DNA of 64,000 bases from Streptomyces odonnellii (lineage in GTDB: Bacteria > Actinomycetota > Actinomycetes > Streptomycetales > Streptomycetaceae): contig NZ_LATD01000073.1 in the NCBI RefSeq assembly GCF_000981895.1, forward strand, positions 1-64,000, given 5' to 3'. The notes beneath the pieces were generated by a model. The model saw nothing but the letters and a program-made list of their open reading frames with translations, was not told the origin of the DNA and ran no database searches. Positions 1-64,000 of the stretch are shown here, piece after piece. A program made the position numbers and the translations under genes. The first letter of the stretch is position 1. Every line of letters starts with the position of its first letter.

Positions 1-24
1 TACTCCAGTGCGTCTTCGTGATCT
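1..24. repeat. Left terminal inverted repeat of the IS701-like element
   Basis: It begins TACTCCAGTG and pairs imperfectly (20 of 24) with 1942-1965. It lies at the very edge of the window, so the left flank and the left target duplication cannot be seen. Confidence 0.8.
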
Positions 25-1372
25 ATGCGGTGGAGGGAGCGGAAAGTCGGCGCTGGTAGTGGCTGCGACGGGCTGTGGCCTGGTGCTGCCGACGCCAGGC
101 TGACCAGGCCAGCAACATGCTCGGGGTGGTTCTGGGCGGGTTGAGCAGGGCCCCGAGCAGGTGGCGGATCTCAGGGACGGTCAGGTCGATGGGGTCGCCG
201 CTGCGTGCGGGACGGTTCGGCTGGGCGGGTCTTGATGGTGTCGCGTCGGCGGCCAGAACGGTGAGGAAGGCCAGCGCGAGCATGGCCAGGGTGATGTGCC
301 TGTGCCAGGCGGTCCAGTGGCGGACCTGGTAGTGGTCCAGGCCGACCTGGCCCTTCGCCGCCTGGAAGCACTCTTCGATGCACCACCTCGTGCCTGCGAC
401 TCGAACCAGCTCCGATAGCGGCACCCGTTGCGGGGACCAGCAGAGGTAGAAGGCGAGTTCGCCGCTGGTGGGGTTCCGGCGGATCAGCAGGTGCCGGTGG
501 CCGTCCGTGTCGGTCTCGATCCAGGCCCAGTCGTAGTAGCGGGGCCCCTTCGCCCCGGTTCCGGCGCTTTGCCGGTGCCAGGCGGCATCGGGCAGGTGGT
601 CAGCGACGTTGTCCGCTCGGACGGGAGTGCGCCCGTGGTTGATCCGCACCCGGGTGCTGCAGGCGACGGCCAGGACGTAGCCGATCCCGCGGGACTCCAA
701 CAGGGCTCGTAGAACCGGGTCTTGGCCGTAGGCCTCGTCGCCGGTCGCCCACGAGGCGGTGACCCCCGCATCCAGTGCTGCCGCGATCATCTGCCCGGCC
801 AGAGTGGGCTTGGTCGCGAACTCCGCCTGGTCGGGGACGCCCGCGCGGGTGCGACGCTCGGCGTCCTCGCACCAGGCCTGCTCGGGAAGGTAGAGCCGGC
901 GATCGATCAGGGCCCGCCCGTGGTGGGAGGCGTAGGCGAGGAACACGCCGACCTGGCTGTTTTCGATCCGTCCGGCCGTGCCGGTGTACTGCCGCTGGAC
1001 GCCCGCCGAACCGTGGCCCTTCTTCAAGAACCCGGTCTCATCGACGATCAGCACGCCGTCGTCGGCGCCCAGGTGCTCGACGACGTAGGCACGGACGTCG
1101 TCGCGGACGTCATCAGCGTTCCAGCGTGCGGTTCGCAGCAGCCGCTGCATCGGCCCGGGACGGGTGTGGCCGGCCTGTTCGGCCAGCTGCCAGCAGTTCT
1201 TCCGCTCGACGGCGGAGAGCAGCCCGAACAGGTAGGCACGGGCCGTCACCCGGGGCTCGACCCGGCGGAACCTGCCCGCGATTCTCGCCATCGCCTGGTC
1301 GAACATCGCCCGCCATCGGGCGGCGTCTATGCTGTGGCTCGCGGCCACCGCACGATCATCATGAGTCCACAC
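23..1372 (-). CDS. IS701-family transposase
   Basis: A full-length 449-residue DDE transposase that would cut and join the element ends. The three acidic residues sit in VLIVDETGF (about residue 110), GDEAYG (about 213) and IEECFQAAKGQVGLDHYQ (about 335), as in the DDE_5/IS701 family. The N-terminal region FDQAMARIAGRFRRVEPR is typical of actinobacterial members. The gene ends 23 bases inside the left inverted repeat and follows the passenger gene on the same strand with a gap of about 50 bases, so the two may be co-transcribed. No frameshift or stop is seen, so the element may still be active. Confidence 0.93.
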   Translation of the reverse strand: MWTHDDRAVAASHSIDAARWRAMFDQAMARIAGRFRRVEPRVTARAYLFGLLSAVERKNCWQLAEQAGHTRPGPMQRLLRTARWNADDVRDDVRAYVVEHLGADDGVLIVDETGFLKKGHGSAGVQRQYTGTAGRIENSQVGVFLAYASHHGRALIDRRLYLPEQAWCEDAERRTRAGVPDQAEFATKPTLAGQMIAAALDAGVTASWATGDEAYGQDPVLRALLESRGIGYVLAVACSTRVRINHGRTPVRADNVADHLPDAAWHRQSAGTGAKGPRYYDWAWIETDTDGHRHLLIRRNPTSGELAFYLCWSPQRVPLSELVRVAGTRWCIEECFQAAKGQVGLDHYQVRHWTAWHRHITLAMLALAFLTVLAADATPSRPAQPNRPARSGDPIDLTVPEIRHLLGALLNPPRTTPSMLLAWSAWRRQHQATARRSHYQRRLSAPSTA

Positions 1373-1424
1373 AACCCTTGATGATCACGCGGTGGCCGTT
1401 CCGTTTCCGCCATCGGACCGCATC

Positions 1425-1865
1425 TCAGCCCCGCCATCTGTCACGGAGCAGCCAGAGCAATCGCCGACTGGCGTGATGGCGCCAAAGCCACCACGGCAGC
1501 AGCCGATGGTCCACGAAAGACCACAGGTCATCGTCGGCTTCGTTACCGCGAGGGAAGCCACGCAGCAGATTGAGACATCGCTGATCCACGCAACGGTGCA
1601 GCCGGGCTACGTGGGCCAGGGCGACAACGCCCTGGCGGCGGATCTCCGGATCATCAGCCGCCATCGCCCGAGCAACCTGCGGCAAGATCACATCTGCTTC
1701 GTCGTGGTTCAACGCCAGAGCGATCACAGCCACACCGACGGGGGGCTCACCCCGGTTGAAGGCCGCGTCGACGTCGTCAGGCCGCTCGACCCATCGCAAC
1801 GTCGACGCATCCTGCCAGTTCAGAGCAGGTGCCACGTTGGCAGAGCCACTCTCGTCGGTGTCCAT
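1425..1865 (-). CDS. HEAT-repeat-like small protein carried inside the IS701 element
   Basis: A 146-residue protein between the transposase and the right inverted repeat, so it moves with the element. The middle (about residues 40-110) is alpha-helical with a HEAT-like pattern, including PEIRRQGVVALAHVARLH. Similar small HEAT proteins in Streptomyces are usually annotated as hypothetical and some sit beside toxins as presumed immunity proteins; that family recollection is weak here. The C-terminus is rich in Trp and Arg. No transposition motif is visible. It could be cargo giving the host a benefit, or an accessory factor for transposition; the sequence does not decide. Confidence 0.65.
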   Translation of the reverse strand: MDTDESGSANVAPALNWQDASTLRWVERPDDVDAAFNRGEPPVGVAVIALALNHDEADVILPQVARAMAADDPEIRRQGVVALAHVARLHRCVDQRCLNLLRGFPRGNEADDDLWSFVDHRLLPWWLWRHHASRRLLWLLRDRWRG

Positions 1866-1941
1866 GACCTGACCCTACCGACCGCTGCACCGTGAGACTC
1901 CCAGCTCGCCGTCGCCCCCGTAGCCCCACCGCAGACCAACA

Positions 1942-1965
1942 AGATCGCAAAGTCACACTGGAGTA
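1942..1965. repeat. Right terminal inverted repeat of the IS701-like element
   Basis: It ends CACTGGAGTA and is the imperfect reverse complement of 1-24. It is followed directly by CTAG, the expected target-site copy, and then by a truncated istB gene. Confidence 0.8.
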
Positions 1966-1969
1966 CTAG

Positions 1970-2372
1970 GCGGTTTCGTTTGGATCAGCGAGAAGACATA
2001 CCTGGCCATGGCTGGGGGCAAGGCCGCCCACATGGGCTGCTCGGTCATGTTCAACACCGCCAGCAACTGGATCTCCCGCCTCGCCGAGGCCCACCACTCC
2101 GGCCGGCTGGAGGCGGAGCTGAAAAGATCCGCCGCTATAAGTTGATCATCGTCGACGAGGTGGGCTACATCCCGTTCGACCAGAACGCTGCGAACCTGTT
2201 CTTCCAGCTCATAGCCTCGCGCTACGAGCAGGGCTCCGCGATGGTGGCCTCGAACCTGTCCTTCGGGCTCTGGGGAGAGACCTTCTCGGACGACGTCGTC
2301 GCGGCCGCGATGATCGACCGCCTGGTCCACCACGCAGAGGTCCTCACGCTCACCGGCGACTCCTATGCTTAG
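1970..2372 (+). pseudogene. istB: IS21 helper ATPase IstB, truncated and frameshifted
   Basis: Remnant of the IS21-type transposition helper ATPase. From 1981 one frame reads EKTYLAMAGGKAAHMGCSVM and on through NWISRLAEAHHSGRLEAELK, matching IstB just after its Walker A lysine. Near 2130 the match jumps frame to LIIVDEVGYIPF (Walker B) and DDVVAAAMIDRLVHHAE (sensor region), ending at 2372. The Walker A glycines and everything before them are missing at the junction with the IS701 element. No partner IstA is present, so this is a dead scrap that served as the insertion target. Confidence 0.85.
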
Positions 2373-2533
2373 GCGGGCCTGGCTCGTCGCTCTCGCGCCC
2401 AATGCTCCTGTAGGCAGCAATAGAGTTGGCCGAGCATCCGGTTCAGGGGCAGGACGTTCGGCCCTCTCACCCGGTGTGGTTTCCGACCGTATTCGGCCCC
2501 CTCTCGCATCCCGCCCGGACACGCGGGCCCTGG

Positions 2534-4008
2534 TCAGTGCTGCGGGTCACGCAGACCGATCATCCGCAGCACCGCCTTGCGCGAGCGGTCGTTCTTCCAC
2601 TGCGGAACGGCGTTGGCGCCGAGACGGGCCATGAGGCGGCTCTGGTAGAGCACCGACTGGGGGTTGCTAAAGGCCTCGAAGCCGATCTCGCCGCCCTTGT
2701 AACGGCCCATGCCGCTGGGGCCCACGCCACCGAAGCCCATGCTGTTGGACAGGGCGTGCAGGGCGAGTTCGTTCACAGAGACGCCCCCGCTGGACGTGCG
2801 CCGGACAATGGTGTCCACCGCGCGCCGGTCGTGTCCGAAGATGTAGAGGCCGAGCGGTTTGTCCTTGGTGTTGACGATGTTGATGGCCTCGTCGAGGGTC
2901 CGGTAGGTGTCGACGGACAGCACGTGGCCGAAGACTTCCGTCTGGTGCAGCCACAGGCTCTCGTCGGGGTTGACGACGATGGTCAGCGGCAGCTGGCGGG
3001 TGGTGCTGGTGGGGGCTCATCGGCGTAGATGTCGGGCTGGATGACACGGAAGCCCTGTGCACGCGCCCCGTCGATGAGGGCGCTGCCCCGGTCGTAGGCC
3101 CGCTGGTCGATCATGGCGCAGGCCTCGGGATTGCCGTGCAGGATGGGGAAATCCTCGTTGTTCTTGCGCAGTACGGCGTCGAGGCTCCAGCGCTTCCTCC
3201 GGCACCAGGGCGCAGTCGACGGCGAGACAGACCTGTCCGCCGTTGCCGAGCCGGCCTTGGGCGATCTTGGAGCCCATGGCGTCGATGTCGGAATCCAGCA
3301 GGATGAACGCGGGGCCTTCGCCGCCGAGTTCGAGGATGACCGGCGTGAGATGAGGCGCCGCGGCGGCGAGAACCTTGCGACCGATCTCGGTGCCACCAGT
3401 GAAGAGGAACTTGTCCCAGGGCAGCGCGGCGACGTGCGCAGAGACCTGGGCGTCGCCCTCGACAACCGCCGGGCCCCTCTCGTCGAAGCTCTCGGCGACG
3501 AGTTCCTTGAACAGGGCCGTGAGACGTGGCGTCGACTCGGACGGCTTGATGATCACACTGTTGCCGGCGGCGAGAGCCTCGATCGCTGGGTCGAAGGCGA
3601 GGCTGACCGGCGCGTTGAACGGTGACATGATGCCGACCACGCCGAGGGGCTCGTAGACGAGGCAGTTGCGCACCCCGATCAGGACGAGGGCGCCAGAGAA
3701 GCGGCGCCGGGGCCGCATCCAGCGCTTGAGAGGGCGTTTGACGTGCCGCGGATGGAGCAGCGGCGGCATGATGTCGGCGCTGAGGAGAGGATCTGATCGC
3801 GGCTGCGGTGGCCGAAGTCCTCCACCAGCATGTCGACAAGCGCGACCCAGTGGGTCTTGAGCAGTCGCTCTACGCGGTCAAGGCTGTCCACGCGGTCGGC
3901 GAAGGACGGTGCGTGTCCCGGCGGGTAGGCGTTCTTCTGCAGGTGGAAGATCCGGTCGATCTCGGCGAGAGGAGCGGTGGTCGTCGTGGGGCGGCGGAGG
4001 GAGACATT
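2534..4008 (-). pseudogene. Aldehyde dehydrogenase (coniferyl-aldehyde-dehydrogenase-like), multiply frameshifted
   Basis: All parts of an NAD(P)-dependent aldehyde dehydrogenase are present but spread over several frames. The N-terminal piece reads AEIDRIFHLQKNAY and DSLDRVERLLKTHWVAL (about 3860-3985). The cofactor region reads PLGVVGIMSPFN, FTGGTEIGRKV and LELGGEGPAFI (about 3300-3650). The catalytic Cys is in GGQVCLAVDCALVPEE near 3220, and the C-terminal piece reads SGGVSVNELALHALSN to 2534. That order and the LVPEE signature resemble the coniferyl aldehyde dehydrogenase group. At least three frame changes are needed, so no full enzyme can be made. Confidence 0.85.
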
Positions 4009-4034
4009 CCGTCAACTCCGATTGCAGGGTGGGT

Positions 4035-4420
4035 TCACCAATGTTCGAGACAGGCGAGGGAGTTTTCCAGGGCGCTTGTCCAGGACAGCCAGCGTATGTC
4101 GGGACCGGCCTGGTAGTCCCAGGCCATGCGTGTGCAGAGGTAGCCGACGGCGGTCTGGCGTTCGGAGTGGGCGAAAGCAAGGCGTCCACCAGCGCCCGAG
4201 TGGCCGAACGAGCCGGGGCCGAGCATGGCTCGGCGTTGCGGTGGAGTTCGTAGCCTAGTCCGAAGCGCAGCGGGTGGGGCGCGGGCAGTTGGTCGAGTGG
4301 TGCCGGGGCGGTGAGGTCGTCGGTCTGCGGGGCGCGAGCCTGCTCGACGGTCACCCCGCTGAGGAGGCGTACGCCGTCGACCTCTCCGATCAGGGCCGCG
4401 TACATGCGGGCCAGGGAGCG
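4035..4420 (-). pseudogene. Serine hydrolase / class C beta-lactamase-like, C-terminal fragment
   Basis: Only the C-terminal third of a serine-type esterase of the beta-lactamase superfamily remains. One frame reads SLARMYAALIGEVDGVRLLS and HPLRFGLGYEL; a second frame continues with MLGPGSFGHSGAGGRLAFAHSE and LCTRMAWDYQAGPD, the usual end of this family with the conserved HSGAGG. The SxxK nucleophile half is absent and two in-frame stops lie just upstream. It runs toward the aldehyde dehydrogenase remnant on the same strand. Confidence 0.75.
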
Positions 4421-4487
4421 ACGCGGCTCGGCGTCGACTCATCATTGAACCCACAGCCACCAACCCGGCGAACATCCCGGTCAGAGC

Positions 4488-4898
4488 CTAGCCAACCAAA
4501 GTCTCGAAGCCCGCGCTATCGCAGTAGGACACCGCTCTGCCCACAGCCTCGCCGTCACCACGGACCGCGTTGGCGGTGTCATCGAGGATGCGAGTGTCAG
4601 CATGTTCAAGGCCTGCCCGGTCAAGCCTTTCCGAAGCGTCAATGACCTCCTGCCCTGCTGATTCGGCGTTGTCGAACCCGGGCGACTGAACACCCTGTCC
4701 CTCATCGGCATCGGCGTCCACAACACTGGTTCTCGTGGCATTTTGCCAAACCCCCAGCTTGGCGCAGTAATCCCGTTGCAGCTCCTTGGCCTGCGCCGGA
4801 TCGCCCGACGAACAACTGCTCAACAGGACAGCGACAACGACACCGGCCGCTGCCCGCCCAACCGCTCGGGCACTCCCAGCGCAGTACTGCATGACCAT
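4488..4898 (-). CDS. Small secreted lipoprotein of unknown function
   Basis: A 136-residue protein with a hydrophobic N-terminus (AAAGVVVAVLLSSC) that ends in a lipobox-like LSSC at about residues 26-29, so it is predicted to be lipid-anchored outside the cell. The mature part is mostly helical, begins SSGDPAQAKELQRDYCAKLG and has two further Cys residues. No enzymatic motif is recognised. It is intact although its neighbours are broken. The start at 4898 gives a normal n-region; a start two residues downstream is also possible. Confidence 0.65.
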   Translation of the reverse strand: MVMQYCAGSARAVGRAAAGVVVAVLLSSCSSGDPAQAKELQRDYCAKLGVWQNATRTSVVDADADEGQGVQSPGFDNAESAGQEVIDASERLDRAGLEHADTRILDDTANAVRGDGEAVGRAVSYCDSAGFETLVG

Positions 4899-5514
4899 GC
4901 TCTCCCCGAAGCTGCAAACGCACAGTATGAATCACGTAGGTGCCGCCCTGCGCCGATCTATACGCACCATCAGCGCCTGCCGGGCAAGGAATAAGGTGTA
5001 TCCCCCAACCCGGCAAACCCATAACATCCAGAGCACCAGTGATGCCTCTGGAACGTGCAGGCACCTTCCCCGACGCCCCCGAAGCGGCACAACAGCCGTC
5101 GCGTTTCAACCAGAGTGAGAATGCGACGGCCCGCCCCTCGGAGAAGACTGGCGCCCTGACGGCCGAAGCGACGACGGGCGGAGACCACCCAACCCTCCGG
5201 CACCACTCTGTCCCACGAGCCGGCGAGACCATCCCCACCGTCATGGAGACATGGAGATCCGTCGGCGCGCTTCGGGCCGGAAAGTACGCGCTGCCGCTCA
5301 GAGCTATGGCACGGAACTTGCCCGACATCAGGGCTACTCCGCAAGCGTCTCAGCATGGCTGACCTGCCGTGGCCGCCTGCCCAGCCACCGACGCACCGCC
5401 CGGGCCTGCCAGGCGCCGCCGTTCGGGCCGCGATCACCCTCATGACCCGCCGCCTCGCCCGCAGACGCTCGGCACAAGCAGCAACCCCGACGCTGGCGTC
5501 GGCGGCCCGACGGC
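4899..5514. other. No supported gene
   Basis: About 600 bases without a convincing gene. Open frames exist on both strands, but none has a recognisable domain, a good ribosome-binding site or family-like composition. This may be decayed sequence. Confidence 0.5.
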
Positions 5515-6324
5515 TCAGGTCAGCCCGGAAAAGCGGTCCAGGAGGCGCAGTAGATGCCCCTTTCGATTCCCTTCCGGCAGTTCTCCGAGGTAGGTACGGA
5601 GTCGGTGGACTGTTCCCACGCTGATCTGCGCTGGACCGACAACGTCGACGACGTTCTCCAGCGCCCGGATCCCCCGGCTCACGTTGAAAGCGAGGTCATC
5701 CATGAGGACGGCGTCGAGCAGCGCGTCCAGATAGCGGGGATCCGGATTCAGGAAAAGGCGCGTGTAGGCCGCCAGCCGCAGCCCACCGTTCTCCGACTCC
5801 AGCCAGACGGTCAGCGGCGGGTCGGGGATGCGCGTCGTCTCCCGGACGAGTTCCCCGAATACCTGCTGCATCAGACGAGTGCGCTCCCGGCCTGAGGGCA
5901 TAGACCGCCGCAGGTCCAAATAGTCGCCGGCGAGCCGGTTCACCGTCTTCCCCGGATCCTCACCTAGCTCACCCGAGGTGCGTTCCTGTGCGGCGGTCAA
6001 AGCAACCTGCGAGGTGTCGGCGACTGCCTCCACCGCCCGTTCCACGCGGGCCGTGGCCGTCTCGGCCTCCTCCACCCGCGCGGTGAGCTGCCGGAACTGT
6101 ACGCCTGCGCCGCCAGGCAGGGTAATGCTGTCGAAGATCCCTCCCAACCACGGAACGACCGCGATCACCAGCAACGTCAACGTGACCGCGTCAAGACCGA
6201 CGTCCGGCCACAGCAAATGTACAACCGCGGCCAAGACCGCGACCACGGTAATTGCCAAGGCTGTGTACCTACGACGGGCCTCGTGATTGCCCCCACGACC
6301 TGGCTCAGATCCCCCCTCAGGCAT
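5515..6324 (-). CDS. Membrane protein with two TM segments, coiled coil and helical C-terminal domain
   Basis: About 269 residues from the ATG at 6324. After a short basic N-terminus there are two adjacent hydrophobic segments (ALAITVVAVLAAVVHLLW and AVTLTLLVIAVVPWLGGIF), then the LPGGAGVQF stretch. A long charged helix follows (RVEEAETATARVERAVEAV), likely a coiled coil. The C-terminal about 130 residues are helical and HEAT-like, with FLNPDPRYLDALLDAVL. The PWLGxIFxSxxLPGG pattern occurs in many uncharacterised actinobacterial membrane proteins. The reading frame is open for 98 more codons upstream, but that part is low-complexity and unlike protein. Function unknown. Confidence 0.6.
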   Translation of the reverse strand: MPEGGSEPGRGGNHEARRRYTALAITVVAVLAAVVHLLWPDVGLDAVTLTLLVIAVVPWLGGIFDSITLPGGAGVQFRQLTARVEEAETATARVERAVEAVADTSQVALTAAQERTSGELGEDPGKTVNRLAGDYLDLRRSMPSGRERTRLMQQVFGELVRETTRIPDPPLTVWLESENGGLRLAAYTRLFLNPDPRYLDALLDAVLMDDLAFNVSRGIRALENVVDVVGPAQISVGTVHRLRTYLGELPEGNRKGHLLRLLDRFSGLT

Positions 6325-6719
6325 AGGCACAGCATTCCAGAACCGCGCGTCGCTGCCTACCTCGAGTACCCCGCAACCGGACAACGCCGCCCACGCGAAC
6401 GCCCGCTCCGTTTGCCTCCTCTCCGCGCCAGGACGGCGAACCACCCGAAATAGAGAGTTCAGGCACAGCTTCTTGTCTTGTCCTTTAACCACCTTGGTGT
6501 CGGCCTTCCATCCGAAGCCCGCTCCCGTGCCAGGTAGAAAGGGCAGCGGGCTGAACCGTCCTCCCGTCCGGCCACCCGCAAGGGCCGGGCGGGAGCGGGG
6601 GTACCTGAAGCAGGGCACCCACAGGCATCGGGCGGGTTATGCCTGTCTCCCTTCCCCTCACGTCCCGCGCAGCATCGCCTCTTCCGGCCTGCTGTTCCCG
6701 ATGCCCGAACGCGCGCGCT

Positions 6720-7045
6720 GTTGGGCCCCTGGCCCTCGGCGAGGGACAGGGTCTGCTCGAAGTGGATCAATGCTTCCGGATAGCGGTCGAGGATGGCGGT
6801 GAGTTCGCCGAGGCAACGGTGGATCTTCGCGGTGCTGTGCCGGTCGCCGCTGCGCACGGCTGTCTTGAGCACCCGGTTCTGGAGCCTCTCCCAGTCGTCG
6901 AAGTGACTGCCGACCCGGAAGAGGGTCTCGTGAAGGCGGTGACCAGCGCGCCGATCGCGGCACCGAGATCTATCAGCTCGCGCCCGTCCCGGCGAGATGC
7001 GTTGCGAGTCGCTGTACGGCGGCGAGGACTTCCGAGGGACCCTCG
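6720..7045 (-). pseudogene. TPR-region fragment of an AfsR/SARP-type regulator
   Basis: Two frames on the minus strand give pieces of a tetratricopeptide region: SEVLAAVQRLATHLAGTGAS (about 6977-7040) and then RVGSHFDDWERLQNRVLKTA with LGELTAILDRYPEALIHFEQ (about 6720-6935). This pattern is typical of the C-terminal TPRs of AfsR-like NB-ARC regulators. No DNA-binding or NTPase part is present, and stops and frame changes separate the pieces. It is a remnant. Confidence 0.6.
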
Positions 7046-7217
7046 CCGCAAGCGGCCTTCCGCCCTCCGTAACCCTTTCACCCAACGGAGTTGGGGGCTC
7101 TCCGGCAGGAGCACAAGTAAATGTTGACGGTGTCGGCCGACGGCTCGTCTGCAACGTAGTTCGGATTCCGCTTGACCGTCTATTCCTCGCCATCCGTGTT
7201 CACGGAAGAGAACAGAA

Positions 7218-8341
7218 GTGAATGTCAAGCTTCGTATGCGCATGGCCGCCGCTGCCGGCGTCGCCACTCTCGGTCTGAGCCTGTGCACGGCCCCGGCGTC
7301 GGCCGAAACGCCTGAGTTCCGCCAGATCGTCGGCGTGGGCTCCGACACCGCCCAGGACGTGCTTATCGGCCTGGGCGAGGTCATCCCAGCCCCGAACAAC
7401 ACCCCGGACAATCAGCTCATCGCGTCGTGCGACGCGACGGGCGCCTCGGTCGTCAAGTCGCGCGCGGTCGGCTGCGTGATCCCGCGGCCCAACGGCTCCT
7501 CGGCCGGTGTCGACGCGCTTTGGAACGCCATCCCAACAGCACAGGCTGCATCGACTCCGCCCGCTCCTCCCGGGGCCCGGCCGACACCTCCGCGACCCGG
7601 CTGACCTGGAACCGTTCGCCAAGGACGCGGTGACCACCGTCGTCCGGTCGAGCAGCGCCCTCAACGACGGCGTGGGCCTCACCACCGCCCAGCTCACCCA
7701 CATCTACCACTGCGTTCCCTCGGCGCTCACGCGCACCTACCAGACGTCGAGCGGTCCCGTGCTCATCACGCTGAAGCCGCTGCTGCCGCAGGCCACCTCC
7801 GGCACCCGGACCTTCTTCCTGGAGAAGATCGGTGTCACCGAGGCCCAAGTCGGTGCCTGCGTCAACGGGCACGGCGCAGCCGAACGACGGCACCGCCTTG
7901 ACCGACCCCGGCCACATTGCCCCGTACCCCATCGCCCAGACAGCTGGCGTCACCACAGACCGGCATGGTGTCACGGCCCTCACCCGTGTGAACGGCGTCG
8001 CGCCGCGCATCGCCGGCAGGCTAAACGCTGCCTTCCCCTTCAACCGTGACGTCTACAACGTCGTCCCAACCGCCAGGCTGACCGGTGGCGCCACCCCCGA
8101 CGCCGACCTGATCGACGCCTTCGTCGGCAACTCCACGGCATGCGCCCAGCCAGCCATCATCGAGCGCTACGGCTTCGCCACGATCGCCAATCGCGGCAGC
8201 ACAGTCTCAAAGGCGAGCGTTGACGACCCGGGGCGGGCACGGACCGCTGGCTTTGCCCCGGCACTCCTCGCAGCGTTACCGGAACGCCCAAATACGCCCA
8301 GTACGAGGACGTCCCTCCACTTCACAATGCACAGTGTCTGA
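7218..8341 (+). pseudogene. Secreted PstS-like substrate-binding protein, frameshifted
   Basis: It begins with a clear signal peptide (MRMAAAAGVATLGLSLCTAPASA) followed by FRQIVGVGSDTAQDVL, the N-terminus of a Streptomyces exported family related to phosphate-binding proteins. After about residue 95 the match changes frame near 7530 (TGCIDSARSSRGPADTSATR) and again near 7880. Later pieces include TTAQLTHIYHC, LKPLLPQATSGTRTFFLEKIG and RDVYNVVPTARL. The parts are collinear, so two or more indels broke one gene of about 370 codons. The end at 8341 is not the family's usual terminus, so the tail may also be altered. Confidence 0.75.
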
Positions 8342-8580
8342 CTGCGGACGCTAATCCGCCACTGATTACGGACAGCCCTCACACTGGCCGGATCTCCAAT
8401 CCTGCCTTCCACCTTGAGCGGGAAAACTACTCGCCAGTCACGGAGATCATGCACGCAAACAGCCGCTGTCCGCCCCGCGCGCCACCGGGCATGGGCGGAC
8501 TTTGCGGCTTGAACACCATTCAGCAGGTCGGACGCCCCGCCATTTCCGCATCGGCAGGGTAAGAGCCGGGGCCTTCGAGG

Positions 8581-10110
8581 TCAGCGGGCAACCGCTTTGA
8601 CCAGCTTGGCCACCAGTTCGGGGTGGTTGCCTTGGAAGAAGTAGCGGGCGTCTGTCTCGACGGTCCATCCGGCCTCCCGGAGAGCGTGAGCAAGGGGCGC
8701 GTCCGGTTCCACCAGGGACGCGTGGGCGAAGAGGGAGCGGGCCGCGGTGGACCAGGAGTCGTCAGCCTGCGCGTGCAGCGCGAGACCGCTGTCGAGATCG
8801 TCGTCCGACAGGTAACAGATCACCGTGGTGAGACCGGGGATGTCCAACCACCTGAATCCGAGGGCCGGGTCGCCGTCCGAGCTCCAGCCGTCGGTGACCA
8901 TCAGCAGTACGGGACGGGTTCCCTCGGACGCATGGGAGAGTTCGCGGTGGAAGCGTTCTGCGGCGGTGTAGAGTGCCTGCCGCATCGGCGTGCCGCCGTA
9001 GATGAGGTCCTCCAGCAACGTGGCGTTGCCGCGCCCGGCGCCCTCCGCCAGGCGCAGGGCGTGATCCAACGGAAGTGTCGTGTCTCCGACTTCGACCACC
9101 GCCTCGAAGAGCAGCGGCATCACGGTCGTCCGCAACGTGGTGAGGATCTCCTCGGGGGCCACCTTGCCCGGCGCTGCCAACTGGAGCAGTGCTTCGCGGA
9201 CCAGTCGAAGGTGTGCGACGTGCCTCATCATCTGGCCGGCCTGCCCGAGAGCGGAGACCATGCCGATGTCCCCGGCGGCCCCGTGCAGTGCCTTCACTGA
9301 CTCCATGGGGTTGTCGGCTTGTAAGTGCGTGAGGACCAGTTGGAGTTGGTCCGGTGTCAGGGCGGGTGTCAGCCTGGCCAGTGTGGCGGCGAGGTCGGGG
9401 TGCCGGCGCAGGCGGTGGACGATGGTGGCTACTTGGCCGGGTTGGGTGAGGTAGACGGAGGCAACCTGCTCCCAGCCCTCACGACCGTACTCGGCGGCCA
9501 GTTGGCGTAGTTCCGCCAGGTCCGGGTCGCTCCCGGAGGGAACCCGCGTAGCGGCCGGGGTAGCGGGGCGGTCCGGGCCCGCTGGCCGCTCTTCGGACGT
9601 TGCGTTCAGCAGGGTGAGTAGTGAGAGTACGTCGCAGGCCGCAGGCGCGACCGAGTTTCCGGACCGGCTGTGCCAGCCCCTGGTGGCGCCGTCCACGACG
9701 CCGTGCTGCAGCAATCGGGTGAGAGCGCCGGAGGCCGCCCCGTCGATCACGTTGTGGAAGAGGGAGCTCAGTGCTCCGCCTCCGCCGCCGTGGCGGAGTC
9801 CGAAGGCGTACACGAACACGTCGACTCTGGTGGCACTCTCGCGCTGATATCCGGCGGCCTGCGAGGACCAGTCCTCCAACAGCAGTTCCTGGAGGCTCTT
9901 GTGGAGTTGATGGAGACGTGACGTCCCGTCCGTCCCCGGCGCGTTCGCACTCAGCTGCATAGAGCCGGAGACGTCGAGTACCACCCCGAGCAGCACAGGG
10001 GAAGGGGATGCTGGCTCGGGCAACGCCGGAGGCGATACCGACGGCTCAGGCTGCGCAGCCAGCGTTGCTGGTACGGTTTCGCCTGGCTTTCGCCTGTGCC
10101 ACAGTCTCAT
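8581..10110 (-). CDS. von Willebrand factor A domain protein with a split metal site
   Basis: A 509-residue protein from the ATG at 10110. A vWA MIDAS motif DVSGS is at residues 46-50, but the matching Thr (GGTPMRQAL, about 372) and Asp (VTDG, about 407) come more than 300 residues later. A large helical insert therefore appears to interrupt the domain, or two half-domains pair. The insert contains VTLTHLQAD-like helices and polar linkers. The frame is open far upstream of 10110 but there overlaps the divergent gene and has no protein character. It is divergent from the next gene across only 75 bases, implying shared control. Confidence 0.75.
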   Translation of the reverse strand: MRLWHRRKPGETVPATLAAQPEPSVSPPALPEPASPSPVLLGVVLDVSGSMQLSANAPGTDGTSRLHQLHKSLQELLLEDWSSQAAGYQRESATRVDVFVYAFGLRHGGGGGALSSLFHNVIDGAASGALTRLLQHGVVDGATRGWHSRSGNSVAPAACDVLSLLTLLNATSEERPAGPDRPATPAATRVPSGSDPDLAELRQLAAEYGREGWEQVASVYLTQPGQVATIVHRLRRHPDLAATLARLTPALTPDQLQLVLTHLQADNPMESVKALHGAAGDIGMVSALGQAGQMMRHVAHLRLVREALLQLAAPGKVAPEEILTTLRTTVMPLLFEAVVEVGDTTLPLDHALRLAEGAGRGNATLLEDLIYGGTPMRQALYTAAERFHRELSHASEGTRPVLLMVTDGWSSDGDPALGFRWLDIPGLTTVICYLSDDDLDSGLALHAQADDSWSTAARSLFAHASLVEPDAPLAHALREAGWTVETDARYFFQGNHPELVAKLVKAVAR

Positions 10111-10185
10111 CCGATGAACGACCTTTCCGGCAGTGCGGCTGCACCCGGCCACGCCGGATGAACCGATCGCTTCAGGACGGAGCCG

Positions 10186-11925
10186 ATGGCAGGGAACAGT
10201 TCCGATCTCGCCGAAGGCGAGGGCCTGGGGGCCTCGTTCTTGGGGTTGCTGGTTGATGTCTCCTTTTCCATGATGCACCCGGTGCTCGACACCGGCGGCG
10301 GAAAGCGGAGATCCCGGCTGGAAACGGTACGGACCGCATTGGACGAGGCCGTCGGCAGGGCCAGCGCGCTGCAGGCAAATCCCCACGCTCCTCGGCAGGA
10401 CCAACTGAAGGTGCTGACACTCGGGTTCGGCTTCCGACCGTTTCGTGGGGCGGCCACCCCGGCGGCCGGCGACGGACGGATCCGCAGCATGCTCACCGCC
10501 TCCGAGGACCCATCGGACGCGGTCATAGGAATGGACGCGCTGGTGCGGGAATGGCCGCAGGTCAAGACCCGGCTGTCGGCGAGGCGGTGGCAGATGCTCG
10601 GCCCCACCACCCCGATGGCAGAGGCCCTGGACATCGCCGTGCCGACGCTGGCCTCGGCCGCCGGCCGAGGCGGGCAGTCCATGCTCTGCATCATCACCGA
10701 TGGGGAGCCGTCCGAACCGGACGGCGCGGCCAGACTCAGGAAGAGGTGCCGGGAGCTGAGGCAGTCCGGTGTGGCCGTCATGACCTGCCTCCTGGGTGCC
10801 GAACCCCTCGGCGAGCCAGGCCGATTGGTGGCCACCGCCCCCGCCAACTGGCCCGCCGCGGCGCAGTTGATGTTCGACTGTGCCTCCGAACTCGGGGCGG
10901 ACGATCCCATGCGGGGCTATCTGCGCGAGTGGCACTGGACCGCCGATCCGGACGCCCGGCTGTTCGCAGCCGTACAGGTACACGACGAATTGCCGCACCT
11001 GCTGAGCGCCATGCTCGACTACCTTGCCCCCGCTGACGATGCGGAAGACACCGATATCACGTCAGCTTCACCCTCGGCGCTGACGACGCCATCGAAGCCG
11101 CTGGTCCACGCCACACCGCACAGCACCTCGCCCACTACGGCCTACGGAAGTTCGGTCAACGCAGAAAACGCTGAGCCGTTGGGAGTGGTGTTCGTCCACG
11201 GGATCACTTCGTCGGCCGCCACATGGAAGGACGTGCGTGCCTCTCTGGCCCGGACCGAGGACTTGGCCGATCTGGAGCCGCAACCCCCTTTCGAGTACGC
11301 GACCGGTCTGTTCGGCAACAAGCCGTTGAGCCTGAAGAAGCCCCTGAGCCTGAGCGGCGCCCTGCGCGTGCTGCCGTCCCTGGACACCATCGCCGACAGC
11401 CTCATGTCCTACCTGGAGACCGAGGCTGCGGACTTCCAGCGCTTGGTCCTGGTGGGCCACAGCATGGGGGGCCTCGTCATCCAGCGCTTCCTCGCCCGCA
11501 TGCTAGCCCGCAGGCGCGGGACCGACTTGGCCCGCATCCGCAGGGTCGTCCTGCTTGCCTGCCCCAACCAGGGTTCCGACCTTGCTCTCGTCCTGCGCAA
11601 AAAACTCTCCCTCGGCAATCGGCAGGAGATTGCGCTCCGCCCCTTCGACGAGCCGGTGAACGACACTCGCTCAGTCGTACTCCAGCACATCATCAATGCC
11701 CATGCCGTCACCGAGAGCAGCTGCCCCATCCCCTTCTCTGTCTATGCAGGCGAGGAGGACGGGGTGGTCTCGGCCGCTTCCGCCCGAAGCAGCTTCCCCG
11801 ATGCAGCCGCCCTACCAGGCAACCACTTCACTATCCTGAGCAATGAGCGAACCTTCAGCACCCTCCAGCGGCTCCTGCGCGAGGCTTCCACCAGCGAGCC
11901 CCTCAGACCACCACCGCCGCCCTAG
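10186..11925 (+). CDS. Fusion of a vWA domain and an alpha/beta hydrolase
   Basis: A 579-residue two-domain protein. The N-terminal vWA domain (about 18-275) has a complete MIDAS: DVSFS at 24-28, Thr in GPTTPM at 141-142 and Asp in ITDGEPSE at 172. A linker of about 50 Ser/Thr/Ala-rich residues leads to an alpha/beta hydrolase (about 330-565) with the oxyanion strand VVFVHGITSS and nucleophile elbow GHSMGG (Ser426). Asp525 and His547 plausibly complete the triad, as in PGAP1/lipase-like proteins. The start has AGGACGGAG upstream. The pairing suggests metal-dependent protein recognition controlling a lipase or esterase; the substrate is unknown. Confidence 0.8.
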   Translation: MAGNSSDLAEGEGLGASFLGLLVDVSFSMMHPVLDTGGGKRRSRLETVRTALDEAVGRASALQANPHAPRQDQLKVLTLGFGFRPFRGAATPAAGDGRIRSMLTASEDPSDAVIGMDALVREWPQVKTRLSARRWQMLGPTTPMAEALDIAVPTLASAAGRGGQSMLCIITDGEPSEPDGAARLRKRCRELRQSGVAVMTCLLGAEPLGEPGRLVATAPANWPAAAQLMFDCASELGADDPMRGYLREWHWTADPDARLFAAVQVHDELPHLLSAMLDYLAPADDAEDTDITSASPSALTTPSKPLVHATPHSTSPTTAYGSSVNAENAEPLGVVFVHGITSSAATWKDVRASLARTEDLADLEPQPPFEYATGLFGNKPLSLKKPLSLSGALRVLPSLDTIADSLMSYLETEAADFQRLVLVGHSMGGLVIQRFLARMLARRRGTDLARIRRVVLLACPNQGSDLALVLRKKLSLGNRQEIALRPFDEPVNDTRSVVLQHIINAHAVTESSCPIPFSVYAGEEDGVVSAASARSSFPDAAALPGNHFTILSNERTFSTLQRLLREASTSEPLRPPPPP

Positions 11926-12176
11926 ACACACGGAGGACGCTTTCCGGCGCTTCTGCCAGCAGTGTCCACATGGCCTCGCTGGCCGCTGCGCCAAGTGCCG
12001 CGTTCCAGCGGGCCGTGGCCAACCGGGCGGTTCGATGCCCAGCACGTCGGCGTGGACCCCCTTGGTGGCGTCTCGCTGAACAGCGGCAGTCCAAGGCGAC
12101 GCGACAGGGCGCGGGCCGGGGTTGCTTTGCCCGCGCCCGGTAGCCCGTTGACCAGGACGTCGAATGGCTTGGTCAT
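11922..12176 (-). pseudogene. P-loop kinase / AAA-type protein fragment
   Basis: From 12176 it reads MTKPFDVLVNGLPGAGK with a good Walker A, then ARALSRRLGLPLFSETPP. The rest of the match (KGVHADVLGIEPPG, then EAMWTLLAEAPESVL) is in other frames, and the gene stops within about 90 residues. It is the broken start of an adenylylate/shikimate-kinase-like P-loop protein, lying 3' of the vWA-hydrolase gene on the opposite strand. Confidence 0.6.
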
Positions 12177-12568
12177 GCCCTGCGGCGCCTGGGCCTGCAC
12201 CGCCCGCCCGCGCGATGGTGTTCAAGCCCGTCGAATCCGCCCAGGTTTCCTGGCGAGCCGTGAACGCAACCCACCTCGTTGCCCTCGTCCGCACCGGAGC
12301 CCGCTTCGAACGCGGTCACCTCCTCGATCGCCCCGGGGAGGCCGCGCCCCCAAGGCACGACCAACGCGACCCTCACGCTCAGAGCAGAGACTCCAATGGT
12401 CGAACTGGCGACGACACCATCAAGCCATCGCCCGCACCTGCCACTACCCACGCCGCACGTGCCCCGACCGGTTGAGTCACGAACCACCGCCGTCCTGACG
12501 AGCCATCAGGCCACTACACTCCGAACAGGCTCTCCGACCAGCACAAATGGACAAACGCTGCTGGAGTA
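12177..12568. other. No supported gene
   Basis: About 390 bases between two broken genes. Short open frames on both strands show no family resemblance, and no repeat or RNA feature was seen. Confidence 0.45.
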
Positions 12569-13046
12569 TTGGGTGGCTTCGTAGATGGCAACGGAGAACT
12601 TTCGAGGCCGGTGGAGAGGGCTGCGGTGGAAGACGAGCTGGGCGAGCTGATTTATCTGGCCGATCCGCCAGGGACGAGCGGTCACGTTGTCTCGCTGCGG
12701 GTGCTGGAGGTGCCGTCCCCCGGCAGGGACTTCTTGGACTGCGAGTTCGTTGCGGAGACCGAGACAGTCAAAGGCAGCTTCCCCGTCCATGTGACGTCCG
12801 ATGACCTCGATGACTGGGAACAGGCTCTGGGGGGCGCTCGCGGGGAATCGGTTCGTGTCGTGGCTGAACTTGGGACGGACGGTGCAGTTCAAGATCAAAC
12901 CGGTGAGCCCTGGTGTGATCGCGGAGTCAGCCCATGACGGTCCGTCGTCACAGGTGACGGTCAGCGTGCCTCTCTTTCCGGCGACTGGCTGGATCGATGA
13001 TCAGCGTGCGCGTCTTGGGGAGGTGCGGCAGTTGTTCTCTGGCTGA
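12569..13046 (+). pseudogene. DUF5959-like protein, frameshifted
   Basis: One frame carries GELIYLADPPGTSGHVVSLR and FPVHVTSDDLDDWEQAL. The match then shifts frame near 12840 to VQFKIKPVSPGVIAESAHD and ends with QVTVSVPLFPATGWIDDQRA. That order matches the small Streptomyces family DUF5959 (function unknown, about 130-150 residues). A likely original start is the GTG at 12626. A single indel separates the halves. Confidence 0.55.
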
Positions 13047-13104
13047 CCATCCTGTGCAGTGCTACTCGGCCTGTTCGTCAGCCGACTGCCTGCTGTTCGG
13101 CTCG

Positions 13105-13290
13105 GGCGACGGCTGGACACTGCACCAGCTACGTCACACCCTCGCGCTGGAGATGGCCTACCGCCCCGGCGGCGTCCTCGCGACCAAGATCCATTTCAAG
13201 CACATCGCTGTCGCGACCACCGAGGGCTACAACGACCTCGCCGCCTACGCCGCCGACGTCAGCAGTCGCGGCCGGGAGCACCGCCGATAA
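13105..13290 (+). pseudogene. Tyrosine recombinase (integrase) C-terminal fragment
   Basis: About 60 residues contain GWTLHQLRHTLALEMAYRPGG, the HxLRH box of tyrosine recombinases, and KIHFKHIAVATTEGYNDLAA, where the catalytic His and Tyr occur. The N-terminal DNA-binding and core domains are absent. With the replication-relaxation scrap next to it, this marks the remains of an integrative element. Confidence 0.7.
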
Positions 13291-13399
13291 GGCGTCACTC
13301 GACTGCGCGGCTGGCCGACGCACCACTTCAGCCCCGGTCGATGGCCGTCGAATCTCACGCCAGGCAGGTTGTTGGCCGCGCCACGGTGAGAGGCGGAAC

Positions 13400-13535
13400 G
13401 GGCTTCGTTCCGCTTGGCCGGTGTCTCCGTTGGCTGTGTGCCGGTAGGTCAGGTGCGGTGTACAGCCGCCGGATCTGGTCGGCCGTGGCGACCCTGAGCA
13501 CTCCGAGCACCCACAGCACGTCGCCGCGCAGGCCG
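13400..13535 (-). pseudogene. Replication-relaxation family fragment
   Basis: One frame reads LRGDVLWVLGVLRVATADQIRRL and a neighbouring frame continues PHLTYRHTAN, the start of the winged-helix domain of actinobacterial replication-relaxation proteins from integrative and conjugative elements. Only about 45 residues remain. Identification rests on this short stretch. Confidence 0.5.
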
Positions 13536-13753
13536 TTGGCCTCCCCCGCCCTGTTCCCCTCTTGCCTGCCATCAGGCTCGCCCTCCCGTCGTCCGCGACC
13601 CGCCAGGCGCCGGGGCTGCGCCGGAAGCGGTCGCACTGTGACGTGTTCGGCATGTGTGGTGCCCTGCACTGTGCCCAGGCCTCGACGTGGTTCCTGCACG
13701 GTGAGGTGCACGGACACGGCGGTGCAGAAACGAGGACCCAATGAAGGAGCAAC

Positions 13754-14272
13754 GTGCCTGAGGCGGGTGAGGGCTCCACTCCGGCTGACCGCCCGGGTTG
13801 CCAGCGGCTCGGTGATGCAGCGGCGGAGATGTTCGTGGAGGTGCAGCGGTCGGATACGAAGGCAACGACGTTGTGCGGTGTGACGGGCGGTCTGCTGGCG
13901 GTGGACGCTGCGGCGTTGTCGACCGTGCCGAGGTCCTGTTGGCTGCCGGTGGCTGCTCTGGCGTCTGCTGCGGTCCTTCTTGGCGTGGCGCTCGTCGTTG
14001 CCCTGTCTGCGATCCGCCCTGTGCTACCGCGCCGCGGTGGGTTCAGAACATTCGCAGGGTCTGTCCCGGAGCAGGACGGGGCTGAGGAGGTCGTAGCGAT
14101 CTTCTCGGCGATGGGTTCTGGCCAGTGTGTGCTGGTGGAGGCAGAGCGGCTGGTGTTGTTCGCCGGCTTGGCTCAGCGGAAATTCCGTGCGGTGAAGTGG
14201 GCAGTCGATCTCACGGCAACTGCCCTGGGGATGGCCGGAATTGGCTTATTGAGCGTATACATCACTTCTTGA
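13754..14272 (+). CDS. PycTM/DUF5706-like membrane effector
   Basis: A 172-residue protein with GTG start and a clear AAGGAG 9 bases upstream. The pattern EVQRSDTKATTLCGVTGGLL followed by two hydrophobic segments (about 40-58 and 65-88), a polar stretch with VVAIFSAMGSG, then LAQRKFRAVKWAVDLTATAL and a final hydrophobic segment matches DUF5706. That is the transmembrane effector (PycTM) class of Pycsar anti-phage systems, which damages the membrane once a cyclic nucleotide signal is made. It is first in a tightly spaced operon with a cyclic-nucleotide-binding protein and a nucleotidyl cyclase, which supports this reading. Activity is inferred. Confidence 0.75.
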   Translation: MPEAGEGSTPADRPGCQRLGDAAAEMFVEVQRSDTKATTLCGVTGGLLAVDAAALSTVPRSCWLPVAALASAAVLLGVALVVALSAIRPVLPRRGGFRTFAGSVPEQDGAEEVVAIFSAMGSGQCVLVEAERLVLFAGLAQRKFRAVKWAVDLTATALGMAGIGLLSVYITS

Positions 14273-14310
14273 GAATATCGTGGTGGATGGGCATCACATT
14301 CGGGGGGTGT

Positions 14311-14970
14311 ATGTATCAGCCGCATGTCTCGGTCATCGGTGACGATCTTTGGTCGCAGTTGTGTCAGCTGGCTCCGGTTCGTGTGCGTCCGGCCAGGAGC
14401 GTGCTGTTACGGCAGGGGGATCCGGGTACCCACGTCATCTTGCTGGTCTCCGGATCCACCTTGATCACGCTCACCGGATCGCATGGCGAACGGACGCTGC
14501 TGGCGGTACGCGGGGCAGGTGAACTGCTGGGCGAGCTGGCGGTGTTGGACAATCAGCCACGGACCGCGTCGGTCATCGCCGCGGAGGACTGCCGGGTGCA
14601 CATCGTTCCCACTCCTGACTTCCTGGCCTTTGTCGACCGCCACGATCTGCAGGCCGCGCTGCTGCGTCACGCCATCGCGCGCGTACGTGAAGCGGAGACC
14701 GTACGCCTGGAGATGGCCACTTCGGCCGTGCCCGTGCGCCTGGCCTCGGCGCTCGCACGGCTGCTCCAGGCCGCGTCGGCGGGCGGTGCGGAATACCTCG
14801 TGCGGCTGACGCAGCTGGACCTGTCACAGCTGATCGGCGCGTCCCGCAACGCCGTGGGAGCGGCCCTGAAACCGTGGCGCGAGCAGGGATGGCTCGCCAC
14901 GGAGGCCGCCGGCGGACTCATCATCCGCGACATCACATCGATCCAGTCACACGCCCACGCCCAGACGTGA
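14311..14970 (+). CDS. CRP/FNR-family regulator with cyclic-nucleotide-binding domain
   Basis: 219 residues. The N-terminal cyclic-nucleotide-binding barrel (about 10-125) has an intact phosphate-binding cassette at 70-90, GELLGELAVLDNQPRTASVI, with the conserved Glu75 and Arg84. After a long helix the C-terminal winged helix (about 160-210) reads LTQLDLSQLIGASRNAVGAAL, a standard Crp HTH. I chose the ATG at 14311 because GGGGGG lies 5-6 bases upstream; the open frame runs further upstream into the previous gene. It sits between the PycTM-like gene and the cyclase, so it probably senses the cyclase product and controls the operon or acts as its receptor. Confidence 0.88.
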   Translation: MYQPHVSVIGDDLWSQLCQLAPVRVRPARSVLLRQGDPGTHVILLVSGSTLITLTGSHGERTLLAVRGAGELLGELAVLDNQPRTASVIAAEDCRVHIVPTPDFLAFVDRHDLQAALLRHAIARVREAETVRLEMATSAVPVRLASALARLLQAASAGGAEYLVRLTQLDLSQLIGASRNAVGAALKPWREQGWLATEAAGGLIIRDITSIQSHAHAQT

Positions 14971-15086
14971 CCGACCGCACCGGCCCGGTGCCCAGCACTG
15001 GGCACCGCCGACGCCCGGGCGCGTCCAGCATGAGGCAGGACACCCACTCGGGTAGTTCCCCAACTCGATGGAAAGGCTGCTGCCCC

Positions 15087-15905
15087 ATGCCCTCTCTCAT
15101 CCCGTCCGATGTCGCCGATGTGCCGCCGGAACATGCTCTGTTGACCGTCGACATGAAGGAGTACAGCCAGCTCCCCGAAGCGAAGATGGCGCCCGCGCGG
15201 GCCGATCTGGACAGCATGCTGACGACGGTGTTCGCTCAGTGCGGGATCGGCGACGCGACGCCGCTCGGCGCCGTCAAGGACCGCGGAGACGGCGCCATCT
15301 TCGTGCTGCCGGCCCGGCACGCGGCACGCCTGATCGACCCGCTCCTCGTCCTCCTCGGTCAGGCACTCGAGCGGCGCGAGCAGACCCGGCTGGCCAGCGC
15401 GCCAACGATCCGGCTGCGGGCCAGCGTGCACGTCGGTCCACTGGCGCCGCCGGACCACCGGGGGGATGCGGCCAACGACGCCTGTCGGCTGGTCGACAGC
15501 GACGCGGCCCGCCGGGCCATGACCGCAGCGGTGGACCACGGAGTGCTGCTGGCTGCCGTGATCTCGGACACCGCCTATGGCCGCGCGGTCGCCGCAGGCC
15601 GCACCTCGGCTCTCAAGGAGCAGCACTTCCACCGGGCCACCGCCCACGTCGAGGGCAAGCCGGGCTTCGAGCAGACCTGCTGGCTCTTCGTCCCCGGGCT
15701 GGTGCCTTCGGTGCTCACCCCCTACCTCACCCACGACAGCGACGCCGTGCCCGACGGCCGACCCAGCCACGCCGCTCAGCGCAGCACGAAGAACACCATC
15801 GCCGACAAGCGCGGCGATACCGTACGCCAGAAGGGCAAGGCCAGCGGCAGGGCCCGGCTGATCCAGGTCGGCCGCGACTACATTCCCGGTCAGGAGCAGT
15901 CATGA
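15087..15905 (+). CDS. Class III nucleotidyl cyclase (PycC-like)
   Basis: 272 residues from the ATG at 15087 (GAAAGG upstream). The class III cyclase core is complete. Metal ligands are Asp22 in LLTVDMKEYS and Asp68 in KDRGDGAIF. Base-recognition positions are Lys64 and Asp123 (PPDHRGDAAN), and the transition-state pair is Asn130 and Arg134 (NDACRL). The Lys/Asp pair is what adenylyl cyclases carry, but Pycsar enzymes making cCMP or cUMP belong to the same fold, so the product is not certain. About 100 residues after the core are basic. The stop overlaps the next start (ATGA), showing translational coupling. Confidence 0.83.
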   Translation: MPSLIPSDVADVPPEHALLTVDMKEYSQLPEAKMAPARADLDSMLTTVFAQCGIGDATPLGAVKDRGDGAIFVLPARHAARLIDPLLVLLGQALERREQTRLASAPTIRLRASVHVGPLAPPDHRGDAANDACRLVDSDAARRAMTAAVDHGVLLAAVISDTAYGRAVAAGRTSALKEQHFHRATAHVEGKPGFEQTCWLFVPGLVPSVLTPYLTHDSDAVPDGRPSHAAQRSTKNTIADKRGDTVRQKGKASGRARLIQVGRDYIPGQEQS

Positions 15906-17932
15906 CCGACGCCGAGGGCACCGGGACGGTGCAGCAGCAGATCGAAGCGTCCGGCCAGGCACAGGTAACTCAGGTCGCTGGCGACTACGAAGAGCACCAC
16001 CACCAGTACGTCCGGGGCTGGCAGTACCTGCGCAGCGCCAGTGTGGACGACAGTGAACTGGACCTCGCGGGGCACGCGTTCGTCGATCCCCCCGGCCCGC
16101 AGGGATCCGGCCAGGTGGCACAGGCCGTCAGTATGCTCAGCCGCCCCTACCGCAAGAGCCACGTCCTGGTGCTGTGCGGGGAGGCAGGCACGGGACGGCG
16201 CACTGCCGCGCTGCACGCACTACGCAAGGCGGGGGTGCCCAGGAAGCAAATCAGCTGGCTGATCCTGGACTGGGACCAGCCTCGCACCGAGCAGATCCCC
16301 CACACCGGGGGACGCGCATTCATCCTGGACCTGACTGGCTATCAGGTGTTGCCGGAGGACTTCTACACCGGACTTGCCGACTACCAGAAGCAGGCACAGG
16401 CCGCCGATGCCGTTCTGGTCATCCTGGCTGATTCGAACGGCTGGAACCCAAGGACCCTGTCGACCGTGCCCACCGTGCACCTCGCACGCCCCTCGGCCGC
16501 AGAGGTCGCCGAGGCCCATCTGCGCCACCTCGCTGCCGGTCGGATGGACTGGCTGACGCACGATCCGCTCAACGACCTGCTCGCCCCGGCGGCGCCGGCA
16601 TCCGACGGCGCCCGGCTGGCCCGGCTCATCGCCGAGGCCAAGGACGACGACCAGTCCGCAGTCGGCAAGCAGTTCACCGACTGGCAGAAGCATCTGGAAA
16701 CCTGGTTCGAGCGACACTCCGCGCCGGGAGACCTGCAGGAGCGCGCACTGCTGATCGCGGCCGCCCTACTGGACGGAGCTCCGGCCGCCGTCGTACTGGG
16801 GGCCGCGGACCAGCTGTTCACGGAAGTCGGTGGTGAGCTGCCGCGTGGTGGTGCGCTGTCCGGCCGTGACCTGGACAAGCGGCTGGACGAGATCGACGCC
16901 TCGTACACGGATGACGAGGGAATCTCCCTGGAGCAGAAGCAACGTGGGCTGTCCGGGGCCGCGCTGAAGTACGTGTGGCGGCAGCGGCCACAGCTGCGGC
17001 CCGTGCTGCTGGAGTGGGCCTCCCAGATCAGCGCACCCAACAAGATCGCCGTTCGTCATCTGCAGCGCATCGCCGACTGCCTGGTGCCGCTGTCCCTGCT
17101 GCCCGGCGGATCCACCGTGCTGTCGGTGGCCAGGCGGTGGATCGAGACCGATCGGGTAGCGCACCGTCAGCTTGCCATCCACATTCTGGAGACCATGGCA
17201 CTCCACCCGGTGGCCGGGGTCGCCGTCCGCAAGCAGCTGTACGACTGGGCCCAGCAGAAGACAACCGGCGAACAGCTGATCGCCGCAGTGGCCGCGATCT
17301 GTGCGGGCGAGTTGGGCCAGCGGTATCCCCGGGTCGCCCTGACCCGGCTGCGGCTGCTGGCCTCCCGCGATGACGACCAAGCCCGCGACGCCGTCGCCGA
17401 CGCGGTACGCACCCTGGCAAGCACTCCCGAGCAACGCGTCCTGGTGCTGTCGGAGATCGTGGAGTGGGCCGAATCCACTGACAGCACCATTCGAAAGGCC
17501 GGAGCAAGCACCTTTTTGGCCCTGACCGACATCACCAGCGACGTTCTCCTGCCGCTGCCAGCAGACCAGGAGAGCACCGGCGAGGCCGTCGACGCTCCCG
17601 ATGTGCTGGCCGGTCAGCTGTTCGTCCGCGGCTGGCGCGCGGCCTTGCAGGAGCCCACGGCAGCGCAGGCGGCGTACCGGCATCTGGCGGCCTGGCTGGA
17701 CTCGCCCAAACTCGAGGACCCCCAGGTCCTACCTCTGGCGGCACAGGTGATGCGCGGATACGTGGGCCAGGAAGGCCCGTCCGGCCTGCTAGTGGGCTCG
17801 CCCGACAGCTCCGAGCTGGGACGGGCCCGGCGCGCACAGCTCCTCACCCAGCTCATCTCGGAGGCGGCCTCCCCTGCCGACCCCAGCGCCGTGGCACCGT
17901 CCGGCGGTAACGGCGCCGCCGTGACGGCGTGA
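15902..17932 (+). CDS. STAND-like ATPase with degenerate P-loop and helical-repeat C-terminus
   Basis: 676 residues, coupled by ATGA to the cyclase. The N-terminus is polar with QQQIEASGQAQVTQVAGDY and HHHQYVRGWQYLR. A P-loop-like segment VLVLCGEAGTGRRTAALHAL (about 80-100) has Arg-Arg where Walker A has Lys-Thr, so ATP hydrolysis is doubtful. AFILDLTGY and ADAVLVILADSNGWN resemble later strands of the ATPase. From about 270 the protein is helical and HEAT-like up to about 640. By position it could be the regulator or scaffold of the cyclase; no effector domain is seen. I know similar proteins only as uncharacterised Streptomyces proteins. Confidence 0.7.
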   Translation: MTDAEGTGTVQQQIEASGQAQVTQVAGDYEEHHHQYVRGWQYLRSASVDDSELDLAGHAFVDPPGPQGSGQVAQAVSMLSRPYRKSHVLVLCGEAGTGRRTAALHALRKAGVPRKQISWLILDWDQPRTEQIPHTGGRAFILDLTGYQVLPEDFYTGLADYQKQAQAADAVLVILADSNGWNPRTLSTVPTVHLARPSAAEVAEAHLRHLAAGRMDWLTHDPLNDLLAPAAPASDGARLARLIAEAKDDDQSAVGKQFTDWQKHLETWFERHSAPGDLQERALLIAAALLDGAPAAVVLGAADQLFTEVGGELPRGGALSGRDLDKRLDEIDASYTDDEGISLEQKQRGLSGAALKYVWRQRPQLRPVLLEWASQISAPNKIAVRHLQRIADCLVPLSLLPGGSTVLSVARRWIETDRVAHRQLAIHILETMALHPVAGVAVRKQLYDWAQQKTTGEQLIAAVAAICAGELGQRYPRVALTRLRLLASRDDDQARDAVADAVRTLASTPEQRVLVLSEIVEWAESTDSTIRKAGASTFLALTDITSDVLLPLPADQESTGEAVDAPDVLAGQLFVRGWRAALQEPTAAQAAYRHLAAWLDSPKLEDPQVLPLAAQVMRGYVGQEGPSGLLVGSPDSSELGRARRAQLLTQLISEAASPADPSAVAPSGGNGAAVTA

Positions 17933-18693
17933 GCATGCTGCGCCGGCGCGGCAGACCCGCCCAGCCCGCACCGGATGCGGCAGGCGCGGGTACGGCTTAT
18001 CCGCTCGTGCTGAGCGACGAGCGGATGGCCAGCCGCATCAGCAGTGTGTGCTTCACCGTCCGCATCACCGGGAGCTGGCGGTGGACGCATCCCAGTGACA
18101 CGGGCCGGGGCGACATGGCGGTACCAGCGCGCGAGCACCTGCGCCGGCAGGCCACAGGAATCCTGTGCCAGCACTCCGTCCTGGATCTCGGAGTGGCTCA
18201 GGACGCCGCCAACTCATCCCTGACACAGCGTGGTTGCCCTATGCCCGGCCTGGAGACCAGCGGCACGGCCGAGCTGAGCGTCGCGGCCGCGGACCGTGCC
18301 CTGGCCGAGGAACATGCCCGCCAGCAGCAGGCCGCAGACCTCGAACACGGTAAGGAGCTGCACCGCCTGGCCCAGCTGCAGCGGGTGCTTGCCGACCCGG
18401 ACCTACGCCGCGTGTGGTGGATGGCCCAGTTCCCCGACCGCTTCAACGACCTCGCAGGCCTTGCCCAGGCGCTGGAGGGACTGCCCGCGCCGCAGGCGAC
18501 CCAGGACGACGACCTGCGCGGTGACATCCGGCGCTTCACCGACGACCTCGTCAACACCCTGCACACCCCGCAGCAGCGCGAGGTCTTCATCCAGGCCCTC
18601 GTCCAGACTCTCACGGCCCTCGGTCACCAGCGCCTGGCCACCGCCGCCGCCCTCCGGCACCGCCCTCATGATCCCGGGAGCACACCGGCATGA
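17929..18693 (+). CDS. Unknown protein of the cyclase operon, helical
   Basis: 254 residues, beginning with a GTG that overlaps the previous stop (GTGA); an ATG two codons on is an alternative. The N-terminal half contains AREHLRRQATGILCQHSVLD and AQDAANSSLTQR. The second half is a long charged helix (about 115-165, DRALAEEHARQQQAADLEHG) followed by RVLADPDLRRVWWMAQFPDR. The layout of a beta-rich domain and then a long helix recalls SPFH-type membrane scaffolds, but that is only a resemblance. Tight coupling on both sides makes it part of the same system. Confidence 0.65.
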   Translation: MSMLRRRGRPAQPAPDAAGAGTAYPLVLSDERMASRISSVCFTVRITGSWRWTHPSDTGRGDMAVPAREHLRRQATGILCQHSVLDLGVAQDAANSSLTQRGCPMPGLETSGTAELSVAAADRALAEEHARQQQAADLEHGKELHRLAQLQRVLADPDLRRVWWMAQFPDRFNDLAGLAQALEGLPAPQATQDDDLRGDIRRFTDDLVNTLHTPQQREVFIQALVQTLTALGHQRLATAAALRHRPHDPGSTPA

Positions 18694-19100
18694 ACCTCCA
18701 CACCGCACGCTGGCTCCTAGCCCCCGTGCGTCAGCTGCGCACCCGCCGACTCATGGCCCAGCACGGCCCGACGCTCGCCTACCACACCGCCTGGGCCCTG
18801 ATCACCCTGCACAACGCACCGGACGAAACCGCCCTCGTGCGCGCCTGGACCCGCGAGAACCCCAACACCGCCCCCGGCATCCACTACGACCACTGGCCCA
18901 CACTGAGCCAAGCCGAACAGCAACGCCGCCTCAGATGGCTACGCAGACACGGACGCTCCCCCATCCAGCTCCTCCAACTCGACGCCAGCCTCATCCACAG
19001 CACAGGCCTCCACGTCCCCGACTGGGGCTGCCCACAGATCCCTCACGAACAGAACGGCGCGACGCCGCCTCTCTGGTCGCAGACCCGCGAGCATCCCTAG
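18690..19100 (+). CDS. Small basic protein, last gene of the cyclase operon
   Basis: 136 residues, start overlapping the previous stop (ATGA). It is rich in Trp, Arg and His, with helices ARWLLAPVRQLRTRRLMAQH and LAYHTAWALITLHNAPDET and a later RRLRWLRRHGRSPIQLLQLD. No known domain or membrane segment is recognised. Its end marks the operon's end; about 1 kb without a clear gene follows. Confidence 0.6.
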   Translation: MNLHTARWLLAPVRQLRTRRLMAQHGPTLAYHTAWALITLHNAPDETALVRAWTRENPNTAPGIHYDHWPTLSQAEQQRRLRWLRRHGRSPIQLLQLDASLIHSTGLHVPDWGCPQIPHEQNGATPPLWSQTREHP

Positions 19101-20142
19101 CAATCCTCTGCACATGCATTGCGCCGACCAACACGGCAGGCGACAGGGCGCCCTTCAAAGCGACGGCCACCGACGAGCAGAGCCCGGCGCAGCTCGGCGG
19201 CGCCCTCCATGCATGGGGGTAGTACGCCCATGCCCGGGATGCGGCAGACGGTCGAGGACAGGGTTCCGCTGATCCGGCAGCATCACCCGGCCGAGCAGAG
19301 ACTCCCCCGCTTCCGTCCCCGTGCCAGGGTCGGGGCCGGGGCAGCGTGTCGCAGTTCACACGCCCGCGGGCGCCAACAGGGGAACAGACACATGCAGTTC
19401 GCCGTTCTACTGTACGTGGCTGCGGAGGGGACAGTGTCCCCGGGCCTCACCTACAGCCCATGGGGACGATCGTCCGGCTGAAGCCCCATGGAGCCCTCCG
19501 CCGAGAGGCGACCGCCCTCCGCACGCCACCACCAAACGGCCCCGGCTGGCCTCCCCCGTCCAGCCGGGGCTCTCCTGTGCCTGCCGCGGGGGTTACCGAA
19601 CGCGCACGACACCGGCCCCTTCTTGCGGCCATGGTGTGAGTGCTCCTCGTGACGGAATGCCTACGGAGGCCGTCGGCCACCGCTGGCGTGAGCGGACTGC
19701 GAACCGTGCGGGGCCAGCCGCGCCATTCTCCTGTGCCGGGGGGATCTCCCGTACAGGTGCCGCATATCAGAAGGCCGGAACCGTCTGCCGAGACCCACAA
19801 AGCCCTGGCCGTCGGCTCCGGCGGCGCGGCCGGCCCGGTCTGCCTGTGACGGCCCCGGCCGCGGCAGCCGAACACGCCGCTCATGGTCCACCGCCAGTAG
19901 TCCTCGGCTTCCTCCAGCAGCAAGGTCCGCTGCCCACTGTGCGCGCAGGCAGCCACGATCCCGCCGACCAGGTGGCAGAGGTTCCCCGAGCGCTCAGCCA
20001 GGAACCGCAGGACACGCGGAGCACCCTGCGTGTCGCGGCTCACAGCACGGCGTAGGGCCCCCGTGCACTTGGCCCGCTCCGGATCGCCAGACGGGCGGTC
20101 CGCTCGGCGGTGGACTGGCTCTTCGGCATATGGAGGCAGCCT
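19101..20142. other. No supported gene; open minus-strand extension of the WYL remnant
   Basis: About 1 kb downstream of the cyclase operon. On the minus strand the frame of the WYL gene stays open to 19447, through a passage with NLCHLVGGIVAACAHSGQRT and LLLEEAEDYWRW (about 19890-20010) that looks like protein but that I do not recognise. The rest is low-complexity. It may be the tail of another broken gene fused to the WYL remnant. Confidence 0.4.
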
Positions 20143-21128
20143 TCGCCGGGCCGAGTCCGCGAGCCGTTCGGCGAATACTTCGACGAGGCTGCCGAGTTCA
20201 TCCGGGCGTTCGATGGCGAAGGGGCAGTCCAGGGAGGCAAGTGCGGCAGGCAGCCAGTCGAGCCGGTCCACACGCAGTTCCACACGCCACCAGCGCTCCG
20301 TCACCGGGTCTGCGCCGCCCGCGGCAGGCAGTTCCGTCACAATCGCGACGCTCGCGGGCAGCCGGGCTCGGATCTGCTCGACCGTCCCCTGGATCCGCAG
20401 GATCACCTCATACCGGTAGGGAACCGTGGCAAGCCCTGTCAGGACTCGCTCCGCCGGATCAATTCCCAGAGGTGGTTCGAACGACCCGGACAGAGTCCTC
20501 ACACCGGTGATGCGATCCAGTCTGAAGATCCGGTCCTCACCCGCCGGCAGATCCACAGCCGTCACGTACCACCTGCCCGAGTGCGCGACGACCCCGTACG
20601 GGTGCACAGTGCGCTCACTGCACCGGCCGTCGCGGCGGTGTACCGGATCGAGACGGGCCGGTGATGGCGCACCGCATCGGCAATCGGGAGGAGGACCACG
20701 GGTTCAGGGGCAACGCTTGCCCCGTCCGGCGGATCCGTGAAGGCGAGCGAGCCGAGCACAGCATCGAGCCTGCGGCGCAGCCGCTCGGGCAGCACTCGCC
20801 GGATCTTGGCCGACGCCGTCTCACTCGCCGTATCCGCGGCCGCCGTCAGGCCCGATTGCCGACCGGCGACCAGACCGAGGAGCACGGCCAGCGCTTCGTC
20901 GTCGCTCAGCATGAGTGGAGGCATGCGGTAACCGGGAGCGACCCGGTAGCCACCGTAGCGGCCGCGCACCGACTCGACGGGCACGTCGAGGTCGACGAGC
21001 TGTTGTGCGTAGCGCCGTACGGTGCGTTCGTCGACGTTCACTCGGCCGGCGAGTTCGGACACGGTCCGGACGCCACCCGACTGAAGAAGCTCCAGCAGGG
21101 TCAGGACACGCGCAAGAGGGCGGGGCAT
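20143..21128 (-). pseudogene. YafY-type HTH-WYL transcriptional regulator, single frameshift
   Basis: The first frame gives an HTH_11 winged helix (RVLTLLELLQSGGVRTVSEL, NVDERTVRRYAQQL) and the linker to VSIRYTAAT. Near 20630 the match moves one base, to SERTVHPYGVVAHSGRWYVT, the WYL core, then GIDPAERVLTGLATVPYRYE and FAERLADSAR near 20145. One indel in GACGGCCGGTGC explains it. WYL regulators sense small ligands or nucleic acid and commonly control a neighbouring VOC or hydrolase gene; the divergent VOC stub at 21221 fits that pairing. It could be a sequencing error rather than a true mutation. Confidence 0.8.
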
Positions 21129-21220
21129 ACCCGGAAGTCTCCTGTATGTACCGGGCGGGTTCCGCCCGGTAATGGTCGTAGCGTGCGGTCACAAGCGCCG
21201 ATCCCCCAGGGAGAAGATCC

Positions 21221-21337
21221 ATGCACTTCGTGTCCAGCCGCATCATCACGCGCGACGTCGCCCGCCTTGTCGGCTTCTACGAGCGCGCCACCAGGGTGTC
21301 CGCCACCTGGGCCGGCGAGGAGCAATTCGCCCGCTGA
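21221..21337 (+). pseudogene. VOC (glyoxalase-fold) protein, N-terminal stub
   Basis: It reads MHFVSSRIITRDVARLVGFY and stops after 38 codons, whereas VOC proteins paired with YafY regulators run to about 120-130 residues. GGGAGAAG lies just upstream. The first beta-alpha unit is typical; the rest is missing. It is divergent from the WYL remnant. Confidence 0.65.
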
Positions 21338-21483
21338 GAACAGCACAGCCGTCAGGTACGGCTCCTCCACCGGTCCAACTCCACCGGAAACGGTCCAGGT
21401 CCGCTGTCACCTGACAACGGCGCCGAGCTCGCAGACGATGGCAGTGCCCGGCCCTCTCCGGCCGGGCAGGCCCGCGCTCCCGG

Positions 21484-22380
21484 TCAGGGCCGGGCAAAGA
21501 CTGCCTGGAGGAGGCCGGTGAGGAGAGCCGCGCAGGACCCGTCGGGGTCGAGATCGGGGTCATAGATGGTGAGGTTGAAGCCCACGCAGCGCTCCGATCG
21601 CACCAAGGTCCGTAGCAGCGGGGCGAGTTCGTCGGGCATGAGCCCTCCGGGGTCGGGGCTGTCGACGGCGGGCATGACGGACGGGTCCAGCACATCCGCG
21701 TCCAGATGCACCCAGAACCCTTGGGTCACGGGCACTTCAAGCGTCTGCACAACCGCGCCCGCCAGCTCCTCAGCACCCCACTTCCTGATCTCCCCGACCG
21801 TCGCGTTCGTGATCTTCAACTCAGTGAGCTCGGCCCGTTGCGCGTCGTAGTCCCGGATACCGAAGACCCGTACGTCCTCGTCCCTGACATACGGCCGCAG
21901 CCCTTCGAGGTCCGTCAGATCCGCCTGGCCGCGACCGGTCGCGATGGCGAGCTCTTCGCCGGCCGCGGCACCGATACGGCCGGAGTTCCCGGGGTGCCGG
22001 AAGTCCGCGGATCCGTCGACGACAGCGAGTCCGTACCGCCCGATACGGCGCAGGGCGAGCGAGGCGCCGAGCTGGATGGAGCAGTCCCCGCCCAGGACGA
22101 CCGGGAAGTCCCCTGCCCGGACATGGTGCTCGATGCGGTCGGCGAGCCTGCGGGTGTACGCGGCGATCGCCTCGGCGTTGAACACGCCGTCGCCTTCCCG
22201 CCAGCCGCCGCGGTCGTAGCGGGGCGGCACGACGACCCCGCCCTCGTACGCCCCGATCCGCTGCACCAGCCGCTGTTCACGCAGCGCGCCCGCCAGCTTG
22301 TAGCACCCGGGCACAGTGCCTTCGGCAGGCGGCCGGAGACCGAGGTTGGACGGGGCGTCAATGACGACGATGCGGCGCAT
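21484..22380 (-). CDS. Arginase/agmatinase-family protein with altered metal ligands
   Basis: 298 residues from the ATG at 22380. The ureohydrolase fold motifs are in order: GGDCS (about 110), DGSADFRHPGN (about 132), FWVHLDADVLDPSVMP (about 235) and SPDPGGL. In classical arginases the first two are GGDHS and DAHAD, whose His residues bind manganese. Here those positions are Cys and Ser, while the Asp ligands remain. The protein may use a changed metal site, another substrate, or be inactive. GGDCS is seen in other actinobacterial relatives as far as I recall. No operon partner is visible. Confidence 0.78.
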   Translation of the reverse strand: MRRIVVIDAPSNLGLRPPAEGTVPGCYKLAGALREQRLVQRIGAYEGGVVVPPRYDRGGWREGDGVFNAEAIAAYTRRLADRIEHHVRAGDFPVVLGGDCSIQLGASLALRRIGRYGLAVVDGSADFRHPGNSGRIGAAAGEELAIATGRGQADLTDLEGLRPYVRDEDVRVFGIRDYDAQRAELTELKITNATVGEIRKWGAEELAGAVVQTLEVPVTQGFWVHLDADVLDPSVMPAVDSPDPGGLMPDELAPLLRTLVRSERCVGFNLTIYDPDLDPDGSCAALLTGLLQAVFARP

Positions 22381-22867
22381 CCGGCCATTCTGACCTCGCG
22401 GGCGCGGCGCGCGCCACAGCGTTTCACCGCCCGCAGAAGCAGAGCAGTCCGCACCAGGCCACGTGCCCCGTGGCGATTCCCTGAAGGCGAGAGCCGTCAG
22501 GCAGTGGCAGTCGGGCCGATACGCCGACCACAGGACTGGTCTCAAAGTCCTGAGTGTCTGAACCATCCACGGGCGACGAGCGGCTGGATCGCGCCTCGGC
22601 ACCTGCCGGGGGCGGGCTGGCAGAGCATGGGCGGAGGTGCCGCCCTCCGCGTCGTGTGTGAGCGCGGAGGGCCTCGGCCGGTGACGGGTCCAGCCGTCCG
22701 GATCCTCGATGTCCTCGGGAGAGGCGAGGCGGGTTGGCCAGCCGGGTGTTCTCCAACAGGGCCGGAAAACCGGGGCACGGCGGGATCCCCTGCCATGTGA
22801 TGACCCTTCCGGTGCGCCGGGGCTGCCGGCGCATCAGTCGCGTTACGACACCCTTGGGGGGGTAGCA
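22381..22867. other. Intergenic, nothing recognised
   Basis: About 490 bases between the arginase-family gene and the secreted DUF11-like gene. No conserved frame was seen. The last 10 bases contain the strong ribosome-binding site GGGGGGG of the next gene. Confidence 0.4.
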
Positions 22868-24216
22868 ATGAGTCTGTTATCTGCGGGACACCCGGTACGT
22901 CTCAGATCCGGCGCCGCCGTGGCAGTGGCGGCCGGTCTGCTGACTGCCGGCCTCGCCGCGCCCGCGTTCGCTGACGACGACCCGCCGCAGACCGACCAGT
23001 TGTGGATCAACGCGCCGTACGACGAGACGCTGCCGCTCAGCGCCGACGGCGGCCAGCCGCAGTCCCGCACTCTCGGCGTCGGCATCTACCACGACAACGA
23101 GAACGTCACGGTGACCGACGGCAGGCTCACCGTCGACGTCTCCGGCCTCGCCGGGGTCGCCGAGGTGACCTGGCCCGGCAACTGCACGCCGAGTGGCACG
23201 CGCGCGGTGTGCAGCATCCCCGTGGTGCCCGTGATCGGGGGCGACTACGAGGACCAGGTGTTCCTGACGGTGCGCGCGGCCGACGGCGCCGAAGCCGGCG
23301 CACAGGGCAGGATCACCTACGAGGCGACGGCCACCGCCGCGCCGCGCGAGAGCTTCGACACCACCCTCACCGTCGGCGCTGGGCCCGACCTCGCCATCGA
23401 CCGCGTCGCAGACATCGAGGACGGCCGGCCCGGCGACGGGCGGACGATCCCGTTCAAGGTCACCAACAACGGCAACGAGAACGCGAACGGGTTCACCGTG
23501 AAGCTGTGCGCCTCGTACGGCCTGACGGATCTGACCCGGTACGACGCCTGCACCTACACCACGACGGACGGCAACGACTACGTGCCGTCGAACACGGCAT
23601 CTGTACGTTCGACCAGGTGCTGGCACCGGGTGACTCCTTCGAGCTGCCCGAACCCCTGACGGTGCGACTCGCCCCGCACGCGCTGAACGAGCGGCTCGAC
23701 ATCGACGTCGAGCCGGGCGACGACGCCCAGGACCTCGACTCCCGGAACGACTACGCGGTCCTCCAGATCGACGCGGAAAACACCGCGGACTTCTCCGTGA
23801 CCGGTGACGCCATCTCCGGCGCGGCGGGCCAGACGGCCACGGCCGAGCTCACGTTCAAGAACAACGGCCCGGCCTGGTTGGGTAACCTCGGCTCCGGTGA
23901 CCCGGCCGCCGAGGTCCGGCTGATCGTGCCCGAGGGCACCACGATCACCGGCGTACCGTCCGGCTGCTCCCCGCACACCCTCGACGGCGGCTACTACCCG
24001 AAGAAGACGGGCGCCCCGCGCTACGACTGCAACCTGCGGTACTGGGTACTGGAGGACACCCAGCGCACGTTCGCGTTCTCCGTGCGCGTCGACACCGTTG
24101 TGCCCGGCGCGACCGGTGCCGTGAGCATCCACCCCTCGTTCGGCGAGTTCGGCGAGTACCCCTTCGACTTCGACCCGGACCTCACGAACAACAAGGCAGT
24201 CCTGGCCGTCAACTGA
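22868..24216 (+). pseudogene. Secreted DUF11-like repeat protein with one frameshift
   Basis: The first frame starts with a signal peptide (AVAVAAGLLTAGLAAPAFA) and beta-rich repeats such as GPDLAIDRVADIEDG and IPFKVTNNGNENANGF. At about 23598 (YVPSNTA) the match moves frame to GICTFDQVLAPGDSFELPEP and continues through TAELTFKNNGPAWLG to KAVLAVN. Restoring one base gives about 450 continuous residues. The CARDB/DUF11-type repeats suggest a surface-exposed or secreted protein, but there is no LPXTG or membrane anchor. A terminator-like hairpin follows at once. Confidence 0.75.
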
Positions 24217-24221
24217 CCAGC

Positions 24222-24266
24222 CGGGGGTTCGGAACAAGCCGCCCGAACGGCTGCTCCGAACCCCCG
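24222..24266 (+). terminator. Strong hairpin after the DUF11-like gene
   Basis: CGGGGGTTCGGA at 24222-24233 pairs perfectly with TCCGAACCCCCG at 24255-24266, a 12-bp stem with a 21-base loop that itself holds AGCCG/CGGCT. It starts six bases after the stop codon. There is no T-tract, as is usual in high-GC actinobacteria. Confidence 0.7.
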
Positions 24267-24318
24267 TCCGGCAGGGAGGACGCTGCCGACGGTCCCAGAC
24301 GCCACCAGGCACAGAGCT

Positions 24319-24525
24319 GACCAGGAGGGGCAGAAGCTGCAGCGGATCGTGCGTCGGGGCAGTACCGGCTCGGTGGGCTACCGGCGGGCGATGACGCATC
24401 TGACATCCGCCGGCGGGAACCGCGTTCCGGTGATCGTCCGGCTGGTCCAGGCCGACGAGGACACGGTCCGCGATGTGATCGACCGGTTCAATACGATCAG
24501 CCTGGCCTGCCTGGACCCTCAATGA
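24319..24525 (+). pseudogene. IS630-family transposase, N-terminal stub
   Basis: About 68 residues matching the N-terminal helix-turn-helix of IS630-type transposases: DQEGQKLQRIVRRGSTGSVG and GGNRVPVIVRLVQADEDTVR, ending ISLACLDPQ then TGA. The usual next residue is Trp, so the stop may be a TGG to TGA change. No DDE part follows, so this is a dead fragment. Confidence 0.7.
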
Positions 24526-24681
24526 GCGCGCCGTAGGGGGCGTTGATGCCTTCGCCCGCGGCGTTCATGTACGCGACGGCGATGCCCGCGGCGAAGAATG
24601 CGTTGCGGGCGGAGAGGGGCGGAGCCGGATGGTGGCGTGCATGAGTGATGAAAGTCTGATGGCGGCTGGCACGATCAGCTC

Positions 24682-25260
24682 ATGGATCGGGATTCGGTGT
24701 CGTTGCGCAGGATCGAGCTCACCGACTGGCGGGATGTGCATGCCTGGGCCTGCTTACCGGAAGCCTGCCGCTTCCAGCTCTGGGGGCCGAACACCGAGGA
24801 GCAGACGCACGCGTTCGTGGTCTCCGCGGTTGAAGCGTGGACCCGTGGGCCTCAGAGCAGGTTCGCCTTCACAGCCCGTCTCGCGGAGGCTGTGGTGGGC
24901 ATGGGAGAGCTGCGCATTCGGAACACTGAACAGTGCCAGGGCGAAATCGCCTACATCGTCCATCCGAAGATGTGGGGAGCAGGCGTGGGGACAGCGATCG
25001 GGACGGGGTTGCTTCGGCACGGGTTCGAGACGTTGGGACTTCACCGCATCTATGCGACCTGCGATCCACGGAACGTTGCGTCGGCCCGCGTACTGCGCAA
25101 GCTCGGTATGACACTGGAGGGCCGGCTCCGACACGTCGCCCTGATCCGGGACGGATGGCGAGACTCCGAGTTGTTCAGCATCCTCGAATACGAATGGCAC
25201 TCGCCCTTGTCTGTGCCCCACCTTGATGCGACCGACGGGGACCGACCGGCCATCCCCTGA
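24682..25260 (+). CDS. GNAT acetyltransferase, RimJ/RimL type
   Basis: 192 residues forming one GNAT domain that would transfer acetyl from acetyl-CoA to an amine. The opening SLRRIELTDWRDVHAWA, acetyl-CoA-binding strand and loop PKMWGAGVGTAIGTGLLRHG (about 93-112), HRIYATCDPRNVASARVLRK (about 120-138) and GMTLEGRLRHVALIRDGWRD are the standard RimJ/RimL signature. The substrate is unknown. It stands alone between a transposase stub and a regulator remnant. Confidence 0.88.
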   Translation: MDRDSVSLRRIELTDWRDVHAWACLPEACRFQLWGPNTEEQTHAFVVSAVEAWTRGPQSRFAFTARLAEAVVGMGELRIRNTEQCQGEIAYIVHPKMWGAGVGTAIGTGLLRHGFETLGLHRIYATCDPRNVASARVLRKLGMTLEGRLRHVALIRDGWRDSELFSILEYEWHSPLSVPHLDATDGDRPAIP

Positions 25261-25732
25261 CGCCTGAGGCGTCCTTGACGTCTGTGCGGAAGGCCCGGCG
25301 CGTCTCATGACTGCCGACGTCGACCTTGCGAAAACGACCTCGCGCACGCCCTGGAATCAGGAGCCCCCGGAGGACGGATCACGAATTCAGAGGCAGACGG
25401 CGCGGACGACGGTGCCCTGACCGTCGAGGTGGCGCAGGAGGTAGGCGTAGTCCTCCGGATGTGAGGAGAGGCGTACCGTGGCCCTGGCGGTACGGGCGTC
25501 CATGCCGGGCCCGTACGCGGCCGCGCGGCGGCGTGCCTGCCACGTCGTACGCGCAGTGAGCACCCAGCGCGTCAGGGAGAAACGCACCCGCCCCCGCGCG
25601 GCCTCCTCGCTGCGGTCGGGCAGTTGCCGCAGCATCGGACGCGGCCTCGCCAGGCCCCTGTGCCTGGTCGCCGGGTGCTGGCCGGTTTGTGAAATGCCCC
25701 GGAGACCGCGCATCCACACCCACACCCGGACG
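25261..25732. other. Gene-poor stretch with a possible minus-strand gene remnant
   Basis: On the minus strand, 25387 to about 25600 reads RVRFSLTRWVLTARTTWQAR and ATVRLSSHPEDYAYLLRHLD and ends at a stop. It looks like the C-terminus of a real protein, but I cannot name the family. Nothing else is supported. Confidence 0.35.
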
Positions 25733-26137
25733 AACCAGGGCGATCTCCAGCCGCTCCTGGATAGCCGGCCGCACAACCCCGCCTACGCCCAGGGGCCCGG
25801 CGGACGCGTCTTCCCGGCGAACCGTCTGGCCGTGCTGCTGCGCCCCTTCTTCGCGGTGGGCCACAACCCGCTACGGGCCGCCTTCCTCGAACCCGAGATG
25901 CGCAGCCTCTACCTGCAGTGGGACGGCATGACCGCCAAGGCCGTCTCCGGCCTGCGCACCATGCTCTACACCGCCGACGCCGAACCTGAACCGCTCGAAA
26001 CCATCGGTGAACTCACCGTCGCCAGCCAGCGGTTCGCCACTCTGCGGACCCGCCGCGAAGTCCGCCGCCGCGACACCGGCCTCACGCGGCTAAACCACCC
26101 GATCGTCGCTGAACTCGACCTGCGCTACGGCTACGAG
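25733..26137 (+). pseudogene. MmyB-type ligand-binding domain of an XRE regulator, N-terminus lost
   Basis: Reads LQPLLDSRPHNPAYAQGPGG, VLLRPFFAVGHNPLRAAFLE, SLYLQWDGMTAKAVSGLRTM and VRRRDTGLTRLNHPIVAELD, the order of the MmyB-like sensory domain that follows an XRE HTH in many Streptomyces regulators. The HTH itself is missing and no start codon with a ribosome-binding site precedes the match. The frame runs on open into the downstream MarR gene by chance. Treat as a truncated remnant. Confidence 0.65.
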
Positions 26138-26176
26138 AGTGGCTACCGCCGGCAACAGAATCCGGCACGCGGTGAA

Positions 26177-26602
26177 TCAGCGCCCGTCATCGATGAAGGC
26201 GGTAACGCGGATCTCGATCCGCATGGTGGGCAGCCCGAGGACGGTCACGCCCGTCTGCGTCCATACGGGGGCGCGGCCGTCCAGGCGCGCGCGGAACTGT
26301 TCGGCCATCACGTCGTTGTGGTCCTGCCCGATGGCGTCCTGGCCCTGAGGCACCTTGTGGTACGAGTTGACGTGGATGACGTCCTTCCAGGTGGCTCCGC
26401 AGGTCGCGAGCGTCCGCTCGACGTTGTCGAAGGCCCGGACGATCTCCTCCTCAATGCTGTCGGGGATGTTGAGGTCGTCGTCCCAGCCGCCCTGCCCGGA
26501 CGTCTCGACACGCTGGTCGACACGGACGGCCTGGCTGTAGCCGAGCGCCTTGCGCAGGGTCTCGCCGTACCCCGGAGTGGCACGGAAGGTAGCGTTACTC
26601 AT
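26177..26602 (-). CDS. RidA-family protein
   Basis: 141 residues of the RidA/YjgF/UK114 fold, which hydrolyses reactive enamine/imine intermediates or related compounds. Family features include ALGYSQAVRVDQRVETSGQG near the start, EEIVRAFDNVERTLATCGAT in the helix and the C-terminal PTMRIEIRVTAFID with the Arg that contacts the substrate carboxylate. It is divergent from a MarR regulator with a 114-base gap, a common pairing that suggests the regulator controls it. Confidence 0.88.
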   Translation of the reverse strand: MSNATFRATPGYGETLRKALGYSQAVRVDQRVETSGQGGWDDDLNIPDSIEEEIVRAFDNVERTLATCGATWKDVIHVNSYHKVPQGQDAIGQDHNDVMAEQFRARLDGRAPVWTQTGVTVLGLPTMRIEIRVTAFIDDGR

Positions 26603-26716
26603 AGTGGCACGCTCCTTGCGAATAGTGATTTCATGCTTGATTTCAACCTTGGAGCCAGGCTACATGAGTTCAACGGTGAAGTACTGTGGTGTGCGTCATA
26701 TGAACGCGAGGTGGGA

Positions 26717-27223
26717 ATGACGGTCGGTAGAGGCGCGGACAGCGGGGACGCTCACGACGAGGGCGAGGACCTCCGGTGGCTCGACCCGGATGAGAAGGAG
26801 GCGTGGACCGGCGTGGTCTCGCTGGCCATGCTGCTGCCGGGCAAGCTGGAGTCACCACTGCGCCGGGAGCACGGCATCACGCTGTTCGAGTACCTCGTGC
26901 TCAGCCACATGTCCGAGGCTCCGCAGCAGCGGCTGCGGATGGGCGACCTCGCGTATCTCGCCGGTGGCTCTCCTTCCCGGCTGTCCAACGTGATGAAACG
27001 CTTCGAGCAGCGGGCCTGGGTGGAGCGTTCCCCCGACCCCGACAACGGCCGCTACATTCTCGCAGCGCTCACCGAGGAGGGGTTTTCCGTCGTGCGGCGT
27101 GCGGCGCCCACCCATCTCCGTGCCGTACGCAGCATGGTTCTCGACCAGCTCAGCGTGGCCGACCAGAAGGCGCTGACCCGTATAGCCGAGAAACTCCGGA
27201 TCCGCCCCGTGGACTTCCGCTAG
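26717..27223 (+). CDS. MarR-family transcriptional regulator
   Basis: 168 residues with a winged helix typical of MarR dimers: EHGITLFEYLVLSHMSEAPQ, LRMGDLAYLAGGSPSRLSNV as the recognition region (about 75-95), then RFEQRAWVERSPDPDNGRYI as the wing. The ATG at 26717 follows GAGGTGGG. The gap to the divergent RidA gene holds small inverted repeats, TTGA-TT-TCAA at 26637-26646 and TTCA-ACGG-TGAA about 30 bases on, which are plausible operator halves. Ligand unknown. Confidence 0.88.
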   Translation: MTVGRGADSGDAHDEGEDLRWLDPDEKEAWTGVVSLAMLLPGKLESPLRREHGITLFEYLVLSHMSEAPQQRLRMGDLAYLAGGSPSRLSNVMKRFEQRAWVERSPDPDNGRYILAALTEEGFSVVRRAAPTHLRAVRSMVLDQLSVADQKALTRIAEKLRIRPVDFR

Positions 27224-27449
27224 AGCGTGCCTTCGCAGTGGCATCGTTCGGCCGGAGGCCGGGCCGGGCGGGGCGGCGTCTGGCGCGTGCGGTCGCAAGG
27301 CGAATGGTGCGTGCGGTCGCAAGGCGGAGGCTCGCCGGCGTGGATGGCCCGGCCGTACTCGGGCGACACCGACACCCGACACCGCGGCGAGGTGCCGTGC
27401 CGGACGTCGCGGCCCCGCGAAGACCCGCCGGACAAGGCCTGGACGTGGC

Positions 27450-28823
27450 CTAGACGAAGACCTTGCCCGGGTTGAAGATGCCTGCCGTGTCCAACGCGCC
27501 CTTGACGGCACGGTGCATTGCGATCACCTCGGGGCTGAACTCCGCTGCCAGCCCGCGCATCTTGAGCAGCCCCACCCCGTGTTCGCCGGTCACCGTGCCG
27601 CCCAGGGCTATGGCCTCGGCCACGACACGTTCGAGCGCCTCGTTCCCTCGCGCGCCGGCCCGCTCGTCGCCACGCGGGACGAGCACCATCGGGTGTAGAT
27701 TGCCGTCCCCGGCGTGCGCCAGACTCGCGATACGGATGTCGTGCTCGGCGGCGATGCGCTCGACGCGTCCCAGCATCTCGGGCACCAGTGTGCGCGGCAC
27801 ACAGACGTCCTCGGTGAGGACGGACCCCAGGCGTTCCAGCGCCGGATACACCAGTCGGCGCGCGGTGAACAGGGCGTCCGCCTCGGCCTCGTCGCTGGAG
27901 CGGGCGCTCCAGGTGGCACCGGTTTCCTGGAAGGCAGCCAGCACCGTCTCCGCCTCCTCGACGCCCGCCGCGCCCGGGGCGTCGCACCGGGCGAGCAGCA
28001 GGACGTCACCCGCGTCGGTGAGGCCCATCCGTTTCCAGTCGTCGACCGCGCGGAGACAGAACCGGTCCACCAGTTCCAGCGCGCTGGGTACGACACCGGA
28101 GGCCATGACCGCCGCGACCGCCCGGCCCGCGCCGGGCAGACCGTCGAAGTAGCCGACGACCGTGTGTTCCCTGGGCCGGGCGCCGCGCAGCCGCAGAGTG
28201 ACCTCGGTGACCAGGCCCAGGGTGCCCTCCGAGCCCACCATCAGCCCGGTCAGGTCGTATCCGGCGACGCCCTTGGCGGTGCGGCGGCCGAGCCGTACCA
28301 CCTCGCCGGTTCCGACGACCGCCTCCACGCCGAGGACGTAGTCCCGCGTGACCCCGTACTTCACGCAGCACACGCCGCCCGCGTTGGTGGCGACGTTCCC
28401 GCCGATGGTGGACCACGGGGCGCTCGCCGGGTCCGGCGGATACCACAGATCCCGCTTCGCACACGCCTGCCGCAGATCCTCGTTGACGACGCCGGGCTGC
28501 ACCACGGCCAGCCGCTCATCGGGATCGATGCGCACGATCTCGTCCATCGCTTCGAAGGACACCACGACACAGCCCTCGACGGCGTTGGCGCCGCCGGACA
28601 GCCCGGTGCCCGCTCCGCGCGCGACGACGGGGACGCGGTGGGCGGCACAGTGGGCGACGACCGCCGCCACCTCGGCGGTGGTGCGCGGCCGTACGACCGC
28701 CGCGGGCAGGGCGAACGGCGCCCGCTCCGCCTCGTCGTGCGCGTACGAGGCCAGCAGGCCGGGGTCGGAAATCACCCGGCCGCTCGGCAGGACACCTGCG
28801 AGTTCCGCGAGAGACAGACTCAT
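27450..28823 (-). CDS. FAD-linked 2-hydroxyacid oxidase/dehydrogenase (GlcD-like)
   Basis: 457 residues from the ATG at 28823. FAD_binding_4 domain (about 35-215): AAVVRPRTTAEVAAVVAHCA, PVVARGAGTGLSGGANAVEG, TIGGNVATNAGG and LMVGSEGTLGLVTE. The C-terminal FAD-oxidase domain ends with SLAHAGDGNLHPM and TGEHGVGLLKM. This is the glycolate oxidase GlcD / D-lactate dehydrogenase family, which turns 2-hydroxy acids into 2-oxo acids. It is divergent from the ketosynthase III gene across 174 bases holding a 28-bp perfect palindrome, so it may belong to the biosynthetic cluster, making a 2-oxo acid for the aminotransferase. That link is inference; it may be catabolic. Confidence 0.88.
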   Translation of the reverse strand: MSLSLAELAGVLPSGRVISDPGLLASYAHDEAERAPFALPAAVVRPRTTAEVAAVVAHCAAHRVPVVARGAGTGLSGGANAVEGCVVVSFEAMDEIVRIDPDERLAVVQPGVVNEDLRQACAKRDLWYPPDPASAPWSTIGGNVATNAGGVCCVKYGVTRDYVLGVEAVVGTGEVVRLGRRTAKGVAGYDLTGLMVGSEGTLGLVTEVTLRLRGARPREHTVVGYFDGLPGAGRAVAAVMASGVVPSALELVDRFCLRAVDDWKRMGLTDAGDVLLLARCDAPGAAGVEEAETVLAAFQETGATWSARSSDEAEADALFTARRLVYPALERLGSVLTEDVCVPRTLVPEMLGRVERIAAEHDIRIASLAHAGDGNLHPMVLVPRGDERAGARGNEALERVVAEAIALGGTVTGEHGVGLLKMRGLAAEFSPEVIAMHRAVKGALDTAGIFNPGKVFV

Positions 28824-28862
28824 TCCTGCACTGTATTCACGGCCTGCCGAGCCGCTCAAGAC

Positions 28863-28890
28863 TGGCCTTTGGTACACGTACCAAAGGCCA
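28863..28890. promoter_or_regulatory. 28-bp perfect palindrome between glcD-like and ketosynthase genes
   Basis: TGGCCTTTGGTAC and GTACCAAAGGCCA, separated by AC, form two perfect 13-base arms. It lies 40 bases upstream of the GlcD-like start and 108 bases upstream of the ketosynthase start, the place for an operator serving both. The inner TGGTAC/GTACCA recalls sites of GntR-type regulators of hydroxyacid genes, but no GntR gene is in the window. Confidence 0.7.
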
Positions 28891-28997
28891 ATTGAGATGC
28901 CCGGAACAAGGGTGCGAGAGTAGCGGCTGCGCAGTGAAGGAACGTCGTTCTGTCTTGCTCGCAGAAGTCATGAGGAAATGATCAAAGGGGATTACTG

Positions 28998-30017
28998 ATG
29001 GCCGCAGTAATCGCGGGTATCGGGGGGTGGATCCCTCCGAATGCGGTGTCGAACGACGACCTGTGCACGGTTCTGGATTCGACCGACGAGTGGATCAGGA
29101 CGCGCACGGGAATCAGTGAACGGCGCATGGTCACCGGAGGTCTGTCGACCCGGGATCTGGCCGTGGAGGCGGGCGCGCGGGCGCTGAAGTCAGCGGGCGG
29201 GTCGGCGGTGGACGCCGTTGTGGTGGCCACCACCTCCCCCGACCGGCTCTGTCCCGCCGTGGCACCCGAGGTGGCCGCCCTGCTCGGTCTGGGCACGGTG
29301 CCCGCCTTCGATCTGACCTCGGCGTGCAGCGGCTTCGTCTACGGTCTCGCGACGGCCGCCGGGCTGATCGCCTCCGATGTGGCGGGCAGCGTGCTGTTCA
29401 TCGGCGCCGAGGCCTTCACCACCATGGTCAATCCGGTGGACCGCACCACCGCACCGATCTTCGGCGACGGGTCGGGCGCCGTGGTGCTGCGCAGGGGCGC
29501 GGCGGACGAACCCGGCGCGGTGGGACCGTTCGATCTCGGCAGCGACGGCGCCCTGGCCGATCTGCTGGCCATTCCGGCCGGCGGATCCCGGCAACGCTCC
29601 GCCTCGGCCGGTCCGGGCCACGGTGCTGTGCCGGAGGAGGACTGGTTCCTCCGGATGGAGGGCAGGCCGCTCTACACCCAGGCCGTCGAGCGGATGTCCG
29701 TCTCGGCCCGTGCCGCGCTCGACCGCGTCGGCTGGTCCGTCGGAGACGTCGACAGCTTCATCAGCCACCAGGCCAATGTCCGTATCGTGCAGGCGGTCGC
29801 GGAGGAGCTGGAGCTTCCCGAGGGACGCGCGCCGGTCAACATCGACCGGGTCGGCAATACCTTGGCCGCGTCGATTCCGCTGTTGATGAACCACGCCGCC
29901 GTACGCGGTGACCTCAAGCCGGGCGACCGTGTCCTGCTGTCGGCCTTCGGCGCGGGTCTGTCCTGGGGCTCGACCACACTCACCTGGCCGGAAATCGCGG
30001 TCGAGGAAGTGCAGTGA
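28998..30017 (+). CDS. Ketosynthase III (FabH-like)
   Basis: 339 residues. The catalytic triad is Cys110 (DLTSACSGFVYG), His257 (ISHQAN) and Asn287 (DRVGNTLAAS), as in FabH. It would join an acyl-CoA starter to malonyl-ACP. Branched or short starters are plausible because the cluster has a branched-chain aminotransferase and an acyl-CoA carboxyltransferase, but the starter cannot be read from sequence. It is the first gene of a run of nine on the plus strand. The KSIII-ACP-KSII order is like redP-redQ-redR of prodiginine clusters, which make a dedicated fatty chain. Confidence 0.93.
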   Translation: MAAVIAGIGGWIPPNAVSNDDLCTVLDSTDEWIRTRTGISERRMVTGGLSTRDLAVEAGARALKSAGGSAVDAVVVATTSPDRLCPAVAPEVAALLGLGTVPAFDLTSACSGFVYGLATAAGLIASDVAGSVLFIGAEAFTTMVNPVDRTTAPIFGDGSGAVVLRRGAADEPGAVGPFDLGSDGALADLLAIPAGGSRQRSASAGPGHGAVPEEDWFLRMEGRPLYTQAVERMSVSARAALDRVGWSVGDVDSFISHQANVRIVQAVAEELELPEGRAPVNIDRVGNTLAASIPLLMNHAAVRGDLKPGDRVLLSAFGAGLSWGSTTLTWPEIAVEEVQ

Positions 30018-30055
30018 ACGATTCACCCGCCCTTTCACTGTCAGGAGAACACGCA

Positions 30056-30295
30056 ATGAATTCTCTCTTCGAATCCGTCGCCGATGTCATCGCGAGCCGT
30101 TTCGGTGTCGACCGTGAGGCCATCGCCCCGGAATCCACGTTCGACGATCTGGGGCTCGACTCCCTTTCACAGATCGAACTCGTGACCGCGCTGCGCAAGC
30201 GGCTCGGCGCCGATATCGACGACGAGCAGATGGCGGAGTTCTCACAGGTCTCCGAGGTTGTCGCCAAGCTCGAGGAAATCGGAGTGAAGGTCTGA
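30056..30295 (+). CDS. Acyl carrier protein
   Basis: 79 residues from the ATG at 30056, chosen because AGGAGA lies 8 bases upstream; an earlier GTG at 30014 overlaps the ketosynthase stop and is less likely. The phosphopantetheine Ser36 is in DDLGLDSLSQIEL. The acidic helices and length are typical of type II fatty acid/polyketide ACPs. It overlaps the next gene by one base (TGATG), so ACP and ketosynthase II are translationally coupled. It carries the growing chain for the cluster's ketosynthases and FabG. Confidence 0.95.
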   Translation: MNSLFESVADVIASRFGVDREAIAPESTFDDLGLDSLSQIELVTALRKRLGADIDDEQMAEFSQVSEVVAKLEEIGVKV

Positions 30296-31515
30296 TGGGT
30301 GGATTCGCGGCGGCAATCACCGGCATCGGACTGGTGACTCCCGCAGGCATCGGCGTACCGGCCAACTGGGCCCGCTTCGTCGAGGGCACCTCCACCGCGG
30401 CGCACCACCCGGATCTCGACGCCCTGCCGGTGAACATGGCCTGCCGGGTGCCGGACTTCTCCGCCACGCGCCTCGGGCTGCGCGGTGCCTGGCAGTGGGA
30501 CCGCTACACCCAGTTCGCCGTGGTCGCCACCCTGGAGGCACTGAGCGGCGCCGGACTCACGGCCGGCAACTGGCCGGACAGCTCCCGGGTCGCCGTGGTC
30601 ATGGGCTCGGGCGCGGGCGGTACCGCGACTCTGGAGGCCCAGCACGCCGCACTGCTCACGGACGGTCCCTCGGACGTCTCCCCGATGACCCTGCCGATGG
30701 GGCTGCTCAACATGGCCGCGGGGCAGGTGGCCATCGAGGTCGGGGCCAACGGCCCGTGTCTGGCGCCCTGCACGGCCTGCGCCTCTGGCGCCTCGGCGAT
30801 CGGGATCGGCCGGGACATGATCCGTTCGGGCGCGGCGGACATCGTGATCGCCGGCGGAGCCGAGGCTCCCATCACCCCGCTGTACGTGTCCGCCTTCGCC
30901 AGGATGCGGGCCCTGTCGAGGCGGACGGACGACCCCGGCACGGCCTCCCGGCCCTTCGACTCCACCCGGGACGGGTTCGTACTCGGCGAGGGGGCGGGGG
31001 TCTTCGTGCTTGAGTCCGAGGAGCACGCCAGGGCCCGCGGGGCCCGGCCGGTCGCCCGTGTCATCGGTTACGGCGCCTCCGCCGACGCCCACCATGTCAC
31101 CTCTCCCCACCCCGAGGGCCGCGGCGCCAAACTGGCCGTACGCGCGGCACTGGCCGACGCGGGGCTGAGTGGCGGCGATGTGCGGTACGTCAACGCGCAC
31201 GGCACCTCGACCCCGCTCAACGACTCCGTCGAGTCGGGAGTCATCCGTGAACTGATCGGCAGCGGAACACCGGTGAGTTCGACCAAGGGCGTGACCGGAC
31301 ATCCGCTCGGGGCCGCGGGCGCCATCGAGGCGGCCGCCGCCGCGCTCACCGTCCACCACGGGGTGATTCCCCCCACGGCGAATCTCACCGCCCCCGACCC
31401 GGCGATGGACATCGATCTCGTCCACAAGGCCGCGCGGCACGGCCCCGTGGAGGTGGCCCTCAGCAACTCCTTCGGATTCGGGGGCCAGAACACGGCCCTG
31501 CTGATAGCCGCCTGA
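30295..31515 (+). CDS. Ketosynthase II (FabF-like)
   Basis: 406 residues with Cys162 (CTACASGAS), His302 (NAHGTSTPLND) and His336 (KGVTGHPLGAAG), the full set for decarboxylative condensation, so this is an elongating enzyme and not a chain-length factor. No partner beta-subunit is present, which argues for FabF-like homodimer action as in RedR rather than an aromatic polyketide synthase. Coupled to the ACP. With FabG and without a dedicated dehydratase or enoyl reductase in the cluster, it could leave beta-hydroxy or unsaturated intermediates. Confidence 0.94.
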   Translation: MGGFAAAITGIGLVTPAGIGVPANWARFVEGTSTAAHHPDLDALPVNMACRVPDFSATRLGLRGAWQWDRYTQFAVVATLEALSGAGLTAGNWPDSSRVAVVMGSGAGGTATLEAQHAALLTDGPSDVSPMTLPMGLLNMAAGQVAIEVGANGPCLAPCTACASGASAIGIGRDMIRSGAADIVIAGGAEAPITPLYVSAFARMRALSRRTDDPGTASRPFDSTRDGFVLGEGAGVFVLESEEHARARGARPVARVIGYGASADAHHVTSPHPEGRGAKLAVRAALADAGLSGGDVRYVNAHGTSTPLNDSVESGVIRELIGSGTPVSSTKGVTGHPLGAAGAIEAAAAALTVHHGVIPPTANLTAPDPAMDIDLVHKAARHGPVEVALSNSFGFGGQNTALLIAA

Positions 31516-31553
31516 CACTCCGTACGCCCCGAACCCATGGAGGGCTAGCCCCG

Positions 31554-33413
31554 ATGACCAGCAACGACGTCCACCGCGCCGATCTGGCCGACTTGGTCTT
31601 CGACGGTACGTACGAGCAGGTGCACGAGGACATCCGGGCGGCGCTGCTCGACCCGGTCTTCGACGCCCGCGAGGGACTGACCCTGGCCGAGTCGGGCCGG
31701 CTCGCCTATGAGCGGTCCCGGTACCTGCACAGCCGGCTGGAGCGGCCGGTGGAGATCGTACGCAACCCGCGTCGGCTGTTCGCCCTGGCGGAATGGCCCT
31801 CGCTGCTCGACGTGTCGACGTTCTCCCTTCTGATGGTCCATTACAACCTTTGTTTCGGCACGGTCGTCGATCACGGCGCCGACCGGCCGGATCTGAAGGA
31901 CTACTTCGACGAGCTGGACAACCTGGAGTCGTTCGGGCCTTACATGGCGACCGAGCTGGGGTACGGCAACAATGTCGCGGCGATGCGCACCGAGGCGGTC
32001 TACGACCGCGCGAGCGAGACCTTCGTACTGAACACGCCGGACCCGCTCGCCCAGAAGTTCATGTCGTACAGCGGCTTCCAGGACATCCCGAAGATCGCCG
32101 TGGTGATGGCACGGCTGAAGGCGGACGGCAAGGACCACGGGGTGTTTCCCTTCATCGTGCGGATCAGTGACCGCGACGGTCTGTGCGCCGGGGTGCACGC
32201 CGCCGCCTGCCCGGAGAAGCCGGTGCAGGGGCTGGACAACGGCGTCACCTGGTTCGATCACGTCCGTGTCCCGCGCCGCAACCTGCTGCTGGGGGACATG
32301 GGAGCGTTCGCCGAGGACGGCACCTTCCGGCCCTCCGGGGGCAATCAGCGCAAGCGGTTCCTGAGGGCGATGAGCCGGATACAGCCCGGCCGGCTCTGTG
32401 TCTCCAGCTCCGCGGTCGGCGCCGGACGGGCGAGCGTCTACATCGCGCTCCGCTACGCCTCCCGGCGGCTGACCAACGCCCCCGGCCGCAACGACCTGCC
32501 GGTCATCGAGTACCGCAGCCACCAGCTCGCGCTGTTCACCGCGCTGGCGAAGGTCTACGCGATGACGTTCCTGCTCAACCACGTCAAGCGGACGTTCCTG
32601 GTGTCCCCGGAGAGCATCCCGGCCGAGCTGAACAACCTGATCTCGATCACCAAGGCGCTCTCCACCTGGGAGATGACCGACGTGATAGCCACCTGCCGGG
32701 AGCGCTGCGGGGCCCAGGGCATCTTCAGTGTGAACCGGATCGCGGACTACGGCTCGCTGCTCCAGGGGCTCGTGACGGCCGAGGGCGACAACCAGGTCCT
32801 GCTCGCGACCACGGCCGGCCAGATGCTCGCCCAGCGCGACGACCGGCCGGCCCCCGAGCCGCCGGCCCGGGACGGGCGCGGACTGCGGCACTCGGCGCTG
32901 CACACCGACCTCCTGCGGTACCGGGAGGAGAGTCTGCTGCACACCGCGCGCGAGGCGATGACCGACGAGTCCGGCGAGCGCACCTATCTCGAAGCGTGGA
33001 ACGGCAGCATGAACAGCGCCCTGGCGATGGCCCGTACGCGCGGGGTCCGGGTGGCGGTGGAGAGCTTCCGGGCCGCTGCGGCGCGCGCCAGGACCTCCGA
33101 GGTGCGGGAGGCTCTGGAACTTCTCATCGCCCTCTACGGCCTCACCGAGATCCAGCGGGACTCCGGCTGGTATCTGGCCCGCGGCGCCCTGACGGCCCCG
33201 CAGGTGGAGGCGATCCCCGCGGAGATCGACGCGCTGTGCGCCGGGGTGCTCCCCCACGCGGAGACCCTGATCGACGGTTTCCAGCTCTCCCCGGAGCTGC
33301 TGCGGGCGCCGATCGCGGCCGACGACTACGTGGCCTCCTTCCAGGCGGTCGCCGACGCGGTGCCCGCCGGCCGGCGCGGGCCCGCCGAACCCCTGACACC
33401 GGCGAGGAGCTGA
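31554..33413 (+). CDS. Acyl-CoA oxidase family flavoenzyme
   Basis: 619 residues. The long form, with N-terminal helical domain, central flavin domain and a C-terminal helical domain, matches acyl-CoA oxidases rather than dehydrogenases of about 380 residues. The central part includes FMSYSGFQDIPKIAVVMARL and HVRVPRRNLL. GLVTAEGDNQVLLATTAGQM (about 405-425) carries the catalytic Glu in the EGDN motif. It would put a trans-2,3 double bond into an acyl thioester using oxygen. Aco of the avenolide pathway is a precedent for this family in Streptomyces specialised metabolism. Start has GGAGGGC upstream. Confidence 0.88.
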   Translation: MTSNDVHRADLADLVFDGTYEQVHEDIRAALLDPVFDAREGLTLAESGRLAYERSRYLHSRLERPVEIVRNPRRLFALAEWPSLLDVSTFSLLMVHYNLCFGTVVDHGADRPDLKDYFDELDNLESFGPYMATELGYGNNVAAMRTEAVYDRASETFVLNTPDPLAQKFMSYSGFQDIPKIAVVMARLKADGKDHGVFPFIVRISDRDGLCAGVHAAACPEKPVQGLDNGVTWFDHVRVPRRNLLLGDMGAFAEDGTFRPSGGNQRKRFLRAMSRIQPGRLCVSSSAVGAGRASVYIALRYASRRLTNAPGRNDLPVIEYRSHQLALFTALAKVYAMTFLLNHVKRTFLVSPESIPAELNNLISITKALSTWEMTDVIATCRERCGAQGIFSVNRIADYGSLLQGLVTAEGDNQVLLATTAGQMLAQRDDRPAPEPPARDGRGLRHSALHTDLLRYREESLLHTAREAMTDESGERTYLEAWNGSMNSALAMARTRGVRVAVESFRAAAARARTSEVREALELLIALYGLTEIQRDSGWYLARGALTAPQVEAIPAEIDALCAGVLPHAETLIDGFQLSPELLRAPIAADDYVASFQAVADAVPAGRRGPAEPLTPARS

Positions 33414-33419
33414 GCCGCC

Positions 33420-33824
33420 ATGGCACGCCATCTCTACCGCTGCCCGCTCCGCTGGGCGGACATGGATGTCTACGGGATCGTCAACAACGTGGTCTTCCTG
33501 CGCTATCTCGAAGAGGCACGGGTCGACTTCGTGTTCCGTATGGGTCCCACCGAGGGTGACGCCTTCTTCAAGGACGGTTCGGTCGTCGTCCGGCACGAGA
33601 TCAGCTACCGCAGGCAGCTTGTCCACCGCCACGAACCGGTGGACATCGAGATGTGGGTCAGCGGACTGGAGTCGGCCACGGTGACCATCGACTACGAGGT
33701 CAAGGACGGCGACAGGATCTACGCCGTGGCCTCCACGGTGATGGCTCCGTTCGACTACCGGCGGGGCCGGCCCCGGCGGCTCACCCCCGAGGAGACGGCC
33801 TTCTTCGGGAAGTACGCGGCATGA
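33420..33824 (+). CDS. Hotdog-fold acyl thioesterase (4HBT type)
   Basis: 134 residues of a single hotdog domain. RWADMDVYGIVNNVVFLRYL (about 11-30) is the signature of 4-hydroxybenzoyl-CoA-type thioesterases, with the catalytic acidic residue at Asp16 and the NN pair. It would release the free acid from a CoA or ACP thioester made by the upstream enzymes. It begins 6 bases after the oxidase stop and overlaps the next start by ATGA, so all three are likely co-translated. Confidence 0.9.
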   Translation: MARHLYRCPLRWADMDVYGIVNNVVFLRYLEEARVDFVFRMGPTEGDAFFKDGSVVVRHEISYRRQLVHRHEPVDIEMWVSGLESATVTIDYEVKDGDRIYAVASTVMAPFDYRRGRPRRLTPEETAFFGKYAA

Positions 33825-34813
33825 GGCTGCTTCGGATCGGGCCGGCCGGTGAGGAACGCCCGTGCGCCGTCGGCCCCGACGAGGTCGTACGCGACCTGTC
33901 GGCGTGGGTACCGGACTGGGCCGGGGAACAGCTCGATCCGGAAGCGCTGTCCGGGACCGCCCGCCGGCTCGCCCGGAAGGCCGCGACCCTGCCCGCCGTG
34001 GATCTGACGGCGGAGCGGGTCGGTCCTCCCGTCCGTCCGGGCGGACATCTGATGACCATCGGGCTCAACTACCGCCGGCACGCGGCCGAGGCCGGTATGG
34101 AACTGCCGGCCGAGCCGATCGTGGCCACCAAGGCGCCCTCGGCGACGGCCGGTCCGTACGACGACCTGATCCTGCCGCCGGGCGGTGACCGGACGGACTG
34201 GGAGGTCGAACTGGCGGTGGTGATCGGCCGCCGGGCCCAGTATCTGTCCGGTCCGGCCGACTCCCTCTCGTACGTGGCGGGTTACTGCACGGCCAACGAC
34301 ATCTCCGAGCGGAGCGCGCTGCTGGAGCGGGGCGGCCAGTGGGTCAAGGGAAAGTCATTCGAGTCGTTCGGCCCGCTCGGTCCCCTTCTGGTGACCCCCG
34401 ACGAAGCCGGGGACACGCGCGACATGCGGCTGACGTGCCGGGTCAACGGCCGTCTCATGCAGGACGCCGGCACCGCCGACATGGTCTTCGACGTCCCGTA
34501 TCTCGTCTGGTATCTCAGCCAGTTCTTCGTCCTGCTGCCCGGCGATGTCGTGCTCACCGGCTCTCCTGCCGGTATCGCCCTCGGCCGTCCCGGCACGCCC
34601 TATCTGCGCGAGGGTGATGTGGTCGAGGCCGAGGTGGCGGGCCTGGGCGCGCAGCGCCAGAGGTGTGTGGCCGCCCGCCGTGGCCTCACGGCGCGCCGCT
34701 CCGCCGGCACGGGACACGCCGAGCCGTCCGTACCGGGCGAGTCGTCCGTACCCGGCGGGCCGTCCGTACTCAGCAGCGCAATTGCAGTGCCGACCAAGGA
34801 CGGGGGGCAGTAG
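33821..34813 (+). CDS. Fumarylacetoacetate-hydrolase-family enzyme
   Basis: 330 residues from the ATG that overlaps the thioesterase stop. The FAH domain (about 75-280) has LMTIGLNYRRHAAEAG, the metal-binding DWEVELAVVIGRRA and CTANDISER, KSFESFGPLGP and the closing VVLTGSPAGIALGR. Members act as hydrolases, tautomerases, hydratases or decarboxylases of 2-oxo/enol acids. A 2-oxo-acid step fits the neighbouring aminotransferase. The last about 45 residues (rich in Ser, Pro and Gly, SVPGESSVPGGPS) are a low-complexity tail not usual for the family. Confidence 0.85.
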   Translation: MRLLRIGPAGEERPCAVGPDEVVRDLSAWVPDWAGEQLDPEALSGTARRLARKAATLPAVDLTAERVGPPVRPGGHLMTIGLNYRRHAAEAGMELPAEPIVATKAPSATAGPYDDLILPPGGDRTDWEVELAVVIGRRAQYLSGPADSLSYVAGYCTANDISERSALLERGGQWVKGKSFESFGPLGPLLVTPDEAGDTRDMRLTCRVNGRLMQDAGTADMVFDVPYLVWYLSQFFVLLPGDVVLTGSPAGIALGRPGTPYLREGDVVEAEVAGLGAQRQRCVAARRGLTARRSAGTGHAEPSVPGESSVPGGPSVLSSAIAVPTKDGGQ

Positions 34814-34816
34814 GAC

Positions 34817-36409
34817 ATGACCGTTTCGGAGCGGACAGCCGACGGAAACGCACTCGGCACGGACAGCCGGGGCCGGGTGGCGGAGCTGCTCGCGATCAAG
34901 AGCCAGGCCAGCGAGGGTCCGAGTGCGCGCGCCACCGAGGCCCAGCACGCCAAGGGCAAACTGACCGCTCGTGAACGGATCGACCTGCTGCTGGACGAGG
35001 GTTCCTTCAACGAGGTCGAACAGCTCCGTAGACACCGCGCGAGCGGCTTCGGCCTGGAGCACCGGAGACCTCACACCGACGGTGTCGTCACCGGCTGGGG
35101 AACCGTCGAGGGACGTACGGTCTTCGTCTACGCGCATGACTTCCGTATCTTCGGCGGCGCGCTGGGCGAGGCCCATGCCACCAAGATCCACAAGATCATG
35201 GACATGGCCCTGGCCGCGGGCGCGCCGGTGGTCTCGCTCAACGACGGGGCGGGCGCGCGCATCCAGGAAGGCGTCCTGGCGCTGGCCGGCTACGGCGGCA
35301 TCTTCCAGCGCAACACCAAGGCGTCCGGGGTGATCCCGCAGATCAGCGTGATGCTGGGCCCGTGCGCGGGCGGCGCGGCGTACTCTCCGGCGCTGACGGA
35401 CTTCGTGTTCATGGTCCGCGACACCTCCCAGATGTTCATCACGGGTCCGGACGTCGTCAGGGCCGTCACCGGCGAGAAGATCACCCAGGACGGACTCGGC
35501 GGGGCGGATGTGCACGCCGAGAAGTCGGGGGTGGCCCACTTCGCCTACGACGACGAGCGGGCCTGTCTGGCGGATGTGCGGTATCTGCTGTCACTGCTGC
35601 CCGCCAACCATCTCGAACACCCGCCGTCGCGGGCGACCACGGATCCCGCGGACCGCCGCAGCGAAGCGCTGCTGGACCTCGTCCCCGCCAACGGCCGGCT
35701 GCCGTACGACATGCGCTCGGTCATCGCGGAACTCGTCGACGACGGCGAGTATCTGGAGGTCCACGAACTCTGGGCGACCAATGTGCTGTGCGCTCTGGCC
35801 CGGGTGGGCGGCGGCACGGTGGGTATCGTCGCCAACCAGCCGCTCGCGTACGCGGGGGTGCTCGACGCCCGCGCCAGCGAGAAGGCGGCTGCCTTTGTGC
35901 AGATGTGCGACTCGTTCAACATCCCGTTGCTCACCCTGGTGGACGTGCCGGGCTTCCTGCCGGGGGTCGACCAGGAGCACGGCGGGATCATCCGGCACGG
36001 TGCCAAGCTGCTGTACGCGTACTGCAACGCCACCGTGCCGCGTATCCAGTTGATCCTGCGCAAGGCCTACGGCGGCGCGTACATCGTGATGGACTCCCGT
36101 TCCATCGGCTCCGACCTGTCGTACGCCTGGCCCACCAACGAGATCGCCGTGATGGGCGCCGAGGGTGCCGCCAATGTCATCTTCCGCAAGCAGATCGCCG
36201 ACGCCGAGGACCCCGAGGGTGTGCGGGCCCGAGTGGTGAAGGAGTACAAGGCGGAGCTGATGCATCCCTATTACGCTGCCGAACGTGGTCTGGTCGACGA
36301 TGTCATCGATCCGGCGGGCACCCGCGGTGTGCTCGTCCGGGCGCTGGCGATGCTGCGGACCAAACACGCCGAGCCGCCGTCACGCAAGCACGGCAACCCA
36401 CCCATGTGA
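34817..36409 (+). CDS. Acyl-CoA carboxylase carboxyltransferase (beta) subunit
   Basis: 530 residues with both crotonase-like halves: MLGPCAGGAAYSPALTDFVF (about 179-198) and GIVANQPLAYAGVLD with LRKAYGGAYIVMDSRSIGSD (about 336-433). It would make malonyl-CoA or an alkylmalonyl-CoA together with a biotinylated alpha subunit, which must come from elsewhere. The residue known to set acyl-CoA choice is Asp in propionyl-specific PccB and Ile in acetyl-accepting AccB of S. coelicolor; here it is Ile423, favouring acetyl-CoA or broad use. It starts 3 bases after the FAH stop and likely supplies extender units for the cluster. Confidence 0.92.
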   Translation: MTVSERTADGNALGTDSRGRVAELLAIKSQASEGPSARATEAQHAKGKLTARERIDLLLDEGSFNEVEQLRRHRASGFGLEHRRPHTDGVVTGWGTVEGRTVFVYAHDFRIFGGALGEAHATKIHKIMDMALAAGAPVVSLNDGAGARIQEGVLALAGYGGIFQRNTKASGVIPQISVMLGPCAGGAAYSPALTDFVFMVRDTSQMFITGPDVVRAVTGEKITQDGLGGADVHAEKSGVAHFAYDDERACLADVRYLLSLLPANHLEHPPSRATTDPADRRSEALLDLVPANGRLPYDMRSVIAELVDDGEYLEVHELWATNVLCALARVGGGTVGIVANQPLAYAGVLDARASEKAAAFVQMCDSFNIPLLTLVDVPGFLPGVDQEHGGIIRHGAKLLYAYCNATVPRIQLILRKAYGGAYIVMDSRSIGSDLSYAWPTNEIAVMGAEGAANVIFRKQIADAEDPEGVRARVVKEYKAELMHPYYAAERGLVDDVIDPAGTRGVLVRALAMLRTKHAEPPSRKHGNPPM

Positions 36410-36437
36410 CCGGAACGAACCGCCCGGAGGCACCCGC

Positions 36438-37520
36438 ATGACCATGGAATTCACCACGCAGACCGCCGAACGCTTACCCGACGCCGAGCGGGAACGGCTG
36501 CTGTCCGCGCCTTCCTTCGGGGACACCTTCACCGATCACATGGTGACGATCAGCTGGACGGAGGAGCGCGGCTGGCACGACGCCCTGCTGCGTCCGTACG
36601 GGCCGCTCGTCCTCGATCCCTCGACCCAGGTCTTCCACTACGGACAGGAGATCTTCGAGGGGCTGAAGGCCTACCGGCGCCCCGACGGGTCGATCGCGAT
36701 CTTCCGGCCCGACGCCAACGCGGCGCGGCTGAACCGCTCGTCCGCCCGGATGGCGATGCCCCAACTCCCCGAGCAGGCCTTCCTCGACGCGCTGCGGCTA
36801 CTGGTGGACGCCGACCGCGACTGGGTGCCGTCGCGGCAGGGACACAGCCTCTATCTCCGACCGTTCATGATCGCGACACAGCCGTCGCTGGGTTTCTACC
36901 GCCCTTCCAACGCCTATCTGTTCGTCGTGATCGCCTCGCCCTCCGGCGCGTACTTCAAGGACGGCGTCAAGCCGGTGTCCGTATGGCTGTCGACGGAGTA
37001 CACACGTGCCGCGGACGGGGGTACGGGAGCCGCCAAGTGCGGCGGCAACTACGCGGGCACCCTGGTGGCCATGCGGCAGGCCGCGGAACAGGGCTGTGAC
37101 CAGGTCGTCTGGCTCGACGCCAAGGAGCGCCGCTGGATCGACGAGATGGGCACCAGCAATATGTTCTTCGTCTACGGGGACCGGCTGGTGACCCCCGAGC
37201 TGACCGGGACACTGCTGGACGGGATCACGCGGGACTCCCTGCTGACGCTGGCCCGCGACCTCGGCTATCCGGCGTCGGAGGAGCGGATCAGCGCGGACCA
37301 GTGGTGCGCGGACACGGAGTCGGGCGAGCTGACGGAGGTCTTCTCGTGCGGCACCTCCTCGATGATCACCCCGGTCGGACGGTTCAAGCGGGGTGACGAG
37401 ACCTGGGTCATCGGCGACGGCGAACCGGGGCCGGTGACCCTGCGGCTGCGCGAGGAACTGATGGGAATTCAGTACGGCGAGCGCCTCGATCAGCACGGCT
37501 GGGTACACAAGATCGCCTGA
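36438..37520 (+). CDS. Branched-chain amino acid aminotransferase (IlvE-like)
   Basis: 360 residues, PLP fold type IV. The PLP lysine is Lys200 in TGAAKCGGNYAGTLVAM; other family blocks are HYGQEIFEGLKAYRRPDG, LYLRPFMIATQPSLG and EVFSCGTSSMITPVG. It interconverts 2-oxo acids and branched-chain or related amino acids. GGAGG lies 8 bases before the ATG at 36438. Inside a chain-building operon it can either provide branched starters (2-oxo acid to acyl-CoA elsewhere) or aminate the final 2-oxo acid. The AzlCD exporter downstream favours the second, but this is inference. Confidence 0.92.
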   Translation: MTMEFTTQTAERLPDAERERLLSAPSFGDTFTDHMVTISWTEERGWHDALLRPYGPLVLDPSTQVFHYGQEIFEGLKAYRRPDGSIAIFRPDANAARLNRSSARMAMPQLPEQAFLDALRLLVDADRDWVPSRQGHSLYLRPFMIATQPSLGFYRPSNAYLFVVIASPSGAYFKDGVKPVSVWLSTEYTRAADGGTGAAKCGGNYAGTLVAMRQAAEQGCDQVVWLDAKERRWIDEMGTSNMFFVYGDRLVTPELTGTLLDGITRDSLLTLARDLGYPASEERISADQWCADTESGELTEVFSCGTSSMITPVGRFKRGDETWVIGDGEPGPVTLRLREELMGIQYGERLDQHGWVHKIA

Positions 37521-37577
37521 CCGGTCTCCCCGGGCCCTGACCAGCCCGGCCCGCAACCGCATCGAAGGGGGCTCACA

Positions 37578-38297
37578 TTGAACCGCTCGGTTCTTGTCAC
37601 CGGAGGAAACCGCGGCATCGGCATCGCCGTGGCGCACGCGTTCGCCGACGCCGGCGACAGGGTCGCCTTCACCCACCGTGCCGGTGAACCGCCCGAGGAC
37701 CTCACCGCCCGGGGCTGTCTCCCCGTCCGGTGCGACATCACCGACGGCGACCAGGTCGAGTGGGCGTTCAAGAAGGTGGAGGAGGAACACGGTCCGGTGG
37801 AGGTGCTGGTGGCGAACGCCGGTATCACCAAGGACTGTTCGCTGATGCGGATGTCCGAGGAGGACTTCACCTCCGTGATCGACACGAACCTCACCGGGGC
37901 CTTCCGGGTCGTCAGGCGCTCCTGCGGCGGCATGATGGCGGCCAGAAGGGGGAGGGTCGTGCTGATCTCCTCGGTCGTCGGCCTGTCCGGCACGGCCGGG
38001 CAGGCCAACTACGCCGCTTCCAAGGCGGGGATGGTCGGCTTCGCTCGGTCGCTGGCCCGGGAACTCGGTTCGCGCGACATCACGTTCAATGTCGTCGCCC
38101 CCGGTTTCGTGGACACCGATATGACCAGGGCGCTCGGCGAGACACGGCGCGCGAAGATCGTGGGGCAGGTGCCGCTCGGCCGTTACGCGCGGCCCGACGA
38201 GGTCGCCGCCGTGGTGCGCTTCCTTGCCTCGGAGGAGGCCTCGTACATCACGGGCGCGGTCATTCCCGTGGACGGCGGGCTGGGCATGGGGCACTGA
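37578..38297 (+). CDS. 3-oxoacyl-ACP reductase (FabG-like SDR)
   Basis: 239 residues with a TTG start preceded by GAAGGGGGC. NADPH-binding GGNRGIG at 9-15, NAG at 80-82, catalytic Ser132, Tyr145 and Lys149 (YAASK), and the FabG-type ending GAVIPVDGGLGMGH. It would reduce the beta-keto group made by the two ketosynthases on ACP. It is the last gene of the nine-gene run, followed by a hairpin at 38303-38357. Confidence 0.93.
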   Translation: MNRSVLVTGGNRGIGIAVAHAFADAGDRVAFTHRAGEPPEDLTARGCLPVRCDITDGDQVEWAFKKVEEEHGPVEVLVANAGITKDCSLMRMSEEDFTSVIDTNLTGAFRVVRRSCGGMMAARRGRVVLISSVVGLSGTAGQANYAASKAGMVGFARSLARELGSRDITFNVVAPGFVDTDMTRALGETRRAKIVGQVPLGRYARPDEVAAVVRFLASEEASYITGAVIPVDGGLGMGH

Positions 38298-38302
38298 GCG
38301 AG

Positions 38303-38357
38303 CCCTGTCCGGCGTTTCTTCGTGGGCGACACCGCGACTTCGCGACACCGGACAGGG
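38303..38357 (+). terminator. Hairpin after fabG
   Basis: CCCTGTCCGG at 38303-38312 pairs perfectly with CCGGACAGGG at 38348-38357 around a 35-base loop. It lies 6 bases past the fabG stop, before the convergent regulator gene, and is probably the operon terminator. Confidence 0.6.
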
Positions 38358-38464
38358 TCTGAAACCCACGGGTCATGCTGGGCCTCACGGGTCTTGCAGC
38401 CGGGGGCGGCTCCGCCGACGGGTGTCCGGGACGGGGCCGTCCGCCGTACGGCCGGTCAGGGACG

Positions 38465-39037
38465 TCAGATGTGCTCCGAGATGAGCACGGCCCTGGTCGA
38501 CGGGGCCAGGGCCTCGAAGACATGGGCGAGATCCGCCGGGTAGGCGACGTAGTCGCCCGCGTTGATTTCCACCGGGGCGTCGGCCACTCCGACCAGGGCC
38601 CGGCCGCTCGCCAGCAGGACGTGCTCCACCACGCCCGGCATATGCGGGTCCGAGGCGCGGACGGTGCCCGGTTCCGCGTCGATGCGGTAGACGTCGCGGC
38701 GCGCGCCGGGCGGGCAGGCCGAGAGCAGGGTCGCCCGGTAGTCCGCCCCGGCGGCGGCCACCGCCGCCCCCTCGTCGGCTCTGATGACCTGGACCTGCGG
38801 CTGGGGCGGGTCGAGGAGACGGGAAAAGGGTACGTTCAGGGCCACGCACAACGCCCACAGGGTCTCCAGGCTGGGATTGCCGCTGCCCGACTCCAGTTGG
38901 GACAGGGTGGACTTGGAGATCCCGGCCTGGCGGGCGACCTCGCTGAGTGACAGCGAGGCCCTGACGCGCTCCCGGCGGAGACCGGAGGCGATGGACGCCA
39001 GTGGGGGCTTGGCCGGCAGAGGCACTTCCTGCACCAT
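38465..39037 (-). CDS. XRE-cupin transcriptional regulator
   Basis: 190 residues. The N-terminal XRE helix-turn-helix (about 15-72) reads LSLSEVARQAGISKSTLSQL and SGSGNPSLETLWALCVALNV. The C-terminal cupin sensor (about 105-185) includes VVEHVLLASGRALVGVADAP and AGDYVAYPADLAHVFEAL. Such regulators often repress a divergent transporter and release it on binding a small ligand such as an amino acid. The divergent gene here is azlC, and a 14-bp palindrome lies in the 65-base gap, overlapping its promoter. Confidence 0.92.
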   Translation of the reverse strand: MVQEVPLPAKPPLASIASGLRRERVRASLSLSEVARQAGISKSTLSQLESGSGNPSLETLWALCVALNVPFSRLLDPPQPQVQVIRADEGAAVAAAGADYRATLLSACPPGARRDVYRIDAEPGTVRASDPHMPGVVEHVLLASGRALVGVADAPVEINAGDYVAYPADLAHVFEALAPSTRAVLISEHI

Positions 39038-39060
39038 TCGTTCGCTCCAGCGGTCGCATG

Positions 39061-39103
39061 TTCGTCTTGACGAACCATCAGGGAATGTTCATTCTACTCT
39101 CTA
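39061..39103 (+). promoter_or_regulatory. azlC promoter with overlapping palindromic operator
   Basis: TTCGTC-TT-GACGAA (39061-39074) is a perfect palindrome. Its right part holds a -35-like TTGACG (39067-39072); 17 bases on is CATTCT (39090-39095) as a -10, and 7 bases later comes the A of the azlC ATG (39103). The spacing puts transcription start at that A, so the azlC mRNA is probably leaderless. The operator over the -35 fits repression by the adjacent XRE-cupin protein. Confidence 0.55.
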
Positions 39104-39783
39104 TGCATTCGATATGGAGAACGCTCGACCGAGGGCTGCTGCGGGACATCGCGCTGGTGTGCCTGGCCGTCGGCGTCATCGGCCTCTCGTACGGCGCCAT
39201 CGCCGTCACGTCCGGATTCCCGCTCTGGTTACCGGTGTTACTGGGCCTGCTGGTGGTCGCGGCGTCCTCGGAGTTCCTGTTCATCGGGATCATCGCGGCC
39301 GGTGGCAGCCCGATCGCCGCGGTGCTGGCGGGCCTGCTGGTCAACGCGCGCCATGTCCCGTTCGGGCTGGCCGTGCCCGACGTCCTCGGGCACGGCTGGC
39401 GACGTCTGCTCGGCACCCATCTGATGAATGACGAGACCGTCGTCTTCGCTCTGGCCCAGGAGGGCCTGTCCCGCAAGCGCGCCGCCTACTGGGCGTGCGG
39501 CCTCGGCATCCTGATCTGCTGGCCGCTCGGCGCGGTGGCGGGGGGCCTGATCGGTACCGTCATCGAGGACACCGACGCCTTCGGGCTCGACGCGATGTTC
39601 CCGGCCATCCTGCTGGCTCTGATCCTTCCGGCCTTCCGTGAACGGGAGAAGCGCCGGGCGGCTCTGGCCGGCGCCGTGATCGCCCTGGCCACCACCCCCT
39701 TCCTGCCCGCGGGCCTGCCCGTTCTGCTGGCGCTGGTCGCACTGACCACGACCACCACCGTGCGAAAGAAGGCGAGCCGATGA
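39103..39783 (+). CDS. azlC: AzlC-family branched-chain amino acid exporter, large subunit
   Basis: 226 residues from the ATG at 39103, chosen because a promoter places transcription start exactly there; no ribosome-binding site is visible. Several hydrophobic segments and the family pattern GLSYGAIAVTSGFPLWLPVL, SSEFLFIGIIAAGGSPIAAV and LLVNARHVPFGLAV mark AzlC, which with AzlD exports branched-chain amino acids and analogues. It is ATGA-coupled to azlD. Next to the biosynthetic operon it may export the product and protect the cell. Confidence 0.88.
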   Translation: MHSIWRTLDRGLLRDIALVCLAVGVIGLSYGAIAVTSGFPLWLPVLLGLLVVAASSEFLFIGIIAAGGSPIAAVLAGLLVNARHVPFGLAVPDVLGHGWRRLLGTHLMNDETVVFALAQEGLSRKRAAYWACGLGILICWPLGAVAGGLIGTVIEDTDAFGLDAMFPAILLALILPAFREREKRRAALAGAVIALATTPFLPAGLPVLLALVALTTTTTVRKKASR

Positions 39784-40103
39784 GCAGTCAGATCTCCCTG
39801 ATCGTGGCGATGCTGGTGCTCGCCGCGGGGACCTTCGCCTTCCGGCTCGCCGGCCCGGCCCTGCGCAGCCGGATCAACTTCCCGCCACAGGCCGAGAGGC
39901 TGATGGAGACGTCGGCCATCGTCCTGCTCGCCTCACTCGTCGCCACAACGGCTCTGATGGAAGGGCACGGTCCGGCCGGAATCGCCCGCCCGGCAGGGGT
40001 CGTGGTCGCGGGTGTCCTCGCCTGGCGCAAAATGCCCTTCCTGGTCGTGGTGCTGACCGCTGCCGCCTTCACCGCCGTTCTGCGGCTGCTGGGCGTTCCG
40101 TAG
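39780..40103 (+). CDS. azlD: AzlD-family exporter, small subunit
   Basis: 107 residues with three to four hydrophobic segments: LIVAMLVLAAGTFAFRLAGP, AIVLLASLVATTAL and FLVVVLTAAAFTAVLRLLGV. The RLAGPALRSRINFP turn is usual in AzlD. It works as a partner of AzlC; the start overlaps the azlC stop. Its last 171 bases lie opposite the 3' end of the convergent luxR-type gene. Confidence 0.88.
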   Translation: MSSQISLIVAMLVLAAGTFAFRLAGPALRSRINFPPQAERLMETSAIVLLASLVATTALMEGHGPAGIARPAGVVVAGVLAWRKMPFLVVVLTAAAFTAVLRLLGVP

Positions 40104-40502
40104 CGGGTGGCCCTCGCCACCTGAGCCGGGGGGCGGCGCGGAGCGTATCGGCAGCCGCGCGCCCGGACCTCCGTCGTCGAGGGAGAGCGCCCAGGCGAAG
40201 GCGACGATCCCCGCCTGGAGCCGGGACTCGACGCGCAGCTTCGCCAGTATCCGGGCCACATGGGCCTTGACCGTGCGTTCCGTGACGGCGAGCCGGGTCG
40301 CGATCATCCTGTTCGACTCGCCCTCACCCAGCGCCCGGAAGACCTCCAGCTCGCGCACGGACAGATCCGAGATCTTCGCACGGATCTCCTTCAGCCCACT
40401 GGATACGGAACTCGTCCGGCCGAATGCGGCAATCACCGCGAGTCTTACACCCTCGTCGACATCCATCGGCAGGTCTTGTCTCCACTCGCCGTTCCTTTCC
40501 AT
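39933..40502 (-). CDS. LuxR-type regulator with GerE helix-turn-helix
   Basis: 189 residues from the ATG at 40502. The HTH (about 50-108) reads LSVRELEVFRALGEGESNRM and TRLAVTERTVKAHVARILAK, a standard GerE domain; the short N-terminus has no receiver or ATPase domain. After the HTH the frame continues for about 70 low-complexity residues (rich in Gly, Pro and His) antisense to azlD, so the functional protein may effectively end with the HTH. It is a candidate regulator of the neighbouring cluster. Confidence 0.75.
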   Translation of the reverse strand: MERNGEWRQDLPMDVDEGVRLAVIAAFGRTSSVSSGLKEIRAKISDLSVRELEVFRALGEGESNRMIATRLAVTERTVKAHVARILAKLRVESRLQAGIVAFAWALSLDDGGPGARLPIRSAPPPGSGGEGHPLRNAQQPQNGGEGGSGQHHDQEGHFAPGEDTRDHDPCRAGDSGRTVPFHQSRCGDE

Positions 40503-41476
40503 ATCCGCGTCTCCCCATATCCCCTGGCGTGTCGTTTGTCGATCCCTGTAACAAGACGCAGTCAACCAACGTGGATCATTCAGAGGAATCCCCACTGGTG
40601 ACGATGGCTGAGTGTGCTTGATGTCCGACTGACAAGTGCACCTTGACAGTGGAAAATGCCAAAATCCATGGGTGATTCGCGGGTCTTCCCTTGCTGGAGA
40701 AGCCCTTGGCCTGCGAGGATACGATTATCCGGGCCATGCGCGACCGAGCACCACGTATTTGAAACCGGATGAACGGTTTATTCACCGGGCCCGGATGCCC
40801 CGGTTCCGATTCCCTGTCGCACTCGCCGAAAGAATTCGGTCTCCGGTGGCGTTCGACGGTCTTCGGAGGCCTTCGACGAAGGAAGGCCTCCTGCCGCGAA
40901 TCGCCACGGGGCCATCGTCATACCGTATACGGGATCCGGACCGACGGGGCCGGAATAAGATCCGCTTCACGTCCTGGAACCCGCCCTCCGGGAAAAGCCA
41001 GTCGCGCCGACCGGGCGGCTTCACCGATGCCCTTCTCCATCATGTCGTAGATGATGTTTTCACCATGTACCGCGAGCACTCGAAGTACTGCGAGCACTCG
41101 AACCTCTTACGCACCATTGGATGACGGGGGGGGCGGGACGCCGGTGTGACTTGGTGCCGTGAGAAGGGCCTTGACCTGGGCTGCCCACAGTGCGGCGAAC
41201 GACGCGGCCGTCCGGACCTTTCGCGGTCCCGCAGCCCGCCAGCCCCACCTCGCCGCCCCCGGCATCTGGTCCGACACCGACCGCAACCGTCCTGTCTCAT
41301 TCGACCCTGCTGCCAGGGCTTGCCCTGACCTACGGAGACACCAGGCCGGGTGCGACACCGGAACCTTGCCGTCTCACGTGAAGTCGTCGGCGGAGCGGGA
41401 GCGGCGGTCTCCCCTTCGCGCGAGGATTGTGTTGGACTGTCCCGGCATAATCCGTACACGACAGTGGGTGAATGCG
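40503..41476. other. About 970 bases without a supported gene
   Basis: This gap lies between the LuxR-type gene and the F420-type oxidoreductase. It is somewhat less GC-rich than its surroundings. Open frames show no family resemblance. A 13-base direct repeat, GCGAGCACTCGAA, occurs at 41072-41084 and 41090-41102. It may mark the cluster's edge. Confidence 0.45.
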
Positions 41477-41959
41477 ATGCCTCTTGAGGGCGAGTACGAG
41501 CCGAGTCCGGCGCAGTGGGTACGCGAACAGGTCGAGCTGTACGAGAGTTCGGGCGGCACACAGGGCGCAACGCTCCGGGACACGGGCCTGCCGGTCGTCA
41601 TCGTCACCATGCGCGGCGCGAAGAGCGGCAGGATCCGCAAGATTCCGCTGATGCGCGTGGAGCACGAGGGGCGGTACGCGGCGGTGGCCTCGAAGGGCGG
41701 CTTCCCGCAGCACCCAGTCTGGTACTTCAACCTCAAGGCCGACCCACACGTGGATCTCCAGGACGGCCCCGAACGCCAGGGCATGACGGCCCGTGAGCTC
41801 ACCGGGGACGAGAGGACCCAGTGGTGGCAGCGCGCGGTCGCCGCGTATCCGCCGTACGCCGAATACCAGGAGAAGACCGACCGCCTGATCCCGGTCTTCG
41901 TACTCGAACCCGAACACCTGTCCGGACCGGCGAACGCCCCGGCACCGACGGGGAACTGA
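41477..41959 (+). CDS. F420-dependent (Ddn/nitroreductase-type) oxidoreductase
   Basis: 160 residues. The split-barrel family pattern is clear: WVREQVELYESSGGTQGATL, VVIVTMRGAKSGRIRKIPLM, GRYAAVASKGGFPQHPVWYF and a C-terminal IPVFVLEP. Such proteins bind deazaflavin F420 (Ddn of M. tuberculosis is the best known) and reduce varied substrates. I chose the ATG at 41477; a GTG three codons earlier is possible. It stands alone, with no F420 genes nearby. Confidence 0.88.
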   Translation: MPLEGEYEPSPAQWVREQVELYESSGGTQGATLRDTGLPVVIVTMRGAKSGRIRKIPLMRVEHEGRYAAVASKGGFPQHPVWYFNLKADPHVDLQDGPERQGMTARELTGDERTQWWQRAVAAYPPYAEYQEKTDRLIPVFVLEPEHLSGPANAPAPTGN

Positions 41960-42139
41960 GCTCCAGACCCCACCCGCCCGGCACGGCAAGGCACCGCGCG
42001 GCCGGGGACACAGGCCGCGGCGTCTGGCGGAGGGCGTACCGCTCTCCGGCGTACGGACGTCGTCAAGGAGTAGTCGGGCCTGGGTACAACCGTCCTCGAT
42101 AGCGTGCTGAGGAAGTTCGTGAATATTGGGGAGGGCTTC

Positions 42140-42496
42140 ATGCCGGAAGGCCAGGGCGGTACCTACAACCACGTGGGAGAAGGAGCAAGGATCACCGGCC
42201 GGCTGATCCAGGCGCGCGACATCACCGGATCCATCACCTCCGGCCCGGACGGTCTCACCATCACCGGCGCGGCCGACGGCGAGAACCGGGAGCCGGACGA
42301 CGCGGACGTCCACAACCATGTCGCCGCGGGCGTGGAGATCGGCGGTCAACTGATCCAGACCCGCACCATCACCGCAGCGCCCGGCCAGTCCGTCCGGCAA
42401 CGCCCGAGGAAGACTGCGAAGAGATTCGTCTGGCCGACCGTACTCGGTGCACTCGCCGTCGTCATAGCGGTGTTTACGCTGTACGTGGGCCTGTGA
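42140..42496 (+). CDS. Small membrane protein with two amyloid-like signalling motifs
   Basis: 118 residues from the ATG at 42140 (GGGGAGG 7 bases upstream; a GTG at 42104 is less likely). Two related segments occur: YNHVGEGARITGRLIQARDI (about 10-29) and HNHVAAGVEIGGQLIQTRTI (about 60-79). They share N-H-V-x3-G-x2-I-x-G-x-L-I-Q-x-R. A basic linker leads to one C-terminal membrane segment, VLGALAVVIAVFTLYVGL. Short Gly/Gln/Ile motifs of this style are used by bacterial NLR-like proteins and partners for RHIM-like amyloid signalling; assigning it here is inference. The next gene is a broken STAND-TPR protein, a typical partner. Confidence 0.65.
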   Translation: MPEGQGGTYNHVGEGARITGRLIQARDITGSITSGPDGLTITGAADGENREPDDADVHNHVAAGVEIGGQLIQTRTITAAPGQSVRQRPRKTAKRFVWPTVLGALAVVIAVFTLYVGL

Positions 42497-42850
42497 CTCA
42501 GCGAGCCGATCACGGCCTCGAAACTGTCTGGCCGCCCACCACGGAGCAGGTCCCGAGCCGGCCGTCAGAGGCACGAGATCGGCGAGGTTCGGCAAGCGGG
42601 GCCTGAACACGGGCAGCGGGACGAGCGGGTGCGCCATGGATCTCGCCCCGAGCAGAACGAACCGGGCCGTACGAACAGAGCCGGCGGCATGAGGCCCGAA
42701 GGAGGCCCCCCGCCGTGACGTTGCCCGGATCGGTCAGCGCCCGGGCTCGATCAGCGGCTGCCGGGCGGTGGCCCCTCAGCCGCTGCCGGTCGCGGGCGGC
42801 ACCGGCGCCCAAGGGCGTCGGAGATTCCCAAGGGCGTCGGAGATTCGGAG

Positions 42851-45182
42851 TTGCGCTGCGCTCGTCGGGCGGCCGGTTCTACGGTGGGCGCATCGACCGG
42901 GCGCGAGGAACTGGTCGGCCGGCTGTTCAGGTGGTGTGCACGGGGCGGGTTCGGCGCCTGGCTGCTGCACGGGCCGGGCGGGCAGGGGAAAGCCGGCTGG
43001 CGTACCAGTTGTCGGACCGGCTGGCGGCGAGCGGCTGGGTGGTGCTCTGGCTGCGGGCCGACGGCGTGGCGGGACGGATCCGGGAACTGCGGGACGCCGC
43101 CAAGCGGCTGCTGGTCGTGGTCGACTACGCGGAGAACCGTGTCGATCAGCTCGCCGAGCTGGTCGACGCAGCGGCGGCCTACGACGGCGCGACGGCATTC
43201 AAGGTGCTCCTGCTGGCGCGGACGGCCGGTGCCTGGTGGGCTTGGGCCCAGGGCACGACGCGGCGCACCGAGGACTGGCTCGACGGCACACCGACCGTCG
43301 AACTGCCGCCGCTCCAGCCCGATCCGGCAGACCGCGCGGACGCGTACCGACGAGCGGTCGACGCCCTCACGGACGCGCTGCCGCAGGTGAGAGGCCTGGC
43401 GTCCACCGACTGCCCGACCCTCGGCGCGGCACTCGGCGCCGGTGAACGCCCGGGACAACTGGGCGTGCCCGGACTGGAGAACGCTCTCACCTTGCAGATG
43501 ACCGCGCTCGCCGATCTCCTCGACGCGGTCGGCGAAGACTCCGGTGACGGTCCCGGCGGGCCCCCCGACCGGCCCCCGGACGGAGTGGAGGACCGGGTAC
43601 TGGGACCGCCGTGCCGCGGTACTCGGACTGACTCCCGCGCTGAGCCCGGAAACCCTCGAAGCCGCCCTCGTCGCAGCCCAGTTGACCGGTGCGGCCTCCC
43701 CCGGCCAGGCGGACGAGGTCTGGCGGCGGCTGCCAGTGTTGGCCGACCAGGGCCGCGACCGCCGGGACGTGATCACGGCCTGGATCGGCTCTCTCTACCC
43801 GTCGGTCGTCCCGGGCCGTCTCTGGTCCGGGCTCCATCCCGACCGGCTCGCCGAACGCATGGCAGGCCGCCTACTCGATGCCGATCCCGGCCTGGCCGAA
43901 CACCTGGCCGCGGGCGCCGACGAGCAGCAGGGCGGCCGGCTCCTCACCGTCTACAGCCGGGCCGCCGCCCACCCCGTCTTCCGGGGCCGGCTGGTTCAGC
44001 CTCTGGTCGAGCTGTGCCTGCGGTACCACCACCGGCTGGCCGGGCCTCTTGTCGCCACCGCCACACAGACCCGCCACCCCGACCCGCTGGTCACGGCGCT
44101 CGGCCGAATCAGCGACGACCCGGACACCGCCCTCGCCGACCTTCAGGCGCTTGCCGACCAACTACCCGAGTTCAGCCGCCGCCTGGCCCTGTGGGCCGTC
44201 GGCCTCTCCCGCGTCCTGGCCGACCGGTACCGGTCCGCCGTGCGGGACGACCCCCCGCGCCCGGCCCGGCCTCGCCAAAGCCCTGAGCAACCTCGCGGGC
44301 CGGCTCGGCGCGATGGGCCGTCGGAAAGAGGCGCTGGCCGCCGCCACTGAGGCGGTGGACCTCTACCGTTCACTCGACGGCGACGAGCATGGCGTCCACG
44401 ACCAGGCCCTCGCCTCCGCGCTGAACATCCTCGCCAACCGGCAGGGAGACCTGGGGCGGTGGGCGGAGTTCGTGGTCACGGCGCAGGACGCGGTACGCCG
44501 CTACCGCGCCCTCACGAAGCAGCACGGCGAGCATCGCTGCGATCTCGCCATGGCACTCAGCAACCTCTCCGTCGGTCTGGGCCGGGTGGGCCGGCCGGAG
44601 GAAGGGCTGGCCGCCGCCGAGGAGGCTGTCCGCATCCGGCGGGACCTCGTACGCGACGATCTCGCCGGCCACCTGTCCGACCTCGCGATATCCCTGAACA
44701 ATCTCGCCAACCGGCTCAGCGTCCTGGGACGGTGGGACGAAAGCCTGGCCATCTCGCAGGAGGCCGTCGACCATTACCGTGCTCTCGCCCGCGACAAGCC
44801 CGACGCCTATCTGCCGTTCCTGGCCAGGTCGCTCAGCAATTACTCCGTCGACCTCGGCGAAGTACGGCGGGCGGATGAGGGGTTGTCCGCGGTCGAGGAC
44901 GCCATCCGCATCCGCAGGGACCTCGTCCGGGAGAACCCCACCGCTCATCTGCCGGGGCTCGTCGCCTCACTGCTCCACCTCGCCGAGGACCTGGGAGCGG
45001 CGGGGCGGCAGACGGAGGCCCTGGCCGCCGCCGAGGAGGCGGCACGCTACTACGGCGACCTCGCACGGGAGAACCCCGGAGCTTTCGACGACCTGCTTAG
45101 GGAGGTACGGGAGATCCTCCACAGCCTCCGCCCGACGCCTGCCGGGGCAACGGACGGTACGTCAGCCGACGCCTCGGCCTGA
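42851..45182 (+). pseudogene. STAND/NLR-like NTPase with TPR repeats, several frameshifts
   Basis: Collinear pieces of one gene of about 770 codons. STGREELVGRLFRWCARGGF and LLHGPGGQGK (Walker A) are in one frame. SRLAYQLSDRLAASGWVVLW, LLVVVDYAENRVDQLAELVD (Walker B) and LLLARTAG are in a second. YWDRRAAVLGLTPALSPETL and onward are in a third, and the TPR part ALSNLAGRLGAMGRRKEALA to LREVREILHSL is in a fourth. At least three indels are needed, one at Walker A itself. Intact relatives are signalling NTPases in conflict systems. The upstream membrane protein with amyloid-like motifs was probably its partner. Confidence 0.8.
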
Positions 45183-45201
45183 CACATGAGGGGCCATGTG
45201 T
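45182..45201 (+). terminator. Short hairpin after the STAND-TPR remnant
   Basis: ACACATG (45182-45188) and CATGTGT (45195-45201) form a 7-bp perfect stem with a 6-base loop AGGGGC, right at the stop codon. Weak but well placed. Confidence 0.45.
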
Positions 45202-45326
45202 TCCCCGGTGGCCAGGACCTCCGCGTAGAAGGCCAAACGTTTCCCGCCGGTCAGGGCGTCACCGACGGCGCCAACGGTCTGCGGGATCAGCGCGACCGTG
45301 CGGGCGGCGCAATACGGATCGGGCTG

Positions 45327-45980
45327 TCACGGCGTCGTCCCCTTCGGTCGTGAGTCGGGTGTCCTGCCCGAAACCGACACACCGACAGTGGGGCGGGTGG
45401 TGCGCGATCGTAGACGTTCTCCTTGTGGGCCGAACATGATGAGGTATTCGACGGGTTCGCCGGGTCCGGCGTTCGCGACTCCGTGGGCGGTGCGGGTGTC
45501 GAACTCGGCGGTGTCTCCGGCGGTCAGGATGAGGTCCTGGTCGCCGAGCGCGAGCCATAGCCGCCCGTACAGGACGCACAGCCATTCGTATCCGTCGTGG
45601 GAGACCTGCCGGGGCCGCGTCGGCGGTGTGTCGATGGCGGGCAGGACGTGTTTGTGGGCGTGCAGGCCTCCGACGTACCGGGTCAGCGGCAGCACGGCCT
45701 TGTCGTCGCCGGAACGCTGCGGTGCGGAAGCGCGCGGCTTGGCCGCCGTGACGGGTGTGGTGCCGGCCAGCTCGTCCAGGGAGATTTCGTACTCCTTCGC
45801 GAGTTGCAGCAGGACCTCCAGGGTGGGCTTGCGGCGGCCGGTCTCGATCCGCGACAGCGTGCTCGGCGAGATGCCCGTGGCACGGCTGACGCCGGTGAGT
45901 GTGGCGCCGCGCCGCTCGCGCGCGGCCCGCAGCCGGGGGCCCATCGCTGCCAGCGTGTCGGCTGTGTCGTTGTACGTCAC
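45327..45980 (-). CDS. XRE-cupin transcriptional regulator
   Basis: 217 residues. XRE HTH at about 15-75: GATLTGVSRATGISPSTLSR and TGRRKPTLEVLLQLAKEYEI. Cupin at about 115-190 with HDGYEWLCVLYGRLWLALGD and AGDTAEFDTRTAHGVANAG, the usual metal-site region of this sensor fold. It is divergent from the epoxide-hydrolase-like gene at 46124 with a 143-base gap and probably controls it. Confidence 0.92.
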   Translation of the reverse strand: MTYNDTADTLAAMGPRLRAARERRGATLTGVSRATGISPSTLSRIETGRRKPTLEVLLQLAKEYEISLDELAGTTPVTAAKPRASAPQRSGDDKAVLPLTRYVGGLHAHKHVLPAIDTPPTRPRQVSHDGYEWLCVLYGRLWLALGDQDLILTAGDTAEFDTRTAHGVANAGPGEPVEYLIMFGPQGERLRSRTTRPTVGVSVSGRTPDSRPKGTTP

Positions 45981-46123
45981 CGTGGCTCCGCTCTCTCCGG
46001 CCGTGCTGCTTCTACCACCCTGTCCTGCAAGTTTGCCAGAGTGGCAAGGGTTGTCGCGTCGGGCGGCTGCCGCGCCGCATGATCGGTGGGTAACCGAGAC
46101 CGCCCGTGAACCGAGGAGAAGTC

Positions 46124-47116
46124 ATGCACCAGCCCGCGCCGTCCGCCGACCTGCGCCACCGCATCATCGAGGCCCCCGCCGGGCGCCTGCACCTGGTCGA
46201 GCAGGGCAGCGGGCCGCTGGTCCTGCTCGTTCACGGCTTCCCCGAGTCCTGGTACTCCTGGCGTCGCCAGCTCCCGGCCCTCGCGGCGGCGGGTTACCGG
46301 GCCGTGGCGCTCGACGTACGCGGCTACGGCCGCTCCTCCAAGCCGGTCGCGACGGATGCCTACCGGATGCTCGACCTGGTCGAGGACAACGTCGCCCTCG
46401 TGCGCGCCCTCGGCGAGGAGATGGCAGTGGTCGCCGGCCACGACTGGGGCTCCAACATCGCGGCCGCCTCCGCTCTGCTCCACCCCGAGGTCTTCCGCGC
46501 CGTCGCCCTGCTGAGCGTCCCGTACGCGCCGCCCGGCGGCCCCCGCCCCACCGACATCTTCAGCCAGATCGGGGGCCCTGAGCAGGAGTTCTACGTCTCG
46601 TACTTCCAGGAGCCCGGCCGTGCCGAGGCGGAGATGGAGCCCGACGTACGGGGGTGGCTCGCGGGCTTCTACGCGGCCCTGTCCGCCGACACCATGCCTG
46701 CCCCGGGCGAGCTCGACCCGCACTTCGTGACCCGGGCCGGCGGCCGGCTGCGCGACCGCTTCCCCGTCGGCCCGCTTCCCGCCTGGCTGGGTGAGGACGA
46801 CCTCGATGTGTACGCGGGGGAGTTCGAGCGCACCGGCCTGACCGGCTCCCTCAACCGGTACCGCAACATGGACCGCGACTGGGAGGACCTCGCCCCCTAC
46901 CGCGGCGCCCCGATCAAGCAGCCGTCCCTGTTCATCGGCGGCGCCCTGGACGCGTCCACGACCTGGATGGCCGACGCCATCGACGCGTACCCCGCCACCC
47001 TCCCCGGCCTGGCCGCCTCCCACATCCTGGACGGCTGCGGGCACTGGATCCAGCAGGAACGCCCCGAGGAAGTCAACCGCCTGCTGACCGGCTGGCTCGG
47101 CTCCCTACAGGGCTGA
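46124..47116 (+). CDS. Alpha/beta hydrolase, epoxide-hydrolase-like
   Basis: 330 residues from the ATG at 46124 (GAGGAG upstream). The oxyanion segment LVHGFPESWYSWRRQ with HGFPE, nucleophile in AGHDWGSN (Asp, as in epoxide hydrolases and dehalogenases) and His in DGCGHWIQQERPEE are all present. The lid includes SLNRYRNMDRDW, whose Tyr could activate an epoxide. The substrate is unknown. It is the likely target of the divergent XRE-cupin regulator. Confidence 0.9.
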   Translation: MHQPAPSADLRHRIIEAPAGRLHLVEQGSGPLVLLVHGFPESWYSWRRQLPALAAAGYRAVALDVRGYGRSSKPVATDAYRMLDLVEDNVALVRALGEEMAVVAGHDWGSNIAAASALLHPEVFRAVALLSVPYAPPGGPRPTDIFSQIGGPEQEFYVSYFQEPGRAEAEMEPDVRGWLAGFYAALSADTMPAPGELDPHFVTRAGGRLRDRFPVGPLPAWLGEDDLDVYAGEFERTGLTGSLNRYRNMDRDWEDLAPYRGAPIKQPSLFIGGALDASTTWMADAIDAYPATLPGLAASHILDGCGHWIQQERPEEVNRLLTGWLGSLQG

Positions 47117-47148
47117 ACACGGGGCTGGCCGGGGCCGCCGAGACTCCA

Positions 47149-47757
47149 CTATGTGATGGGAAAATCGAAATAGGTGTCCGGATAAGGTTCGTCTTTGAGT
47201 GTGTAATGCCACCACTCGCAATCGTACGCACTGAAACCGCACGTCTCCATGATGGACCGAAGGCACTGGCGGCTCCTCGCTTCGGCATGCGTGATCCCCT
47301 TTGCTCCATGATGTGAGATGGAATCCATCCGATCATGGTCACCGCCCATGGGAGCGAGCTCACCGGTGGCCAGTACGTAGAGCGTCAGGTCAACGGTGCC
47401 GCCCCGGCTGTGACCTGATCTGGCGGCCACGTATCCCATTTCGAAGATCTCGGCCCTGGCGATATTCGGGTAGTGCCGTGGTTTTGTCCGGCCGTCCTCC
47501 GGTTGTTCAGACCAGCGCAGAAAGCAGTCAACGGCGCGCTGTGGGCGATAACCGTCCCAGAGCAGCAAGCCGAAACCGATGGATTCGGCCTTCTCTCGCG
47601 CTCGTTCCAGGGCCGTGCACAAAGCCCTTGTGCCGACGATCCGATTGGCCTGATATCCGTCCACCGGCTTGCCGGTGAAGTTGTCCCACGTGGCGTACTT
47701 GGCATCCCAGCGTATTCCGGGTGCCAGCTCGTCCACAAAGACGAAGTCCTCCTTCAT
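47149..47757 (-). CDS. vanX: D-alanyl-D-alanine dipeptidase VanX
   Basis: 202 residues, full length for VanX. It cleaves D-Ala-D-Ala so that glycopeptide-resistant peptidoglycan ending in D-Lac can be built. Key residues fall at the same numbers as in the known enzyme: Arg71 (DGYRPQRAVD), zinc ligands His116 and Asp123 (SGHSRGGTVDLTL) and His184 with catalytic Glu181 (EWWHYTL). Its start overlaps the stop of the vanH-vanA remnant (ATGA), keeping the vanHAX order. The gene looks intact although the ligase it needs is gone from this operon; expressed alone it would waste D-Ala-D-Ala. Confidence 0.95.
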   Translation of the reverse strand: MKEDFVFVDELAPGIRWDAKYATWDNFTGKPVDGYQANRIVGTRALCTALERAREKAESIGFGLLLWDGYRPQRAVDCFLRWSEQPEDGRTKPRHYPNIARAEIFEMGYVAARSGHSRGGTVDLTLYVLATGELAPMGGDHDRMDSISHHGAKGITHAEARSRQCLRSIMETCGFSAYDCEWWHYTLKDEPYPDTYFDFPIT

Positions 47758-48296
47758 CGGCTTTTCCCTGTCAATGCCAGCGAGACCGTCCGGTCGATCA
47801 CTTCACCGAGCGGCACCCCGGCGGCGGCCTCGGGTAACGGCTGTACGACGACAGTCAGATCGCGCAGCTCTCCCCCACGCGTATCACTCAGTCTGTAATC
47901 GCACATTTCTGCACGGCGGATGATGGATTTTGCATCCCGCACCATCATCAACAGTGTGTAGTCGACCACGCCGTCCGGCGAGTAGGTGACGTTTTCAACT
48001 GAAATTCCGACGCTGTCGGCGTATTCCACATCGATATGGTCGTACCCGATGCTGCGCGTGGAGATATACGTCACGCCGGCTTGACGAAGCGCAAGAAGAG
48101 TGGCCTTTGTGACGGGACTCTTGTGGCCGACGCTGATACATCGGCCTCCGGATGCCAGTTCAATATCGGCTTCGGATACCGGTGCCTCTGTGATAGTCAG
48201 CGTTACGCCGAAGCGAGGCGCCAACTCTCGGAACAGTACGGCCTCATCCGGGCCGCACCCATAGACGGTGATGCGGCGCGTTTCGCTGTCGGTCAT
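47754..48296 (-). pseudogene. vanH-vanA in-frame deletion fusion
   Basis: 180 residues. Residues 1-150 are the N-terminal half of VanH, the D-lactate dehydrogenase: GGRCISVGHKSPVTKATLLA, STRSIGYDHIDVEYAD and RLSDTRGGELRDLTV. The last about 24 residues (AAAGVPLGEVIDRTVSLAL) match instead the C-terminal end of VanA, the D-Ala-D-Lac ligase. The VanH NAD-binding core and nearly all of VanA, about 1.5 kb, are missing between them while the frame is kept. Neither activity can remain. The start has TGGAGG upstream, and vanX is still coupled, so the deletion left transcription and translation of vanX possible. Confidence 0.82.
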
Positions 48297-48360
48297 GCCT
48301 CCAGTCAAAGAGGCGTGGTGTTGCCGGAACGTATCTGGTTCTCGATACGCCGCCGATATA
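48297..48360 (-). promoter_or_regulatory. VanR-type promoter/operator upstream of vanH
   Basis: CGTATC-N8-GATACG inverted repeat at 48330-48349 inside a block of about 60 bases nearly identical to the region upstream of vanK (51844-51908). Shared sequence at two van promoters suggests the binding site of the regulator VanR. murF2 reads away from the same gap on the other strand. Confidence 0.7.
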
Positions 48361-48403
48361 CCGCGGCGCCTTGAATGGGGCGCATGACCAACAGGGAAAC
48401 AGC

Positions 48404-49748
48404 ATGATCCCCCTCCGCCTCGGCGAGATCGCCGAGATCGTCGGCGGAAAGGCCGAGGGCGACAGCTCCGTGACCGTCACCGCGCCGACCGTGCTCGACG
48501 GCCGACAGGCCGAGCCGGGCGGCCTCTTCGTCGCCTTCACCGGCGAGCACAACGACGGCCACGACTACGCCGGCCAGGCCGCCCGGGCCGGCGCGGTGGC
48601 TGCGCTCGGCTCCCGGCCCACACCGCTTCCCACCGTCGTCGTCAAGGACGCCCGGGCCGCGCTGCGGGCACTGGCCACCCACGTCGCGGCCCAACTGAGC
48701 GACGGGCTGACCGTGGTCGGGCTGACCGGTTCCCAGGGCAAGACCGGGACCAAGGACCTGCTGGCGGCTGTCCTGTCGAACGCCGCGCCGACGATCGCCA
48801 CGATCGGCTCGCTCAACAACGAGCTCGGCGTGCCGCTCACCATGCTGCGCGCCGACGCGGCCACCCGGTTCCTCGTACTGGAGATGGGAGCACGCCGTAT
48901 CGGCGACATCGCCGCGCTCACCCGCCTGGTCACCCCCGATATCGCCGTCGTCCTCAACGTCGGCCGGGCCCACCTCGGCGAGTTCGGGTCACGCGCGGCC
49001 ATCGCCCGGACCAAGGGCGAGCTGGTGCGGGGGATGGCGCCCGGCGGCACCGCCGTCCTGAACGGCGACGATCCCCGGGTGGTCGGGATGCGCTCGCTCA
49101 CCGACAATCCGGTGCAGACCTTCGGCCGGGCGGAACACACCGACGTACGGGCGCTCGGCCTGGCCCTCGACCGGCTCGGCCGCCCGTCCTTCACGCTGCG
49201 GACCGCCAATGCCTCGGCTTCCTGCGCACTGCCGTTGGTGGGCGGCCACCAAGCGCTCAACGCGTCGGCTGCCGCGGCTGCGGGTCTGGCGGCCGACGTA
49301 CCCCTCGACGTGGCCACGGCGTCGCTGGCCACGGCCTCGCTGTCGAAGTGGCGCATGGAACTGCGCGACCTCGCCGGTGGCGCGACGCTGCTCAACGACT
49401 CCTACAACGCCAACCCCGACTCGACCCGCGCCGCCCTGGACGCGCTCGCGGCGATCGAGGGCAGGCGCCGTATCGCCGTCCTCGGCGAGATGCTCGAACT
49501 CGGCGACGACAGTGAAGCCGAGCACCACGCCGTCGGGGAGTACGCCGCCTCCCGGGCCGACGTGGTGGCCCCGGTCGGCGAAGCCGCCCGGCCGATCGCC
49601 GACGCCACGGGCGAACGGTCGCTGACACTGACCGACAACGACGCGGCCGTCGACTGGCTGCGCCGCCACCTCACCGCAGTCGATGTGGTGCTCGTTCAAG
49701 GCCTCCCGCGGGGCGCGCCTCGACGAGGTCGCCGCAGCGCTTGCGTAG
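48404..49748 (+). pseudogene. MurF paralogue of the van island, frameshifted near its end
   Basis: UDP-MurNAc-tripeptide:D-Ala-D-X ligase type. N-terminal [23 protein letters not shown]-binding [13 protein letters not shown] (about 108-120), [38 protein letters not shown] and [19 protein letters not shown] are intact. Near 49695 one extra base in GTTCAAGGCC shifts the frame; without it the protein would end [17 protein letters not shown] at 49748. MurF copies beside vanHAX are known in glycopeptide-resistant actinomycetes and favour D-Ala-D-Lac. As read, translation runs on into the downstream methyltransferase frame. This may be a sequencing error or real decay like the rest of the island. 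Confidence 0.82.
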
Positions 49749-49999
49749 CCGACGACGCGCGGGCGAGAGCGTGCTCCGGGGCGTCGGCGTACACCCGGGG
49801 CCAGCGACCTTCTGGTGGAAGGGCTTGCCGATGTCACCTACGAAGGCCCATACGTCGGTGCTACGACGGTATAACCGGGACACCGTTCAGACCGTCAATC
49901 CGATGGCGTGACCGTACGGCGTGGCCAGAGCAACACCCCGCGCGTCAGCACCCCGCCCACGGTCCACTGCCAACTCCTCGCTCGTCCTATCGTTGGCTG

Positions 50000-50722
50000 A
50001 TGCGCGCACAACCTGTTGACCGACCGGCCGATCTCGACGTGGTTCGCGAGTCCTATGACCGCGTGGCCGACAACTACGCCCACATGGTGGCGACGACGGG
50101 GGTCGGCGACATCTGTCGCCATCCATGGCTCAAGGCATCGATCGACGCTTTCGCCGACACCGTGAGGGAGCTCGGGCCCGTCCTCGACGTCGGCTGCGGA
50201 CCCGGAACGGTTACGGCCTACCTCGCCGAACGCGGACTCGACGTGTCCGGAGTCGATCTCTCACCCCGCATGATCGAGAACGCGCGCCGACTTCATCCGC
50301 ACTGCCGCTTCAGCGTCGCCTCTGCCACCGACCTCGACCTTGACGAAGCGTCCCTCGGCGGCGTGCTCGGGTGGTGGTCGCTGTTCAACCTCCCCCGTGA
50401 GGTCCTCCCCCAGGTACTCGCCCTGTTCGCACGCGCGTTGAAGCCGGGCGGGCACTTCATCACCGCGACACACGTCGGCGACGGAGACGCTGTCCGCACC
50501 GAGGCTTACGGGGGCGTGCCCGTTAGCTGGACGACACACAAATGGCGGCCGGAGCAATTTGTGGACCTGATCGAGCAGGCCGGCCTGCACCCGGTCGCCG
50601 AACTCCGGCTCGCCCCGGAGGAGTACAGCGGGCCGGGCCTGGTCGTCATGGCCAGGCGCCCCGGCTGGCAATCAGGCGCGGGAAGCGGCGCGGGGGTTCA
50701 GCGCCCGCGCCGCCTCATGTAG
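50000..50722 (+). CDS. Class I SAM-dependent methyltransferase
   Basis: 240 residues from the ATG at 50000. SAM-binding motif [20 protein letters not shown] (about 52-71), acidic loop [14 protein letters not shown], then [20 protein letters not shown] and [17 protein letters not shown]. The N-terminus [14 protein letters not shown] is typical of small-molecule methyltransferases. The substrate is unknown. The stop overlaps the 3' end of vanK by 25 bases on the opposite strand. Upstream, the frameshifted murF frame happens to be in register and open. Confidence 0.85.
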
Positions 50723-51843
50723 AGGTCGAAGGCCCAGTAGACCATCGGGCGCAGCGGCAGGTCCCACTCGCCGACGTAACGCACCGCCTGACCACCGGTG
50801 CCGACCTTGAACTGGATCAGTCCGACGTGCGAGTCGTGGGCGTCGAGGGTCGGGGGGATACCGCGCAGGTCATAGACGTCGCAGCTGGCCGCAAGGGAGT
50901 CGCGGATCATCGCCCACTGGGAGGCGTTGGAGCCGCGCACCTCGCGCTTCTCGGTGGCGGAGGCACCGTAGGCGTACACCGCGTGGGCGCCGACGCGGAC
51001 CAGGATGGTGGCGGCGACCAAATCGCCCTGGTGGTGGGCCAGGTAGAGCTTGATCCGCTCTGGGTCCTCGGCACGCAGCGCCGCGAACATGGTCTCGAAG
51101 TAGCGCAGCGGCCGGGGCGTGAAACGGTCGCGCTCGGCGGTGTGGACGTAGAGGTCGTGGAACGCCTTCAGGTCCTCGCCGACCGTGACATTGACTCCCT
51201 CCTTGGCCGCCTTCTTGATGTTGCGGCGCCAGAGCTGGTTCATGCCCCTGAGCAAGTCGTCCTCGGTCCTGCCGGCCAGCGGAATCTCGTACTTGAACTG
51301 CGGATGCCCAACCCCGAAGCCGTCCTCCGGGTTCTGCGGCAGCCAGCCGGCGTCACTGAGCTGACCGGTCACACGGGCGCCGACCGAGTCGTCCCACTGG
51401 CTGGGCATGTCGGTGAGCCGCTTGATGCCCGGATCGGCGATGCCCTCCTTGACCTGGGCGGCGCTCCAGACATTGGTGTACACCGGCGGGCCGAGCCGGA
51501 TCGCGAACGCGCCGTGTGCCTTGAGATACGCCGCCAGCGGATCGAGCCACATGTCGATCGCACCGGTCCAGTCGATGACCGGGCCCTCGGGCAGATAGGC
51601 CAGTGTGAAGCGGTCGAGCCGCGGCACCGGCCGGTGCAGGACGAGCCCGGCACCGACCAGCCGCCGACCGTCGAACCAGCCGAGGGACTCGAGGCGCCAC
51701 TCGGTCTTGACACGAGCCCATGCCGGTGTCTGCAGGAAGCTGACCGACCGCTGTGTCCGTACGAATGCCAAGTGCTCTGCGGCGCTGATCGGTTCGACGG
51801 TCAGGCGCACGCCCGCTGTTCGTGCTGGTTCGCTGTAGTACAT
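50698..51843 (-). CDS. vanK: FemX-family peptidyltransferase VanK
   Basis: 381 residues from the ATG at 51843 (GAGGG upstream). Fem/MurM-type tandem GNAT fold: [80 protein letters not shown] and [20 protein letters not shown]. In S. coelicolor VanK adds the Gly branch to D-Lac-ending cell-wall precursors and is essential for inducible vancomycin resistance. The gene looks complete. It is divergent from vanR and shares its promoter block with vanH. Confidence 0.92.
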
Positions 51844-51908
51844 GCCCTCAGTCAAGGCGGCGTGGCGTTGTCGGCATGTATCCGGTTCTCGATACGCCGA
51901 CGATATGT
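51844..51908 (-). promoter_or_regulatory. VanR-type promoter/operator upstream of vanK
   Basis: GTATC-N8-GATAC at 51878-51895 within a block almost identical to 48297-48360; the shared core includes GGTTCTCGATACGCCG. It lies in the gap between vanK and the divergent vanR remnant and probably served both. Confidence 0.7.
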
Positions 51909-51930
51909 GCTGACTCGTGGCCTCGAGAAC

Positions 51931-51991
51931 ATGCGTGTCTTGATCGTCGAGGACGAACCCAATCCCGCGGAAGCCATCAGCGATGGCCTAG
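51931..51991 (+). pseudogene. vanR: vanR response regulator, 5' fragment
   Basis: MRVLIVEDEPNPAEAISDGL is the start of an OmpR-type response regulator with the acidic pocket (VEDE). It is cut by the IS5-family element exactly at CTAG (51988-51991). The continuation is found on the far side at 53323. Confidence 0.85.
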
Positions 51992-52028
51992 GGCGTTTCT
52001 TTGCGATCATCGGATCGTTGGTCTGCCT

Positions 52029-52873
52029 GTGCCGTTGACTGACGCGCAGTGGGCGCGAATAGAGCCGTTGTTGCCTGATCGGACGCCGAGGCGGGGCGGG
52101 CGGTGGCGTGATCATCGACAGGTGATCGATGCGATCGCCTGGAAGTTCCGGACGGGGTCCCATTGGGTGAACCTGCCCGCCGAGTACGGCTCGTGGAAGG
52201 GCGTCTATACACGGCTAAGAAACTGGGCCATCGATGGCACTTGGGAGCGTGTGTTTACCGCGCTTCTCGTCCAGGCCGATGCCGACGGCGACCTGGACTG
52301 GGTCGTTGCGGTTGACTCCACCATCGTGCGCGTTCACCAGCACGCTGCCGGCGCTCGCAAAAAGGGGCCCCGGCCGAGGAGCCAGGCGACCATGCCGTCG
52401 GCCGCTCCCGCGGTGGGCTGACCACGAAGATTCACCTCGCCGCCGACAGCAACTGTCGGCCGCTGGCCTTCGTGCTCACCGCCGACCAGGCCGGTGACGC
52501 ACCCGCTTTCGTAGAGGTGATGGGCCGCCTGCGTGTCCCGCGCCGGCGCAGACGACCTCGCACCAGGCCGGATGTGGTCCTAGCCGACAAGGCGTACTCC
52601 TCACGCGCCATTCGTGAGCACCTGAGCAAGCGCGGCATCCGGGCGGTGATTCCGGTTGCGGCGGACCAGCGGGGCCACCGCCTTCGTCGAGGCAGCCTCG
52701 GCGGTCGCCCACCCGCCTTCGACCGTGAGGCATACAAGCAGCGTAATACGGTCGAGCGGTGCATCAATCGGCTGAAGCAGTGGCGCGGCATCGCCACCCG
52801 TTACGAGAAGACCGCCACGGTCTACGGCGCCGGCCTCCTCATCGCGGGCATCTTCCTCTGGCCTGCCCGCTGA
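52029..52873 (+). CDS. IS5-family transposase made by -1 ribosomal frameshifting
   Basis: The first frame (52029-52421, GTG start) gives LTDAQWARIEPLLPD, GVYTRLRNWAIDGTWERVF and VVAVDSTIVRVHQHA with the first catalytic Asp. At AAAAAGGGG (52359-52367) the reading shifts by -1 into a frame that continues GDHAVGRSRGGLTTKIHLAA, DVVLADKAYSSRAIREHL (second Asp) and RNTVERCINRLKQWRGIATR (Glu), ending at 52873. This A5G4 slippery site and split are usual for the IS427 group of IS5. Nothing else is broken, so the element is probably active. Confidence 0.9.
52359..52367 (+). promoter_or_regulatory. Programmed -1 frameshift site of the IS5 transposase
   Basis: AAAAAGGGG directly after the VHQHAAGAR codons. 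The -1 frame downstream is open through to the second half of the transposase, and the zero frame stops at 52421. Confidence 0.75.
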
Positions 52874-52886
52874 ACGAACAAGCAGA

Positions 52887-53237
52887 TCAGGGCCGGAGGC
52901 ATTCTCCCTGCGGATCGAAGCAAACGAGTCCGTGCTCGCGAGCCAGCGTAGCGGCGTACTCGGACACCTCCTCCGCCTCGCCATAGGACATGAGCAAGTA
53001 CACGATCGGGCCCGATGCCTCCTCGATAACCGGCAGGGACGCCCATACGACACTGCGATCCACGTCGTCCGGATATCGCGTGACGAGTGCTTCCACATAC
53101 GCCACGATGCGTGGCGCCGGAGGCACGACGACATCGTCTAACTGCAGGTAGCGCTCGTAGAGCTGGTCATAGGTCAAGCCCGCTTGGCGGTCGTCGAGTG
53201 GACGGTCGCCGTCCCACACCGCAAGGTCATAACTCAC
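52887..53237 (-). CDS. Passenger gene of the IS5 element, small acidic protein
   Basis: 116 residues inside the element, convergent with the transposase (13-base gap). It begins MSYDLAVWDGDRPLDDRQAG and includes RYLQLDDVVVPPAPRIVAYV and GPIVYLLMSYGEAEEVSEYA, ending HGLVCFDPQGECLRP. I recognise this as a common uncharacterised Streptomyces family; its small acidic nature resembles immunity proteins but no function is established. It is the second insertion sequence in the window with such a cargo. Confidence 0.7.
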   Translation of the reverse strand: MSYDLAVWDGDRPLDDRQAGLTYDQLYERYLQLDDVVVPPAPRIVAYVEALVTRYPDDVDRSVVWASLPVIEEASGPIVYLLMSYGEAEEVSEYAATLAREHGLVCFDPQGECLRP

Positions 53238-53322
53238 AAGCGCATCGTCGCAGGGAACGGCCCCGCCAGTGCCAGCAGGCCCAGAGATCGAACCCCCGCC
53301 AAGTGATCCGTAAGAGAGCCCC

Positions 53323-53549
53323 TAGGTCCGGAAGCGATCGCGGCCGACCGTCACGACGACAAGGCCTCCGGATTCGAGTTCGGCGCCTACGACTACTTCC
53401 CGAAGCCCGTCGAACTCCAGGAACTCGCGCGCGGGCTCAGTACACTCGGGCTCATAGCACTCGACCGCAGAAGCGCCCACAACAGGCCCCTCGTACGAGA
53501 GATCGACACGGCATCCGGCACCGGATCTGAGGGAGGAGAGCGTGAATAG
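53323..53549 (+). pseudogene. vanR: vanR response regulator, 3' part with internal deletions
   Basis: In frame with the 5' fragment, it reads GPEAIAAD and then jumps to DDKASGFEFGAYDYFPKPVE, the last receiver strand with the conserved Lys-Pro, so the phospho-acceptor region is deleted. LIALDRRSAHNRPLVREIDT follows and the winged-helix DNA-binding domain is missing before the TAG at 53549. Two internal deletions in addition to the insertion mean the gene could not be rescued by loss of the element. Confidence 0.8.
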
Positions 53550-53894
53550 GGAGCCCGGGCTGAGCGTTCGCCTCAAACTCACCCTCAGCTACACGGGATT
53601 CCTCATGCTGGCCGGCTCCATGATGCTCATCGCCGGGTGGTTGTTCCTGACTCGGTGAAGCACGTCGGGCTCGTCTTCAAACCCGACTACCGCCTCTCCG
53701 TCGCGCGCGACTTCGCTCCGATGGCAGCCATCACGATGTTGTTCCTGCTGGCGTTCGGTCTCGGGGGAGGGTGGTTCCTCGCCGGCCGCATGCTCGCCCC
53801 GTTGAACCGCGTCACGAACGCCACCCGCATGGCCGCGAACGGATCACTCTCCCACCGCATCCAGATGCCGGGCCGTGAGGACGAGTTCCGCGAA
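53542..53894 (+). pseudogene. vanS: vanS sensor kinase, truncated
   Basis: A GTG overlapping the vanR end starts PGLSVRLKLTLSYTGFLMLA, the first membrane segment of VanS, and stops at TGA after 38 codons. A second frame then gives SVARDFAPMAAITMLFLLAF and GGWFLAGRMLAPLNRVTNAT with the HAMP end LSHRIQMPGREDEFRE at 53894. The extracellular sensor loop is shortened, and the whole histidine kinase core is gone. It cannot signal. Confidence 0.82.
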
Positions 53895-54177
53895 CCAATG
53901 GGCCGCCCCGGGCAACCAGGCGCCCATCTCGGGGCCCGCGGGCTCGGGAGACCGCGTCTACCGCATCCTCAGGCTCCACGACCTCCAGCAGAACCTCTTC
54001 ACGCTGCTGTACCGGAACGTGGTGGTCCCGAACTCACTGAGCATGGCGAATCAGACCATGATCGTGGTCCCGAAGATGACGACCGCCGGATTCGCCGGCA
54101 CCTTCTACATCCTCAACAGCGACACGTCCCTCCACGACGGCACGAGCACGTGCGACTACTTGCTGGTGTACACCTGA
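53895..54177 (+). pseudogene. Unrecognised C-terminal gene fragment joined to vanS
   Basis: After the vanS break a different frame reads RVYRILRLHDLQQNLFTLLY and NQTMIVVPKMTTAGFAGTFY and ends CDYLLVYT then TGA at 54177. It looks like the C-terminus of a real beta-rich protein. I do not recognise the family. The junction marks the right end of a deletion that removed the kinase core. Confidence 0.4.
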
Positions 54178-54336
54178 CGACTACTTGACAGCAGCCGGCC
54201 TGGGGCGGGGGCGGGGCGACGACGACGTCCGTGCAAGACCCGCCGTTGTCTGCCGCGACGCTTTTCATCGCTGCGAGGTCAAATGCCGAGCCAGGGTACG
54301 AGGCCGCCCGCAGCACCAGCCCGATCGCTGGCCGTA

Positions 54337-55236
54337 TCACCGGCTCGGAGGACGGCTTCCGCCGCTGAGCCGACCGGCATCGACCAGTGCCGTGAACAGC
54401 GCCGTGGCGTCCGCTCCGGCCGGCACTCCGCTCACCTGGCCGTCTCCTACCTCCACGACCCGCCATTCGCCGTCGCTCCGCAGCGCCAGGTCCGTGGTGA
54501 CGAACCGGCAGCCGAGCGCCCGTACCGCCTCACCCACCGCGCCCAGCTCCGGATCCGGCAGCCGGTCCGGGGTGTCCGGATGGGCCGTGACCAGCACAGG
54601 GGCACCGTCCACCCACCACACACGCGCCTCGCCGCCCTCCGCGAACCGCTCGTACGCACGCAGCACCACGCCGCCCGCCAGCGTGTCCTCCTGAAGCGCG
54701 AAGAACCGCTCCACCACGGCCGCGAGCCGCCCGTGATCGGTCAGTTCCGGTACGAAGCACGCCTCGTCCCACTCGTGCTTGCGGGACTTGACATAATCCT
54801 TCACCACACCGGGACCGGGCCCCAGCGGAGCGGCGAGCGCCGCCAGCTCACCGGGAGCCGGGGCGGCGCCCGGCGGCCTGGCCTGCCAGACGCTGCGCGG
54901 TGTGAGAGCCGCGAACTCCTCGTACCAGCCCGGGAGTTCATGCGCACGACGGTAGCCGCGGGCATCGGTGAGCAGGACACAGCCCCGCTCATACAGGTCC
55001 CGCTCCAGAGCGCCGTACACCGCCGGGTCCATCATCCAGCCCCGGTACCAGTACGGTCCCGAGCCCCGCGGCACCCGCGCCAGCGCTTCCGTGGTGTCCC
55101 CGCCGAGCAGCGCGTCATGATCGAGAAGGGCCGTCCGCGCGCCCAGCGCCCGCGCGAGTGCCGCCTCCTCGGCGAACACCGGATCCGGCCTCACCGGCCG
55201 CAGTGGATCCGAACAGAACAGAAACCCGGCTTCCAT
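54337..55236 (-). CDS. ATP-grasp domain protein
   Basis: 299 residues from the ATG at 55236 (GGGGG upstream). An N-terminal domain with MEAGFLFCSDPLRPVRPDPV and YRGWMMDPAVY leads to an ATP-grasp-like C-terminal half: VVKDYVKSRKHEWDEACFVP, GGVVLRAYERFAEGGEARVW and the metal-binding end WRVVEVGDGQVSGVP. This resembles the DUF4343 ATP-grasp group, which I know mainly as uncharacterised ligases. It reads toward the vanS remnant. Substrate unknown. Confidence 0.8.
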   Translation of the reverse strand: MEAGFLFCSDPLRPVRPDPVFAEEAALARALGARTALLDHDALLGGDTTEALARVPRGSGPYWYRGWMMDPAVYGALERDLYERGCVLLTDARGYRRAHELPGWYEEFAALTPRSVWQARPPGAAPAPGELAALAAPLGPGPGVVKDYVKSRKHEWDEACFVPELTDHGRLAAVVERFFALQEDTLAGGVVLRAYERFAEGGEARVWWVDGAPVLVTAHPDTPDRLPDPELGAVGEAVRALGCRFVTTDLALRSDGEWRVVEVGDGQVSGVPAGADATALFTALVDAGRLSGGSRPPSR

Positions 55237-55603
55237 GAAAACCCCCTGGCGGCCACCGTAGCGGGCACGACGCAAACCGCCGAGGCCGGTCCCCCGCCGG
55301 CCCACAGCACGCCGCAGAACCCCGTCGTCGCTGACAACGCGCCCTCATATCGCCCGCCACGCACCCGGGCGACTGGCGGGCAACGTAGATCACGTTGCGG
55401 TACGGGTGGCGGTGGTCCCGTGCGAGCGGGCAGCCCGGCGAGCGGCAAGTGGCGCCCCCACGCTTTCCGTCCGTACGCGACGAGGAGCCGCGGACTCAGC
55501 GAAACACCCCGGCGGGGCAGGCGATGAGTGCCTGCCCCGCCGGGGCGCCGAGCCTGGAGACAGCGAACGGACCGGCCGTAACGACCCGCCCGCTCGCCGC
55601 CGC
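55237..55603. other. Intergenic, nothing recognised
   Basis: About 370 bases upstream of the ATP-grasp gene and downstream of the protease gene, which reads in the same direction. No gene, repeat or clear terminator was seen beyond short GC-rich inverted segments. Confidence 0.4.
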
Positions 55604-57397
55604 TCAGAACAGCAGGTTGTACTTGTTGTAGCCGGTGGCCAGCCGCTTGCGCGCACCGAAGATGTCCGCACTCGCCTTGCCGGTACCCGGGTACAGCCAC
55701 AGGTTGCCGCTCGTGTCCCGCGCCATGAGGTCCGCGAGGCCGTCGCCGGTGACATCGCCGGAGGCGATCAGCGACGTGAAGTTCCAGCCGGTGCGGACGG
55801 TGATGCGAGCCAGGAACGGCGCGGTGGCGCTGCCCGACCCCCGGTAGAGGAACACCCGGTTGAGGGTGTCGCGCACCAGGAGGTCGGGCTTGCCGTCACC
55901 GCTGTAGTCGCCACGGCCGAAGATCTTGTAGCCCTTCAGCGAACCCGTGGCGAACTTGACCCGCGCGTTGTACTCGCCGTTGCCCTTGCCCGGGAACACC
56001 CAGCCGTTGCCGGCCGTGTCGGTGGTCACGAGGTCAGGACGGCCGTCCCCGGTGACATCACCAGGGATGGCGTACGACGCGTAGGCACCCGACACCGTCG
56101 TCACAACGATGTCCTTGACCGCCCCGGTGAGCGGGTCTCCCTTCATCAGGTGCAGCCGGCCGTCGGTCTTGACGCGGACCAGGATGTCCCAGCCGCCGTC
56201 CCGGTCGATGTCCGTCTGCAGGGCCCAGGACGCGGACTGCCAACCCGGCCCGATGTACACGGCGGGGTTGAGAGACGTGCCCTTGCTGGTCTGGACGAAC
56301 AGGTTCCCGGACGGCGCCCGCGCCACCAGGTCCGCACGGCCGTCGTAGTTGTAATCGGTGTCGTCGATCCGCGGTGCGGCCACCCCGGTGTACGGCAGCA
56401 CCTTGGTGAACACCGAGTAGGCGCCCTTGGCCGTGCAGCCCTCGACACCCCACGAGACGATGCCGATGACCTTGCCGCCGACGATCAGCGGACCACCCGA
56501 GTCACCACTGCAGGTGGCCTTGGTGCCCGCGTCGGCGCCGGTGGCCGGGGTGCCGGCGCAGATCATGCTGCCCTCGACGAAGTAGTCCTTGCCAAGGATC
56601 TTCTTCATCGAGGTGTTGCAGGCGGTGTCGCTGACCAGCGGCAGGCTGATCTTGCGCAGCTTCGTCGCCAACGTGTCCGACGAACCCGAGGTGAGCCCCC
56701 AGCCGTACACGGTGGCGGCAGTGCCCGCCTTGTACAACGCGCCGTCGTGCGTCTGGGCGAGCCGCAGCCACTGCTGCTTCAGCGGCCTGTCCAGGGTGAG
56801 CACGGCGATGTCGTTGCGCACCGTCGCGTCGTCGTACGAGCGGTGCTGCCACTGGCGCGCGACGCCGGCGAGGACGCCGTTCGACTCGGTGCTGGTCACT
56901 CCGGCGTTGACGACGCCATAGGTGCGCCAGTCGAGTCCGTTCACGCAGTGCGCGGCGGTGAGCACCTTGTTGGGGGCGACCAGGGTGCCCCCGCAGAAGT
57001 AGTACTCGTCGGTGGCCTCATTGGCGTACCAGAGCTGGACCATCCATGGCGCTGTGGCGATGGTGGTCTCGGTGCCGCCGATGATGAACGGCGACGGTGT
57101 GCTCTTGCCACCCGCCGTGCTCGGCGTCGTAGGCGTGGCAGCCACCGGCTCCCCGGCCTGCTGAGCGGCGACCGCGCGGCTGGCAGAGACCACGCGCCCG
57201 CGCAGGGTCTTCTCATCGGTGACGGTCTTGCCGACGGCGGAGTGGCCGACGGTGGCACGGGTCGTGCCGGCGCCCGCGATGGCGGGGCCGTCCACCGCCT
57301 GGGCAGCGCCCGCCGCGGGCAGCGCAAGAGCCAGCGCCGCACCCGACAGGCAGAAAAGGACCGCGCGGCGCATGAAGCCGCGCTTGACAGGTATCAC
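55604..57397 (-). CDS. Secreted trypsin-like serine protease with VCBS/FG-GAP repeats
   Basis: 597 residues from a GTG at 57397 (an ATG at 57373 is the alternative). Signal peptide MRRAVLFCLSGAALALALPA, a propeptide of about 75 residues, then a chymotrypsin-fold domain beginning IIGGTE. The triad is His (LTAAHCVNG), Asp (NDIAVLTL) and Ser (CSGDSGGPL), with CICAG-type disulfide Cys residues around. Five calcium-binding-like repeats follow: DYNYDGRADL, DIDRDGGWDI, DVTGDGRPDL, DYSGDGKPDL and DVTGDGLADL, forming a beta-propeller-like domain. It is an extracellular protease, probably binding cells or matrix through the repeats. Confidence 0.93.
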   Translation of the reverse strand: MIPVKRGFMRRAVLFCLSGAALALALPAAGAAQAVDGPAIAGAGTTRATVGHSAVGKTVTDEKTLRGRVVSASRAVAAQQAGEPVAATPTTPSTAGGKSTPSPFIIGGTETTIATAPWMVQLWYANEATDEYYFCGGTLVAPNKVLTAAHCVNGLDWRTYGVVNAGVTSTESNGVLAGVARQWQHRSYDDATVRNDIAVLTLDRPLKQQWLRLAQTHDGALYKAGTAATVYGWGLTSGSSDTLATKLRKISLPLVSDTACNTSMKKILGKDYFVEGSMICAGTPATGADAGTKATCSGDSGGPLIVGGKVIGIVSWGVEGCTAKGAYSVFTKVLPYTGVAAPRIDDTDYNYDGRADLVARAPSGNLFVQTSKGTSLNPAVYIGPGWQSASWALQTDIDRDGGWDILVRVKTDGRLHLMKGDPLTGAVKDIVVTTVSGAYASYAIPGDVTGDGRPDLVTTDTAGNGWVFPGKGNGEYNARVKFATGSLKGYKIFGRGDYSGDGKPDLLVRDTLNRVFLYRGSGSATAPFLARITVRTGWNFTSLIASGDVTGDGLADLMARDTSGNLWLYPGTGKASADIFGARKRLATGYNKYNLLF

Positions 57398-58039
57398 TCG
57401 GTGTCTCCGGATCCCCCAGGAAAAAAGCATCGGACTGCCCGAGGGATAGACAGGCTGACGACGCTCAAAAAACGTCGGTTCAGACAACATGACCGACCCA
57501 CACCGCGGAGCCCCCCTCCGGCAAAGTGATGCTAAGCCCCGGCGACGGGGTCGGCGACCGCCTGCCGGGGCTCGGCGAAGTGTTTTACCGAAACGTTTCC
57601 TCATGTTGTGAAAAAGCCACTCCGCAGCCGATCGGAGATCGGGACCGGACGGCCGCTACGTGAGGAACTCGCCCGGATCGTCCACGCCTTCGACGCGGTC
57701 GCCAACGTCGGCCGCATACGTGCGGATTAACTCTGGGTGGCAAATGGACCGCTTTTAGATGGCCACCAATGTCCTGGAATACATCGGTCGGTGACGTCGA
57801 TCATCGGTTGCCCGCGTACGAGGAGTCGGCGTTCCGGCGCGGCGCGGGTCGCCGGGCGCAGCGGGTGAACGTTGATGGAGACCCGGTCGCTGGGGCAGAC
57901 CGAACGCCCTGCGGCCAAGGGCGGCCACCACCGGCATCGCGCCGACCGTGGAAGCGCCCCGCCCGGTCCGCTCCGGAATGCCCCCAGAAGCCGTGTCAGA
58001 ACCGCTGGTTCGTGATGTTCCGTAACGGTGGGCGGTTTA
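57398..58039. other. About 640 bases with no supported gene
   Basis: Upstream region of the protease gene and a stretch beyond it. A short plus-strand frame at about 57609-57730 reads LRSRSEIGTGRPLREELARI and stops; I do not recognise it. The rest shows no conserved frame. Confidence 0.4.
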
Positions 58040-58957
58040 TCAGCGGCGGGCCGTCGCAATGAGGCGTTGTAGGGCCGTATGGGCGGGCGGGCCCCAGGTG
58101 AGCTTGCCGCCTGGGCGACCGCGGACGCCCGCCTCACCGATGAGGATGCCGCTGAGGGCGCGCATCACCGCCCAGCCACGCGCCCGGCGCAGGGTCGCGG
58201 CGTCCGGGGCCGGCTGGTAGGCGTCATGGAAGCGGTCGGCAGCGCCGTCCGGCAGCAGCACCCAGGAGGCGGCGAGGTCGCAGGCCGGATCGCCCGCGCA
58301 GAGGTCACCGAGGTCGATCACGCCGCAGAAGGTGCCGTCCGCGGTGAGGATGTTGGCCGGGTGCAGATCGCCGTGGAGCCACAGGGCCGGGCCCGCCCAG
58401 ACAGGCGCGGCGGCGGCGTCCTCCCACACCGCGCGGACGGCGTCCGGGTCGGGAATCAGCCCCAGCCCGGTGGCCGAGGCGAGTTGCCCGGCGAACTGCT
58501 CGGCGCGGTCGGCCAGCGGTCCTCCGCGGTCACGGCCGACGGGCGCGCCGTTGGGGGCAGGTCGGTGAAGAGCCGTCAGGAAGGCGGCCAGAGTGTCGGC
58601 GGCGTCCGCAGCACGTGTGGCGGGGGTACGGTCGGCAGGCGCGCCCGACACCCACGTGGTGACGATCCAGGGCCGCGGGAACCGCTCGGAGGGCTCCCCG
58701 AGGCGCTGCGGGACGGGGATCCGCAGAGGGAGGTGCGGGGCGAGGGCGGGCAGCCAGGCGTGCTCCTTGAGCAGCAGCGCATCGGCAGACTGCGTCGCCC
58801 AGGGCAGCCGGACGGCGAGGTCGTCGCCGAGTCGCCACAGTTGGTTGTCCCAGCCACGCGCCCCAAGGCTCAGTGGGCGATCGGCCAGGTCGGGGTGCTG
58901 ATCGTGCAGCAGTTCCCGGACCAACTCCGCGGTGACCTCGATCTCGGTGTGGGTCAT
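58040..58957 (-). CDS. Aminoglycoside-phosphotransferase-family kinase
   Basis: 305 residues from the ATG at 58957. ARGWDNQLWRLGDDLAVRLP is the nucleotide-binding N-lobe start. LWLHGDLHPANILTADGTFC (about 190-209) has the catalytic HGDxxxxN, and GVIDLGDLCAGDPACDLA the metal-binding Asp. Actinobacteria carry many APH-like kinases acting on antibiotics or small metabolites, so resistance is possible but not shown. Confidence 0.88.
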   Translation of the reverse strand: MTHTEIEVTAELVRELLHDQHPDLADRPLSLGARGWDNQLWRLGDDLAVRLPWATQSADALLLKEHAWLPALAPHLPLRIPVPQRLGEPSERFPRPWIVTTWVSGAPADRTPATRAADAADTLAAFLTALHRPAPNGAPVGRDRGGPLADRAEQFAGQLASATGLGLIPDPDAVRAVWEDAAAAPVWAGPALWLHGDLHPANILTADGTFCGVIDLGDLCAGDPACDLAASWVLLPDGAADRFHDAYQPAPDAATLRRARGWAVMRALSGILIGEAGVRGRPGGKLTWGPPAHTALQRLIATARR

Positions 58958-59104
58958 GCGGAGCAACCATAGTTCGGGCGGCGGCTCTCGCCGCTGATGC
59001 ACTCCCGTGGAAGGCGACTTGGTCTCCGAGACCTCAGTCATCGCCCGCGCGAGTTGCCCGGCCTCAAGACGACACGCTTCAACTATCCGATATCCGCTTC
59101 TGGT

Positions 59105-59767
59105 TCATGCCGAATGCAGTTCCTTGGGCCCGTAGTGGGCGGCATCCGCTCTTGTCATCAAGGCCCAGTAGCGGTCTCCGTACGACCAGTGCCACCACTC
59201 TGTCGGGTAGTTGACCAGGCCGGCAGCGGTGAGCGCCGTGCCCAGGATGTCCCGACGGGAGCGGGCCTCGTCGCTGATGTTGTCGGCCTGCGTGTAACAG
59301 GCGCCCGCGCTCTCCTCAGGAGTCGCATTCATGCGGGTGCCCATATCGAGCTCACGGCCGTCGGCGTCCGCGAGCGTCAGGTCGACGGCCGCCCCGGCGC
59401 TGTGGGGTGCGATCTCAGGCGGGGACACGTAGCGGCTGGCTGCCGAGCGGATCTGCCCAGCGGACCAGTCCGGATGATCGGCCCGCAGTTGATCTCCGTA
59501 TTGGTCGAAGTAGTGACGTTGCAGCGACGGCGGGCGATACCCCTCGACGAACAGCAACCGCATCCCTTCAGGCAACTGTGCCTGGGCCTTGAGGAGTCGA
59601 TCGAGCACTCCTACCCGCAGATGGGCGAAGGCGCCCGCGGGGTCCTGCCACTTTCGCTCATCGACCAGCAGAGGGCTGTCCCGTCGCACATCCACGAGCC
59701 GTTCGCCGCACTCCTGAACGGGCACGGCTGCAACTCTCGGGTCGGACATCAAGACGATCTCAGTCAT
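59105..59767 (-). CDS. VanX-type D-Ala-D-Ala dipeptidase (M15D), second copy
   Basis: 220 residues. Zinc-site motifs APHSAGAAVDLTLADADGRE (SxHxxGxxxD) and TEWWHWSYGDRYWA (ExxH) and the Arg-containing LLFVEGYRPPSLQRHYF are all present, so it is probably active. Its sequence differs clearly from the vanX at 47149, and it stands alone rather than in a vanHAX operon. Such free copies may recycle peptidoglycan dipeptides. It lies about 11 kb from the decayed van island. Confidence 0.85.
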   Translation of the reverse strand: MTEIVLMSDPRVAAVPVQECGERLVDVRRDSPLLVDERKWQDPAGAFAHLRVGVLDRLLKAQAQLPEGMRLLFVEGYRPPSLQRHYFDQYGDQLRADHPDWSAGQIRSAASRYVSPPEIAPHSAGAAVDLTLADADGRELDMGTRMNATPEESAGACYTQADNISDEARSRRDILGTALTAAGLVNYPTEWWHWSYGDRYWALMTRADAAHYGPKELHSA

Positions 59768-60001
59768 GTCGCGATCATCTCGTGACCTTGCGCCCCGTGG
59801 CTCTCTTCCCGTCACTCGCGGAGTAGGGAGCGTTGCAAGGACTCGATGCCTTCCGGGCGTCGGCCCTTTCCGTCCGGAAGGCCCGCGCCATCCCCTTGTG
59901 CTGAAGAACAACCGGAGAAAACCGCCACCACCACCCGGCCTTGTGCGGGTCGGGAACCCGGAGCTGCGGGTCGCCGGGACGGGGCGCCGTAGACTTGTCG
60001 T

Positions 60002-60607
60002 ATGAGTCGTTGGGCGAAGTTGACCGATGGGAGATCCGGGGACGACTACGCCGCGCGCTTCAAGGCCCTGGCCGACAGCGGCATGGACATGCACGGTGAG
60101 GCCCGGTTCTGCGCCGCGCTCGTGCCTGTCGGAGCGCGAGTCCTGGACGCGGGGTGCGGTACCGGGCGGGTCATGATCCGGCTGGCGGAACTCGGGTACG
60201 AGTGCGTCGGCGTGGATCTCGATGAGTCCATGCTGGCGGTGGCGCGGCGGGAGGCGCCGGGACTGCCCTGGATCCGAGCCGACCTGACGGAGTTCGACCC
60301 GACCGCGGCCGGTGTGCCCGCGGACTTCGATCTTGTGGTCGCCGCCGGCAACATCTTCCCGCTTCTCGCCACCGGCACCGAAGCCGCCGCCGTCGGCCGC
60401 CTTGCCACGGCGCTGCGACCGGGCGGTCTGCTCGTCGCCGGCTTCGGCCTGGACGAGGCCCACCTGCCAGTACCACCGAGCATCGCCCTGTCGGAGTACG
60501 ACGCCTACTGCGCTGCGGCCGGCCTCACCCTGGTCGACCACTTCGCCACTTGGGACGCCGACCCTTACGACGGCGGCGGCTACGCCATCAGCGTCCACCG
60601 CCGCTAA
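60002..60607 (+). CDS. Class I SAM-dependent methyltransferase
   Basis: 201 residues. SAM motif VLDAGCGTGRVMIRLAELGY (about 43-62), acidic loop GVDLDESMLAVARREAPGLP, then LVVAAGNIFPLLATG and LRPGGLLVAGFGLDEAHLPV. The N-terminus GDDYAARFKALADSGMDMHG matches a common actinobacterial methyltransferase family of unknown substrate. Single gene. Confidence 0.88.
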   Translation: MSRWAKLTDGRSGDDYAARFKALADSGMDMHGEARFCAALVPVGARVLDAGCGTGRVMIRLAELGYECVGVDLDESMLAVARREAPGLPWIRADLTEFDPTAAGVPADFDLVVAAGNIFPLLATGTEAAAVGRLATALRPGGLLVAGFGLDEAHLPVPPSIALSEYDAYCAAAGLTLVDHFATWDADPYDGGGYAISVHRR

Positions 60608-60639
60608 GGCCCCCTGCGCGCGGCGTCATGTCCGACCGT

Positions 60640-60975
60640 ACGGTCGTACTGTCCGCCGACTTGTTGACGATCCCGCGGAGGACGGTTGGGATCGCCCCGC
60701 CCGTAGGGCTCGACCAACGCCGACAGCTTGGGCAGCAGCCCCGGGGCCAGCTCACTCGCCTTCTTCCGGCCTCCTCCGGGACGACGGACCCGCCCCAACG
60801 GCGCCTGACCGGAATCCAGTTCCGCTACCCCGCGCGCGACCGCGCCCTCACGGGCCCCGGCTGCGGCGGCGACGAGCGTGATTCCGCCCTATGACCAACC
60901 GACGTCGGCGCTCGTCCAGATGGGGCAACAACGCCTGGAACTTCGCGGTCAGGACAGCCTCGATCCCTCCGGACT
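60640..60975 (-). pseudogene. ISAzo13-family transposase fragment
   Basis: Two frames on the minus strand give LTAKFQALLPHLDERRRRLV (about 60890-60960) and GRVRRPGGGRKKASELAPGL with LLPKLSALVEPYGRGDP (about 60680-60798), the N-terminal region of ISAzo13-type transposases. Frame changes and loss of the catalytic part show it is dead. Confidence 0.65.
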
Positions 60976-61049
60976 CCCCGTACCAGAACAACAAACCCCG
61001 CAGTCGAAAGCTACGACTTATTTCCCGGCAAGTCCTTACTGCGCTTCTT

Positions 61050-61304
61050 TCACAGCGGTAAAGGCTTGGACAGTTCGACATTGCCCATCAAATCTGTGGT
61101 GAACCGCTGCACCTGCCCCCAGTGCCAGTTCAACTCCGCGCCGTTCTCGCCCGTGCACGCACAAAGGATCCCAACCCGCTCCTTGACAACCGAACGGGCT
61201 TGCTCGCAATCAGAAGCTTCATCCACCACGTAGAAATGACGGACCAGCCTTCCTGCGCCGGAACTGAAGCAGATCTCTACCAGCCACTTCTTCATGCCGC
61301 TCAT
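61050..61304 (-). CDS. Small unknown protein
   Basis: 84 residues from the ATG at 61304 with GGAAGCGAG upstream. It reads MSGMKKWLVEICFSSGAGRL, FYVVDEASDCEQARSVVKER and ELNWHWGQVQRFTTDLMGNV. It has mixed polar composition with three Cys and no signal or membrane segment. I do not recognise it. Confidence 0.45.
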   Translation of the reverse strand: MSGMKKWLVEICFSSGAGRLVRHFYVVDEASDCEQARSVVKERVGILCACTGENGAELNWHWGQVQRFTTDLMGNVELSKPLPL

Positions 61305-61434
61305 GGGACTCGCTTCCGGGAGCGCATGCTTCAAGCTCAGGTAGTCGACACTACTCCTTTTTGAACTTCGATGCCCTTGCCGGTCAGCCGACGCTCGCGC
61401 AGGGAAGGGGCACGCTCCCGCCACACCTCCGATA

Positions 61435-61517
61435 GTTCGCTCAGCGAACCAATGCGACCGTGCCGGTTTACTCACTGAACTGGACAGTGTTACCGTGCCT
61501 GAGTTCACTCACTGAAC
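61435..61517. promoter_or_regulatory. Three tandem TetR-like operators
   Basis: GTTCGCTCAGCGAAC (61435-61449, perfect palindrome), GTTTACTCACTGAAC (61466-61480) and GTTCACTCACTGAAC (61503-61517) are copies of one 15-base dyad, spaced 31 and 37 bases apart. They lie upstream of the SDR gene. No TetR gene is found beside them. Confidence 0.6.
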
Positions 61518-61811
61518 CACAGAGGTGGTTGCTCCGGCATACCAAATCCTTGACCCTCCGCTGTCCGGTCGGAGCGTCGCGCTGATCGTCCGGGCGGCGG
61601 GAGAAAAGACATGGCTGTGTGGTCTACGGCGCCAGGCAGTGGAGCGATATCGCGCTGAACCGTGACAACAAGCGCATGGCCGACCACTGGCCCCGGCGCC
61701 CGCAGAGCGAAGAAAACCGCCGTCAATGGCGCGTTCCGGATTGTTCCCGGGCGTCCGTCCAAGACCCCGACGCACCGAATTCATCAACACTCGTCACCGA
61801 GGAGGACCACC

Positions 61812-62579
61812 ATGTCGTCCGTGCTCATCACTGGCGCGTCCAAAGGAATCGGCCGAGCCATCGCCGTCGAACTGGCAAAGCGCGGCCATCGGGTGATCGC
61901 CACCGCCCGCCGGCCGGAAACCCTGGCCGACCTCCCCGTGGACCGGCGTCTGCGCCTCGATGTCACCGACCAGGACAGCGTCGACCAGGCCATCAAGGAC
62001 GCCGGTGAGATCGACGTACTGGTCAGCAACGCCGGCGCGACGGTGCGCGCGCCGCTGGAGACCGTCCCGCTCGCGGAGGTCGAACGGCTCTACCAGCTCA
62101 ACACCTTGGGCGCGCTGCGAGTCGCGCAGGGGGTGCTGCCGGCGATGCGGAAAAGGGGATCCGGGCGCCTCGTCTTCATCTCCAGCGTCCAGGGACGACT
62201 GGTGCTGCCGATCATCGGCCCGTACGGCGCGAGCAAGTGGGCGCTGGAGGCGATCGCCGAGACACTGGCCATTGAGACGGGCCACTTCGGCGTCAAGGTG
62301 AGCATCGTGCAGCCGGGCGCCGTGTCCACGAACGGTGCCGCGCAGGCCAAGACGTTCTTCGAGGAAGACGACCCTTACGCCCCGCTGTATCAGCAGCTCA
62401 GCGCTCTGCGCGGCGAGGTCGTCACCTCCGAGGAGGTGGCCGTCGTCGTGGCCGACACCATCGAGCGGCCTGAGCCTCCCCTGCGCGTGCCGGCCGGAGC
62501 TCCCGCCGAGCGAGCCCTGAGGGCTCGCAAGGAGGCCCCTGAGAACGAGCCGTTCGTACCGGCCGAGCTCGATTGGTAG
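61812..62579 (+). CDS. Short-chain dehydrogenase/reductase
   Basis: 255 residues from the ATG at 61812 (GAGGA upstream). Cofactor motif LITGASKGIGRA (about 5-16), NAGA (about 73), Ser in FISSVQG and YGASK with the catalytic Tyr and Lys (about 138-142), then VSIVQPGAVST. This classical SDR resembles oxidoreductases commonly paired with TetR repressors, and three TetR-like sites lie upstream. Substrate unknown. Confidence 0.92.
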   Translation: MSSVLITGASKGIGRAIAVELAKRGHRVIATARRPETLADLPVDRRLRLDVTDQDSVDQAIKDAGEIDVLVSNAGATVRAPLETVPLAEVERLYQLNTLGALRVAQGVLPAMRKRGSGRLVFISSVQGRLVLPIIGPYGASKWALEAIAETLAIETGHFGVKVSIVQPGAVSTNGAAQAKTFFEEDDPYAPLYQQLSALRGEVVTSEEVAVVVADTIERPEPPLRVPAGAPAERALRARKEAPENEPFVPAELDW

Positions 62580-62742
62580 CAGTCGGTCTGGTAGCAGTCG
62601 GTCGAGATCAGGTGTCTCCGAACAGGGCCGGTGACACTACGACGGGCCCGTGAGGGAGGTCAGCGCTCTGCTGCACGGGGGTACGAGAGAGACTCCCAGC
62701 GGTCCAGCTCGGCCAGGCGGTCACGCATGTGGACAACCGCTC

Positions 62743-63545
62743 TTATTGCGGAGTTGGAGTCCTTGGGGCGTCCGCGACGGGCGTGTGGTCATCGAGCCAG
62801 TCGAAGATCTTTTCGAAGGCGTACCGCTGTCCACCGACGCGGCAGTGCGCACCAGCTCCCTCAACGTCAGTAAGCCTCAGCAGCGTCTTGTCGTTTGTTG
62901 TTAGATGGTCGAACACTTCCTCGGGCTGCCCCTTGAAGAAGAGGTCGTCTTCTGCCTCGCAGATCAACGCCGCACAGTCGATCCGCTCTGCGACGCCGTC
63001 GCGCGCATTGAAGTCCATCGCCCGGGCGGCGTACTCCCGTGGTGTGCGACCGCCCATGACACACATCCCGTGCGTGATCGCCCAGCGTGCGGTGGGGCTC
63101 GATTCGAAGGCTCTAGCAAGTTCCTCGTCTATCTCCGGTGCTTCCGGCGCCTTCACTGCCGCGCGCGATTTTGTGCGGTCGCCTTCGAGGAAGCGTGTGA
63201 TGAGCACACTGAAGTCGTACACGCCGTCGACGGCCATCACGGCTTTGATGCGTAGGTCGCGAGGATGCGCGGGTCCCTCGGGTTTCCGTGCAGGAAGAAC
63301 TCAGCCGTGCGGTAGTAGTTCGAGGCCCGCAGGTAGCTGTCCCGGGCCGTGATCACATGTCCCTGGGAACGGGCCTCGTCCGCGACGGCACTGATACGCG
63401 CGGCGGTGGCGTTCCACTCGTCGAACCAACTGTCGTAGTCTCCGGGCTTGATTCGCTCGACGGTGGCCTCCACCTCCGCGAAGTCAGCGCCGCCGTAGGT
63501 GATATGCCCCAGCGAACGCAGTGTCTCGTACCAGAAAGTTCTCAT
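62743..63545 (-). pseudogene. Alpha/beta hydrolase with the catalytic core deleted
   Basis: The N-terminal part (63545-63237) reads MRTFWYETLRSLGHITYGGA and ITARDSYLRASNYYRTAEFF, the cap-side helices of FrsA/pseudooxynicotine-hydrolase-like proteins, and stops. The C-terminal part (63240-62743) resumes at VYDFSVLITRFLEGDRTK and includes AALICEAEDDLFFKGQPEEV and GAGAHCRVGGQRYAFEKIFD, with the Asp and His of the triad. The segment between them, with the nucleophile elbow, is absent. Two overlapping open frames remain, neither a working enzyme. Confidence 0.75.
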
Positions 63546-64000
63546 CTTGCGGGAAGATCAAACGACGCACGGTCGCTCCTGATGTGGATGGCGCGCCGGG
63601 CCACAGCCTGCGCGGTCCGCGTCCGCCAGATGTGCGCCGGCACCTTCGAAGCCGCTTACGTGCCATGGAGCCGGCGCCCGCTGGTACCTGGGCGATCTAG
63701 CGTCTGTCCGATGACCTGGCGTCCCTCCGTCCGGCGACCTGTTGCCGCGAGGATCTGCCGGCGTTTCGCTCAAGACGAGGCGGAGTCCGCTGCCGAGGCC
63801 GCGGGACCGGAGGCCCATCTGAGGGTCACAGGTTCCGTCCTGCGGGGCCGAGCAGCGTGCGGAGGCACTACGTCCACGCAGGTCTGGTGGCCGTCTGGCC
63901 TGCAGCGGCTGCGGCCGTACTGTTCACCCGGCTCGAGTGTGTTTTCCAGCACGATAGAACCGTCAACAGCCGTCCGCAGGTGCGGAGGGCTACGGGTCGC
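63546..64000. other. No supported gene to the window end
   Basis: About 455 bases with only short low-complexity frames on either strand. No repeat or transposase motif was recognised. A gene could begin beyond the window. Confidence 0.4.

Follow-up and report, generated by a model that had tools for sequence, protein, structure and literature searches.

A rare divergent pair of vWA proteins, one carrying an alpha/beta hydrolase, as a candidate cell-defence switch in Streptomyces

The vWA proteins of bacterial conflict systems are usually explained by an ATP-driven MoxR partner. In the portions available of two papers on these systems (PMC7159879 and PMC8195603), a vWA protein with a C-terminal effector and the presence of alpha/beta hydrolases are both published themes. 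A 2021 review of amyloid signalling (PMC7889193), in the part consulted, asks whether bacterial signalling amyloids exist in NLR-independent pathways. Here we describe a pair of divergent vWA genes from Streptomyces odonnellii, within a window of 64,000 nucleotides (the whole stretch of DNA analysed). The pair looks like a cell-defence switch because the enzyme on one of its proteins is attached to immune sensors in related bacteria, and switches of this kind are rare and apparently undescribed.

Two divergent vWA genes and their domains

The two genes encode an A-type protein, P0001, and a B-type protein, P0002 (Table 1). The first-pass annotation had proposed two divergent vWA genes around a 75-base gap, and both frames are indeed open and the gap exactly that long. 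Because GC3 (0.81 for P0001 and 0.83 for P0002) is typical of coding sequence here and a divergent pair approximately 33% identical exists in another genome, we take both open reading frames to be real genes.

Table 1. Features of the vWA gene pair (positions in the window)
Feature	Position	Strand	Remarks
P0001, A-type vWA protein	8581..10110	-	509 aa; open reading frame
P0002, B-type vWA-hydrolase protein	10186..11925	+	579 aa; open reading frame
Divergent intergenic gap P0001/P0002	10111..10185	.	75 bp; promoter region by position only
vWA domain of P0002 (B-type)	10186..11070	+	MIDAS intact
Linker of P0002	11071..11160	+	pLDDT < 50 in the P0002 model
Alpha/beta hydrolase domain of P0002, residues 326-579	11161..11925	+	Ser426, Asp525, His547; proposed exchangeable effector

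Neither protein reaches the Pfam vWA cut-off of 27 bits (16.3 for P0001 and 15.7 for P0002), and the vWA assignment therefore rests on the MIDAS, a TerY match and the likeness of the two proteins. The aligned vWA proteins contain the MIDAS pattern (DxSxS plus T and D residues), with all five positions (D46, S48, S50, T374 and D407 in P0001 numbering) invariant in four of four. The PADLOC TerY model matches P0001 at E = 3.7e-7 over a span of only 49 aa, and P0002 has no TerY match in PADLOC. Aligned with each other, P0001 and P0002 share 35-36% identity over ~125 aa (E ~2e-8). The two proteins are vWA paralogues with an intact MIDAS. The vWA domain of P0001 is interrupted by an insert of ~250 aa that is partly helical in a low-confidence model, which was built from four sequences, has a mean pLDDT of 53 and does not allow the insert to be named. 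The P0002 model has a confident hydrolase core and a poor vWA half.

The C-terminal domain of P0002 matches Abhydrolase_6 (Pfam, E = 3e-8), and in a generic fold search with Foldseek the best PDB matches of its model are the thioesterase TesA, BioH3, an esterase and lipases. The intact Ser-Asp-His triad read from the sequence at first pass holds up, since its three residues are invariant across 23 aligned hydrolase sequences (P0002 and 22 of its 32 relatives). This domain belongs to the alpha/beta hydrolase superfamily and is a serine hydrolase with a triad; it is probably cytosolic.

Hydrolase relatives and a second vWA pair

We identified matches to the hydrolase domain in 26 of 391 other genomes of the genus, 22 of them strong, and none of the 26 genomes matches over the vWA part of P0002. 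A P-loop lies behind the hydrolase in 17 of 32 relatives and EAD2 is present in three; WD40 and FG-GAP parts are also fused or coupled to some, and eight are unexplained or broken (Pfam annotation covered 20 of the 32 loci). A contig search with the whole of P0002 returned a single locus, which holds the closest hydrolase relative (L040, 80%), a frameshifted gene followed by a part that Pfam does not match. Among intact relatives the closest is L046 (69%), with type I-E cas genes at a distance of 2.7 kb. It has the motif VTAxGDIIGSAxG in common with its overlapping next gene, an NB-ARC-TPR; the observed score of this motif comparison was reached by one of 1,000 shuffles. In a plasmid collection, P0002 finds matches in 23 records, and in the 20 listed the match is through the hydrolase part only. 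Of three plasmid regions inspected, one is next to biosynthesis-like genes (S. clavuligerus), one near cas genes and one near TPR and integrase genes. A phage collection searched with P0002 gave no match. The window hydrolase is a mobile module also used by NLR/STAND systems, its family being employed by NB-ARC/STAND and EAD2 proteins.

A second genome, G478, contains both vWA genes, again divergent, with 69 bp between the two ATGs and 33% identity to the window proteins in each full alignment (A and B). The alignment of its A protein to P0001 spans residues 29-504 at 34% identity (E = 2.3e-51), and the B gene lies next to the A gene. The G478 B protein lacks the hydrolase and has a different C-terminal part, which makes the vWA-hydrolase fusion unique among the genomes searched. 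A-type proteins were found in none of 391 other genomes of the genus, none of 344 others in a class sample, none of 247 relatives of G478 besides G478 itself and one of 196 others in an order sample; weak ordinary-vWA matches (best E 1e-6) were set aside in 3, 11, 13 and 1 genomes of these overlapping sets, respectively. The only match to a B profile among 197 others of a phylum sample was weak (E = 2.2e-4). The plasmid collection contains no match for P0001, G478 A or G478 B, and IMG/VR, searched with the A and B alignments, no relative. The divergent pair is very rare, as judged from genome samples, but real. The conserved divergent pairing sought after the first-pass annotation thus exists in a second genome, although in that one genome only and with a partner that has no hydrolase. 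Neither a wholly unconserved pair nor hydrolase homologues confined to standing alone in metabolic settings was found, though conservation is thin.

The tail of the G478 B protein scores 16.0 bits against an HMM of 19 Bell-like tails, compared with a maximum of 9.3 bits among 7,541 background ORFs and of 6.1 among 2,000 shuffles; this HMM was built here rather than taken from published BASS/Bell profiles, and 'Bell-like' accordingly denotes likeness. The neighbouring gene (L083:1964-2422) is in the Bell-like family (51.6 bits), and its tail aligns with that of the G478 B protein above all 1,000 shuffles. The family is present in 39 of 150 genomes of the genus, and an NB-ARC gene is close by in 12 of 20 fetched loci, four of those 12 being SARP-type (BTAD) regulators, not plain NLRs. 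A Bell-type motif in P0002 itself was considered and rejected, as neither P0001 nor P0002 matches the motif model. An EACC1 two-gene system is located ~8 kb from the G478 pair.

A proposed switch and its alternatives

On balance, we favour the view that the pair is a biological-conflict module, acting in immunity or regulated cell death, in which a vWA-vWA switch operates with neither MoxR nor NLR and has exchangeable outputs. The earlier suggestion of a two-gene effector-regulator module is supported by the pairing kept in G478 and by hydrolase relatives that sit mostly in conflict-type architectures; the membrane damage suggested with it would be a hypothetical action of the hydrolase. The vWA pair appears to be the constant part, with P0001 proposed as the constant regulator, and the hydrolase appears to be one exchangeable output.

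In the mechanism that we propose, the two paralogous MIDAS-type proteins would form the switch and the variable C-terminal part of the B protein would be its output: a serine alpha/beta hydrolase in the window and, in G478, a signalling-type motif facing the Bell-like neighbour. P0001 may bind P0002 through metal-dependent vWA contacts and hold the output off. A trigger, perhaps sensed by the P0001 insert, could then alter the vWA-vWA contact, and the released or clustered hydrolase would cleave an ester, probably a lipid, leading to cell arrest. More tentatively, and with the balance against it, the vWA pair may act as sensor-switch of bacterial cell-death signalling in place of the NLR/STAND NTPase. 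It would then be coupled to the effectors that NLRs use, and by their two routes: direct fusion (the window hydrolase) or, in G478, templating of a Bell-like effector by an amyloid-type motif. If so, amyloid-type immune signalling would occur in the absence of an NLR, and vWA signalling with no adjacent gene for MoxR or another NTPase. The G478 version would offer a concrete three-gene candidate for NLR-independent signalling amyloids, and a MoxR-free vWA pair would need some other way of setting its threshold. Both points can be tested in the laboratory because the system is small.

Several other readings were weighed against this module. The pair could be a remnant of TerY-like stress or phospho-signalling, in which vWA proteins from vWA/phosphatase/kinase triads act as scaffolds of a kinase circuit and the hydrolase was added by chance. 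TerY is the sole PADLOC match of P0001, and two weak 278-aa vWA relatives (L113 and L118) are two genes away from kinase-like genes (Pkinase E = 1.5e-4 and 7.5e-6, neither of which passes the Pfam cut-off). A PP2C at these loci was considered and set aside, the intervening gene being PP2C-like by eye only and the one at L113 having no Pfam match. We regard this remnant as unlikely given that the 14 other window ORFs scanned include no kinase or phosphatase match, that the A and B vWA proteins are paralogues of each other encoded divergently rather than in one operon, and that the window pair and the G478 pair have different output parts. A still weaker case can be made for P0002 as an orphan of the MoxR-vWA ternary systems, a vWA-effector component using a MoxR ATPase encoded elsewhere: its vWA-then-effector order is that of the vWA component in the available text of PMC7159879 and PMC8195603, and the genome has three MoxR-family matches. 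All three are on other contigs, however, and the MoxR model PF07726 finds nothing on the 100.6-kb contig, in agreement with the earlier remark that no MoxR stands beside the pair. None was noticed in the gene listing (rather than a MoxR-model scan) for ~20 kb on either side of the G478 pair, and the ternary systems, as the same two papers present them in those portions, include nothing equivalent to the second vWA protein.

It is quite improbable that P0002 is a housekeeping esterase that binds proteins through its vWA domain and acts, for instance, in lipid or antibiotic metabolism. The generic nature of the fold matches and the biosynthesis-like genes beside one of the three plasmid regions are in keeping with such a role, whereas the patchy distribution of the hydrolase family, the coupling of its relatives to STAND/NB-ARC, EAD2, WD40 and FG-GAP parts and the settings of the other two plasmid regions argue against it. 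The decayed neighbourhood raises the further prospect that the locus is a relic without current function, since broken ORFs (7218-8341) and a kinase-like fragment (11922-12200) flank the pair on its two sides and a transposase is found at 23-1372; we give this little credence, as neither reading frame is interrupted at any point, the MIDAS and the triad are intact and GC3 is coding-typical.

Relationship to described systems

Literature searches combining von Willebrand, hydrolase effectors, NACHT and anti-phage found no match, and the matches listed for amyloid signalling in Streptomyces include no such vWA system. Among the papers matched by BASS, vWA and amyloid together, PMC8195603 is the only one on bacterial conflict systems; in the text available it has 'amyloid' only in a reference, and 'Bass' there is an author name; the word 'amyloid' is absent from PMC7159879. 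The literature matches for TerY and vWA include papers on CoCoNuTs.

A comparison with described systems places the proposed conflict module close to several of them. As the consulted portions of Kaur 2020 (PMC7159879) describe them, the MoxR-vWA ternary systems (VMAP, iSTAND) likewise have a vWA protein with an exchangeable C-terminal effector, count alpha/beta hydrolases among their associated parts and occur in multicellular actinobacteria. The window pair differs in having no linked MoxR and, instead, a second, divergently encoded vWA protein; Pfam found neither VMAP nor iSTAND in the 14 other ORFs of the window that were scanned. The EACC1 system, as presented in the same portions, also pairs a constant gene with one whose C-termini vary, although neither P0001 nor P0002 matches EACC1 or caspase. 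For TerY-like triads, TerY is the closest named vWA model for P0001, whereas a kinase and a phosphatase were not found among the window neighbours scanned. STAND/NB-ARC proteins with an N-terminal alpha/beta hydrolase, represented by the 17 of 32 relatives recognised by their P-loop, use the same hydrolase family, which in P0002 is instead C-terminal to the vWA domain and accompanied by no NTPase. Finally, the available part of PMC7889193 outlines NLR amyloid signalosomes, in which BASS motifs are matched by Bell effectors. Similarly, B of G478 and the Bell-like protein next to it appear to carry motifs of one kind, and L046 has a motif in common with its NB-ARC-TPR neighbour. The vWA pair differs from these signalosomes in that it, not an NLR, occupies the sensor position, and P0002 is a direct fusion without such a motif.

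A divergent pair of vWA proteins

The first-pass annotation described a divergent pair of vWA proteins, one of which carries an alpha/beta hydrolase with a full Ser-Asp-His triad, and this observation is right. The 8.28-Mb genome (648 contigs) encodes an A-type protein, P0001, and a B-type protein, P0002, from divergent genes with 75 bp between them. In P0001 the MIDAS vWA domain is split into two halves by an insert of about 250 aa, which a poor structure prediction (mean pLDDT 53) shows as partly helical. P0002 consists of a vWA domain, a linker and the hydrolase. Both proteins have Pfam vWA scores below the cut-off, and the assignment is based instead on the five MIDAS residues, which are the same in all 4 of the proteins aligned, on a TerY match to P0001 over 49 aa (E 3.7e-7) and on the similarity of P0001 to P0002 (E about 2e-8, with 35-36% identity along roughly 125 aa), from which the two are taken to be paralogues. 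Since their top 19-residue hydrophobic stretches are modest (Kyte-Doolittle means of 1.34 for P0001 and 1.47 for P0002), both proteins look cytosolic.

Features of the window and of related loci
Locus	Coordinates	Strand	Feature	Detail
Window	8581-10110	minus	P0001	509 aa
Window	10186-11925	plus	P0002	579 aa
Window	3017-3769		Partial aldehyde dehydrogenase	apparently broken
Window	7218-8341		Secreted-looking protein over split frames	apparently broken
Window	11922-12200		P-loop kinase-like fragment	apparently broken; AAA_18, E 0.0011
Window	23-1372		Transposase, about 7 kb from the pair	DDE_5 (Pfam)
Window	14125-19100		Gene group 2 kb from the pair	
Window	42104-42496		130-aa protein	
L065, L069, L076			NB-ARC behind hydrolase	Pfam
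L051, L055, L067, L068			AAA_16 or nSTAND behind hydrolase	Pfam
L047-L049			EAD2 behind hydrolase	three loci
L050			FG-GAP behind hydrolase	
L074			WD40 behind hydrolase	gene split over frames
L056	6447-8249		Macro behind hydrolase, weak	Macro, E 0.005
L054	9529-11154		Hydrolase relative, macro-domain-like part	by eye
L160 (NZ_CP107900.1)	73330-77060		Hydrolase and NB-ARC-TPR genes	overlap ATGA
L082	18019-18762		Transposase directly adjoining the G478 pair	also DDE_5
L152	6190-10008		1272-aa protein	starts with SNRIEGGEFHHPVVQAGNVGELHIH

The gene group 2 kb from the pair starts with a Crp-like regulator, which has an HTH and a cNMP-binding match at E 1.3e-19. It also encodes a protein of 343 aa with, by eye, the look of a nucleotide cyclase and one of 676 aa that bears the motif VTQVAGDYEEHH in its N-terminal part together with a P-loop-like GEAGTGRRTA; two small genes follow. 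The Crp-like protein is the only one of the group with a convincing Pfam match. The group may be a further operon for conflict or signalling.

The hydrolase family and its architectures

P0002 was matched in 27 of 392 genomes of the genus sample (own genome counted; four of the matches weak, E 3e-4 to 1e-3) and in 12 of 61 genomes of a relatives sample (again counting its own). All genus matches outside its own genome begin at query residue 300 or later, so that none covers the vWA part.

We surveyed 32 fetched loci of hydrolase relatives (L040, L046-L076). A P-loop pattern lies C-terminal of the hydrolase in 17, and an NTPase match was found in all 7 of these covered by a Pfam scan of 20 loci, in some cases below the cut-off. 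Other relatives carry EAD2, which PMC7159879 presents as a conflict-system adaptor, or further domains (see table); the Pfam Macro match is confined to L056, and the macro-like part there and in L054 might sense ADP-ribose. Eight of the 32 relatives are unexplained or broken (L040, L052, L053, L054, L057, L058, L061 and L075). These include the nearest relative overall, L040 of Streptacidiphilus sp. 4-A2 (80%), whose gene is frameshifted and whose part after the hydrolase is without a Pfam match. As judged from sequence, this hydrolase family works in conflict systems.

The nearest intact relative, L046 (69%), lies on a Streptomyces sp. NBC_00464 plasmid. Its C-terminus contains two copies of VTAGGDIIGSAIG, and the ATG of the following gene, whose product is an NB-ARC plus TPR protein with VTAAGDIIGSAFG in its N-terminal part, overlaps the hydrolase stop codon; the RefSeq start lies downstream and would exclude the motif. 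The alignment score of these motifs was reached by 1 of 1,000 shuffles, and the segments are glycine/alanine-rich. For the second gene of L160 (WP_327713731.1), the annotated start is probably too far downstream and removes the motif. Beyond the L046 NB-ARC-TPR gene, at a distance of 2.7 kb, are type I-E cas genes.

Ser426, Asp525 and His547 of P0002, along with H425, G428 and G429, are invariant in 23 aligned hydrolase sequences (P0002 itself plus 22 of the 32 relatives, excluding broken ones and some near-duplicates). The predicted hydrolase structure is confident outside loops (10-residue block means mostly 85-97, with dips of 54-73), and its PDB matches are to thioesterases, BioH-type enzymes and lipases, which leave the substrate unfixed. 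A lipid substrate is likely by analogy, because PMC8195603 gives membrane-lipid hydrolysis as the role of those alpha/beta hydrolases that are joined to a bacterial Death-like domain.

Conservation of the pair and the output in G478

Conservation of the divergent pairing holds in part: an A/B pair is present in G478, the sole other genome identified, but its B protein lacks the hydrolase. The G478 A protein, encoded divergently from the B-type gene, matches P0001 at 34% over residues 29-504 (E 2.3e-51), and alignments of the two pairs give 33% identity for A and 33% for B. The corresponding ATGs are 69 bp apart in G478, where some 79 kb separate the pair from the end of its 8.855-Mb contig. 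The A/B pair is rare. Further A-type proteins were found in 0 of 391 other genus genomes, 0 of 344 other class-sample genomes and 0 of 247 other genomes around G478 (overlapping sets), setting aside weak matches in 3, 11 and 13 genomes, respectively (E 1e-6 to 8e-4, open frames of 229-904 aa), and one more in the search that found G478; these are taken to be ordinary vWA proteins. A search of 197 other phylum-sample genomes with a profile of B brought up a single weak match (E 2.2e-4).

The C-terminal end of G478 B reads ...NAISDGTFSGPVVQSGTIGQVSFH..., and the adjoining gene, convergent and 330 bp away, encodes a 152-aa protein ending ...NSTISGGSFSGPVLMGRDFSEITF...; the two tails align better than 1,000 of 1,000 shuffles. 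A model built from the tails of 19 of 20 loci of the 152-aa family scores G478 B at 16.0 bits, compared with maxima of 9.3 among 7,541 background ORFs (G478 and the family's loci excluded; some ORFs counted repeatedly where loci overlap) and 6.1 among 2,000 B shuffles. None of P0001, P0002 and G478 A matched this model. The 130-aa window protein contains GRLIQARDITGSIT, which by eye looks similar to the signalling motifs; the protein scores 5.1 bits, no better than shuffles, and is without a Pfam match.

The 152-aa protein is without a Pfam match and has a modest top hydrophobic stretch (1.25). Of 150 genus genomes, 39 have a homologue, and the window's own genome has none. An NB-ARC protein above the Pfam cut-off lies near the gene in 12 of 20 fetched loci (all the visible candidates; the scan was limited to these 12 loci and confirmed 12 of 12). 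Four of these neighbours (L140, L141, L143 and L149) start with a motif like the tail of the 152-aa family, and another four (L146, L147, L158 and L159) are SARP-type regulators with BTAD, which need not be immune sensors. We tentatively call the family Bell-like because its layout beside motif-bearing NB-ARC genes is the same as that of a Bell effector and an NLR sharing an amyloid motif, as described in PMC7889193. We estimate chance adjacency of a Bell-like gene to G478 B at about 1 in 10,000 from family frequency, a figure that clustering on chromosome arms would raise. At L152, the 1272-aa protein that starts with a similar motif lies across the Bell-like gene from the NB-ARC gene, possibly making two sensors for one effector.

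Proposed working and comparison with known systems

Two MIDAS vWA proteins are common to both pairs, which differ in the part after the B vWA domain. The vWA pair appears to be the constant part, and a reading that puts the lipase at the centre of the module has weaker support. The first-pass annotation's proposal of an effector with its regulator is a well-supported reading of the sequences, held with moderate confidence because conservation was seen in a single further genome. On the simplest account, the vWA pair would be a switch and the C-terminus of B its output. Both outputs would come from an NLR/STAND toolkit, as a direct fusion in the window and a signalling-type motif in G478. Trigger-controlled contact between A and B through MIDAS, inhibitory or activating, would be a reasonable mechanism, because MIDAS domains bind peptides via a metal (PMC7159879).

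Several named systems were considered and rejected for the window pair. No MoxR is linked to it, as the first-pass annotation also noted, which places it outside the MoxR-vWA ternary systems as these are defined. Nor is it a TerY-like triad, because a scan of 14 other window ORFs showed neither kinase nor phosphatase. An EACC1 system was also rejected; one such system, with a caspase-nSTAND1-WD40 protein, is found some 8 kb away from the pair in G478. The window pair resembles MoxR-vWA ternary systems in architecture and NLR systems in its outputs.
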